From: Novosphingobium sp.
GTDB lineage: Bacteria > Pseudomonadota > Alphaproteobacteria > Sphingomonadales > Sphingomonadaceae
Direction of reading: 5' to 3'
Assembly (NCBI GenBank): GCA_017987575.1
Contig: JAGNTK010000008.1
Location: 1 to 44,312 of the forward strand
Length of the DNA stretch: 44,312 bases
Shown here piece after piece: positions 1 through 44,312 of this stretch. Position 1 is the first letter of the stretch, and each line of letters begins with the position of its first letter. Under the pieces are notes generated by a model. That model was not told where the DNA came from, made no database searches, and saw nothing but the letters and a program-made list of their open reading frames with translations. The translations under genes were made by a program, and so were the position numbers.

Positions 1-1767
<1,767 letters not shown>

Positions 1768-1772
1768 GACAG

Positions 1773-3209
1773 ATGGGCAAGGAAACCGGCTTTCTCGAGC
1801 TTGACCGCCAGGATCGCAGCTATGCAGATCCCAAAGAGCGGTTGCACCACTACAAGGAGTTCGTGATTCCGCACGCCGAGCCCGCGTTGAAGGCGCAGGC
1901 CAGCCGCTGCATGAATTGCGGAATTCCGTACTGCCACAACGGCTGTCCGGTGAACAACATCATCCCGGACTGGAACCATCTGGTCTACGAAGGGGACTGG
2001 CAGGCCGCGCTGGAAGTGCTGCATTCGACCAACAATTTCCCGGAATTCACCGGGCGGATCTGCCCGGCGCCGTGCGAGGCGAGCTGCACGCTGAACATTA
2101 CGGACCAGCCGGTGACGATTAAATCGATCGAATGCGCGATCGTTGATCGCGGCTGGCAGGAGGGCTGGATCGTTCCGCAGGTTGCCGCCAAGCGGTCTGG
2201 TAAAACCGTTGCCGTGGTCGGCTCTGGCCCGGCCGGGATGGCCTGTTCCCAGCAGCTCGCCCGCGCGGGCCATTCAGTGACGCTGTTTGAAAAGAGCGAC
2301 CGGCTGGGCGGGTTGATGCGCTATGGCATTCCGGACTTCAAGATGGAGAAAGACCAGATCAGCCGCCGCCTGATGCAGATGCAGGCCGAAGGCGTGGTGC
2401 TGAAGGAAAGCACCGAGGTTGGGGTCCACGTTTCGGTCGATTCGCTGCGTGAGAACTTTGACGCAATCGTCCTTTCGGGCGGTGCCGAAGACCCACGCCA
2501 GTTGACCATTCCGGGTGCCGAGATGGCCGGTGTGCGGCTGGCGATGGAATTCCTGACCCAGCAGAATAAGCGCAATGCCGGTGACGACGAGCTTCGCGCT
2601 GCCCCGCGCGGGTCGCTGTTCGCCACGGACAAGCACGTGATCGTGATTGGTGGCGGAGATACCGGCAGCGACTGCGTTGGCACCTCCAACCGTCAGGGCG
2701 CTGCATCGGTGACCCAGATCGAAATCATGCCCAAACCGCCCGAGCACGAGGACAAGGCGCTGACCTGGCCCGATTGGCCGCTTAAGCTGCGCACCTCGAC
2801 CAGCCACGAAGAAGGCGCCGCGCGCGATTGGGCGATCAATGCCAAGCGGGTTCTGGGCCAGGATGGCAAAGTGACCGGACTTGAATGCATTCGGGTCGAA
2901 TGGGCTGCGGGCAAGATGCAGGAGGTCGCAGGCAGCGAGTTTGTCCTGAAGGCCGATCTGATCCTGCTGGCGATGGGCTTCGTCGGCCCCAAGAAACAGG
3001 GCCTGCTCGATCAGGCCGGGGTCGAGCTGGACGGGCGCGGTAATGTTGCCGCCAATGTCAGCAACTACCGCACCAGCGACCCGCAGATCTTTGCCTGCGG
3101 CGATATGCGGCGCGGGCAGAGCCTGGTCGTATGGGCGATCCGCGAAGGCCGCCAGGCCGCCCGCGCGGTTGACGAGATGCTGATGGGGGTCAGCGAGCTG
3201 CCGCGTTAA
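1773..3209 (+). CDS. gltD: Glutamate synthase small (beta) subunit
   Basis: This 478-residue subunit passes electrons from NADPH through FAD and Fe-S clusters to GltB. Visible features are the N-terminal cysteine-rich region (C46, C49, C54, C58 and C97, C101, C105) that binds two 4Fe-4S clusters, the FAD dinucleotide fold GSGPAG at about 150-155, and the NADPH fold GGGDTG at about 293-298. The length is normal for bacterial GltD. It starts 5 bases after gltB and forms a gltBD operon. Its TAA stop (3207-3209) overlaps the stop of the convergent pirin gene in a shared TTAA. Confidence 0.97.
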
Positions 3210-3904
3210 GCAGTATCGACCAGCACCAGTTCGCTGTCCTCCAGCGCCGTAATTTCGACCCCCGCTTCCCCCGTGATTGCTACCCCGTCGCGGGCTGCGG
3301 CTTCCACTGCGCCGATCCGGACCCGGCCAGTGGCGGGGACAAGATAGAGGTGGCGGGTCGCGCTGGTTTCATAGCGCACCGTCTCACCAGCTTTCACGAA
3401 AGCGCCCGCGACCCGCGCCTGGGCATGGATCGGCAAGGCATCGCCATCACCCGCCAGCCCTGAAGCGAGCACCACAAATTTGCCCTCTCGGCTGTCTTTG
3501 GGGAACGGCCGCGCGCCCCAGCTAGGCGCATGGCCCCGGCTATCGGGCAGGATCCAGATCTGGAACAGCGTGGTTTCCTGATCTTCCAGATTGAATTCAG
3601 AATGCTGGATGCCAGTCCCGGCGCTCATCACCTGAACATCGCCCGCTTCGGTTCGGCCCGCATTGCCAAGACTGTCCCGGTGGCTGATTGCCCCGCTACG
3701 CACATAGGTAATGATCTCCATGTCCTGATGGCCATGCGGCGGAAAGCCGCTTTGCGCGGCGATCGCATCGTCATTCCAGACCCGCAAGGCACCCCATTGG
3801 GTTCGGGCCGGATCGTGATAATTGGCGAAGGAAAAATGGTGGTGGGCATCGAGCCAGCCGTGGTTGGCGGCGCCGATACTGGCAAAGGGGCGAAGTTCGA
3901 TCAT
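3206..3904 (-). CDS. Pirin family protein (bicupin)
   Basis: A 232-residue pirin-like bicupin. All four metal ligands of the family are visible in the N-terminal cupin: H57 and H59 in PHGHQDME, then H101 and E103 in GIQHSEFN. The N-terminal [12 protein letters not shown] stretch is also typical. Bacterial pirins such as E. coli YhhW can act as quercetin dioxygenases, but substrates are mostly unknown, so no specific activity is claimed. The gene reads from ATG 3904 toward gltD and overlaps the gltD stop. It is divergent from the ATP-grasp gene, with about 110 bases between them. Confidence 0.93.
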
Positions 3905-4013
3905 CGGGTCTATCCTAGAGCAGCCGTGGGGCCTGCTTACCTACAAGAGATAAGACTTGTCTGCCGAGCCGCTAGATGGGACGCAGTAGCAAGCCCGCAA
4001 CGAAAGTTTGTCC

Positions 4014-4898
4014 TTGTCCAAGATCGCCTTCCTCGCCTGCCCCACGACCCTGCCCGGTTCCCCCCAACGCCGCGGCGATGCGTTTGAGCATGACCTTCTG
4101 TTCGACGCACTGAACGCAGGCCTGGCTGGCAGGGCCGAGCTGACTGCGATCGATTGGCGCGCACCGCTGGAGCAGTTGGCCCTTTTTGACATCGCCTACC
4201 TCGGCACGCCGTGGGACTATACCGAAGCCAAGGATGAATTCCTGGGCCGACTTGACGCGTTGGAAGCCGCAGGGGTGCGGGTCTTCAATCCGGTGGCAGT
4301 GATCCGCTGGAACGCCGACAAACTGTACCTCAAGGAACTGGAAGAACGCGGCGCGCCCTCAATCCCGACGTTGTGGCCCGAGGCACCAAATGCGGCCGAC
4401 GTGACCGCCGCCTTCACCCGCTTCGGTACCGACCGCGTGGTCGTCAAACGCCGCATCGGCGCGGGCGCGATCGGGCAGGAAAGCTTTACGCTGGCTTCGC
4501 CGCCTCCCGCCGACTGGCGCATGGATCAGCCCGCGATGATCCAGCCGTTCCTTTCCGCGATCCAGAGCGAGGGCGAACTGAGCTTCATTTTTGTCAGCGG
4601 CCAACTTAGCCACGCGCTGATCAAGCGCGCGGCGCAGGGCGACTACCGGATCCAGTCGCTCTATGGCGGAACCGAAGTGCCGCTGAACCCCGCCCCCGCC
4701 GACCGCGCCGCCGCTGAGGCGGTGATGGCCATGCTGCCCTTCACCCAGCCGCCGCTCTATGCGCGGATCGACATGGTCCGGCTGGAAAGCGGGCAACTGG
4801 CGGTAATCGAGGCGGAACTGATCGAACCGTATTTGTACCCGGAACAGGGGCCTGACTTTGGGCGGTTGTTGGCGGACGGGATGCTGGGGGTGGTGTAG
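4014..4898 (+). CDS. ATP-grasp domain protein (RimK/GSH-synthetase-like)
   Basis: About 294 residues. The fold signature is an ATP-grasp ligase: VVKRRIGAGAIGQES looks like the ATP-binding lysine and glycine loop. The C-terminal ARIDMVRLESG and AELIEPYLYPE resemble the metal-binding Asp/Glu stretch of glutathione-synthetase-type and DcsG-type ATP-grasp proteins. Such enzymes join a carboxylate to an amine or thiol using ATP; the substrate cannot be told here. There is no ATG start. Two in-frame TTG codons lie at 4008 and 4014. The GAAAG at 4002-4006 is too close for the first and well spaced (7 bases) for the second, so 4014 is chosen. It stands alone, divergent from pirin. Confidence 0.8.
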   Translation: MSKIAFLACPTTLPGSPQRRGDAFEHDLLFDALNAGLAGRAELTAIDWRAPLEQLALFDIAYLGTPWDYTEAKDEFLGRLDALEAAGVRVFNPVAVIRWNADKLYLKELEERGAPSIPTLWPEAPNAADVTAAFTRFGTDRVVVKRRIGAGAIGQESFTLASPPPADWRMDQPAMIQPFLSAIQSEGELSFIFVSGQLSHALIKRAAQGDYRIQSLYGGTEVPLNPAPADRAAAEAVMAMLPFTQPPLYARIDMVRLESGQLAVIEAELIEPYLYPEQGPDFGRLLADGMLGVV

Positions 4899-4909
4899 CT
4901 TAAGGAGGT

Positions 4910-5602
4910 CTATTGGTCCTTCCAAATCGCAACCGTACGACCCTTTCGAGGCCCACTAAGGAGTGGACCGACAAACGGGCGAGCTTGATCTGGTGCAAGC
5001 GCACTCCTTTCGATCACATCTGCAACCTCATCTAGGACTGCGCGTTCATCCAGCATCCGTTGGAATTCACCGCGACGCTCTTCCACAATCTGCTCTACAA
5101 TTGGCCTTAGCTCGGACAAATGCGCATGAAAAATAACCGCAAAGTTCTTGTCAAACAACGCCATTCTTGAAGCGATCGCTGGTTGCCAAGTGAGACCATC
5201 TTGAATGAGTAAAGCACGGTCCTCATGCCATACCTTATACGTACCAGCAGGCCCATGATGGCCGATGGATTCATCCCTTAAGTGGACCAATTTTTTATGC
5301 ATGGCGATTTGTTCAGGCGTAAGTCTCCCTAAGATCGCAATTTTCCCCCGATGGTTTGATTTGCGCTCCAATGCCCGAGAGTATCCCATGACCGCCGCGT
5401 GCATTAGCGCCATAAGCGTTAAATCAGCTTTACCCCCTTGCGCCAGACTTAACCGAAGGGCTTGCTCAAGAAGGTCTGCTGCAATGCTCAAGTCTGAGCT
5501 GATGGAATGTGCGTCCCGCCATCTGCGGATACACTTGGCAAAATCGCGGTGCTGCGACGGCAAATGCGCTTCAACCAGATTCAAGTCATAAAAAATCGTC
5601 AT
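4910..5602 (-). CDS. Hypothetical protein, possibly HEPN-like
   Basis: A 230-residue, probably all-alpha soluble protein not recognised with certainty. The central part (ALMHAAVMGYSRAL followed by HKKLVHLRDESIGHH) resembles HEPN/AbiU2-type proteins, with a possible R-x5-H motif at R109-H115, the catalytic motif of HEPN ribonucleases. That link is an inference from pattern only. The open frame extends to 5713, but its first 37 residues are Cys/Trp-rich, unlike a protein N-terminus, so ATG 5602 is preferred; no good ribosome site is seen. The upstream DNA is AT-rich (5641-5700 is 40% GC by hand count, against 62% at 6001-6060), which suggests acquired DNA. No nucleotidyltransferase antitoxin partner is adjacent. 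Confidence 0.6.
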   Translation of the reverse strand: MTIFYDLNLVEAHLPSQHRDFAKCIRRWRDAHSISSDLSIAADLLEQALRLSLAQGGKADLTLMALMHAAVMGYSRALERKSNHRGKIAILGRLTPEQIAMHKKLVHLRDESIGHHGPAGTYKVWHEDRALLIQDGLTWQPAIASRMALFDKNFAVIFHAHLSELRPIVEQIVEERRGEFQRMLDERAVLDEVADVIERSALAPDQARPFVGPLLSGPRKGRTVAIWKDQ

Positions 5603-5747
5603 GCAAATCAAATGGCATTCAAATGGGAATTTTAAACGGCAAGACGAAAACCAATTATCGCACGGATACCCACTTATCCAGTAGCTCAAACAAGTCATAT
5701 CATTCATTTGCACTTGTCAGACCATCTGAAACCAGCAAGTTTGCAGA

Positions 5748-6884
5748 ATGACGTCACCCAACGATCTTTTCGCTTTCCGCGCCGAAGTGCGTGCCTTCCT
5801 CGCCGAGAGTTTGACGCCGGAACTCGCCCGCGCCGGGCGGCGGGCGACTTCGGTGTTTTCGCATCCCGATCATTCGATCCCCTGGCAGCAAATTTTGACC
5901 GCCAAGGGCTGGGGGGCGATGGACTGGCCGGTGGAATATGGCGGGACCGGTTGGAGCCCGATGCAGAAGTACATCTTTGCGGCCGAATCCGCGCGGGCGG
6001 GCGCGCCGAGCCTGTTGCCGCAGGGGCTGAAAATGGTTGCGCCAGTGCTGATGCATTTTGGCTCTGACGAGCAGAAAGCGTTCTTCCTGCCGAAGATCCT
6101 GTCGGGCGAGCATTACTGGTGTCAGGGCTTTTCCGAGCCGGGTTCGGGATCGGACCTGGCAAGCCTCAAACTGAAGGCCGAGCGGGATGGCGATCACTAC
6201 GTCCTCAACGGCTCCAAGATCTGGACCACCCACGCCCATTTCGCCAACTGGATGTTCGCGCTGGTCCGCACCTCATCAGAAGGCAAGCCGCAGGCCGGGA
6301 TTTCGTTCCTGCTGATCGATATGGCGACCCCTGGGCTGAAAGTTGATCCGATCATTTCACTGGCCGGTGAGCACGAGCTCAATCAGGTGTTTTTCGACAA
6401 TGTCCGCGTGCCGATTGCCAACCGGCTGGGCGAGGAAAACGACGGCTGGTCGGTCGCCAAGTACCTCCTGACTTTTGAGCGCGGCGGGCGCTACGCCCCC
6501 GGACTGTTCGCGCAGCTCTCCAAGCTGGAGGAGGAAGCGCTGGACGATCCGGTGCTGCAGGAACGACTGCGGCGCGAGGCGGTGACGCTGGAAGCGCTGG
6601 AGGCGCTGGAGCTGAAGTCGATCGCGGCGATCGAGGCCGGGGAGAACGCCAAGGCGGCGCTCTATGCCTCGGTCCTGAAGGTGCAGGGCACCGAATCGGC
6701 GCAGCGGATTGACGTGCTGGCCTGCGAGATTGCGGGGCCCGCCGGCTGGGCGATTGCCGATGGGCAGAGCCCTGACCTTTTGGCGACCGCGCTGCCGCGC
6801 TATCTCAACGGGCGGGCGGCGACGATCTATGCCGGATCGAACGAGATCCAGCGCGATCTGATCGCACGGGCGGTGCTGGTTTAA
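5748..6884 (+). CDS. Acyl-CoA dehydrogenase (FadE-like, catalytic subunit type)
   Basis: A 378-residue FAD-dependent acyl-CoA dehydrogenase that introduces the alpha-beta double bond in acyl-CoA oxidation. It has the flavin-contact motif GFSEPGSGSDLASL near residue 127, the second signature in the middle domain (NGSKIWTTHAHFANW), and the C-terminal YAGSNEIQRDLIAR typical of the family. Length is standard. It ends convergently on the second dehydrogenase gene, with both stops in one TTAA. The two differ in length and motif content in the way subunits of heteromeric acyl-CoA dehydrogenases do, so they may work together. The substrate is unknown. Confidence 0.93.
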   Translation: MTSPNDLFAFRAEVRAFLAESLTPELARAGRRATSVFSHPDHSIPWQQILTAKGWGAMDWPVEYGGTGWSPMQKYIFAAESARAGAPSLLPQGLKMVAPVLMHFGSDEQKAFFLPKILSGEHYWCQGFSEPGSGSDLASLKLKAERDGDHYVLNGSKIWTTHAHFANWMFALVRTSSEGKPQAGISFLLIDMATPGLKVDPIISLAGEHELNQVFFDNVRVPIANRLGEENDGWSVAKYLLTFERGGRYAPGLFAQLSKLEEEALDDPVLQERLRREAVTLEALEALELKSIAAIEAGENAKAALYASVLKVQGTESAQRIDVLACEIAGPAGWAIADGQSPDLLATALPRYLNGRAATIYAGSNEIQRDLIARAVLV

Positions 6885-7849
6885 GCCAGCTCAGCGTGGC
6901 GGGCGAGGTGCTGGCTCTTTGAACCCAGCATCGCCGCAATCGCGAGGCCGCGCTTGAACTGGCCGCCAAGCGCCAGTTCCTCGGTCACGCCCATCCCGCC
7001 GTGGAGCTGGACTGCGCCTTCGCCGACCAGCCGCACCGCATCGATGGTTTCGACTACCGCAGCGCTGACTGCATGGCCCCAACCATCGGTGCCTTCGCGC
7101 AGCACCGCACGCTCGGCCAGCCCTTCGGCCTTAAGCGCGGCCATCTGCATATCGGCGAGGCGGTGGCGCAGGACCTGGAAGCTGGCGATCGGCACGCCGA
7201 ACTGCTTGCGCTGCTGAAGGTAGGCGGCGGTATCGGCCAGCATCCGCGCCATCAGCCCGGCCGCCTCGGCGCAGCGCGCGGCGTTCTGGGCATCGCTGGC
7301 CCAAGCCAGGGCAGCGGCGGCATCGACATCTTCGGCCAGCACGGTATCGGCTTCGACCTCCGCGCCGATCGAGAGGTCCGCAGCGGTGCTGCCATCCATC
7401 ATCGCGCGGCGGCGACGCGACAGACCCGGAGCGTTTGCAGCGACCAGCAAGGTCTGCGTCTGGCCCGCCAGCAGCAGCCAGTCAGCATCAGCAGCGCCTG
7501 CGACCAGCGGCACTTCGCCGCTGCCGCCAAGGACCAGCGCGATCCGCACCTCACCCGCCGCCAGTGCGCCAAGCAGGCCGTGATCGGGAGCGAGCCGTGC
7601 AAGCAGGCTGGCGCCGAGGTGATGCGCAAGCCAGTCGGCTCCAGCGAGAGCCGGTCCCAGCTCGGCCAGAATCACCGCGCGTTCGGTCGCGCCGCCGCCG
7701 ATCCCGCCTGCATCCTCGGGAATTCCGACAGCGCAAAGGCCCAGCTCGGCAAGGCCGGACCAGTCCGGCTTTGGATGATCGGTCAGGTAACGCTGGACGC
7801 TTTGCTGCAACAGCGTCGCGGTTTCGGTCAGGGGGAGTTCAAAGGTCAT
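6881..7849 (-). CDS. Acyl-CoA dehydrogenase family protein (short, partner-subunit type)
   Basis: A 322-residue member of the acyl-CoA dehydrogenase superfamily. The C-terminal helical domain is clear (RKQFGVPIASFQVLRHRLADM and the VQLHGGMGVTEEL motif). The middle beta-domain is short and lacks the TEP-x-GSD-type flavin motif of its neighbour. It resembles the non-catalytic partner chains of alpha2-beta2 dehydrogenases such as mycobacterial FadE27. AAGG lies 6 bases before ATG 7849, a good ribosome site. It faces the catalytic-type dehydrogenase tail to tail; a complex between the two is an inference. Confidence 0.88.
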   Translation of the reverse strand: MTFELPLTETATLLQQSVQRYLTDHPKPDWSGLAELGLCAVGIPEDAGGIGGGATERAVILAELGPALAGADWLAHHLGASLLARLAPDHGLLGALAAGEVRIALVLGGSGEVPLVAGAADADWLLLAGQTQTLLVAANAPGLSRRRRAMMDGSTAADLSIGAEVEADTVLAEDVDAAAALAWASDAQNAARCAEAAGLMARMLADTAAYLQQRKQFGVPIASFQVLRHRLADMQMAALKAEGLAERAVLREGTDGWGHAVSAAVVETIDAVRLVGEGAVQLHGGMGVTEELALGGQFKRGLAIAAMLGSKSQHLARHAELA

Positions 7850-7894
7850 GGCTTACCTTGCCGCGTTCACAGCCCTGCGTCTACACCGCAAAGG

Positions 7895-8932
7895 TCAGAC
7901 CATCGCCCGTTTTGCTTCGCGGAAGGTGATCAGCCGCCGCTGGTCTTCATCCCACAGCGCCAGCCGCAGCGAAGCGAAGGCTTGCAGCGCCGAAACCCGG
8001 TTCAAATTCTCAAGATTGGGCAACGCCCGCAGTGCTTCGGGCAGGCGGTAGAATGGAATCCGGCTCGACAAGTGGTGGATGTGATGGATCCCGATATTGC
8101 CGGAAAACCAGCGCAAGACTGCTGGAAGCGCCAGGTGCGAACTGCCCATCAGCGCTGCATCGTGGAATGCCCAGTTCTGCGCGCTATCCCAATGGGCATT
8201 CTCAAACTGATGCTGGATATAAAATAGCCACACGCCCAGTGTTGCCGCAATCAGCAGGACCGGCAGGAACACCAGCATCAGGGTTGTGAAGCCGAACTGA
8301 TAGATCAGGCCGAACAGGATCAGCGCGATCCCCGCGTTCGTCCCCATCGCGCTGACCCAATAGCGCAGACTATCCTTGAACAGCCCGACCGGCAGGCGGT
8401 GCCGCAGCAGAAATTGATAGGCCGGGCCCAGCCCCAGCAGGACCACAGGGTTGCGGTAGAACCGATAGAAAAACCGCTGGAACGGGCTGCGGGCAAAAAA
8501 CTCCCGCACGGTCAGCGTGTCGATATCGCCCGACCCGCGGTTATCCAGATTGCCGGTCGTTGCGTGATGCAGCGCATGCGAACGGCGCCAGCAATCATAG
8601 GGCGTGAAAGTCAGCACACCCAGCGCGCGGCCGAGCCAATCATTCCCGCGGCGATTGGCAAAAAACGCGCCATGGCCGCAATCGTGCTGGATGATGAACA
8701 GCCGCAGCAGGAACAAGCCCGCCAGCGGAGTCAGCATCAACGCATAGAGATTGTCGGCCTGTACCGCGAACAGCATCAAGGTGACCAAGGCCATGAACGG
8801 CACCAGCGTAATGGCAAGTTCCAGTCCGCTGCGCACCGGGCGCGGATCCTTGAATGCGCTCAGCGCGCGGATCAGTTTCTGGGGTTCGAGCGGAAGCGTG
8901 GTGGCTTGAGCAGCGGACAGTTGAGCGGACAT
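7895..8932 (-). CDS. Membrane fatty acid desaturase (delta-12/omega-6 type)
   Basis: A 345-residue inner-membrane di-iron desaturase. The three histidine boxes are complete: HDCGH at 83-87, HALHH at 119-123 and HHIHH at 283-287. Hydrophobic segments lie between them at about 38-56, 65-81 and 197-240. The pattern fits the fatty-acyl desaturases that add double bonds to lipid acyl chains; carotenoid or related substrates cannot be excluded. The frame opens further upstream to 8992, but GAGG placed 5 bases before ATG 8932 marks that ATG as the start. It is on the same strand as ung, upstream of it in position but with a separate promoter region at 8933-9061. Confidence 0.9.
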   Translation of the reverse strand: MSAQLSAAQATTLPLEPQKLIRALSAFKDPRPVRSGLELAITLVPFMALVTLMLFAVQADNLYALMLTPLAGLFLLRLFIIQHDCGHGAFFANRRGNDWLGRALGVLTFTPYDCWRRSHALHHATTGNLDNRGSGDIDTLTVREFFARSPFQRFFYRFYRNPVVLLGLGPAYQFLLRHRLPVGLFKDSLRYWVSAMGTNAGIALILFGLIYQFGFTTLMLVFLPVLLIAATLGVWLFYIQHQFENAHWDSAQNWAFHDAALMGSSHLALPAVLRWFSGNIGIHHIHHLSSRIPFYRLPEALRALPNLENLNRVSALQAFASLRLALWDEDQRRLITFREAKRAMV

Positions 8933-9061
8933 CGGTTCCTCAATTGGGATCACGCGGAAGCGGTTAGACAGGTAATTCAGCCTTGTCACCATCCCGCGTT
9001 TCCTTGTTGCGATATTTCGCGCGCGCCCTGCTTTGGCGCACGTTCAAACCGCCGCCTCACG

Positions 9062-9751
9062 TCACAACCGCCAGTCAATTGCACCGCGGCCCTTTGTTTC
9101 CAGAAAGGCATTGGTCTGGCTAAAATGCTTGCTGCCAAACCAGCCCGCATAGGCTGATAGGGGACTAGGATGCGGCGCGGTCAGGACCAGATGATGGCTG
9201 CCTTTGCCGAGCCCGGTGATCTTAGCCGCTTTCTTGCGGGCGTGATTGCCCCACAGCAGGAATACACACGGTTCAGTTTTGGCCGCGACTGCAGCGACTA
9301 CAGCGTCAGTGATTTCTTCCCAACCCTTGCTCTGGTGCGAAGTTGGCTTTCCATCCTCCACCGTCAGCGCAGCGTTGAGCAGCAGGACACCCTGCCGTGC
9401 CCAACTGCGCAGATCACCATGGGCGGGCACCGGCAGTCCAAGATCGGCGGCGAGTTCTTTGTAAATGTTGTTCAAGCTGGGCGGAACCTTGACCCCCGGC
9501 TCGACCGAAAAGCTGAGGCCATGCGCCTGTCCCGGCCCGTGATAAGGATCCTGCCCCAGAATGACGACCTTGACTGCATCAAGCGGAGTTAGTGTCAGGG
9601 CGGCCAGACGGCTCCCACGCGGTGGATAGATCGCCTTGCCTGCGGCTTCTTCAGCCTTGAGGAACCCGCCCAGCGCGCGCGATTTGGCACTGGCCAGCAC
9701 TGGTTCTAGCGCAGCGCGCCAGCTTGCAGGAATAGCATCGGATTGGGTCAC
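9062..9751 (-). CDS. ung: Uracil-DNA glycosylase, family 1
   Basis: Removes uracil from DNA as the first step of base excision repair. The catalytic loop GQDPYHG (66-72), the uracil pocket (LLLNAALTVE), and the leucine-intercalation loop HPSPLSAYAGWFG are all present. GTG 9751 is chosen because AAGGAAAA lies directly before it and it gives 229 residues, the size of E. coli Ung. The longer frame to ATG 9805 would add 18 basic, unconserved residues and leave only 8 bases to the divergent nrnC gene. Confidence 0.96.
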   Translation of the reverse strand: MTQSDAIPASWRAALEPVLASAKSRALGGFLKAEEAAGKAIYPPRGSRLAALTLTPLDAVKVVILGQDPYHGPGQAHGLSFSVEPGVKVPPSLNNIYKELAADLGLPVPAHGDLRSWARQGVLLLNAALTVEDGKPTSHQSKGWEEITDAVVAAVAAKTEPCVFLLWGNHARKKAAKITGLGKGSHHLVLTAPHPSPLSAYAGWFGSKHFSQTNAFLETKGRGAIDWRL

Positions 9752-9813
9752 TTTTCCTTGCCCTCCATTGCGGGCTTTCCTCTCCGCGCGGGAAAGCCTA
9801 AGCACCTTGGCCT

Positions 9814-10434
9814 ATGGCAGTCTATCTCCACGAAGAAGATCTCCCCGCCGATGCGTTGGGACCCGGCCCTGTTGCGGTCGACACCGAAACGATGGGGCTG
9901 ATTACCCCGCGCGACCGGTTGTGTCTGGTCCAGATATCAGACGGGGGACCGGACGAACATCTGGTGCGGTTTTCACCCGGCTCGAGCTTTGCCGCGCCCA
10001 ACCTGAAGGCGGTGCTGGCTGATCCGGCGCGGATCAAGCTGTACCATTTCGCACGGTTCGATCTGGCCGCGATAGAACATTATCTGGGCGTGGTTGCCGC
10101 GCCAGTGTTCTGCACCAAGATCGCTAGCAAGCTGGTCCGCACCTATACCGACCGTCACGGGCTGAAGGATCTGGTCCGCGAACTGCTGGGTAAGGAAATC
10201 TCGAAACAGCAACAGTCAAGCGACTGGGGCGGGGCCGACCTTTCCGAAGCGCAGCGCGAATATGCCGCGTCCGATGTGCGCTATCTCCACGCGATGCGAA
10301 CCATCCTGGCCGAACGGCTGGAGCGTGAACACCGGACCGAGCTGGCGCAGGCCGCGTTCGATTTCCTGCCCTATCGCGCTCGACTTGATCTGGCCGGTTG
10401 GGCTGAAAAGGACCTATTCAGCCACGAGGCCTGA
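9814..10434 (+). CDS. nrnC: NrnC-type 3'-5' exoribonuclease (annotated in many genomes as ribonuclease D)
   Basis: A 206-residue DEDDy exonuclease without the HRDC domains of true RNase D, the exact size of alphaproteobacterial NrnC. The catalytic residues are D23 and E25 (VDTETMG), D83 (HFARFDL), and Y150 and D154 (EYAASDVRYL). NrnC degrades diribonucleotides left by mRNA decay and c-di-GMP turnover and takes the place of oligoribonuclease in this class. It lies 11 bases upstream of lptC on the same strand, so it probably heads the operon. It is divergent from ung. Confidence 0.93.
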   Translation: MAVYLHEEDLPADALGPGPVAVDTETMGLITPRDRLCLVQISDGGPDEHLVRFSPGSSFAAPNLKAVLADPARIKLYHFARFDLAAIEHYLGVVAAPVFCTKIASKLVRTYTDRHGLKDLVRELLGKEISKQQQSSDWGGADLSEAQREYAASDVRYLHAMRTILAERLEREHRTELAQAAFDFLPYRARLDLAGWAEKDLFSHEA

Positions 10435-10445
10435 TAAACCCTGCG

Positions 10446-11093
10446 ATGACCCAGTCCGCCGATATCATCCGTGACAAACGTCGCCACTGGGCCGCTCCAG
10501 GTGGTTCGCATGATCGCAAGGTCCGAATTCTGGCTGTCTGGCTGCCGGGACTGGTCGGCGTGGTTGCCGCCGCGATGATCATCGGGCCTTTGTTCAGTGG
10601 CGGCGAACTGTCGTTCCTGCTCGACCGGAACAAGGTGGCGGTCACAAATGAACGCCTGCGAGTGAACAACGCAATGTACCGCGGCGAGGACAAGGATGGC
10701 CGGCCCTTTACGCTTACAGCCGGAAGCGCAGTGCAGGTATCGGCGCAAGAGCCGATCGTCTGGATGGACAATCTGGCCGCCCGGATCCGGTTGACCGACG
10801 GTCCGGCCGAACTGACCGCGGTGCGGGGCGGCTATAACTATGCGACCGAGACCGTAGATGTCACAGGCCCGGTGATTTTTACCGCAGCCGATGGGTACCG
10901 GATAACAACAGCGAACGTCTCGATTGACCTCAGAGGCCGCAGGGTTACCGGAAGCGGCGGGGTCAGCGGGGCGGTTCCGGCTGGCACATTCAGTGCCGAA
11001 CGGCTAAGTGCTGACCTTGATAACCGCATCCTGACGCTTGATGGGAATGTCAAAATGCGGTTTGAACAAATGAATTTCAGGATCCCGAAATGA
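10446..11093 (+). CDS. lptC: Lipopolysaccharide transport periplasmic protein LptC
   Basis: A 215-residue bitopic inner-membrane protein. It has one N-terminal transmembrane helix at about 27-50 (VRILAVWLPG through MIIGPLF) followed by a periplasmic beta-jellyroll with the recurring pattern of short beta strands seen in the LptC/OstA fold. LptC takes glycolipid from LptB2FG and passes it to LptA. The stop overlaps the start of lptA in ATGA (11090-11093), so the two are translationally coupled. In sphingomonads, which generally carry glycosphingolipids rather than LPS, the real cargo may differ. Confidence 0.9.
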   Translation: MTQSADIIRDKRRHWAAPGGSHDRKVRILAVWLPGLVGVVAAAMIIGPLFSGGELSFLLDRNKVAVTNERLRVNNAMYRGEDKDGRPFTLTAGSAVQVSAQEPIVWMDNLAARIRLTDGPAELTAVRGGYNYATETVDVTGPVIFTAADGYRITTANVSIDLRGRRVTGSGGVSGAVPAGTFSAERLSADLDNRILTLDGNVKMRFEQMNFRIPK

Positions 11094-11686
11094 GCCAATC
11101 CCGCCCCCTTCGCAGCCTTAAAGCCACTGCGCTGCGTTCGCTGCTCGGCGGAATGGCGCTTGGCACTGCAGCGATCCTTACTTTGGCGCCCTCGGCCGCG
11201 CAGCAAGTTTTCGGCGGACACAACAGCGACGCTCCGGTCAGTTTTGGGGCCGATCATGGCGAATTGCAGGGCAAGGCCAATCGCGCGGTTCTGGCTGGCA
11301 ATGTGGTGATCAGCCAGGCCGATTTGACTGTTCGGGCAGGCCGGGCGACGATGGCCTTTTCCACCGAAGGTGGTGGCTTCAAGATCCACCGGCTTGATGC
11401 CGTGGGCGGAGTACGGATCGTCAAGGGCAATCAGAGCGCTTCAGGCGATGTCGCGATCTATGATTTTGACCGGCGGTTGATCACGCTGGCCGGAAACGTC
11501 GTGCTAATGCGCGGAAGCGACCGGCTGACAGGTGGCCGCCTGACGATTGATCTGAATTCAGGACTGTCCACGATTGATGGCCGGGTCGGCGGCGGATCGC
11601 CAGCGCTAGGCGGCGACAGCACCGGTGCCGCACCGCGCGGTGGGCGGATTACGGGAACCTTCACGGTTCCCAAAAAATCCAACTGA
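11090..11686 (+). CDS. lptA: Lipopolysaccharide transport periplasmic protein LptA (OstA-like)
   Basis: A 198-residue periplasmic bridge protein. It has an N-terminal signal peptide (basic start, hydrophobic LLGGMALGTAAILTLAPSAAQ), and an OstA-like beta-jellyroll with the family phrases VLAGNVVISQADLTVRAG, DRRLITLAGNVVLMRG and GGRLTIDL. It oligomerises across the periplasm to carry glycolipid to LptD. Its ATG overlaps the lptC stop. The usual next gene, lptB, is not here; a nucleotidyltransferase follows after 14 bases. Confidence 0.92.
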   Translation: MSQSRPLRSLKATALRSLLGGMALGTAAILTLAPSAAQQVFGGHNSDAPVSFGADHGELQGKANRAVLAGNVVISQADLTVRAGRATMAFSTEGGGFKIHRLDAVGGVRIVKGNQSASGDVAIYDFDRRLITLAGNVVLMRGSDRLTGGRLTIDLNSGLSTIDGRVGGGSPALGGDSTGAAPRGGRITGTFTVPKKSN

Positions 11687-11700
11687 GTGTCACTGCGGCA

Positions 11701-12876
11701 ATGGACCGTCCGGCGCTGCGGCGCGTCCTGTTGGAGCTGATCGGCACTGGCGCAGAACCTGATCTCGCCCCGCTAGGCCTTGCCGATTGGGCCGAGCTTG
11801 ACCGGATTGCAGCGCTCCACCGGCTAGAGCCACTGCTTCACGCCCAGCAGCGCGACAATCGGGCGATCCCGCCGGCGGTCGCCCAAGGCTGGCATGCTGC
11901 TCACCGTGTCTGGGCATTGCGAGCCATGGTGCAGCGGGCTGAGCTGGCTGAAACATTTGGCCTGCTGGAGCGCAATGGATTTGAACCAATCGCCTTGAAA
12001 GGCGCCTGGCTGAGCGCCTTTGCCTATCCCGAGGCCGCTCAACGGCCAATGCGCGATATCGACCTGCTGGTTAGCCCGGAAACGGTCATTCCGGCATTCG
12101 AAGCCTTGCTGGCAGCCGGCTATCGGCAGGCTGGCACCAGCGAGATGGCGCTCGATGACGTAGTCCGGCTCGACAAGCATATGCCCCCGCTGATCGCACC
12201 GCGCGGCACTCAGGTTGAATTGCATCACCGGTTGTGGGAGCGCGATGGGCGGCTCGATCATGCCAGCCCAACTGGGGATGAGATGGGATCGCGCGGGCGT
12301 GCACTGATCGCCGCCGATGGTTTGCGGTATCTCGACCCGCAAGACCTGCTGGCCCACCTGATAGTCCATGCGGTTTACAGCCATCGGCTCGATTGCGGGC
12401 CGTTGGTTTTGACAGATATCGACCTGCTGCTGCGCGCTGCTCCGATCGCATGGCCGCGCTTCTGGACCGAGGCCGCGGCGCAGGGCTGGCGCGATGGAGC
12501 GCGTCTACTGCTGGAACTGACCGCGCTTTATCGGCCAGGTGCGCCCATCGATTTTTCCGCCGATCGGGGTGGGCCCGCACCGGCAGACCTTTTGGCCGCT
12601 GCGCCTGATTTGCTGCTGCAGGAGCTGGACCGCCGCGCCAGCGCCGGTTTGGCCGCAGCGACCCTGAAGGCGGGTCCCGCCAAATTGGCTCAGCGCATAG
12701 CCGGACGCCGCCAGGTTGCGGGCGAGGCCGCAGTTACCCGCCAGACCGGACACGAAGGCGGAAGGCTCGGTTGGGCAGCGTCCCGTGCGCTGCGTTCGCT
12801 GCGTGATCTGGCGCATGGTGATGTGCGCGACCAATCCCGCCAGCTTGCCGCACTTAGCAAGTGGCTCGACCGATGA
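11701..12876 (+). CDS. Nucleotidyltransferase family protein (NTP_transf_5 type)
   Basis: A 391-residue protein of the uncharacterised nucleotidyltransferase family often found in exopolysaccharide and surface-glycan clusters. The active-site stretch is visible: LKG at 99-101 followed by RPMRDIDLLV with D119 and D121 as the metal-binding aspartates. Further on, QVELHHRLWE and HLIVHAVYSHR match the family's histidine-containing segments. The biochemical role is not established. It overlaps the following glycosyltransferase by ATGA, which supports a joint role in glycan assembly. Confidence 0.82.
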   Translation: MDRPALRRVLLELIGTGAEPDLAPLGLADWAELDRIAALHRLEPLLHAQQRDNRAIPPAVAQGWHAAHRVWALRAMVQRAELAETFGLLERNGFEPIALKGAWLSAFAYPEAAQRPMRDIDLLVSPETVIPAFEALLAAGYRQAGTSEMALDDVVRLDKHMPPLIAPRGTQVELHHRLWERDGRLDHASPTGDEMGSRGRALIAADGLRYLDPQDLLAHLIVHAVYSHRLDCGPLVLTDIDLLLRAAPIAWPRFWTEAAAQGWRDGARLLLELTALYRPGAPIDFSADRGGPAPADLLAAAPDLLLQELDRRASAGLAAATLKAGPAKLAQRIAGRRQVAGEAAVTRQTGHEGGRLGWAASRALRSLRDLAHGDVRDQSRQLAALSKWLDR

Positions 12877-14135
12877 AGGGGCGGCAAGTCCTGATCGTCG
12901 GGCTCAACTATGCTCCTGAACCCGTCGGAATCGGACCGTATACGCAGGGGTTGGCTGAGGCGCTGGTCGCGCGCGGTGCGCAGGTTCGTGTGTTGGCGGG
13001 TAAACCGTACTATCCGCAATGGCAGACCTATCCCGAATTTGCCAAAGGCGGCTGGCTGACCAGCAGCGAAGGTGGAGTGGAAGTCACCCGGTGCCCACAC
13101 TACGTTCCGGCTCAGCCGAGCGGAATAAAACGCGTAATCCACCTCGCCAGCTTCGCCTTGTCAGCCCTGCCCCACGCCTTGCGTGCCGCTCTGCGCGGCA
13201 AGGGCGAGCGGCCCGAACTGGTGATCGCGATTGCTCCGGCCTTGCTAAGCATTTTCACCGCCTGGATCGCTGCGCGGCTATCTGGCGCAAAAATGTGGAT
13301 CCATGTGCAGGACTTTGAGGTTGAAGCCGCCCTTGCCACCGGATTGATGGATCAGGGTCGCCTATCCGCCCGCTTGGCGCGCTGGGTCGAGGGAGCGTTC
13401 CTGAAGAGCGGCGATTTCGTTTCAACCATCAGTCCGCAGATGTGCGCCAAACTGGTTGCCAAGGGCGTGGCTGCAGGCCGGGTGTTTGAAATGCGCAACT
13501 GGTCCGACGCGCGCTTTGCCGCAGATCCGGCAGGTGCCGCCCGGGTTCGCAGCGCATGGGGTCTGACCGGCAAGACAGTTGCGCTCTATTCGGGCAACAT
13601 CGCCCGTAAACAGGGCATCGAAATTCTGGTCGAGGCCGCGCGGCTTTTGCAGGACCGCACCGACATCAGCTTTGTAATTTGCGGCGAAGGTCCAAACCGG
13701 GCCGAGCTGGAACGGCTTGCTGCGGGGCTTGGCAATATCCAGCTCCACGATCTGCAACCGGCGGAAAAGATGGGCGCGATGCTGACCATGGCGGACCTGC
13801 ACCTGCTGCCACAGATTGCTGGCGCCGCCGATCTGGTGCTCCCGTCAAAACTCACCAATATGCTCGCCTCAGGTCGCCCCGTCGTAGCGACAACAGAGCC
13901 GGGGACCGGGCTTTACAGCGAAGTCGATGGCTGCGGGTTGGTAACACTGCCGGGCGATGCAGCAGCCTTGGCGGCAGCGATCACGGCGCTGACAGATGAT
14001 CCTGCCCGCCGCGCGGAACTCGGCCAGGCTGCGCAGGATCGCGCTAGTCAGCGGTGGATGAAAGACCCGATAATCGACCGCGCCTTGGCGGAGATCACAC
14101 AAGATGGCCGCAGATCAGTCCTTGGACCAAGGTGA
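12873..14135 (+). CDS. Glycosyltransferase family 4, WcaI-like
   Basis: A 420-residue GT-B fold glycosyltransferase. The N-terminus (QVLIVGLNYAPEPVGIGPYT) and KPYYPQWQ are typical of the colanic-acid WcaI group. The C-terminal nucleotide-sugar domain shows LYSGNIARKQGIE, CGEGPNR and the donor-binding LPSKLTNMLASGRPVVAT. It probably adds a sugar to a lipid-linked glycan at the inner membrane. ATG 12873 is chosen because it overlaps the previous stop as ATGA; a GTG 12 bases earlier is also open. Its 3' end overlaps a small convergent ORF by 21 bases. Confidence 0.9.
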   Translation: MKGRQVLIVGLNYAPEPVGIGPYTQGLAEALVARGAQVRVLAGKPYYPQWQTYPEFAKGGWLTSSEGGVEVTRCPHYVPAQPSGIKRVIHLASFALSALPHALRAALRGKGERPELVIAIAPALLSIFTAWIAARLSGAKMWIHVQDFEVEAALATGLMDQGRLSARLARWVEGAFLKSGDFVSTISPQMCAKLVAKGVAAGRVFEMRNWSDARFAADPAGAARVRSAWGLTGKTVALYSGNIARKQGIEILVEAARLLQDRTDISFVICGEGPNRAELERLAAGLGNIQLHDLQPAEKMGAMLTMADLHLLPQIAGAADLVLPSKLTNMLASGRPVVATTEPGTGLYSEVDGCGLVTLPGDAAALAAAITALTDDPARRAELGQAAQDRASQRWMKDPIIDRALAEITQDGRRSVLGPR

Positions 14136-14279
14136 TTTGTGCGGCGCCTTGGCTGCGGTAACTTCCTTGTCGGCGTGGCTACGGACCTGCTGCGCGGCTG
14201 GCACCGTGCAATAAGCCGTCAGCAGAATCCCCATCGACCAGATTATCGCCCTCCAGCGACTGGCGAAAACCTTGCTCAT
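14115..14279 (-). CDS. Small single-pass membrane protein, hypothetical
   Basis: A 54-residue candidate. It starts with a basic stretch (MSKVFASRWR), has one hydrophobic segment (AIIWSMGILLTAYCTVPAA) that could be a signal anchor or signal peptide, and ends in a hydrophilic tail with HKSPWSKD. This pattern looks like a real small exported or anchored protein rather than noise. The start is uncertain: ATG 14279, ATG 14300 and GTG 14309 are all in frame and none has a clear ribosome site. It lies between the glycosyltransferase (convergent, 21-base overlap) and mutS (same strand, upstream of this ORF's start only by position). Confidence 0.5.
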   Translation of the reverse strand: MSKVFASRWRAIIWSMGILLTAYCTVPAAQQVRSHADKEVTAAKAPHKSPWSKD

Positions 14280-14324
14280 CCTTGGGCCCAAACCGAACAT
14301 GCCCAGCACTCTAACCAGCGCCGG

Positions 14325-16943
14325 TTAAGGAAGCTTCCCCGCCTCACGTTTTAGCTCATACAGCAGGTCAAGCGCTTCACGCGGGGAAAGCGCGTCGATA
14401 TCAAGCGCATCAAGCCGGACCCGCAAGGTATCGACCACCTCTTCATGCTGCTCGATCGCGGCAGCGAACAGCGGCAGATCGCCCAGTCCTGCCGCCAGTC
14501 CGCCAGTCTCTGCGCGGCCTTTTTCCAGTCGCTCCAGCACGGCCTTGGCCCGCGCCACGACCGGCCCTGGCACCCCGGCCAACTTGGCTACCGCAAGGCC
14601 ATAGGATCGATCTGCCGGGCCGCTTGCCAGTTCATGCAGCAACACCAGATCGCCCTGCCATTCGCGCGCGCGAACATGGTGCAAGCTCAGCGCATCGCAG
14701 CTGTCTGCCAATCGGGCAAGCTCGTGATAATGGGTCGCGAACAGACAGCGGCATTGGTTGGTGCCATGCACAGCTTCGGCCACCGCCCAGGCCAGCGCCA
14801 AGCCATCATAAGTTGACGTGCCACGTCCCACTTCATCAAGAATGACAAAGCTGCGCGCGGTGGCCTGCGCCAGGATCGCCGCTGTTTCAACCATCTCGAC
14901 CATGAACGTGGAGCGGCCCCGCGCCAGGTTGTCCGATGCGCCAACCCGGCTGAACAGTCGGTCAGTCAGGCCCACTGTGGCGCGGTTCGCAGGCACAAAT
15001 CCGCCTGCCTGCGTCAGCAGCACAATCAGCGCATTCTGGCGCAAGAAAGTGCTCTTTCCGCCCATGTTAGGGCCGCCCACCAACCACAATCGATCTTCGG
15101 GCAAGAGCTGGCAATCGTTGGCGACAAATCGCTCACCCTTGGCGGCCAAGGCGGCCTCGACCACCGGATGACGCCCGCCCTCGATCTCAATCACCGCGGC
15201 TTCGACCACTTGCGGGCGGCACCAACCGCTTTCGGCAGCGCGCTCGGCCTGCCCTGCCGCAACGTCGAGCCGCGCCAAGGCTTCGGCGGTTGCGGCAATG
15301 GCATGACGCGCTTTGACCGCGTGACCGACCAGTTCCTCAAAATGCGCTTCTTCCGCCGCCAGCGCATGTCCGCCCGATTCGGCAATCCGGCTGGCTTCTT
15401 CATGCAGCGCCAGCGCATTGAACCGCACTGCTCCGGCCATGGTCTGGCGGTGGGTAAAGCCGCTGTCTGGTGCCATTAGCGCATCGGCGTGCTTGGCCGG
15501 AACCTCGACAAAATAGCCCAGCACACCGTTGTGCCGGATCTTGAGCGCAGCGATTCCAGTGCCGTCCCGGTACTTCGCCTCAAGCGCCGCGATCGCCCGG
15601 CGGGCATTACCGGATGTTTCCCGCAAGGCATCGAGCGCGTGATCATAGCCCTCGGAAATGTAGCCGCCCTGATCGCGTGTCGTCGGCGGGGCAGGAACCA
15701 GTGCGCGGGCATAGAGATCGGTCAGCGCGCCGTGCCCGGTGAGTTGCGGCAGTAGCGCCTCCAGCAAAGCAGGCCTATCCGCCCGGCCCATGAGGTGATC
15801 GTGGACCCGCCGCGCCTCGATCAGGCCGTCGCGCAACTGCCCAAGATCGCGGGGGCTGCCGCGACCCGCGACCACCCGGCCGAGCGCCCGCCCAAGATCG
15901 GGCAATGCCCGCAGCACCGCGCGCAAATCACCGCGCAGCAGGGCATCATCATGAAGCCATTGGACCAATGCCAGTCGCGCCTCGATCGCCGAAGCATCGG
16001 TCAGCGGCGCGGACAGATCATCGGCCAGTTGCCGTGCGCCCGCCCCGGTGACGCAGCGATCAACCGCCTCGATCAGACTTCCGCGCCGCCCGCCTTGGCT
16101 TGAAACCAGAATTTCCAGACTAGCCCGGGTCGCCTCATCCATCGCCAGATGCGCTGCCCCATCGCGCGCCACCGGCGGCAGCAGAAGTGGCAGCTTGCCA
16201 CGTCCAGCATGGTCGAGATAGGCGATCAGGCCGCCAGCCGCGGCCAGCATCGCGCGACTGAAGCCGCCAAATCCGTCGAGCGTCGCAACGCCGTGAACCG
16301 CCTTCAGCCGCGCATCACCACCATCGCTGGAGAAATCCCGGCCCGGACGCGAGATCGCATCCAGTGGTGCTGCATCCCAGCCCTCTGGCGCAACCACTTC
16401 GCTCGCCCCCAGCCGCGCCAGCGCCGCGCCCAGCCGGTCAACTGCGCACTCTTCCAATTCCATCCTGCCCGTCGAAATATCGCAAGCAGCAACGCCGATC
16501 GTACCGCGAACGTCACACACTGCCGCCAGAACATTGGCGCGGCGCGGTTCAAGCAGCGCCTCTTCGGTCAGGGTCCCGGCGGTGACGAAGCGAACGATGT
16601 CACGCGCAACCAGCGCCTTCGATCCACCGCGCTTCTTCGCTTCCTCTGGCGTTTCAACTTGCTCGGCAACGGCAACCCGGCACCCGGCCTTGATCAGGCG
16701 GGCCAGATACCCCTCAGCGGAATGGACCGGCACTCCGCACATCGGGATCGGCACCCCTTGATGCTCGCCTCGGCTGGTCAGCGCGATATCGAGCACCTGC
16801 GCGGCTGTGCGGGCATCGTCGAAGAACAGTTCGAAGAAGTCGCCCATCCGGTAAAACAGCAGGCAATCCCCCGCCTCGGCCTTCAAGGCGAGGTATTGGA
16901 CCATCATCGGAGTGGTCCCACTGGGGGCTGGTGCGCCGTGCAT
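14325..16943 (-). CDS. mutS: DNA mismatch repair ATPase MutS
   Basis: A full-length 872-residue MutS that recognises base mismatches and recruits MutL. The mismatch-contact motif F-x-E is at F36 and E38 in GDFFELF, at the same numbers as in E. coli. The Walker A motif GGPNMGGKST lies near residue 620, followed by Walker B (VILDEVGRGTSTYDG) and the signature ATHYHELARL. ATG 16943 is used; no strong ribosome site is seen. It is divergent from maeB with a 112-base shared upstream region. Confidence 0.97.
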   Translation of the reverse strand: MHGAPAPSGTTPMMVQYLALKAEAGDCLLFYRMGDFFELFFDDARTAAQVLDIALTSRGEHQGVPIPMCGVPVHSAEGYLARLIKAGCRVAVAEQVETPEEAKKRGGSKALVARDIVRFVTAGTLTEEALLEPRRANVLAAVCDVRGTIGVAACDISTGRMELEECAVDRLGAALARLGASEVVAPEGWDAAPLDAISRPGRDFSSDGGDARLKAVHGVATLDGFGGFSRAMLAAAGGLIAYLDHAGRGKLPLLLPPVARDGAAHLAMDEATRASLEILVSSQGGRRGSLIEAVDRCVTGAGARQLADDLSAPLTDASAIEARLALVQWLHDDALLRGDLRAVLRALPDLGRALGRVVAGRGSPRDLGQLRDGLIEARRVHDHLMGRADRPALLEALLPQLTGHGALTDLYARALVPAPPTTRDQGGYISEGYDHALDALRETSGNARRAIAALEAKYRDGTGIAALKIRHNGVLGYFVEVPAKHADALMAPDSGFTHRQTMAGAVRFNALALHEEASRIAESGGHALAAEEAHFEELVGHAVKARHAIAATAEALARLDVAAGQAERAAESGWCRPQVVEAAVIEIEGGRHPVVEAALAAKGERFVANDCQLLPEDRLWLVGGPNMGGKSTFLRQNALIVLLTQAGGFVPANRATVGLTDRLFSRVGASDNLARGRSTFMVEMVETAAILAQATARSFVILDEVGRGTSTYDGLALAWAVAEAVHGTNQCRCLFATHYHELARLADSCDALSLHHVRAREWQGDLVLLHELASGPADRSYGLAVAKLAGVPGPVVARAKAVLERLEKGRAETGGLAAGLGDLPLFAAAIEQHEEVVDTLRVRLDALDIDALSPREALDLLYELKREAGKLP

Positions 16944-17055
16944 CGGGCACGACTAGCGCCTGTGATCGTGATTCGGGAGGCCGAAGCGTCAATCTATCCC
17001 CTATCGCGCCGCGAAAGCTTGGGTTAGGGCAGGCTCGAATTCAGGAGATTGCCGG

Positions 17056-19320
17056 GTGTCAGACGAATCCAACGTCCGTTTTACCGAGCGCGAGGCGCTG
17101 TTCTATCACAAGACCATTCGCCCCGGGAAAATTGAGATCATCGCCAGCAAGCCGATGGCGACGCAGCGCGACCTGAGCCTGGCCTATTCGCCAGGTGTGG
17201 CCGTGCCGGTTCAGGCGATCGCCGACAATCCGGCCGACGCCTATGAATACACCGCCAAGGGCAATCTCGTTGCCGTGATTTCTAACGGGACCGCAATTCT
17301 GGGCATGGGCAACCTTGGCGCGCTGGCCTCCAAGCCGGTGATGGAAGGCAAAGCGGTGCTGTTCAAGCGCTTTGCCGATGTCGATTCAATCGACATCGAG
17401 CTCAACAGCGAAGATCCCGACGCGCTGATCGAAGCCATCGCCATGATGGAACCCAGCTTTGGCGGGATCAATCTGGAAGACATCAAGGCCCCCGAATGCT
17501 TCATCATCGAGCAGGCGCTGCGCGAGCGGATGAAAATCCCGGTGATGCACGATGACCAGCACGGCACTGCGATTATCGCCGCCGCCGGGCTGCTCAACGC
17601 CTGTTTCCTGACCGGGCGCGAATTCAAGGACGTCAAAGTGGTGGTCAACGGCGCCGGGGCATCGGCGCTGGCCTGTACCGCGCTGATCAAATCGATGGGC
17701 GTGCGGCATGATAACGTCACGGTCTGCGACCGCTCCGGCGTAATCTATCGCGGGCGCGAAGGCGGCATGGATCAGTGGAAGAGCGCTCACGCGATCGACA
17801 CCGCCGCGCGCAGCCTGGAAGACGCGCTGGACGGCGCGGATATTTTCCTGGGCCTGTCAGCTGCGGGCGCCTTGAAGCCCGAATGGGTGAGGAAGATGGC
17901 CCCAGCGCCAATCATCTTTGCGATGGCCAATCCCGATCCCGAGATTACCCCACCTGATGCCAAGGCAGTGCGGCCCGATGCAATTGTCGCAACCGGGCGC
18001 AGCGACTACCCCAACCAGGTCAACAACGTGCTGGGCTTCCCCTTCATTTTCCGCGGCGCGCTCGACGTGCGGGCGACCGCGATCAACGAGGAAATGAAGA
18101 TCGCCGCCGCCCGCGCGATCGCCGAACTGGCGCGCGAGCAGGTGCCCGAAGAAGTCGCCGCCGCCTATGGCAAGAAGTACCAGTTCGGGCCGGACTATAT
18201 CATCCCCGCCCCGTTCGATCCGCGGCTGATGGAAGTGGTATCCTCGGCCGTTGCCAAGGCAGCCATGGATACCGGCGTTGCGGGCAAGCCGATCGAGGAT
18301 TTCGACGCCTATCGCACCAGCCTGAAGGCCCGGCTCAACCCGACAACCTCGGTGCTGACGCAAGTCTATGAAACCGTCAAAGCCAATCCCAAGCGGATGA
18401 TCTTTGCCGAGGCGGAGAACGAGATCGTGCTGCGCGCGGCAATCCAGTACCGCGATTTTGGTTATGGTGAACCGGTGCTGGTCGGGCGGACCGATCAGGT
18501 CACCGCGAAATTGATCGAGCTGGGCGTGGGCAATCCCGGCAGTTTCCAGATCGAGAATTCGGCGATCAGCGAATATGTCCCGGCGATGGTCGAGCTGCTC
18601 TATGAACGGCTCAAGCGGCGCGGCTTCCTCGAACGCGACGTCAAGCGGATGGTCAATCAGGACCGCAACGTCTTCGCGTCCCTGCTGCTCAAGCTGGGGA
18701 TCGGCGATGCGATGGTCACCGGCATGACCCGCACCTTTGCCCAGACCATGCGCGAGGTGCGTCAGGTGCTTGATCCCAAGGAAGGTCAGCTGCCGTTCGG
18801 TATCCATCTGATGATCGGCAAGAACTACACGGTGTTTCTGGCCGACACGACGGTCAACGAGCGCCCCGGCGCCGAGGATCTGGCGCGGATCGCCAAGGAA
18901 ACCGCTGCCGTTGCGCGGCGGCTGGGCCATACACCGCGGGTCGCGTTCCTGTCCTATTCAACTTTCGGCAACCCGCCGGGCCGCTGGCTGGAGCCAATCC
19001 GCGAGGCTGTCGCGATCCTCGATGCCGAGAATCCCGGCTTCGAGTACGAAGGCGAACTCGCCCCCGACGCTGCGCTCAACCCAACAGTGATGCAGAACTA
19101 TCCGTTCAGCCGCCTGACCGCCCCGGCCAATGTGCTGGTCATGCCCGGGCTGCAATCGGCCAACATCTCCGCCAAATTGCTGCGCGAGCTGGCCGGGAAC
19201 GCCACGATCGGTCCGATGCTGATCGGGATGGAAAAGCCGGTCCAGATCGCGCCAATGACCGCAATTGCGCCTGACGTGCTGACACTGGCGGTACTGGCTG
19301 CTGCCGGGGTAGTGGGCTAA
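17056..19320 (+). CDS. maeB: NADP-dependent malic enzyme (MaeB, with C-terminal phosphotransacetylase-like domain)
   Basis: A 754-residue hybrid malic enzyme that oxidatively decarboxylates malate to pyruvate. The N-terminal ~430 residues carry the malic-enzyme signatures (YSPGVAVP, ISNGTAILGMGNLG, MHDDQHGTA). The rest, from LTQVYETVKANPKRM, is a phosphotransacetylase-like domain that in this class is regulatory and binds acetyl-CoA rather than catalytic. The start is GTG 17056, with AGGAG 7 bases upstream. It is divergent from mutS and convergent with the TSUP permease two bases beyond the stop. Confidence 0.96.
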   Translation: MSDESNVRFTEREALFYHKTIRPGKIEIIASKPMATQRDLSLAYSPGVAVPVQAIADNPADAYEYTAKGNLVAVISNGTAILGMGNLGALASKPVMEGKAVLFKRFADVDSIDIELNSEDPDALIEAIAMMEPSFGGINLEDIKAPECFIIEQALRERMKIPVMHDDQHGTAIIAAAGLLNACFLTGREFKDVKVVVNGAGASALACTALIKSMGVRHDNVTVCDRSGVIYRGREGGMDQWKSAHAIDTAARSLEDALDGADIFLGLSAAGALKPEWVRKMAPAPIIFAMANPDPEITPPDAKAVRPDAIVATGRSDYPNQVNNVLGFPFIFRGALDVRATAINEEMKIAAARAIAELAREQVPEEVAAAYGKKYQFGPDYIIPAPFDPRLMEVVSSAVAKAAMDTGVAGKPIEDFDAYRTSLKARLNPTTSVLTQVYETVKANPKRMIFAEAENEIVLRAAIQYRDFGYGEPVLVGRTDQVTAKLIELGVGNPGSFQIENSAISEYVPAMVELLYERLKRRGFLERDVKRMVNQDRNVFASLLLKLGIGDAMVTGMTRTFAQTMREVRQVLDPKEGQLPFGIHLMIGKNYTVFLADTTVNERPGAEDLARIAKETAAVARRLGHTPRVAFLSYSTFGNPPGRWLEPIREAVAILDAENPGFEYEGELAPDAALNPTVMQNYPFSRLTAPANVLVMPGLQSANISAKLLRELAGNATIGPMLIGMEKPVQIAPMTAIAPDVLTLAVLAAAGVVG

Positions 19321-19322
19321 AG

Positions 19323-20078
19323 TCAAATCAGCGCCCGGTAAATCCCGTAACAGCTGCTAAGGGTCAGGACCACGCCGACCATAACCAGCATCGGTCTGGC
19401 CGGAATGTGCTTGGCCGCCCAAGCCCCCAGTGGCGCTCCCGCGATGCCGCCGATCAACAGGCCAAGCGTCGCGCCGGCCAGGTCTGCAAAGCCAAGATGG
19501 TAGATGAAGGTCGCCGAAACAGTCAGGGTCAGGAAAAACTCGACCGTGCTGACCGTGCCAACAACCTTGCGCGGCTCGGCACCCTGAATCAACAGGTTCG
19601 ACGTGACCACAGGGCCCCAGCCGCCCCCACCAACTGCTGAGAGAAATCCGCCAATCAGGCCTAACGGAGCGACCGTTCTTGCTTCACTGTGTGCCCGGGC
19701 GTGCCCGACCCCGCGCCACAGCAGATAGAGGCCAATTGCCAGCAGATAGGCCAGCACGAACGGCTTGATCACACTGCCGTCGATCGACGTGACCAGGCTG
19801 ACACCGGCCACACCTCCGACCAAGGCCGGAATCAACAACCGGGTGAACAAGCGGCGATCGACATTGCGATGCAGCAGATGGCTGATCCCACTGATCGCGC
19901 TGGTAAAGCACTGCACCACGTTGACCCGCTGCGATGCGAGCGCGGGCGGCACCCCCAGCACGCCGACCAGCATTGTGTTGGCGATCACTCCAAAGGCCAT
20001 GCCGAGCGCGCCATCGACCAACTGTGCGGCAAATCCGATCGCGATGAAGGGCAGCAAAGCGGCCGGGTCGAAGTCCAT
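19323..20078 (-). CDS. TSUP family transporter (TauE/SafE-like permease)
   Basis: A 251-residue inner-membrane protein with about eight hydrophobic segments and the family's duplicated motif (GFAAQLVDGALGMAFG in the first half, GGFLSAVGGGGWGPVVTS in the second). TSUP proteins export sulfite, sulfoacetate or related organosulfur anions, or import them; the substrate here is not known. The frame is open to 20282, but the extra N-terminal 68 residues are basic and unconserved, while MDFDPAALLPF begins exactly where the first helix starts. AGGAG lies 11 bases before that ATG. Confidence 0.9.
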   Translation of the reverse strand: MDFDPAALLPFIAIGFAAQLVDGALGMAFGVIANTMLVGVLGVPPALASQRVNVVQCFTSAISGISHLLHRNVDRRLFTRLLIPALVGGVAGVSLVTSIDGSVIKPFVLAYLLAIGLYLLWRGVGHARAHSEARTVAPLGLIGGFLSAVGGGGWGPVVTSNLLIQGAEPRKVVGTVSTVEFFLTLTVSATFIYHLGFADLAGATLGLLIGGIAGAPLGAWAAKHIPARPMLVMVGVVLTLSSCYGIYRALI

Positions 20079-20224
20079 GGCGAGTCGCACTCCTGGATTT
20101 GTCGACGTCCGCGATAGAGCTCCAGCCAGGTCGCTGCGAGAAAGTTCTACGTCGCGCCGCCGAAGCGAAATTATCCTGCGGCAGGCGGCTTGCTTTGGCC
20201 GCCGGGGCAGGTGATGGTGACCGT

Positions 20225-21097
20225 ATGACCGATCCCATCCGCCCGCGCCGCTCAGCCCTGTTCCTGCCTGCCTCGAACCCAAAGGCTCTGGCCAAAGCGC
20301 GCGAACTGCTCGCCGATGTGGTGATCCTTGATCTGGAGGACGCTGTCGCCCCCGAGCATAAGGACTCAGCGCGCGCAGCAGCAGTTGCAGCCGTGCACGA
20401 AGGCGGGTTTGGCCGGCGCGAACTGGTAGTTCGCTCTAACGGAATGACAACGCCGTGGGGTGCAGATGATCTGGCGGCACTGGCCGCTGCCGGACCCGAC
20501 GCGGTGCTGGTCCCCAAAGTCAGTTCAGCGCAGGAGGTGCGCGCCTATGACGCTGCACTGGCCGGTGCCCCGCCGCATACCCGGCTGTGGATCATGATCG
20601 AAACCTGCGCCTGTGTTCCCGTGCTACACGAGATCGCGGCCTGCGGGGCTGACACCCGATTGGCTGGGTTTGTGCTCGGCACCAATGATCTCTCCAAGGA
20701 AATGCACGCCCGATTGACCCCGGCACGCACACCATTCCTGCCAATCCTGACCATGGCCGTCATCGCAGCCCGGGCCCATGGCCTGATCGTGCTCGACGGG
20801 GTCTGCAACGAATTTCGGGATCTGGAGATCGTCAGAGCCGAGGCTGAACAGGGCCTCGACTTCGGGTTCGATGGCAAGAGCCTGATCCACCCGGATCAGA
20901 TCGGGCCAGTCAACGCGGTGTTCTCACCCAGTGCCGATCAGATCAGCTGGGCCAAAGCCGTTGTCGCCGCCTTCGCGTTGCCCGAAAACGTGGGCAAGGG
21001 CGCGATCAGGGTCGATGGCAAAATGGCCGAACTGCTCCATCTGGATCAGGCACAGCGGCTGTTGGCGGTGGCGGCGGTTATTTCCGCCGATACCTGA
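20225..21097 (+). CDS. HpcH/HpaI aldolase / citrate lyase beta-like (CitE-like) CoA-ester lyase
   Basis: A 290-residue TIM-barrel lyase of the CitE/malyl-CoA lyase group. Visible motifs are RSALFLPASN at the N-terminus, DLEDAVAPEHK (magnesium ligands in the 36-39 region), the catalytic-region MIET, and KSLIHPDQI near the C-terminus. Stand-alone CitE-like proteins without CitD/CitF usually act on L-malyl-CoA or citramalyl-CoA rather than citrate. No citDF genes are present. ATG 20225 is chosen because the preceding 42 codons of open frame are unconserved. It overlaps trmB tail to tail by 20 bases and is divergent from the TSUP gene. Confidence 0.9.
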   Translation: MTDPIRPRRSALFLPASNPKALAKARELLADVVILDLEDAVAPEHKDSARAAAVAAVHEGGFGRRELVVRSNGMTTPWGADDLAALAAAGPDAVLVPKVSSAQEVRAYDAALAGAPPHTRLWIMIETCACVPVLHEIAACGADTRLAGFVLGTNDLSKEMHARLTPARTPFLPILTMAVIAARAHGLIVLDGVCNEFRDLEIVRAEAEQGLDFGFDGKSLIHPDQIGPVNAVFSPSADQISWAKAVVAAFALPENVGKGAIRVDGKMAELLHLDQAQRLLAVAAVISADT

Positions 21098-21794
21098 AAT
21101 ACCAGACCTCGTGCCCGTAAACCGCCCGGGCTTTGGCTTCATAGCGGGTTTCGGGCCAGCCGCCGGGGCGGACCTGGAAATCACGCGGGGCCTCGATCAG
21201 CCAATCGAACTGGTCGGTGTGGCGGCGCATGACCATCAGCGCGTGGCGGATATAGACCGGATGATCGGTGCCAAACCGGAATTCACCGCCGGGCTTCAGT
21301 TTGGCGGCAAACAGATCGACCGGGCCATCATTCATCATCCGCCGCTTGGCATGCCGCGCCTTGGGCCAAGGATCGGGATGGAGGAGATAGAGAAAACTGA
21401 GCGAACCATCGGGGATCCGCCGCAGCACTTCCAGCGCATCGCCATGGTGGATCCGGACATTGCCCAAGGGAGCGTGCGCGGCGTTGTCTCCATCAACATG
21501 GGTCAGCGCCTGCGCCACCCCGTTGAGGAACGGTTCGGCCCCGATGAAGCCATGGTCGGGCAACATATCTGCGCGCGCGGCCATATGCTCGCCGCCGCCA
21601 AACCCGATTTCAAAGTGCATCGGGCGATCATCGCCAAACAACACCTCAGCCGTGATCGGGCCTTCGTCCGGCATCGCAATGCGCGGCAACAAGGTATCGA
21701 CCAGCCCCTGCTGTCCGGCCCGCAAGGGTTTACCCTTGGCCCGGCCGTAGAGGCGGTTGATCGTCGTTGGATCGCCAGGTTTGTGGGCTGTCAT
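21078..21794 (-). CDS. trmB: tRNA (guanine-N7)-methyltransferase
   Basis: A 238-residue SAM-dependent enzyme that makes m7G46 in the tRNA variable loop. The SAM-binding motif FEIGFGGGEHM and the family hallmark PDPWPKARHAKRR are present; the residue before PDPWPK is His instead of the usual Phe. The C-terminal GTDHPVYIRH and ETRYEAKAR are also typical. ATG 21794 is preferred over a TTG nine codons earlier. It overlaps the CitE-like gene by 20 bases tail to tail. Confidence 0.95.
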   Translation of the reverse strand: MTAHKPGDPTTINRLYGRAKGKPLRAGQQGLVDTLLPRIAMPDEGPITAEVLFGDDRPMHFEIGFGGGEHMAARADMLPDHGFIGAEPFLNGVAQALTHVDGDNAAHAPLGNVRIHHGDALEVLRRIPDGSLSFLYLLHPDPWPKARHAKRRMMNDGPVDLFAAKLKPGGEFRFGTDHPVYIRHALMVMRRHTDQFDWLIEAPRDFQVRPGGWPETRYEAKARAVYGHEVWYFRYRRK

Positions 21795-21850
21795 GGTCGC
21801 GGGCGATGGCAGGGGCGGCAAGCGCGGTCAATCGCCTTCGTTGCTGCGGC

Positions 21851-22222
21851 TCAAGCCAGCGCGAAGCCGGCAATCACGCGCGATATCTCGATGATGTTGG
21901 TCTGGCCGCTGAATTCGAACTTCACTTTTCCCAACCCCGAGAAATAGAGCTCAAGCTCTGAATCAAGGTCAAAAGTGCCCGCAGTTTCGATTGAGAAGGC
22001 CGAGATCTTGGCATAAGGAAGCGAGGTGTAATCACGCTTTTTGCCAGTAATGCCCTGCACATTCACCGCGATGATCCGCTTATTGGTGAATACAACACCA
22101 TCGCGCAGTGCCTTGAAGGCACCCAGCACGCTTTCCCCCTCCAGCAGCAGCGCGCCAACATTGGCCGCGTATTCGCTGTTCTGCTTAAGCTTAAACACCG
22201 AACCGTTCTGGAAATCGATCAT
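21851..22222 (-). CDS. PH domain-containing protein (bacterial bPH_1 type)
   Basis: A 123-residue protein that is almost entirely one bacterial pleckstrin-homology domain. Typical phrases are GALLLEGESVLGAFKALRDGVVFTNKRIIAVNVQG and KRDYTSLPYAKISAFSIETAGTFDLDSELELYF. There is no signal peptide or membrane segment, so it should be cytoplasmic. Bacterial PH proteins of this type form ring oligomers; the function is unknown. AGGGG lies 9 bases before ATG 22222. It stands between trmB and the ctrA terminator. Confidence 0.88.
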   Translation of the reverse strand: MIDFQNGSVFKLKQNSEYAANVGALLLEGESVLGAFKALRDGVVFTNKRIIAVNVQGITGKKRDYTSLPYAKISAFSIETAGTFDLDSELELYFSGLGKVKFEFSGQTNIIEISRVIAGFALA

Positions 22223-22290
22223 GACTATTTACCCCTGTGCGATTGAACCGATAAGGTTTCTAACCGTTCAAACACAGCTGGCCCAACACA

Positions 22291-22325
22291 AAACCAAAAC
22301 GGCCCGCCATTGCTGGCGAGCCGTT
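22291..22325 (-). terminator. Rho-independent terminator of ctrA
   Basis: On the minus strand an 11-bp stem (arms 22325-22315 and 22308-22298, with one G-U pair) closes a 6-base loop and is followed by TTTTGGTTT. It starts about 25 bases after the ctrA stop, the right place and orientation to end the ctrA transcript. Confidence 0.8.
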
Positions 22326-22350
22326 AGGGTAACCGTGGATGTCAGCTAGC

Positions 22351-23046
22351 TTAGGCAGCTTGCTGTTCTTCGCCCGGATCGCGCAGCACATAGCCGCGGC
22401 CCCAGACGGTTTCGATGTAGTTTTCACCTTCGCAGGCATGCGCCAGTTTCTTGCGCAGCTTGCAGATGAACACGTCGATGATCTTGAGTTCGGGTTCGTC
22501 CATTCCGCCGTAAAGGTGGTTGAGGAACATTTCCTTGGTCAGCGTGGTGCCCTTGCGCAGCGAAAGCAGCTCGAGCATCGCATATTCCTTGCCGGTCAGA
22601 TGGACGCGGGCAGAATCGACTTCGACCGTCTTGGCATCAAGGTTGACCGCCAATTTTCCGGTGCGGATGACCGACTGCGAATGGCCCTTTGACCGGCGCA
22701 CAACAGCATGAATCCGGGCGACCAGTTCTTCGCGGTGGAACGGCTTGGTGACATAGTCATCGGCGCCGAAACCAAACGAGCGGACCTTTGAATCCATTTC
22801 CGAAATGCCGGACAGGATCAGCACCGGGGTCTGCACCTTAGCGACACGCAGCTTTTTCAGCACATCGTAGCCGTGCATATCCGGCAGGTTGAGATCGAGC
22901 AGGATGATGTCGTAATCATACAGCTTGCCGAGGTCCAAGCCCTCTTCGCCCAGATCGGTCGAATAGACGTTGAAGCCTTCGGTCGTCAGCATCAATTCGA
23001 TAGCGCGAGCCGTGGTTGGCTCGTCCTCGATCAACAATACGCGCAT
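22351..23046 (-). CDS. ctrA: Cell-cycle response regulator CtrA
   Basis: A 231-residue OmpR-family regulator, the master cell-cycle, motility and GTA regulator of alphaproteobacteria. The receiver domain has the acidic pocket (IEDE) and phospho-acceptor D51 (LLDLNLPD), the same number as in Caulobacter. The winged-helix DNA-binding domain includes [12 protein letters not shown] and [11 protein letters not shown]. The C-terminus ends in two alanines, as Caulobacter CtrA does, where this end is the ClpXP degradation signal. AAGGGG is 8 bases before ATG 23046; the frame is open 13 codons further up but without a ribosome site. A CtrA-like box lies about 100 bases upstream. Confidence 0.97.
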
Positions 23047-23141
23047 GGGTTGGTCCCCTTTTCGCCCCGTTTTCGCGACCAACAACCCTTCGGTAAGGGG
23101 TGTTGAGCGCCATTAACCATATGACCAATGAAAGAGAAAGG

Positions 23142-23156
23142 TTAATTTCTCGTAAA
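23142..23156. promoter_or_regulatory. CtrA-like box upstream of ctrA
   Basis: TTAA-N7-TAAA, one base off the CtrA consensus TTAA-N7-TTAA, about 96 bases before the ctrA ATG. A further half-site TTAACC lies at 23113-23118, and a GANTC (CcrM methylation) site, GAGTC, at 23172-23176. Together these resemble the autoregulated ctrA promoter of Caulobacter. The match is by eye. Confidence 0.5.
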
Positions 23157-23270
23157 CGGCGGAATTCCGGCGAGTCGCGTATTGCTGGTGTGGACCTCCT
23201 ATCCGGCACCACCCTGTCTTGAACATGGCAAGTGCCCTGTCGGCGCCGCGTCAGACGCAAAACAGTGCTG

Positions 23271-23687
23271 CTAACCCTCGATCATCCGTGTGGCCGGGTG
23301 ATGCTTGTCGAGATGCTTCAGCACGATCTTGAGGTTGCGGGTGTTGGACCGATACAGGAAGTCAAACAGATCCCCTGCCAGCGGCACTGCACCGATCAGG
23401 GTATCCACCCCAACATTGCCCGCCATCCGCCACAGCTGCCAGCGCGGCATGCCCAGATTGCGTGCTTCCCACACCAGATAGAGGCCGAGCGCGGCGGCAA
23501 TCGCGTCTCCGGCAACTGGGACCAGCCCAAGCAGCGCATCCAGGCCGACCTTGCGGCCCAACCCCGGAACTTCGATCATGCCTTCAAGCAGACGCTCCAG
23601 CCCTTCAATCCGTTGCCGGACGGATGCGGGATCGGTGCCAAGCGGCAGTTCAGCGGTCATCGCGCGTAGATTGCCCTTATCAACCAT
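23271..23687 (-). CDS. DUF4112 domain-containing protein
   Basis: A 138-residue predicted membrane protein of the DUF4112 family. The signature is the repeated motif LDALLGLVPVAGDAIAAALGLYLV and DTLIGAVPLAGDLFDFLYRSN, two hydrophobic hairpins each carrying a VPxAGD turn. The function is unknown. GGAG 7 bases upstream supports ATG 23687 over the TTG two codons earlier. It is on the same strand as ctrA but more than 200 bases upstream of it, so it is probably a separate unit. Confidence 0.88.
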   Translation of the reverse strand: MVDKGNLRAMTAELPLGTDPASVRQRIEGLERLLEGMIEVPGLGRKVGLDALLGLVPVAGDAIAAALGLYLVWEARNLGMPRWQLWRMAGNVGVDTLIGAVPLAGDLFDFLYRSNTRNLKIVLKHLDKHHPATRMIEG

Positions 23688-23720
23688 ACCCAAGCTCCTT
23701 TGCTGGCGGTGCAGCGCCTC

Positions 23721-25181
23721 CTATCTGGGGAGCATCGCCAACGACATCAAGGGATGGACCGCCAGCGGGTTGGAGGCGAACCCGGTGACCGAGCCGCCAA
23801 CCAGTGACCATCGGATCGGCACGCCCAGCGGAATATAGCCGTTTGCCACGGTCAGCTGCGCTTCCGCCTGCGAATAAAGTTCAGCGCGCTTGATCGGGTC
23901 CGGCTCCCGCAGCGCGTCGGCCGCAATCCGATCTGCAGCCAGACTACAACCGGCGGGCTGGCTGGTGCAGCTGAGCCGATTGAAGAACCAGGGTGCCGCA
24001 GCATAGCTGGCGGCGGCATCGATCAGCCGAAGATCGGCGTCTGCATCGATCGGTACCCGCCGGGCGGCAAGGCCCACCGACTTGAAGTCAGCTTCGAGCC
24101 GCGCGAACAGCAGATCGCCGCCGGGGCCTGCGGGAACCGCTATCCGCAGTGTTGCTGCTGCACTGTTCGCTGCCTTCCATTGACCCACGCGTGAAGCAGC
24201 CAAGGCCCGCCGCTCTTCGATTGAGCGTCCAGCCCATCGTTCACCAATCGTCCCGTTGTCACCAGGCAAGCCTGGATTGACCACGCGGGTCGTTGTTACC
24301 CAGCCCGCCAGATTAAGCGCGCCAGCCAATGCCGACCGGTCAATCGCCATCGCCAATGCCTCACGGTTTTCAGCCTTGGCCAGGAACCCGTCTTCGTGCA
24401 CCGCGACCAGTCCGAACAGGCCAGAAACCGGGTCAAGCCGGATCGCCCCGCGCGGCACGCTCATCGCGTCGAGCCGCGGAAAATCGGCCAAGCTTCCGCC
24501 CATCACCACATCGATATCACCGGCCTGAAACCGTTCGATCGCCTGCTTGCCGGGGAGCGAGACCAAGTTGAGCCGCCGCGCCCGATCAGCCCAGCGCTCA
24601 TCTTGCGGCAGCCCGCGATCGACCGGTGGGATTGGCCTCAGCAGGGCAGCATCTTTCTCGCGGCGCAGCTTCATTGGCCCGGCACCACGCCCGCCTTTGG
24701 CCATCCCCAGCTCGGATTGCGCTAAAATCTGAAGCAATTCTGGCTGTTGCCGGGTCAGCCGGATCTCGATCACCCGGCCCGCCATCGCCCGCACTTCGGC
24801 AATGACTGCCAGATCCTGCCCAAGCGGCGTATCGCGCTGAAGCGCAAATGCCTTTAGCAGTGCATCGCGGGCGCTTTCCCCGGTGATGGCTGTGCCATCA
24901 GCCCATGTCCCATCGCGTAAGCGGAAGATGAAGCTGAGCCCATCGTCGGTGACAATCCAGCGATCGGCCAAGGCCGGGGCGACTCGGCCCTGCTCATCAA
25001 AGCCGACCAGTCCCTCGACAGTTGCAGCGCGAAACAATTGGGCAGCGACAGGGAGCCGTGGTCCGGGGGCAAAGGCCGCCGCTGATGGACCTATAACCGC
25101 GACCTGAACCGGACGATCATCATCGCCGAAGCATCCGCCAAGGGCGAATGCAAGCGTAAGGGGGAGAAGTCGGCGCAACAT
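23721..25181 (-). CDS. Peptide/nickel-type ABC transporter substrate-binding lipoprotein
   Basis: A 486-residue extracytoplasmic solute-binding protein of family 5 (DppA/OppA-like). It has a lipoprotein signal with lipobox LGGC and acylated C17. Family features follow: GLVGFDEQGRVAPALADRW, then DDGLSFIFRLRDGTWADGTAITGESARDALL, and the C-terminal YSQAEAQLTVANGYIPLGVP. No permease or ATPase genes are adjacent, so it is an orphan binding protein or uses a transporter encoded elsewhere. ATG 25181 has only a weak ribosome site. Confidence 0.88.
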   Translation of the reverse strand: MLRRLLPLTLAFALGGCFGDDDRPVQVAVIGPSAAAFAPGPRLPVAAQLFRAATVEGLVGFDEQGRVAPALADRWIVTDDGLSFIFRLRDGTWADGTAITGESARDALLKAFALQRDTPLGQDLAVIAEVRAMAGRVIEIRLTRQQPELLQILAQSELGMAKGGRGAGPMKLRREKDAALLRPIPPVDRGLPQDERWADRARRLNLVSLPGKQAIERFQAGDIDVVMGGSLADFPRLDAMSVPRGAIRLDPVSGLFGLVAVHEDGFLAKAENREALAMAIDRSALAGALNLAGWVTTTRVVNPGLPGDNGTIGERWAGRSIEERRALAASRVGQWKAANSAAATLRIAVPAGPGGDLLFARLEADFKSVGLAARRVPIDADADLRLIDAAASYAAAPWFFNRLSCTSQPAGCSLAADRIAADALREPDPIKRAELYSQAEAQLTVANGYIPLGVPIRWSLVGGSVTGFASNPLAVHPLMSLAMLPR

Positions 25182-25229
25182 GGCACCGCAGACCCTATCG
25201 GATATTTGGGAGAGTTCCCAGCACGGGAA

Positions 25230-25589
25230 CTAAATCTTCCGCAGCTCGCCGATGTCGTGTTGGCCCAGCGGCGGACGGACATAGCGCGGAGTGCTGTCAC
25301 CAGCCACTATCGGTGCCCGCGCCAGCCGCGGATCGATTTCTTCGCGGAACGCAATGCCAAAACGGTTGTCTTGTAGCCAGGCTACGGTGCCTTCGACCCA
25401 GCCAATGTTGCGCAGGGAAATCCAGATTTGCTGGCCGCGCTGGACTGGGAAGCTACCCTCGGCCATCAGCCCGCCTGCCGACAGGTTGCGGACCCGAATC
25501 CGCTGCTCGCCGACCATGCCGTCGATCCGCAAGTCGGCCAGCACGAACAAGCTGTCGCGCCCGATTTGCCGATGATCGTTGTCGCTCAT
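25230..25589 (-). CDS. PilZ domain protein (putative c-di-GMP receptor)
   Basis: A 119-residue single-domain PilZ protein. The c-di-GMP-binding pattern is partly visible: the N-terminal R (GRDSLFVLADLRI; the classic RxxxR is incomplete) and the second motif NLSAGGL in place of D/N-x-S-x-x-G. Beta strands typical of the fold follow (GTVAWLQDNRFGIAF). Because the RxxxR arginines are not both present, binding may be weak or altered. A 6-bp perfect hairpin (GTTCCC/GGGAAC, 25214-25230) sits just after the stop. It lies downstream of dksA behind a probable terminator. Confidence 0.85.
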   Translation of the reverse strand: MSDNDHRQIGRDSLFVLADLRIDGMVGEQRIRVRNLSAGGLMAEGSFPVQRGQQIWISLRNIGWVEGTVAWLQDNRFGIAFREEIDPRLARAPIVAGDSTPRYVRPPLGQHDIGELRKI

Positions 25590-25683
25590 AGCTGCCTCAT
25601 TGCTCCACTGATTGCGATCAGTTCCGTGCGACCCGGGCTAACAGTATGGATTGCACTCTTCTCGAAACTACAACCGGACTGGC

Positions 25684-25731
25684 AAAAAAGCGGTTAACGT
25701 GCCGGAAAGTTCTGGCCTTGCAGCTTAACCG
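25684..25731 (-). terminator. Probable terminator of dksA
   Basis: On the minus strand a 7-bp perfect stem (CGGTTAA at 25731-25725 with TTAACCG at 25697-25691) begins two bases after the dksA stop and is followed by CTTTTTT. The loop is long (27 bases), so folding is less certain than for the ctrA terminator. Confidence 0.45.
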
Positions 25732-25733
25732 GC

Positions 25734-26192
25734 TCAATCGTCGCGGGAAATTTTTTCGCGGCGCTCATGGGCTTCTTGCGCTTCGACTGTCATGGTCGCA
25801 ATCGGACGCGCCGAAAGCCGGCCCAGACCAATCGGCTCACCGGTCACTTCGCAATAGCCATATTCACCTTCATCAATCCGGCGCACGGCCGATTCGATCT
25901 TGGTGATTAGCTTGCGCTGCCGGTCGCGGGTGCGCAGCTCTATCCCCCAGTCGGTTTCGCTTGAAGCCCGGTCATTGAGATCGGGTTCACGGATCGGGCC
26001 ATCCTGCAGCGATTGCAGCGTATCCTGCGAGGCCGCGTGGATCAGCTTTTTCCATTCCAGCAGCAGCCGCCGATAATAATCGAGCTGCGCTTCGCACATA
26101 TAGGGCTCACCATCGCTGGGGGCATAGTCGCCAGCGATGGCGCGCTTTGCCTTGGCCAGAACATCGATTTCATCACCGAGCATCGTCGCCAT
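25734..26192 (-). CDS. dksA: RNA polymerase-binding transcription factor DksA (one-cysteine type)
   Basis: A 152-residue DksA that binds RNA polymerase in the secondary channel and works with ppGpp. The coiled-coil tip motif D-x-x-D-x-A is at D71, D74 and A76, the same numbers as in E. coli. The zinc-finger region GYCEVTGEPIGLGRLSARP keeps only one cysteine (C114); the others are replaced, as known for alphaproteobacterial DksA, which works without zinc. GGAG 6 bases before ATG 26192 fixes the start; the open frame further upstream is unconserved. Confidence 0.94.
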   Translation of the reverse strand: MATMLGDEIDVLAKAKRAIAGDYAPSDGEPYMCEAQLDYYRRLLLEWKKLIHAASQDTLQSLQDGPIREPDLNDRASSETDWGIELRTRDRQRKLITKIESAVRRIDEGEYGYCEVTGEPIGLGRLSARPIATMTVEAQEAHERREKISRDD

Positions 26193-26383
26193 AAACTCTC
26201 CAAACAAAACCAGCCGGGTGATGCGGAATCCTGCGGCTTCGGGTCTTCCCGATGGCCTCCCGGCGCCGGTTTGAGCGCGCCTATAGAGGTCCGCAGATTC
26301 CCGCACAAGCGGCAATCAGGAGGCGCTTTAATATGATGCACATGACAGCTTTCTGACTCGCTCAGGAGAATTCTGCCGCTGCG

Positions 26384-26398
26384 TTAACCTTTTGTTGA
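26384..26398. promoter_or_regulatory. CtrA-like box upstream of the Sel1 gene
   Basis: TTAA-N7-TTGA followed by CC, one base off TTAA-N7-TTAA, about 65 bases before the Sel1 protein start and 190 before dksA. It sits where it could control the plus-strand gene. Seen by eye only. Confidence 0.35.
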
Positions 26399-26462
26399 CC
26401 ATGATCCGCAACTTTGGGGGTGCAAGGCGGGTCAAGTCATTCGCCACAAGGGGGTACGTAAA

Positions 26463-26816
26463 ATGAGCACAGCCTGGATCAACACCGCCAAGCTTTCCGA
26501 TCCATTTACCGGTGGTGTCGCAATTACCGACGAGAGCCACGAAGACCTGCTGGTCGCCAGCTGCCTCGCCGCCGCTGCGCAAGGCGATACCAGTGCCTAC
26601 TACGATCTGGGCGTCGCCTATTCGACCGGCAGCCACGGCGTGGACTGCGACCTGATCGAAGCGCACAAGTGGTTCAATCTCGCCGCAGTGGCTGGTCACG
26701 CCGAAGCCGCGATGTGCCGGGCTGACATTTCCGACGAAATGACCGCGCGCGAAGTGGCCGAAGCACAGCGCCGCGCCCGCGAATGGATCGCTGCTTCCAG
26801 CCGCCGCGCTGCGTAA
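26463..26816 (+). CDS. Sel1-like repeat protein
   Basis: A 117-residue protein with one clear Sel1 repeat pair: DTSAYYDLGVAYSTGSHGVDCDLIEAHKWFNLAAVAGHAEA, where the A-x-x-x-LG-x-x-Y and A-x-x-W-x-x-x-A-A-x-x-G-x-x-x-A spacing matches the family (quoted here in part: DCDLIEAHKWFNLAA). Sel1 proteins are alpha-helical scaffolds for protein contacts. There is no signal peptide. GGGGG lies before ATG 26463. It is a single gene between dksA (divergent) and the GNAT-like gene (convergent). Confidence 0.88.
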   Translation: MSTAWINTAKLSDPFTGGVAITDESHEDLLVASCLAAAAQGDTSAYYDLGVAYSTGSHGVDCDLIEAHKWFNLAAVAGHAEAAMCRADISDEMTAREVAEAQRRAREWIAASSRRAA

Positions 26817-26828
26817 TTTATCTGGTGC

Positions 26829-26850
26829 GCCAATCGCCTCCGCGATTGGC
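26829..26850. terminator. Intergenic hairpin between convergent genes
   Basis: A perfect 9-bp inverted repeat GCCAATCGC / GCGATTGGC with a 4-base loop, 13 bases after the Sel1 stop and 16 before the end of the convergent gene. No U-tract follows on either strand, so it may end transcription weakly in both directions or only protect 3' ends. Confidence 0.4.
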
Positions 26851-26865
26851 TTGCAACACCGGCCG

Positions 26866-27999
26866 TCAGGCAGACGAAGCACCCTTTTTGAACGGCATTC
26901 GCGCCGCCAGATAGTTCTGGTCCTGCACAATGCCCGCTCGCTCGCGCTCGAGAAAGTCCGCGACGGCGCCACGGAACCCGAGATGGGCGATGTAGTGCGC
27001 TGACCAGGTCTGGACGGGTTCATAGCCGCGGGCCATTTTGTGTCCGCCCTGCGCCCCGGCCTCGACCCGCGACAAACCCAGCGCAATCGCCAAATCGATT
27101 GCCTGATAATAGCACAGCTCAAAGTGCAGGAACGGCTTGTCCTCGACCGCTCCCCAATAGCGCCCATAGAGCGCATCCGGACCAATGAAATTCAGCGCCC
27201 CCGCAATTGGCTGTCCGCCACGGTAGGCCAGGATCAGCGCGATCCGCTCCCCCATCCGCTCGCCCAAAAGGCTGAAGGCCTCGCGCGTCAGGTAGGGCTG
27301 GCCCCATTTGCGCGCGCCCGTATCCTGATAAAACACCCAGAACGCGTCCCATTCGTCCTCGCCGATCTGATCTCCGGTCAGGACGCGGATCTCTAAGCCC
27401 GCCTGCGCTGCCGCGCGCTCTTTGCGTAGGTCCTTGCGTTTGCGCGAGGAGAGCTCTGCCAGAAAATCATCGAAACGGGCATAGCCCCGGTTGTGCCAGT
27501 GGAACTGAATGTCGCTGCGCAGCAGCCACCCGGCTCGCTCGAACAGCGGCAATTGCTCGGGCGCAATGAAGGTCGCATGGGCTGATGACAGGCCGTTTTC
27601 GGTGCAAACTTGCTCGGCGGCGCGCAGCAGCGGCAGGGCCAGCGCCTCGTCAGCAACGAGCAGCCTTGGGCCGGTCGCCGGGGTAAGCGGCGCGGCGATC
27701 TGGAGCTTGGGGTAATAGGCCCCGCCCGCCCGGTGCCAGGCATCGGCCCAGGCGTGATCGAAGACATATTCGCCCTGGCTGTGGCTTTTCAGATAAGCTG
27801 GAAGTGCGGCGATAATCTGCCCGCCGTCATCCGCAATCGTAATTGGCGAAGATGACCAGCCGGTGCCCGGTCCGACTGAGCCTGAATCCTCAAGCGCAGT
27901 CAGGAATGCATGGCTCATAAACGGATTGCCGCCGGTCAGTGCATCCCACTGCGGCGCGGGCAGATCGCCAACCGAAGGAGCGATCCGCGCCTCGATCAC
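26866..27999 (-). CDS. GNAT / FemAB-like protein (DUF482 family)
   Basis: A 377-residue protein of the DUF482 group (peptidogalycan-biosynthesis-like, GNAT fold). Typical phrases are NPFMSHAFLTALEDSGSVG, YPKLQIAAPLTPATGPRLL, QFHWHNRGYARFDDFLAEL and EAGAQGGHKMARGYEP. The catalytic role is not established. The start is GTG 27999, overlapping the TGA stop of the upstream GDPD gene as GTGA, so it is translationally coupled. It is the last gene of the five-gene minus-strand operon that begins at 30108. Confidence 0.9.
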   Translation of the reverse strand: MIEARIAPSVGDLPAPQWDALTGGNPFMSHAFLTALEDSGSVGPGTGWSSSPITIADDGGQIIAALPAYLKSHSQGEYVFDHAWADAWHRAGGAYYPKLQIAAPLTPATGPRLLVADEALALPLLRAAEQVCTENGLSSAHATFIAPEQLPLFERAGWLLRSDIQFHWHNRGYARFDDFLAELSSRKRKDLRKERAAAQAGLEIRVLTGDQIGEDEWDAFWVFYQDTGARKWGQPYLTREAFSLLGERMGERIALILAYRGGQPIAGALNFIGPDALYGRYWGAVEDKPFLHFELCYYQAIDLAIALGLSRVEAGAQGGHKMARGYEPVQTWSAHYIAHLGFRGAVADFLERERAGIVQDQNYLAARMPFKKGASSA

Positions 28000-28784
28000 G
28001 CCACGCCCGCGCCTTCGGCAATCGGCGCATCGGCGTGGTCAGCTGCCCGCTCCTGATGTTCGGCGCTGCGCACGGTCCAGGTCAGGACTGGCAGCCCACG
28101 CTGACGTTGCCCGGTGGCGAAGCGGCTGGGCAGGTCGCGGATATCATAGGCGAGGAAGTCAGGCCGCGCCGCCCACAGCGACAGACGGCGACGGACCATC
28201 CCGATCAGAGTCTTGCTGTTTTCCTCGGTCACCACCAACCCGCGTACGGTCAGCGGCGAGCGATCGGCAAACCAGCGCGACACCCGCGGATCGAAGCTCA
28301 TGATCGCATGCGGACCGGCATAGCCTTCCAGCACTCGCCGGACCGCCTGACACAGCGCGCCGACATGTTTGAAACTGCCGCGCTTTGACTTGATTTCGAT
28401 CAGCACCGGGACTCGGCCGGCGACTTCATCGAGCATTCGCTTGAGCGTTGGGATCTTGTCCCCGCTGCCCGATAATTCGATCCGGGTCAGCTCTTCTGCG
28501 CTGCGCTGGATCACGGGTCCGGTCTCGCTGGTCAGCCGGTCAAGCTCAAAGTCGTGGAACACCACCGCCTGCCCGTCGCTCGATCGCTGGACATCACATT
28601 CAATCCCCATGCCCCGGTCGATCGCATCGCGAAACGCGGTGAGCGAATTTTCGGGCACGCCCGGCTGGTGCAGTCCGCGATGGGCATAGGCAACCGTGCT
28701 CAGCCAAGCGACTTTGGCTGGTTTGGGTGGCGGCGAACGCCAGCGATCAAGCAGGCCGAACAGCAACGATTGCATCCACTTCAA
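27996..28784 (-). CDS. Glycerophosphodiester phosphodiesterase (UgpQ-like)
   Basis: A 262-residue TIM-barrel GDPD that splits glycerophosphodiesters to glycerol-3-phosphate and an alcohol. The catalytic set is visible: H35 and R36 (AHRGLH), E45-N46-S47 (PENS), E62 and D64 (ECDV) and H77 (FHDFELDRL). There is no clear signal peptide, so it is probably cytoplasmic. Its start lies 38 bases inside the end of the RidA gene, and its stop overlaps the GNAT-like start as GTGA. Confidence 0.92.
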   Translation of the reverse strand: MKWMQSLLFGLLDRWRSPPPKPAKVAWLSTVAYAHRGLHQPGVPENSLTAFRDAIDRGMGIECDVQRSSDGQAVVFHDFELDRLTSETGPVIQRSAEELTRIELSGSGDKIPTLKRMLDEVAGRVPVLIEIKSKRGSFKHVGALCQAVRRVLEGYAGPHAIMSFDPRVSRWFADRSPLTVRGLVVTEENSKTLIGMVRRRLSLWAARPDFLAYDIRDLPSRFATGQRQRGLPVLTWTVRSAEHQERAADHADAPIAEGAGVA

Positions 28785-29208
28785 CCGCTACGCCAAGCGG
28801 CAGACAGGGCACGCCAACCGCGCTGCGGGCGTGCTTGCCGGCATCGCCAAACACCTGCGCCATCAGTTCCGAAGCGCCATTGGCAACCTTGGGCTGGTCG
28901 GTGAAGTCGGCAGCGGAATTGATGAACACGCCTAGCTTGACCACCCGCTCAACCCGTTCGAGCGAGCCAAGTGCGGCCTTCAACTGCGCCAGAATCATCA
29001 GACCGCAGGCCCGCGCGCCTTCGACGCCCTGTTCAAAGCTCAGATCCTCGCCCAGCCGTCCCTTGAGCAGCTGGCCATCGACGATCGAGACCTGCCCCGA
29101 AACATGAGCAAGGCCCCCCGCGAATACCACCGGGACATAGGCCGCGACCGGTGCAGCGGGTTCGGGCAGGACAATCCCTAGTTCGGCGAGTTTTGCGTCA
29201 ATACTCAT
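28747..29208 (-). CDS. RidA family protein (YjgF/YER057c/UK114)
   Basis: A 153-residue RidA-superfamily protein. Features include GLAHVSGQVSIVDG near the N-terminus and the C-terminal ARSAVGVPCLPLGVAVEVDAIVAV, where the arginine matches the position used for substrate-carboxylate binding in RidA. Canonical RidA hydrolyses 2-aminoacrylate; this longer subfamily may act on other imines. It starts 2 bases after the HAD gene stop and overlaps the GDPD start by 38 bases, so it is in the middle of the operon. Confidence 0.9.
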   Translation of the reverse strand: MSIDAKLAELGIVLPEPAAPVAAYVPVVFAGGLAHVSGQVSIVDGQLLKGRLGEDLSFEQGVEGARACGLMILAQLKAALGSLERVERVVKLGVFINSAADFTDQPKVANGASELMAQVFGDAGKHARSAVGVPCLPLGVAVEVDAIVAVRPA

Positions 29209-29210
29209 GA

Positions 29211-29834
29211 TCAGTCTTCCTGAATGCGCGAGAGCAGCCAGGGCAAGGCATGCTCCCAGGTGTCAATCCGGGCGTGGGCGTGGCCAGCCTCAAACCCGCA
29301 AGTGATATGCGGCGCCAGTGTCGGTTCACCACATAGGTGAAGGCGATCGATCTGAGGAACCATTTCGGCTACGGAGCCATGGTGCTGGGCCAGATCATCG
29401 ATGAACACCGCCTTTGACGGCTGATACTCTTCCATGATCGCCTGCAGCGCCGGGCCTTTGGGGCCCTGATTGGTGAACACCCGCGCATCGATCCCGTGGG
29501 CCAGCAATTGCTGGCGCCGGGGTTCGTTGTGGCGATCGGTCAGGTTGGTCAGGATCACCACATCGGCATGATCCTTCAGCGTGTTGATCGCACTGACCGC
29601 ACCGGCAATCGGGGTCTGGCGGTGCATCTCACCATCAAAGAATCCGCCCAGCAGCCGCCAGATCTCCTCCGGCGGCACCGGCTCGCCGGTGGCTTTGTCG
29701 CGGATCGCCTTGGAAAAATCGTTGCCGATCAGCTTGAACGAGACCGGCTGGGTTTCCTCCAGCCATTCCCCGAACGGCACAATCATGTGCAACAGCACTT
29801 CGTCACAATCGCTGATGATCAGCGGCTTACTCAT
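29211..29834 (-). CDS. HAD family hydrolase
   Basis: A 207-residue haloacid dehalogenase-type phosphatase. Motif I is D9-C-D11 (IISDCDEVLLH), motif II is in VVILTNLTD, motif III lysine is in NQGPKGPALQ, and motif IV is FIDDLAQHHGS. The substrate is unknown; the cap region carries MHRQTPIAGAV. ATG 29834 lies 4 bases after the stop of the DUF3572 gene, so the two are in one operon. Confidence 0.88.
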   Translation of the reverse strand: MSKPLIISDCDEVLLHMIVPFGEWLEETQPVSFKLIGNDFSKAIRDKATGEPVPPEEIWRLLGGFFDGEMHRQTPIAGAVSAINTLKDHADVVILTNLTDRHNEPRRQQLLAHGIDARVFTNQGPKGPALQAIMEEYQPSKAVFIDDLAQHHGSVAEMVPQIDRLHLCGEPTLAPHITCGFEAGHAHARIDTWEHALPWLLSRIQED

Positions 29835-29838
29835 GAAA

Positions 29839-30108
29839 CTACAACCTCTCTCGTGCGGCCATCAGTTCGGCCGGATCGACCCCCAGATGGTCGGCCGCTG
29901 CCACCAGATCGGGCTCATATTGCCCCAGAAACTCGAGCACTGCGCCCAATATCGCCGGATCACCCAGCCCGGCCCGCAGATCATCGGCGCCCAGCCCGGT
30001 CAGCGCCAGCAGCCGATCCGCGCGGGCCTCGTCGCCTAATACCCAGCCGAGCGCACCCAGCGCCAGGGCGAAGGGATCAGGAGCGGGGGATTTGGGCTCG
30101 CGAAGAAT
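29839..30108 (-). CDS. DUF3572 family protein with a probable ATT start codon
   Basis: An 89-residue protein recognised as DUF3572 from DPFALALGALGWVLGD, ADRLLALTGLGADDLRAGL and the C-terminal DPAELMAARERL. The function of the family is unknown. There is no ATG, GTG or TTG before the conserved domain: an in-frame TGA lies upstream, and the first ordinary start (TTG) falls in mid-domain. The only well-placed candidate is ATT 30108, with GGAG (30119-30116) exactly 7 bases upstream; CTG 30114 is too close to that GGAG. The stop TAG (29841-29839) is 4 bases before the HAD gene. It is probably missed by gene finders. It is divergent from divK with 35 bases between. Confidence 0.78.
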   Translation of the reverse strand: MLREPKSPAPDPFALALGALGWVLGDEARADRLLALTGLGADDLRAGLGDPAILGAVLEFLGQYEPDLVAAADHLGVDPAELMAARERL

Positions 30109-30143
30109 TGTCAGGCTCCGGGGTTCAGCGTAGGGCTGCGCTC

Positions 30144-30521
30144 ATGGCAAAGCGCATCCTTGTTGTCGAGGACAACGACCTCAATCGCAAGCTGTTCTGC
30201 GACGTGCTGCGCAGTCAGGGCTATGCGATCGAACCCTGCGCCGATGGTATGCTGGCGCTCGACGCCGCGCGGCAGTTCGTGCCCAACCTGATCATCATGG
30301 ATATCCAGCTGCCCAACGTCTCCGGGCTCGACCTGATCGAAGCCGCCAAGAAGGACCCGGTACTGCGGACAATCCCGGTTCTGGCGGTCACCGCCTACGC
30401 CGGAAAAGGCGACGAAGAGCGGATCCGCGACGCCGGTGCAGAGGGCTATCTGGCCAAGCCGGTATCGATCGGGCCGTTCATGGCGGCGGTGAAGGCGTTG
30501 GTGGAGAGGGGGGCGGTCTAA
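30144..30521 (+). CDS. divK: Single-domain response regulator DivK
   Basis: A 125-residue stand-alone receiver, exactly the length of Caulobacter DivK. The acidic pocket is VVEDND at 7-12, the phospho-acceptor is D53 (IIMDIQLPNVSGL), followed by T (VTAYAGKGDEERIRDAG) and K (YLAKPVS). DivK controls the DivJ/PleC/DivL/CckA pathway that sets CtrA activity, and ctrA is 7 kb away in this window. AGGG lies 8 bases before ATG 30144. The longer open frame upstream (to 29496) is only the antisense of the DUF3572 and HAD genes. Confidence 0.95.
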   Translation: MAKRILVVEDNDLNRKLFCDVLRSQGYAIEPCADGMLALDAARQFVPNLIIMDIQLPNVSGLDLIEAAKKDPVLRTIPVLAVTAYAGKGDEERIRDAGAEGYLAKPVSIGPFMAAVKALVERGAV

Positions 30522-30708
30522 ACCGCGCAGGCCGGAAAGTGACCTCCACCTTCTGTCTTCTACAGTCACAGACACGACTTGGCAAAATATCATCTGTGGT
30601 TGAATGACTGCATTTCACTTTTCGTAAATTGGTTCAAACTAATCGTTGAAGGGTCGAAATTTCGCGCGGAGTCTGCTTTTGTCAAACCAAGTGGAGAGTC
30701 GACGGCTA

Positions 30709-31974
30709 ATGCCAATCGCTCTGATCCGCAAACAACGCTGTCCCGGAGACGACTGGTTTTTGCAGAGTACATGGCTCGGAGGCCTCCCTACACTCGGTAA
30801 TGCCGCTTGGCCTCGAGGGCGTAACGGCCAACCGCTGCATCACATCGCGCGCATCGACTTGAAGGACATCAAGTCAATGCTTCCTGATTTGCTTTTGCCG
30901 GACGCAGGCAGTCTGTCGTTCTTTTTCTCAGAGGTCGATAATCGGAGCGAAGGGGCTGCTCTTTTCTCGCCGCCTGGTGAAAATGCCAAAACGTCATCGC
31001 CAGAAGATTTGCTGCCGGCATTTGAAGAAGGCGGGCATACATTCCCGGGCGTTCAGAATTCCCTTTCCAGATATTGCTTCCCGTACTGGCCCCTTGAGGC
31101 GATCGGGCTCGACCTGCCGTCCACAATTCCTAATCCCAGTTTGGACTATCAAACGAACCAATTGATCCGGGACGCCCAATTGGCTGCGATCCACGCACAG
31201 TATCCGGAACGACGCACGGATTTCGGCGTTGAAATGGCGCGCCAAGCAAGCATTGAGCAGGTTGACACCTTATGGTGGCATGGTGCGATTTGGATGCGCG
31301 AAAACTTAGCAATGGGGCAAGCGGGTCTTGGTGCCAAACTCCGTTCGACTCGATCAACATTAGAGCGATATCATCAATTTGCGGCTCGACTGGAAAAGAC
31401 GAAGTCGAGTTACGCGCGCGACACAGCGCGGTACGCTGCGGAACTGTCCCAACAGCAAGCTTACCTCACCCGATTGGAGCGCGCGGAATCGCTTATTGAT
31501 TCGTTCACCCGCGCCTTCGATTACTTTGTTGAGGGACGTGATCCTTGGGAAAAAATGATCAAGGAAGAAATAATAGGCTTAGATGAGTTTCGCGAAACAA
31601 TTAGGAAGGATTTGAACTTAGTATATCAGGGGGTTGCTCCGCATTCACTTGACTCTATTAGAAATGTTTCGATTGAACGCTTGATGACTGAAAGCGAATT
31701 ATTATTCGCCAAGCTGCCTGAATCTTTAGTTAAATTCATCAACACCAACTATCGGACGCCAACGCATAATTTCCACCACATGTTTGGATTGGGGGCTGAT
31801 GTGCAGGAAGCTCCATATCGCCATTATGGTGATCACTTGCTGCTGCAAATCGCTTTTGACAGTTTGGCACAGATGCGGTTTGGTGACGTTGGTGTCGTGC
31901 AATTCTGGATCTCTCCGGATGACCTTTCGGCGCGGCGATGGAACAAGGTCACCACGACGTTCGAAGGTCACTGA
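30709..31974 (+). CDS. DUF1963 (YwqG-like) protein with a long helical insertion
   Basis: A 421-residue protein. Its N-terminal part (STWLGGLPTLGNAAWPRGRNG, here in part LGGLPTLGNAAWP, then HIARIDLKDI and AGSLSFFF) and its C-terminal part (HLLLQIAFDS, MRFGDVGVVQFWISPDDLSA) match the two ends of the DUF1963/YwqG domain. Between them lie about 150 charged, helix-forming residues (such as YHQFAARLEKTKSSYARD) not present in the ~260-residue YwqG. The role is unknown. The DNA is AT-rich: 31561-31620 has 20 G/C of 60 bases and 31681-31740 has 21, against about 62% elsewhere, so acquisition is likely. ATG 30709, with GGAGA 11 bases upstream, is preferred over TTG 30646. Confidence 0.8.
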   Translation: MPIALIRKQRCPGDDWFLQSTWLGGLPTLGNAAWPRGRNGQPLHHIARIDLKDIKSMLPDLLLPDAGSLSFFFSEVDNRSEGAALFSPPGENAKTSSPEDLLPAFEEGGHTFPGVQNSLSRYCFPYWPLEAIGLDLPSTIPNPSLDYQTNQLIRDAQLAAIHAQYPERRTDFGVEMARQASIEQVDTLWWHGAIWMRENLAMGQAGLGAKLRSTRSTLERYHQFAARLEKTKSSYARDTARYAAELSQQQAYLTRLERAESLIDSFTRAFDYFVEGRDPWEKMIKEEIIGLDEFRETIRKDLNLVYQGVAPHSLDSIRNVSIERLMTESELLFAKLPESLVKFINTNYRTPTHNFHHMFGLGADVQEAPYRHYGDHLLLQIAFDSLAQMRFGDVGVVQFWISPDDLSARRWNKVTTTFEGH

Positions 31975-32207
31975 CCACTTACAAAACTACAGCGAGTAGG
32001 GGGGCATGATCAGAGGCCTGCGGCTCGGCGCGCGCAGACAAGGTGCGATCAGACGGAATTATGTGGCGACAGTTATCGTTGCGCTAGCGGTGTTCACACC
32101 GTGCCAATTCACTTTTCATAATGCCCTTCCCTGCTCCAGCGTACTTTCGCCTATATTCCGCCCCATTCATCGGCCAAAGGTCCGGCAACACTTACCGGAG
32201 TTCCCTA

Positions 32208-32447
32208 ATGGACCGCGACGCAACTGCCGCAAAGATTGCCGAACTGATTGCGCCCTTCAACAAGAAGAGCGTGACGATCACCGATGCCAGCACTTTTGCG
32301 GGCGATCTGGAATTTGACAGCCTGACGGTGATGGATTTCGTCGCCGAGATCGAAGACGCGTTCGACATCATCATCAGCATGAACCAGCAGGCCGAGATCG
32401 AAAACTACGGCCAGCTGATCGATGCCGTGGTGAAGCTGCAGGGCTAA
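32208..32447 (+). CDS. Acyl carrier protein of the sphingolipid locus
   Basis: A 79-residue acyl carrier protein. The 4'-phosphopantetheine attachment site is S38 in EFDSLTVMDF, followed by the acidic helix EIEDAFDI. GGAG is 7 bases before ATG 32208; the frame is open upstream but unconserved. It is directly upstream of serine palmitoyltransferase, the arrangement in Sphingomonas and Caulobacter, where a dedicated ACP supplies the acyl chain for 3-ketosphinganine synthesis. A strong hairpin lies between the two genes. Confidence 0.93.
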   Translation: MDRDATAAKIAELIAPFNKKSVTITDASTFAGDLEFDSLTVMDFVAEIEDAFDIIISMNQQAEIENYGQLIDAVVKLQG

Positions 32448-32463
32448 ACAAAAATCCGCCTAC

Positions 32464-32535
32464 CCTGAGCTTGTCGAAGGGCTGCCCTTTCTTCGCCAAC
32501 GCCGCAAAGAAGGACAGTCCTTCGACAAGCTAAGG
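32464..32535. repeat. REP-like long inverted repeat between acp and spt
   Basis: The two arms (32464-32493 and 32507-32535) pair over about 29 bases with few mismatches. Each contains the core GCTTGTCGAAGG / CCTTCGACAAGC, a palindromic sequence widely repeated in sphingomonad genomes and here present as an inverted pair. It fills most of the 109 bases between acp and spt. It may stabilise the acp transcript or partly terminate it, so that acp and spt are made in different amounts. Confidence 0.8.
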
Positions 32536-32556
32536 ACGGACGGGTAAGGGAATGAC

Positions 32557-33759
32557 ATGACCGACCTTTTTTCCAAATTCGACCCTCTGATCGAACAGCG
32601 CCGGGCGCTGCTTTCGACCGGCCTCACCGATCCATTCAATCTGGTGATGGAGCAGGTGCTCTCCCCCACCGAGGCGATCTGCAATGGCAAACCGACGATC
32701 CTGCTCGGCACTTACAACTACATGGGCATGACCTTTGATCCCGATGTGATCGAGGCGGGCAAGCAGGCGCTGGACGATTTCGGCGCGGGCACCACCGGCA
32801 GCCGCGTGCTCAACGGCACTTTTGCCGGACACCGACTGGTCGAGGATGCGCTGAAGGAATTCTACGCCATGGATCACGCCATGGTGTTCTCGACCGGCTA
32901 TCAGGCCAACCTCGGGATCATCAGCACCATCGCGGGCAAGGGCGATTACATCGTGCTCGATATCGATAGCCACGCCTCGATCTGGGATGGCTGCAAAATG
33001 GGCGACGCCGAAGTGGTGCCGTTCAAGCACAACGACATCGAAGCGATGGACAAGCGGCTTGGGCGGATTCCCGAAGGCGCCGGGAAACTGGTAATTCTGG
33101 AGGGCGTCTATTCGATGCTGGGCGACATCGCTCCGCTGAAGGAAATGATCGCCGTCGCCAAAAAGCATGGCGCGATGGTACTGGTGGACGAAGCGCATTC
33201 GATGGGCTTTATCGGCCCCAACGGGCGCGGCGTGGCTGAAGATCAGGGCTGCCTCGACGATGTCGACTTCGTGATCGGCACGTTCAGCAAGTCGGTCGGC
33301 ACGGTCGGCGGTTTCTGTGTGTCCAACCACCCGAAGTTTGAAATCCTGCGGCTGGTCTGCCGCCCCTATGTGTTCACCGCCTCGCTTCCGCCGAGCGTTG
33401 TCCACACCGCCGCGACCTCGATCCGCAAGCTGATGCACGCCGGCAACAAGCGTGCGCACCTGTGGGAGAATTCCAAGGTGCTGCACAAGGGCCTGCGCGA
33501 TGCCGGGTTCAAGCTCGGCACGGAAGAACCGCAATCTGCGATCATCGCGGTGATCATGCCCGATTTGGAACGCGGCGCGCTAATGTGGGAAGCGCTGCTG
33601 CACGAAGGGCTCTACGTCAATCTGGCCCGTCCGCCAGCGACGCCAGCGAACATGACGCTGCTGCGCTGCTCACTCTGCGCCGAGCATACCGCTGAACAGG
33701 TCCAGACAATCATCGGCATGTTCAAGCGCGCCGCCGCTGCGGTCGGGATCCTTGATTAG
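32557..33759 (+). CDS. spt: Serine palmitoyltransferase
   Basis: A 400-residue PLP-dependent alpha-oxoamine synthase that condenses L-serine with a C16 acyl thioester to 3-ketosphinganine, the first step of sphingolipid synthesis. PLP lysine K245 is in GTFSKSVGTVGG, D211 and H214 in VDEAHSMG, and H139 (DSHAS) matches the PLP-stacking histidine of the Sphingomonas paucimobilis enzyme. It is soluble, as are bacterial SPTs. AAGGG lies 6 bases before the ATG. It follows its acyl carrier protein and overlaps the SGNH hydrolase gene by 8 bases. Confidence 0.95.
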   Translation: MTDLFSKFDPLIEQRRALLSTGLTDPFNLVMEQVLSPTEAICNGKPTILLGTYNYMGMTFDPDVIEAGKQALDDFGAGTTGSRVLNGTFAGHRLVEDALKEFYAMDHAMVFSTGYQANLGIISTIAGKGDYIVLDIDSHASIWDGCKMGDAEVVPFKHNDIEAMDKRLGRIPEGAGKLVILEGVYSMLGDIAPLKEMIAVAKKHGAMVLVDEAHSMGFIGPNGRGVAEDQGCLDDVDFVIGTFSKSVGTVGGFCVSNHPKFEILRLVCRPYVFTASLPPSVVHTAATSIRKLMHAGNKRAHLWENSKVLHKGLRDAGFKLGTEEPQSAIIAVIMPDLERGALMWEALLHEGLYVNLARPPATPANMTLLRCSLCAEHTAEQVQTIIGMFKRAAAAVGILD

Positions 33760-34534
33760 GTGGCTCCTCGCCGCGATCGCGCTGGCCTTTGCCGCTCCGG
33801 CCATGGCGGCTGAACCGGTGAACTCCTATCCGCCCCCGGGGATGATGGAAAATGCCTGCCCAGCCAGCCGCGATGGGCTGTGGGCGCTCGATCCAAAAGT
33901 GCTGCAAAGCGACTGGGCCTGGCAGTGCCGCTATCGCGCGGACAACGCCAAGGTCGATCCGGCGAACCCGCCGCAAGTGGTGTTCATCGGCGATTCGATT
34001 ACCGAAAACTGGGTCCAGCTCGATCCCGGCCTGTTTGGTCAGACCCGGCTCGGCCGCGGGATTTCCGGGCAGACCAGTCCGCAGCTGCTCGTGCGGTTTT
34101 GGCAGGACGTGGTCTCACTGCGGCCCAAAGTGGTCCACATCATGGTGGGCACTAACGACATTGCCGGGAACACCGGGCCGACCACGCCCGAGGCCTACAA
34201 GAACGCGATTCGGGCGATGGTCTCCTTGGCGCAGGCCAATGGGATCGTGGTGATCCTGGGTAGCATTCCGCCGGCCGACCAGTTTGGCTGGGCCACCCAG
34301 CATAGACCCGCGTCATGGATCGCCGGACTTAACCTTTGGTTGAAGAGCTACGCGGATGAGCGTGGCGCGATCTACGCCGACTATTTCACCCCGCTGGCCG
34401 GGCCGAACAGTGAACTGCGGCCTGAGTACGGCCCGGACGGGGTCCACCCCAACGCCGCTGGCTATGCAGTGATGCGTCCGGTCGCAGAAAAGGCGATTGT
34501 CGCGGCTGAATCCTTGGCCGCGATCACGCAATGA
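33752..34534 (+). CDS. Exported SGNH/GDSL-type hydrolase
   Basis: A 260-residue esterase/lipase-fold protein with a signal peptide (MIRWLLAAIALAFAAPAMAA, cut near residue 20), so periplasmic. All four SGNH blocks are present: S82 (FIGDSIT), the glycine in GRGISGQ, N135 (VGTNDIAG), and D229/H232 (DGVHPN). The substrate is unknown; an acyl ester or amide on a lipid or glycan is possible. It starts with TTG 33752 inside the last codons of spt and overlaps the SDR start as ATGA, so it is coupled to the sphingolipid operon. Confidence 0.9.
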   Translation: MIRWLLAAIALAFAAPAMAAEPVNSYPPPGMMENACPASRDGLWALDPKVLQSDWAWQCRYRADNAKVDPANPPQVVFIGDSITENWVQLDPGLFGQTRLGRGISGQTSPQLLVRFWQDVVSLRPKVVHIMVGTNDIAGNTGPTTPEAYKNAIRAMVSLAQANGIVVILGSIPPADQFGWATQHRPASWIAGLNLWLKSYADERGAIYADYFTPLAGPNSELRPEYGPDGVHPNAAGYAVMRPVAEKAIVAAESLAAITQ

Positions 34535-35292
34535 CAGGCCGGTTATTTGGCAAACGCGCGGTCATCACCGGCGCGGCGCAAGGGATCGGCAAGGCCATTG
34601 CCGCAGCCTTCGTGGCCGAGGGGGCGGACCTGCTGCTCGCCGATATCGACGCGCAGCGGCTGGCGGCTACCGCAGCGGAACTCGGGCAGGAAGGCATGGT
34701 GATCGATGTCTCCCGCAAGGCCGAGATCGCGCGGCTGTTCGCCCGGGTGACCGAGCGCTGGGGCACCCTCGACATTCTGGTCAACAACGCCGGGGTAACC
34801 CACGCCGCCGAGCTGGACGATCTGACCGAAGAAGACTTCGACCGGGTCCTTGCGATCAATCTCAAATCCGCTTTGTGGGCCACGCAGGAGGCGGCGCGAT
34901 TGATGGACGCAGGCAGCGCAATTGTGAACATGAGCTCGGTCAACGCCGTGCTGGCGATCCCCAACCAGATTCCTTATGCTGTATCCAAATCGGCACTTAA
35001 GCAGCTGACTAATGTAACCGCATTGGCACTTGCGCCCAAAGGCATCCGGGTCAACGCGATCGGCCCCGGTTCGATCATGACCGAGATGCTGGCCGGGATC
35101 ATGAATGATCAGGCCGCCGAAGACCGGATCCTGTCGCGCACTCCGCTGGGCCGCTGCGGCGAGCCAGCCGAAGTGGCGGCAGTCGCGGTATTCCTCGCTT
35201 GCGGCGAGAGCAGCTATATCACCGGGCAGACGATCTATCCCGATGGCGGACGGCTGGGGCTGAACTACACCATGCCGGTCAGGCGGGACTAG
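34531..35292 (+). CDS. SDR family oxidoreductase
   Basis: A 253-residue classical short-chain dehydrogenase/reductase. The cofactor motif TGAAQGIG is at 13-20, NNAG at 85-88, and the catalytic set N110, S136, Y149 and K153 is complete. The acidic residue ADIDAQ after the second strand suggests NAD(H) preference. Its ATG overlaps the SGNH stop. Because of the operon it may act on a sphingoid intermediate, for example as a ketone reductase, but its motifs are those of general sugar/polyol SDRs, so this is only an inference. It overlaps the convergent hydroxylase by 14 bases. Confidence 0.92.
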   Translation: MTGRLFGKRAVITGAAQGIGKAIAAAFVAEGADLLLADIDAQRLAATAAELGQEGMVIDVSRKAEIARLFARVTERWGTLDILVNNAGVTHAAELDDLTEEDFDRVLAINLKSALWATQEAARLMDAGSAIVNMSSVNAVLAIPNQIPYAVSKSALKQLTNVTALALAPKGIRVNAIGPGSIMTEMLAGIMNDQAAEDRILSRTPLGRCGEPAEVAAVAVFLACGESSYITGQTIYPDGGRLGLNYTMPVRRD

Positions 35293-36115
35293 GTTCGGGC
35301 TCCGGCTCCATCACTTTGTTTTCGGGCACAATCGGCCAGATCAGCTGTTGCCCGAAGTGCGCCGGGGGCAGATTTTCAACGCCATAGCTTTGCGGATAGG
35401 TCCGGGTGATCTTGGCCGTACCGAACAGCACATCCCAGAAGAACAGCAAGTTTCCGAAGTTGCCCTTATAATGAACCGCCGGATCGGAATAGTGGCGGCC
35501 ATGGTGGGCGTGATGCGTCGCCGGGGTCGAAATGGTCCGCTCGACCAGCCACATAACGGGCGAAAGCCACTTGATCTTGAGCAACGGGCGGTCCCACGCA
35601 ACGTCGCTGTGCGCGCCGATGATCACCAGTTGTTTGACGACGATATACCCAGCGTAGACCCAGCCAAGCCCAAGATAGACCAGTGCCGCCGAAAACCAGA
35701 TCCCCGGCATCATCGCGTAGTAAAACAGGTTGTTTCGGTAAACGAGCCGGATGCTCATATAGCGGGCATTGTGGTGGGCACGATGCAGGTTGTAGAGCCA
35801 GGGCACTGAGTGCGAAATCCGGTGCAGCCAGTACTGCGTCATATCATCCAGCACCAGGAACAGACCGATCGCGGCAAAGACATTCAGCCCGGACAGCGCG
35901 TCACGCCATTCCGGCGCAGCCAGGCCCAGTCCGAAAGTGACCAGCAGGACGATCGCCGGTTGGGTCAATCCCAGCAGGATTACGGTGCTGGCCACTTCGA
36001 CCACGGCATCGTCGCGGGTCTGCTCGCGCTTTTTGAACAAATCGCTGCGCCACAGCTCCAACAGGCCAAAGCCCAGATAGATCGCCAGGACCACATAGGT
36101 TGAAATCGGCACCAT
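35279..36115 (-). CDS. Sterol desaturase / fatty acid hydroxylase family protein
   Basis: A 278-residue integral membrane di-iron enzyme. The histidine clusters are visible: HRISH, HRAHHN, and the C-terminal HHAHHGRHY, spread over four or so hydrophobic segments beginning with TYVVLAIYLGFGLLEL. Members hydroxylate or desaturate sterols, fatty acids, carotenoids or sphingoid bases. Its position next to the spt operon makes a sphingolipid chain a reasonable candidate substrate. GGAGA 7 bases before ATG 36115 fixes the start. It is divergent from the Crp/Fnr gene, with 56 bases between. Confidence 0.9.
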   Translation of the reverse strand: MVPISTYVVLAIYLGFGLLELWRSDLFKKREQTRDDAVVEVASTVILLGLTQPAIVLLVTFGLGLAAPEWRDALSGLNVFAAIGLFLVLDDMTQYWLHRISHSVPWLYNLHRAHHNARYMSIRLVYRNNLFYYAMMPGIWFSAALVYLGLGWVYAGYIVVKQLVIIGAHSDVAWDRPLLKIKWLSPVMWLVERTISTPATHHAHHGRHYSDPAVHYKGNFGNLLFFWDVLFGTAKITRTYPQSYGVENLPPAHFGQQLIWPIVPENKVMEPEPEPSPA

Positions 36116-36171
36116 TTCGCACTCTCCCGCGCTTGTCTTTGACCCTGCATAGGCGCATTGGCTTGTTTGAA

Positions 36172-36843
36172 ATGTCCAATATCTTACAATTTGCGCGCAA
36201 CCCACTGCACGCCTCATTGTTGGCGGGGCTGGACAGCACGCAGCTGGCGCCATTCCTCGAACGATCGGTCCGGCGGCACTATGCGGCTGGCCAAATCATC
36301 CAGTTACGCGGCGAACCTGCGCAGGGTTGCTGGCTGATTGAGCGCGGTCGGGTCCGGCTTGGCCAGTTTGCCATATCCGGCAAGTTCGTCGCCTTATCGT
36401 TGATCGGTCCGGGCGAGAGTTGGGGTGAACTGGCCGTGCTGCGCCGGGCGCCCCGCGTGATCGACGCAGTTGCGGCCGAAGCAAGCGAGCTGCGGTGGGT
36501 CGATGCCGCACAATTCGAAGCGGTTCTGTCACGCCATCCTGAGACGATGCGCAGCCTGCTGAGCCTGCTCGGCGATCAGCTGCAGGTTTCGCTCGAAAGC
36601 CTGATCGCGGCACGGGGGGACACGGCAGGACCCCGGGTTGCCCAACTGTTGGCTGGCATGGCACAAGCCGATCCGCAGTTGCGGATGACCCGGCAGGACC
36701 TGGCCGAACTGGGCGGGCTTTCGCGGATGACGATCCACACCTTGCTGAAAACGTGGGAGCAGGCCGGACTAATCGCTCTGGGTTACGGCCGCATCACAGT
36801 GATCAAGCCCGAAGCACTGCGCGCGTGGTCAGGTCCAGGTTAG
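36172..36843 (+). CDS. Crp/Fnr family transcriptional regulator
   Basis: A 223-residue regulator with an N-terminal cyclic-nucleotide-binding-type beta barrel (IIQLRGEPAQGCWLIERGRV, GPGESWGELAVL) and a C-terminal winged helix (RMTRQDLAELGGLSRMTIHTLLKTWEQAGLI; core TRQDLAELGGLSRMTIHTLL). There is no FNR-type N-terminal cysteine cluster, so it is not an oxygen sensor of that kind; the ligand is unknown. ATG 36172 is preferred because the longer frame runs into the divergent hydroxylase gene. It may control that gene. Confidence 0.9.
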   Translation: MSNILQFARNPLHASLLAGLDSTQLAPFLERSVRRHYAAGQIIQLRGEPAQGCWLIERGRVRLGQFAISGKFVALSLIGPGESWGELAVLRRAPRVIDAVAAEASELRWVDAAQFEAVLSRHPETMRSLLSLLGDQLQVSLESLIAARGDTAGPRVAQLLAGMAQADPQLRMTRQDLAELGGLSRMTIHTLLKTWEQAGLIALGYGRITVIKPEALRAWSGPG

Positions 36844-36858
36844 TCCCGCAAACATGAC

Positions 36859-36894
36859 TTCGCCGCCAAGGCCATTGAAGGCCAAGGCGGCGAA
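36859..36894. terminator. Hairpin after the Crp/Fnr gene
   Basis: TTCGCCGCC pairs perfectly with GGCGGCGAA (9 bp); after an AA/AA internal loop, GGCC pairs with GGCC around ATTGAA. It starts 15 bases after the stop. A TTTT lies 8 bases beyond the hairpin, so termination is plausible but not textbook. Confidence 0.55.
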
Positions 36895-37150
36895 GGGAAA
36901 GTTTTCTGCCATCCGCTGGGTCGCATACCGGGTGGCAGCCCTTCCGCAGCACTGACGTGAAGCTGGAAGACCCCACCGTAGTGCGCGCACTCGGCGTTAA
37001 CTGACAGGGCCGCGACCCGATGATTTCCCGATGATCGCGACTTATCTGGTCCTGACCAAAGGTGCAGATTGCTGGAGCAATCGCGGTTTTTCATTGCGCT
37101 CGGGCTAGCTTGGGCGATAACCAGAGCTTGCAACAAGGGTATTGGTCAGC
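36895..37150. other. Intergenic region upstream of the CadC-like regulator
   Basis: With the hairpin before it, about 307 bases without a gene. It contains a CTGCCATCC/GGGTGGCAG imperfect inverted repeat near 36910-36945, and a perfect hairpin GATTGC-TGGA-GCAATC (37067-37082) followed 4 bases later by TTTTT, about 65 bases before the next gene, possibly an attenuator. The minus-strand open frame across it has no protein-like composition. Confidence 0.4.
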
Positions 37151-38779
37151 GTGAAGACGCGCGGATTTGGGTCCATTTCAAATCAATCGGATGACCTTCC
37201 AGCACCGCTGCTGGACGAAGGTGATGCGTTGCGTCTGCCGGTTGATCTGGCTGAGTCAGTCCCGTTTGCGCTTGGCGGATTGCGGGTTTCCCCGCCTACC
37301 CGCGAATTGGCCTATGCCGATGGTGACACCGAAACACTTGAGCCGCGTGTGATGGAAGCGCTGGTGGCATTGCACCGGGCGCAGGGCTCAGTGCTCAGCC
37401 GCGATGATCTGACTGCTGCCTGCTGGCGCGGCAACGTGGTGGGCGAAGACGCAATTCAGCGGGTGATCCAGCGCCTGCGCAAAGTGGCGGGCCTCGCTGG
37501 ATCGTTCCGGATCGATACGATCACCAAGGTCGGGTATCGGCTGATCGTGGAGGACAGCGCCGGTGAAGGCGCACGCGGCGATGCGCCCAGTCTGGCAGTG
37601 CTGCCCTTTACCAATCGATCAGGTCAGGCCGAAGACGAAGGCCTCGCTTTGGGCATGAGCGAGGATCTGATCGACGCACTGGCGCAGGGCGTCAATGTCA
37701 GGGTGATCGCCAGTTCGGCCACCGCGCGATTCAGAGACAAGCCGGTCACCGATTTCCCCGGAACAGGCCGCCGCCTGGGCGTACGCTATTTCCTTGAGGG
37801 AAACGTGCGGCGCAGCGGCGATCTGCTGCGGGTAACCGCGCAACTGGTTGAGGCGGCCAACAGTTCGATCGTTTGGTCGCAGCGGTTTGAACGCCACCTC
37901 GATGAATTCGCCCCGCTGCAAGGCGATCTGATCTCGGAAGTCGCCGCAACGCTGGGCGCAACCATCTTCAAGCTGGAGATGGACCGGGCTCTCCGCAAAC
38001 CGTCCAACCTGACCGCGTGGGAATGTATTGCCCGGGCGATGGCCGCCAACCGCGAATACGGGGCGGAACCGCTGGGCCGGGCGATTGCCGAATCGCAGCA
38101 TGCGATGGCGATTGCGCCAGACTATGGGTTGGCCCAGGCGATCTATGCACTGACGATCTCGGGAGCCTATTTCTCGATCAGCGCGCCCGATCCGGCGCGC
38201 GAGCGGGAGATCCAGCACCACATCGACCGCGGCTTTGCGCTTGATCCCGACAATGCCGGGGTGCTGGCCGCGATTGCCGCCTCCAGCGCCTATATCGGTC
38301 GCCCGACTGAAGGGCTACCGCGGGCCCGACGCGCGATCCGGCTGCGGTCGGGCCACGGGCTGGCGCACTATGCCGCCGGAATCAATGCGCTGCTGCTGGG
38401 CAAGGAGCCTGATGGGATCGCGCATCTTGATGACTTCGTTCAGGTCGAGCCCGAATCGCACCTGCACTACGTCACCCATGCCTGGCGCGGGGTAGCCTAT
38501 ATGCGGGCCCGCGATTTTTCCGCAGCACGCGGTGCCTTTGCGGAAAGCCTGGCGCTGTTCCCCGGCAATTTCATCGCGCTGCTGATGCTGACCTGCATCG
38601 AGCAAAGCGAGGGTAAAGAGGCGGCGGCATCCCAGCATCTTGCCACCGCACTTGAACTCGATGCGGAAGCCACAGCGGGTCTTTATCATACCCGGATCGA
38701 CCGGTTCTTTGCCGGTTCCGATCTGCTGGAACAGATGCATCAGGTGCTTGACGCTGTCTGGCTAAAGGTCACCGCCTAG
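37151..38779 (+). CDS. Winged-helix (CadC/OmpR-type) regulator with TolB-like and TPR regions
   Basis: About 542 residues. The N-terminal third has an OmpR/CadC-type DNA-binding domain (LEPRVMEALVALHRAQGSVLS, in part; then GEDAIQRVIQRLRKVAG and IDTITKVGYRLI). A FlgO/adenylate-cyclase-associated domain follows (SLAVLPFTNRSG, MSEDLIDALAQ, YFLEGNVRRSGD), then tetratricopeptide-like helices to the end. There is no transmembrane segment, unlike true CadC. The signal sensed is unknown. GTG 37151 (AAGGG 11 bases upstream) and TTG 37142 (spacing 2) are both possible starts. The exported TPR protein follows 76 bases downstream and may be its target. Confidence 0.85.
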   Translation: MKTRGFGSISNQSDDLPAPLLDEGDALRLPVDLAESVPFALGGLRVSPPTRELAYADGDTETLEPRVMEALVALHRAQGSVLSRDDLTAACWRGNVVGEDAIQRVIQRLRKVAGLAGSFRIDTITKVGYRLIVEDSAGEGARGDAPSLAVLPFTNRSGQAEDEGLALGMSEDLIDALAQGVNVRVIASSATARFRDKPVTDFPGTGRRLGVRYFLEGNVRRSGDLLRVTAQLVEAANSSIVWSQRFERHLDEFAPLQGDLISEVAATLGATIFKLEMDRALRKPSNLTAWECIARAMAANREYGAEPLGRAIAESQHAMAIAPDYGLAQAIYALTISGAYFSISAPDPAREREIQHHIDRGFALDPDNAGVLAAIAASSAYIGRPTEGLPRARRAIRLRSGHGLAHYAAGINALLLGKEPDGIAHLDDFVQVEPESHLHYVTHAWRGVAYMRARDFSAARGAFAESLALFPGNFIALLMLTCIEQSEGKEAAASQHLATALELDAEATAGLYHTRIDRFFAGSDLLEQMHQVLDAVWLKVTA

Positions 38780-38855
38780 CCTCACTTGCCAAGTCCGGGA
38801 ATGACGGGCAGACCTGCCGCCGGGGTCGCGGTCAGTCTGTTCAAAGGAAGCCGGG

Positions 38856-40442
38856 ATGCGATATCGTCACTGGGTGCTGGGCACCGCCGCTTTGCTGGCT
38901 TGCGCGCTGCCGGGCCAGGCACAGGACACCCCCAAGGCGACCCCGGCGGCGGAGGCAGAGCACCCGGCCGGCCACGACCATTCGGACAAGGCCGCGCCCA
39001 AGACCGCACAGCTGCTAGCTGGCTATGGCAATGGCGGATTTGCTGTAACTGGCGCCAATCCGCAGGCGCAGGCGTTCTTTTCCAATGGCATGGAACTGGC
39101 CGCCGCCTTTGCCCACCGGGCCTCGATCGTGGCAATGGAAGAGGCAGTGCGGCTCGATCCGGCCTGCGCGATGTGCCTGTGGGGCCTCGCCTATACGTCC
39201 GGCCCGACGATCAACTATGGCAAGGACTGGCCAGAGCGCAAGAAGCTTTTCGCGATGCTGGGCAAGGCCGAAATGCTGGCCCAAAAGACCGGCACCAAAC
39301 GCGAACGCGATCTGATCCGGGTGTTCCGCAAGCGCTATTTACCAGGTGCCAAGATCCCACAGCGGGATGCCGCTTTTGCCCGGGATATGCAGAAGTTGGT
39401 CAAGAAGTACCCGAACGACAATACCATCGCCGTGCTGGCAGCCGACGCGATCATCCAAGCGATGGGACCAAAGGATTACAAGGCGCAGGCAATGCTGGCA
39501 TCGACGCTGCTGGAGGCGGTCCTAGCCCGCGCGCCCAACGATACCCCGGCGATCCATTTCTACATTCACGCCACCGAAATCGCCGGAGTTCCGGCGCGGG
39601 CCGAGCCCTATGCAGACCGGCTCGGTGACCTCGCCCCGCGCGCCAGCCATCTGGTCCATATGCCCAGCCACACGTACTATTGGGTCGGCCGCTATCAGGA
39701 CGCGGCGACCGTCAACCACCGCGCGGTCGAGCTCGGCAAGGAAAACGCCATCCGCCTCGGTATGACCGAGCCCGATGGGGTCTGGGGTCTGCCCTATCAC
39801 GCGCATAACGTGATCTTCGGGCTGGGCGGAGCCTTGATGGCCGGGGACGCGAAGATCGGGCTGGAACTTGGCAAACCTTTGGTCGATCGGTCCGAGACTC
39901 AAGAGAAAGCCCACCCGGTAATGCAGCTGCTGTCAGCGGCGGGCTATTTCGCGCTGGCCCGGTTTGACGATCCAAAGGCCGTGCTGGCCCGGCCCCAACC
40001 CAAGCTGCCCTACTTGACCGCCGCCTGGCATTATGCCCGGGGCGAAGTGTTTGCCAAGCAAGGCGACCTGACCGGGCTGAAGGCTGAGATCGCAGCGCTG
40101 GAAGCGATGAAAATTCCGCCGCAGGGAGCCGATGAATCCAAAGCCCCCGATCAGATGGTCGCCATCGTCCGATTGGTGCTGACCGGGCGGTTGGCCATGT
40201 CTCAAGGGCGCTGGGTCGATGCACAAACGGCCTTCCGTTCTGCTGCCGAGATCGAGGAAACCGAAGACTTCATGCAATTCTCTGATCCGCCCGCGTTCTG
40301 GTACCCGGTCCGGCGCGACTACGCCGCAGCGCTGCTGGCAGCGGGTGACAAGGCTGGGGCAAAGCGCGAGCTGGAGGCTACGCTCAAGTTACGGCCGAAG
40401 GACCCCGTGGCAACGGCGATGCTGGCGGGACTGGCCAGCTAG
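38856..40442 (+). CDS. Exported tetratricopeptide repeat protein
   Basis: A 528-residue secreted protein with a signal peptide (RYRHWVLGTAALLACALPG, cut near AQA/Q). After a His-rich linker (EHPAGHDHSD) come TPR-like helical pairs. Family marks are LDPACAMCLWGLAY with a CxxC, IHFYIHATE and HLVHMPSHTYYWVGRY. The CxxC and many histidines suggest a possible metal or thiol role, but this is not established. AGGA lies before ATG 38856. It is downstream of the TPR-containing regulator on the same strand, and ends 2 bases from the convergent GST gene. Confidence 0.85.
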   Translation: MRYRHWVLGTAALLACALPGQAQDTPKATPAAEAEHPAGHDHSDKAAPKTAQLLAGYGNGGFAVTGANPQAQAFFSNGMELAAAFAHRASIVAMEEAVRLDPACAMCLWGLAYTSGPTINYGKDWPERKKLFAMLGKAEMLAQKTGTKRERDLIRVFRKRYLPGAKIPQRDAAFARDMQKLVKKYPNDNTIAVLAADAIIQAMGPKDYKAQAMLASTLLEAVLARAPNDTPAIHFYIHATEIAGVPARAEPYADRLGDLAPRASHLVHMPSHTYYWVGRYQDAATVNHRAVELGKENAIRLGMTEPDGVWGLPYHAHNVIFGLGGALMAGDAKIGLELGKPLVDRSETQEKAHPVMQLLSAAGYFALARFDDPKAVLARPQPKLPYLTAAWHYARGEVFAKQGDLTGLKAEIAALEAMKIPPQGADESKAPDQMVAIVRLVLTGRLAMSQGRWVDAQTAFRSAAEIEETEDFMQFSDPPAFWYPVRRDYAAALLAAGDKAGAKRELEATLKLRPKDPVATAMLAGLAS

Positions 40443-40444
40443 GC

Positions 40445-41077
40445 TTAAACCCCAATCCCCGCCCCGCCCTGCGCGGCCTTGGCCCGCTGGAAACCAGCGC
40501 GCTGGGTCAGCCGCTCAAAATAGGCCTTCATCCCCGGCGTGACTTGCTCGTCCAGCCCGATCGATTGCGCCAGCATCACTGCATAGCCGACCGAAATATC
40601 GGCCATGGTAAAGCGGCCCGCTGCCGCGAATTCGCCATGCAACATGCTCTCGGCGTTCTTCAGGCGTGAGCCGAACCACAGCGCGTAATCTTCTGCCGCC
40701 TGCGCCACTCGCCGCTCGGGCGGCTCCAGCCGGGTGTATCGTAAATGGATCGTCTGCGGGAACGTCAGGGTCGCCTCGCCCATATGGAGGAAGTTGAGGT
40801 AGCGGGCATAGTCCGGCTCGTCCGCCGCCACTGCCAGCTCGCTCGGCCCGAACCGGGTCGCCAGGAAATGCGGGATCGCGCTGCTTTCGGTCATCAGCGC
40901 GCCATCGACCAGCAGCGCCGGGACGGTGCCGAGCGGGTTTATATCGCGGTATCCTTCAAACCGGAACCGCGGCGGGAACGGCATCAAGGTCAGCTCGTAA
41001 TCAAGCCCCAGCTCTTCCAAAGCCCACAAGGCACGGAACGAGCGCGCATCGGCGCAGTGGTAAAGGTGGAGGCTCAC
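40445..41077 (-). CDS. Glutathione S-transferase family protein
   Basis: A 210-residue GST with an N-terminal thioredoxin-like domain (LYHCADARSFRALWALEELG, the GSH-binding LMTESSAIPHFLA) and an all-alpha C-terminal domain containing FTMADISVGYAV, the conserved Asp of the family's N-capping box. The substrate is unknown. The start is GTG 41077, overlapping the TGA of the YqaA gene as GTGA, so translation is coupled; the longer frame to 41107 lies within the YqaA coding end. Confidence 0.92.
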   Translation of the reverse strand: MSLHLYHCADARSFRALWALEELGLDYELTLMPFPPRFRFEGYRDINPLGTVPALLVDGALMTESSAIPHFLATRFGPSELAVAADEPDYARYLNFLHMGEATLTFPQTIHLRYTRLEPPERRVAQAAEDYALWFGSRLKNAESMLHGEFAAAGRFTMADISVGYAVMLAQSIGLDEQVTPGMKAYFERLTQRAGFQRAKAAQGGAGIGV

Positions 41078-41712
41078 AGTGCGGCCACTTGTGCTGCCTG
41101 CGCACACTTCGCGCTGGCCTCATCCGACCCGCCGGTCAGCATCGTCGCTGCGATGAACCCGCCGACCACCAGCACCACGAAACCGGCCGTGGCGATGCCG
41201 AGATACTTGTCGATGAAGGCCTTGATCGGCGCGCCGAACATCCGGAACAGCACGCCGACGATCATGAAGCTGATCGAACGGCTGATGATCGAGGCGCCGA
41301 TGAACACCAGCAGCGGCATGGCGATGAACCCGGCGGTTATCGTCAGCAGCTTGAACGGGATCGGGGTGGCGCCCTTGATCATGATGATCTCGGCCCCGTA
41401 TTCGCGCAGATAGCAGGCCGCCTTGGGGAAACTCTCGGTCAGGCCTAGCGCCGCGAGCAACTGGGTACCGAGGCTTTCATAGAGGAAATAGCCGATCCCA
41501 TAGCCGAGCAGCCCGCCCAGCACCGAAGCAAAGGTCGCGATCATCGCAAAGCGGATCGCCTTCTTGGGCTCGGCCAGACACATGATCCCCAGCAAGGGAT
41601 GCGGCGGGATCGGGAAAAAGCTCGCCTCGACAAAGGCAAAGGCCGCCAGCCACCATTCTGCGTGCGGGTGGACAGCCTTGGCCATGGTCCAGTCATAAAG
41701 GCGGCGGAGCAT
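41074..41712 (-). CDS. YqaA/DedA family (VTT domain) membrane protein
   Basis: A 212-residue inner-membrane protein. The VTT-domain features are FAFVEASFFPIPPHPLLGIM, the glycine-rich GGLLGYGIGYFLYESLG, and the re-entrant-loop region KGATPIPFKLLTITAGF, followed by two more hydrophobic segments. DedA-like proteins take part in lipid scrambling and envelope homeostasis. It is the first gene of a two-gene unit with the GST. It is divergent from the GTA remnant, with 222 bases between. Confidence 0.9.
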   Translation of the reverse strand: MLRRLYDWTMAKAVHPHAEWWLAAFAFVEASFFPIPPHPLLGIMCLAEPKKAIRFAMIATFASVLGGLLGYGIGYFLYESLGTQLLAALGLTESFPKAACYLREYGAEIIMIKGATPIPFKLLTITAGFIAMPLLVFIGASIISRSISFMIVGVLFRMFGAPIKAFIDKYLGIATAGFVVLVVGGFIAATMLTGGSDEASAKCAQAAQVAAL

Positions 41713-41796
41713 GCGGATCCCTTCGTCTAGCGGTCTTGCGCGCCTGCTTAGTGACCTGTGCGGCGGGCGACAAGTGGCGATCCGCTGCAGATGGAC

Positions 41797-41847
41797 GAAC
41801 CATATTGGTTCTTATGACTTGACATCGTGACGCTGATATGGCACAAA
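41797..41847 (+). promoter_or_regulatory. Promoter with palindromic operator candidate upstream of the GTA remnant
   Basis: A perfect TTGACA at 41819-41824 is followed, 17-18 bases later, by a weak -10 (ACAAAT region, 41843-41848). Just upstream is the inverted repeat GAACC-ATATT-GGTTC (41797-41811). This is about 90-140 bases before the small terminase start. A repressor or activator of the GTA cluster could bind here; which one is unknown. Confidence 0.45.
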
Positions 41848-41934
41848 TACGGAACATCGCGATAAACCGATTCGGGGCAGCACGGCTCTGAGGGCGGTTT
41901 TCGGAGATCCCCATTCACAGTCCGGATCAACTGC

Positions 41935-42435
41935 ATGGCCGACACGCCCAAGTCGCGCCGGAACGCTGCTGCGGTTCCGGCCAAGAAAGTGCCCTTTGCC
42001 AAATGGTCGAAGCTGTTCCTCGGTGAACTGGCGGCCACTTCCAACGTCACTGCCGCCGCGCACAAAGCCGGCATCAACAAAACCGCCGCCTATGACGCGC
42101 GCCGCGCCAATCCCGAATTCAACCGGGCTTGGCAACGCGCGCTGTGCGAAGGCTACGACCACCTTGAAATGGAGCTGCTGCGGCGGCTGCGCGATGGCGA
42201 GATCAAGCCTGCCGCCGGGGCCAAGAAAGGCACCCGTACCTTTGACAATGCTACCGCGCTGCGCCTGCTCGCCGCGCACCGGGATTCTGCGGCACGCCAG
42301 CGGGCGATTTCTTCGAACGAGGATTCCGAAGCGATCATCCAGTCGATCAACGCCAAGCTGGAAGTGATCCGCCAACGCCGTCTGGCCGCTCCCGCTGCAG
42401 AACAGGTCATCGATGTCGAACCACGAACTGCTTGA
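41935..42435 (+). CDS. GTA gene 1-like protein (putative small terminase)
   Basis: A 166-residue basic protein. The helix-turn-helix region at about 29-60 (LGELAATSNVTAAAHKAGIN, then TAAYDARRANPEFNRAW) is the phage small-terminase / GTA g1 DNA-recognition pattern. In GTAs it works with the large terminase in packaging of cell DNA. The gene looks intact. Its end overlaps the large terminase start by 23 bases, the normal g1-g2 arrangement. Because the packaging motor after it is broken, it has probably lost its partner. Confidence 0.82.
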   Translation: MADTPKSRRNAAAVPAKKVPFAKWSKLFLGELAATSNVTAAAHKAGINKTAAYDARRANPEFNRAWQRALCEGYDHLEMELLRRLRDGEIKPAAGAKKGTRTFDNATALRLLAAHRDSAARQRAISSNEDSEAIIQSINAKLEVIRQRRLAAPAAEQVIDVEPRTA

Positions 42436-42904
42436 TGCGCTGGTCGATCTGCCAGAACCGGAACGGCTCGCCGCGATCCGCACTCTGACCGAGGAGGAGC
42501 GCAAGGAATTCCGCCATCACTGGCAGCTGTGGGGCCGCACCCGGCAATTACCTCCCGAAGGTGACTGGACCACCTGGTTGATTCTGGCCGGGCGCGGTTT
42601 CGGCAAGACCCGCGCCGGGGCCGAATGGGTCCGCACCACGGCGCAAGGCCATCCCGAAGCCCGGATCGCGCTGGTCGGGGCATCGTTGGGTGAGGTTCGC
42701 GCGGTGATGGTTGAGGGCGAAAGCGGGATCCTCGCGGTCTGCCCGCCGGGCCAGATCCCGAGCTTTGAACCGTCGCTGCGGCGGCTGACCTGGGGCAACG
42801 GTGCGCAAGCCACGCTTTACTCTGCTGGCGAGCCGGAGAGTTTGCGCGGGCCGCAGCATAGCCACGCTTGCCGGCCAAACCCAAAAAGAAAGCTTTGTCA
42901 ATGA
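42413..42904 (+). pseudogene. GTA large terminase (g2), 5' fragment
   Basis: The first ~152 codons of a GTA/phage-type DNA-packaging ATPase. The Walker A motif GRGFGKT with K65 is intact, followed by ARIALVGASLGEVRAVMVEG and SAGEPESLRGPQHSHA. At about 42868, where intact proteins continue into the acidic Walker B region, the similarity stops. The frame then reads through 12 unrelated codons (CRPNPKRKLCQ) to a TGA at 42902-42904. A full protein would be over 400 residues, so Walker B and the nuclease domain are missing. What follows is a DUF2793 gene body in another frame. Confidence 0.85.
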
Positions 42905-43268
42905 ATTGGCCGCTCGGGTTGATGCCCTGCTGCACTTGGCAATCGAAGCAGAACTGGCAACGCCACCCAGCGCTCCAACCGATGGACAAGCTTGGCTGGT
43001 TGCCCCCAGCCCAAGCGGCGACTGGGCCGGCCAAGCCGGCCTGATTGCAGCGCGTACAGCAGGTAACTGGCTATTCTTCGCACCTATCGCGGGGATGACC
43101 TTGCTCAACAAGGCAACTGGCCAGCAACTGCGCTTCGTTACGGCCTGGCAAAGTCCTGCGAAGCCAACCTTGCCTGCCGGGGGCAGCACGATCGATACCG
43201 AAGCACGCAGCACAATCAGCGCAATCGTTGCGGCCATGGTTGTCGCCGGAATCGTACCAGCCAACTGA
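42867..43268 (+). pseudogene. DUF2793 protein, 3' part, fused to the terminase fragment
   Basis: From LAGQTQKESFVNELAARVDA through DGQAWLVAPSPSGDWAGQAG and NWLFFAPIAGMTLL this is the DUF2793 family, usually encoded at the downstream end of sphingomonad GTA clusters. Only the first dozen or so residues, with the start codon, are missing. The frame is +1 relative to the terminase fragment, so the two are not one protein. The remainder (to TGA 43266-43268) is intact and includes a C-terminal hydrophobic stretch (TISAIVAAMVVAGIVPAN). Confidence 0.82.
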
Positions 43269-43458
43269 TTTTCCACGCAGCCAGCATGCCATTGATCCTT
43301 CAACCAGCGCAAATTCCGGTCGTTTGGTGCCATTTGCGTCACGATTCGCGACATTATTGCAACAGTCCCGGTGTTTGAATGCTTGCGCGGGCTAGTTGAT
43401 GCAGTTAGACAATCCAACACTCGGTGGCTCTAATCCTATTTAAAAGGGGAAAACCATA

Positions 43459-44312
43459 ATGCGCAAACTCGTCATTGGGATGGCGCTGGCCTCTACGGCT
43501 CTCGCAACGCCGGCTTTGGCCCGCGACGATTCCTGGTATATCGAAGGTGATGTCGGCGGCGTTCTCGTCGAAGACATGGAAAACCTTGCTGGTCCAGGCG
43601 TCGGCACGCTCAACACCAAGATCGGCTATGATGCCGGTATCGCTGTTGGCTATGACTTCGGTGGTTTCCGCCTCGAAGCGGAAACCAGCTATCGCCGCGC
43701 CAGCGCCGATGGTTACACCGTAGGATCGACGGTCTATTCGGGTGCGAACCTGGACGGTCATGCCAGCGCGCTGAGCTTCATGCTCAACGGCTTGCTGGAC
43801 TTCGGCGACGATGATGGTCTTCAAGGCTTCGTCGGCGGCGGTGCAGGGATCGGCCGCGTGAATGTTGTTGCTGATGTTCCCGGCACCGGCTCTGACATCA
43901 ACGATTCGGACTCGGGCTTCGCTTGGCAGGCTCTGGCCGGCATCCGTATGCCGGTGACTGATAATGTCGACGTCGGCCTGAAGTATCGCTTCTACAATCA
44001 GGACAACGTAAACCTGGTTGGCACTGGCGGTCAGAATGGTCCGGCTCTGCGTGAAGGGGACACCCGCTTCCGTTCGCACTCGCTGATGCTGACGCTGGGC
44101 TACAACTTCGGTGGCGAAGAAGCGGCTCCGCCGCCTCCGCCTCCTCCGCCCCCGCCGCCTCCTCCGCCTCCTCCGCCCCCTCCTCCTCCTCCGCCGCCTG
44201 CGCCGGTGTGTGAGAAGGGTCCGTACATCGTGTTCTTCGACTGGGATAAGTCGGACATCACGCCGGAAGCCGCTTCGATCCTGGATTCGGCCGCTGCTGC
44301 CTATGGCAACTG
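43459..44312 (+). CDS. OmpA family outer membrane protein (3' end outside window)
   Basis: 284 residues are visible. A signal peptide (MRKLVIGMALASTALATPALA, cut after residue 21) leads into an eight-strand beta-barrel-like domain with alternating aromatic strands (WYIEGDVGGVL, GYDFGGFRLEAETSY, GFVGGGAGIGRV, DVGLKYRFYNQ, LMLTLGYNFGG). Then comes a run of 24 prolines and the start of the periplasmic peptidoglycan-binding OmpA domain (PYIVFFDWDKSDITPEAASIL). AGGGG lies 9 bases before ATG 43459. Codon use is biased (GGT, GCT, CCT), as in highly expressed genes. The 190 bases upstream hold its promoter but no clear box was found. Confidence 0.95.
   Translation, partial: MRKLVIGMALASTALATPALARDDSWYIEGDVGGVLVEDMENLAGPGVGTLNTKIGYDAGIAVGYDFGGFRLEAETSYRRASADGYTVGSTVYSGANLDGHASALSFMLNGLLDFGDDDGLQGFVGGGAGIGRVNVVADVPGTGSDINDSDSGFAWQALAGIRMPVTDNVDVGLKYRFYNQDNVNLVGTGGQNGPALREGDTRFRSHSLMLTLGYNFGGEEAAPPPPPPPPPPPPPPPPPPPPPPPPAPVCEKGPYIVFFDWDKSDITPEAASILDSAAAAYGN
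44128..44199 (+). repeat. Polyproline-coding CCN tract
   Basis: 24 consecutive proline codons (a mix of CCG, CCT and CCC), followed by Ala-Pro. It forms the hinge between barrel and peptidoglycan-binding domain of the OmpA protein. Such a tract needs elongation factor P for translation and may vary in length between strains. Confidence 0.95.

Follow-up and report, generated by a model that had tools for sequence, protein, structure and literature searches.

A gene transfer agent deletion with one fixed seam in at least 51 Sphingomonadaceae genomes

Gene transfer agents (GTAs) persist although nonproducers should win, an open question that is touched by a locus in the window analyzed here, a stretch of 44,312 nucleotides from a Novosphingobium sp. 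At this locus, a fragment of the large terminase gene adjoins a DUF2793 gene directly and the complete head-tail gene set is absent. Is this join the private accident of one genome, or a state shared with its relatives? The locus resembles the RcGTA-like GTAs of Alphaproteobacteria, which likewise have terminase and DUF2793 (tail fiber) genes in a cluster of about 13 kb. The accessible part of one paper (PMC10883770) names DUF2793 as the tail fiber and discusses pseudogenized and lost GTA clusters as possible cheater lineages, but describes no fixed seam or recurring particular deletion of the kind reported here. Two further papers give a survey of GTA conservation (PMC9836097) and two Citromicrobium genomes with complete GTA clusters (PMC3338782). 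A literature search of limited scope returned no report of a fixed GTA deletion, and a search on trans-species polymorphism gave nothing on GTAs among the papers listed.

The locus lies between dedA and ompA genes, the position that the GTA occupies in intact relatives (Table 1). A dedA piece was recovered in 81 of 86 Novosphingobium loci, and alignment identifies dedA as the upstream flank common to the window and intact GTA clusters; ompA, found in the same place in relatives, reads as their downstream flank. The gene labeled g1, a name given from its position beside g2 alone, is 88% identical in amino acids to g1 of the nearest relative and had no match in a Pfam search. The initial annotation had described a collapsed GTA locus whose terminase, with Walker A kept, breaks off and is followed by DUF2793 in another frame and by an OmpA gene, and the comparisons bear this out. 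The PF03237 match (E 4.8e-8) covers residues 56 to 151 of the terminase fragment, which keeps Walker A (GRGFGKT, spotted by eye) and ends in SLRGPQHSHA at 42868, cut just before WCDE. Past that point the terminase frame adds 11 unrelated residues and stops at 42902-42904, and the DUF2793 body is read in the +1 frame relative to the terminase.

Table 1. Features of the GTA locus in the window
Feature	Position	Strand	Basis
dedA-like membrane protein gene	41074..41712	-	tblastn; same place in most Novosphingobium loci
g1, putative small terminase, 166 aa, frame open	41935..42435	+	ORF
Large terminase g2, N-terminal 152 residues	42413..42868	+	PF03237
Seam, terminase GC joined to DUF2793-type TTG	42866..42870	+	Comparison of 51 seams
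DUF2793 tail fiber gene body, start missing	42869..43268	+	PF10983, E 1.9e-21
ompA-like outer membrane protein gene, runs off window	43459..44312	+	PF13505, E 3.4e-13

Intact relatives give the size of the loss. Of 99 sampled Novosphingobium genomes, 85 gave a match to the join region, counting that of the window, and the 84 other loci were fetched. Full-length clusters were present at 46 of the 85 loci, the window's join at 15 (carriers), and other shortened forms at 6 (L097, L121, L131, L132, L135, and L136). Among the 18 unclassed loci, the contig or the fetched stretch ended in 17 and no DUF2793 occurred within 15.7 kb in L100; all 18 retain terminase sequence past the seam. The dedA and ompA flanks were alike across Novosphingobium loci wherever they were within reach. 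In the 46 full-length clusters, terminase and DUF2793 lie near opposite ends, as the initial annotation had stated, and 12,569 to 13,338 bases (median, 12,744) separate the two join points. By this comparison, about 12.7 kb is gone from the window, from the second third of the large terminase through the start of DUF2793, portal included, and the known gene order places the capsid and tail genes in the lost stretch as well. With the head-tail stretch deleted, no particle can be made, and the allele is therefore GTA null. Two arrangements that the initial annotation had named as speaking against a deletion, a short terminase with DUF2793 a cluster length away and DUF2793 adjoining g2 in full clusters, were sought among the 85 Novosphingobium loci, and neither was found. 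One of the other shortened forms, L121, differs from L112 by a separate GTA deletion, about 8 kb long, with an end overlap of about 25 bases, like an ordinary repeat-mediated deletion.

The nearest relative found, L017, supplies the close comparison that had been proposed. It is 87% identical in DNA to the window over 41906-42870, has the same dedA and GST genes upstream, shares 97% amino acid identity over the g2 fragment, and encodes a full terminase of 442 aa followed by the portal gene. An extra 182-aa frame lies between its large terminase and portal genes (L017 3762-4310). A contig from the same bin, L153, encodes DUF2793 and OmpA with 59% and 67% amino acid identity to those of the window, while the rest of that genome is 81 to 91% identical to the window over longer matches in 28-41 kb. 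L153 may be misbinned, or it may reflect replacement of a right flank, and it was left out as the right flank of the window's sister.

In a portal search with a query from an intact relative, strong matches were returned from the controls, three intact genomes and the genome of L017. The genome of the window (82.6% complete) yielded no GTA portal, 11 of the first 15 carriers had no match, and the other 4 had only weak, distant matches (E 2e-18 to 1e-4). An intact GTA elsewhere in the first 15 carriers was set aside on this basis.

The join extends beyond Novosphingobium. The search query was A1, an alignment of 14 junction-spanning frames from which L061 was omitted because of its stop. Matches occurred in 164 of 195 Novosphingobium genomes, and in at least 23 of the 195 they begin at columns 1 to 3; all 23 were confirmed by sequence. 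In a search of 397 family genomes, 29 matches listed outside Novosphingobium begin at columns 1 to 5, and 28 of these, from 14 further genera, were confirmed by sequence. Both counts, 23 of 195 and 28 of 397, come from the matches listed and are minimum values. Two loci checked by sequence, L264 (G474) and the borderline L192 (G188), do not have the window's join. In sum, at least 51 genomes from 15 genera, window included, share this join and its nucleotide register. In a class-wide sample of 289 genomes, 40 genomes outside the family matched, none starting before column 13. No match among 50,697 phage records and 72,556 plasmid records reached the seam, and a mobile template for the join was dropped from consideration for that reason.

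These counts bear on two simple accounts. The window is one contig of a fragmented assembly (223 contigs, 2.49 Mb, 82.6% complete), where a false join might be suspected; 50 other genomes have the same seam, some in a single contig (e.g., G094, G330, G480, and G522), which excludes assembly artifact as a general explanation and makes it scarcely credible for the window. Ordinary random gene loss should not produce one join between the same two genes in at least 50 relatives. The single internal deletion suggested by the initial annotation stands as a description of the roughly 12.7 kb separating the window from its relatives, but not as a private accident, given 51 genomes in 15 genera.

With position 0 set at the base that follows the terminase Ala codon, the sequence is of terminase type to -2 and of DUF2793 type from +1 in nearly all 51 seams. 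Bases -1/0 are terminase-like in 15 seams (CT in 12, GT in 3) and DUF2793-like in 36 (TC in 22, TT in 10, AC in 3, AT in 1), the window having the DUF2793-type TT at 42868-42869. Neither CC nor GC occurred among the 51 seams, and each seam takes its two central bases together from a single parent gene, either terminase or DUF2793. This places the two common seam positions 2 bases apart. A third position is seen in L191, in which base -2 is also of DUF2793 type. The register is identical in 50 of 51 loci, with one extra base in L253.

The parent sites offer no obvious reason for this precision. Across 46 intact loci, identity between the two sites in the joining register was 25.5%, inside the 16 to 36% of neighboring registers, and no direct repeat or shared core was found; the central bases differ (terminase C/G/A-T versus DUF2793 T/A-T/C). 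Direct-repeat deletion was rejected because identity in register is no higher than in neighboring registers, and with neither repeat nor core at the sites, no known recombination route accounts for the fixed register.

Bases beside the seam read as native bases of the two parent genes. Genus-typical DUF2793 letters recur in carriers of the same genus, x-A-Q in genera g2 and g37 and often P-G-Q in genus g48, while the g15 carrier L211 reads A-G-Q where three of four intact g15 loci have x-A-Q. Two letter biases distinguish carriers from intact DUF2793 genes: T over A at -1 (32:4 versus 37:28; p 8e-4) and G at +1 (44 of 51 versus 43 of 66; p 0.011). The T excess at first seemed to be a mark of common ancestry. 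Its weight was then reduced, since the terminase letter often stands at -1 in carriers with T at 0, and since T is also present at -1 in the intact relatives read from genera g62, g66, g70, and g80.

Carriers are interspersed with intact relatives. In quick trees of the first 15 carriers, the number of state changes was 11 for dedA, 14 for the terminase N terminus (termN), 12 for DUF2793, and 12 for ompA, the last covering 14 of the 15. A dedA tree of 88 rows with 23 carriers required 19 changes, compared with an average of 20.7 in 500 label shuffles, and a single carrier clade was rejected (AU p 2e-67). A further tree used rpoB, which was found in 25 of 30 genomes but not in the window's or that of L017; G052 was omitted because it had only a short fragment. 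The resulting tree of 24 genomes, chosen to include intact relatives of carriers, held 14 carriers and required 10 changes, at least 9 of them forced by starred branches; here, too, a single carrier clade was rejected (AU p 1.5e-45). Carrier and intact genomes are sisters on rpoB in L067/L062, L108/L116, L140/L141, and L101/L134, and the window pairs with the intact L017 on dedA and termN. Sister carriers also occur (L061/L063 on rpoB and L101/L187 on termN), compatible with inheritance. On these trees, carriers are for the most part scattered tips, not clades. Carrier G004 (L077) pairs with G079 (L097), which has another deletion. L097 is the nearest rpoB relative of L077 among the 24, with a left flank about 96% identical, and its deletion joins the portal gene to DUF2793.

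If one allele had spread recently from a donor, carriers should resemble each other beside the seam. In Novosphingobium, mean identity over left positions 2 to 32 was 0.808 between carriers, 0.802 between carriers and intact loci, and 0.802 between intact loci; over right positions 4 to 34, the values were 0.703, 0.706, and 0.708. Over +4 to +34 in the all-genera set, the sequence closest to a carrier was another carrier in 0.54 of cases versus 0.44 after shuffling (p 0.077), the strongest lean seen. No significant carrier haplotype was thus found within 30 bases beside the seam, and a recently spread donor allele was rejected. One carrier-intact pair, L191 and L106 (termN dS 0.03), was compared over 300 bases on each side of the seam; identity per 100 bases is 97 to 100% on the left and 94 to 98% on the right. 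The pair is free of mismatches for about 90 bases on the left and 57 on the right, excluding the two bases before position 0.

Old, untouched relics would be expected to carry many stops. In the 120 codons to each side of the seam, stops occurred in only 3 of 51 loci, on the terminase side in L255 and on the DUF2793 side in L061 and L253; the seam is therefore young in nearly every carrier, or its flanks have been refreshed. Some carriers are older, as L255 lacks g1 and the HSHA residues are altered in L258 and L061. The view in the initial annotation that the relic may be recent agrees with the near-absence of stops, but would require recency in nearly every carrier at once, which implies recurrence or continual refreshing, not a single accident. 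Among termN pairs above 78% amino acid identity with dS of 0.1 to 1.2, which are not independent of one another, median dN/dS was 0.141 between carriers (25 pairs), 0.168 between carriers and intact loci (136 pairs), and 0.179 between intact loci (251 pairs). Four pairs with carriers had raised values: L061/L063 (0.45), L114/L139 (0.41), L108/L116 (0.32), and L076/L083 (0.27). From -900 to +525, L061 and L063 are about 90% identical in dedA and ompA and only about 70% across g1, the terminase fragment, and DUF2793, a drop that reflects either relaxed selection or replacement.

Our conclusion is that fixed-seam GTA-null alleles keep turning up at the strain level in Sphingomonadaceae. Repeated deletion at fixed positions, to which we give a probability of roughly one half, is favored over a single old allele whose flanks recombination has refreshed. 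A break-and-join would recur at a fixed terminase point, the codon for the A of HSHA, and at a partner point just before the A-G-Q of DUF2793; the spacing of two bases between seam positions would suit ends with a 2-bp stagger, and a putative agent would fix both points. Repeated formation accounts for the native flanks, the native seam letters, the scatter of carriers, and their youth. It fits less well with the biases at -1 and +1 and the A-G-Q of L211, which lean toward common ancestry, and the third position in L191 would need a later mutation under a fixed cut with a 2-bp stagger. The allele would be a strain-level state of nonproducers, possibly still receiving DNA from producers. In its boldest form, GTA loss would be a switch, in which a dedicated site-specific break-and-join with a 2-bp stagger excises the head-tail module between the fixed points and turns producers into nonproducers at a high, heritable rate; we regard this form as speculative and doubtful.

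The foremost alternative, possible though on balance rather unlikely, is that the deletion arose once and has been kept or passed around as a nonproducer allele while recombination with intact strains replaced both flanks up to the seam. Fragments delivered by GTAs, for instance, could overwrite the flanks yet could not return 13 kb; replaced flanks would look native and the frames would escape decay. Such a history gives the fixed register without a special enzyme, lets seam letters shift by 1 or 2 bases where neighboring letters match, and accommodates both the letter biases and the intact frames. The locus does recombine between species: the intact clusters L082 and L094 are 94 to 98% identical from -1000 to +2500 (g1 on) and 86 to 96% on to +6500, compared with 82 to 83% upstream in dedA and 72 to 79% near DUF2793, which looks like a recent interspecies transfer of part of the cluster. 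Weighing against refreshed flanks, the carrier haplotype is not significant even in the 30 bases beside the seam, and no clearly foreign seam letter was present in genera with intact loci read. Indels at the seam would be expected over family-level time, yet 50 of 51 loci keep the register, and for the allele to spread recently over 15 genera, recombination would have to work at about 70% identity.

Selection for the short locus itself, with the truncated terminase or the out-of-frame DUF2793 as a useful protein that fixes the join, appears improbable. Both frames are open in most carriers, but among the first 15 the terminase frame continues for 9 to 558 bases past the seam and the DUF2793 frame opens 59 to 287 bases before it, so there is no conserved fused product; moreover, carriers are mostly scattered tips rather than clades, and some relics lose g1 (L255) or gain stops (L255, L061, and L253). 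Ordinary deletions arising independently, of the kind that any decaying prophage-like cluster undergoes, are very improbable: the other shortened clusters (6 of 85 Novosphingobium loci) and the ends of L121, which share about 25 bases, show that such events happen, but random ends cannot yield 51 seams in one register without a repeat.

Known processes match in part. Like deletions between short direct repeats, the event is large and clean and leaves two gene fragments, but the window's seam lacks a repeat, where L121 has one of about 25 bases. Site-specific excision, as at prophage att sites or in developmental excision elements, makes an exact, repeated join of two fixed points. The 51 seams in one register, the scattered carriers, and the seam positions two bases apart would resemble it if the events were independent, though L191 has a shifted seam; unlike such systems, the sites here have no shared core, and the join destroys rather than restores a gene.

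Both the repeated-deletion and the refreshed-flank readings would have producer and nonproducer strains coexist within species, a prediction that goes beyond a sample of one genome per species. A nonproducer allele marked by one short junction would make it possible to count producer and nonproducer frequencies, in metagenomes as in strain collections, with one PCR or one read pattern. Formation of the junction de novo, if it happens, would also point to a precise deletion process so far unknown in bacteria.

Elsewhere in the window, for which Rfam returned no family at gathering score, a dispersed element of about 100 bases lies at 32443-32553. It contains a 26-nt inverted repeat (arms at 32464-32489 and 32510-32535, 88% complementary, with 20 nt between them). 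The related genome G099 has dozens of matches to the element, on both strands, and G089 has several.
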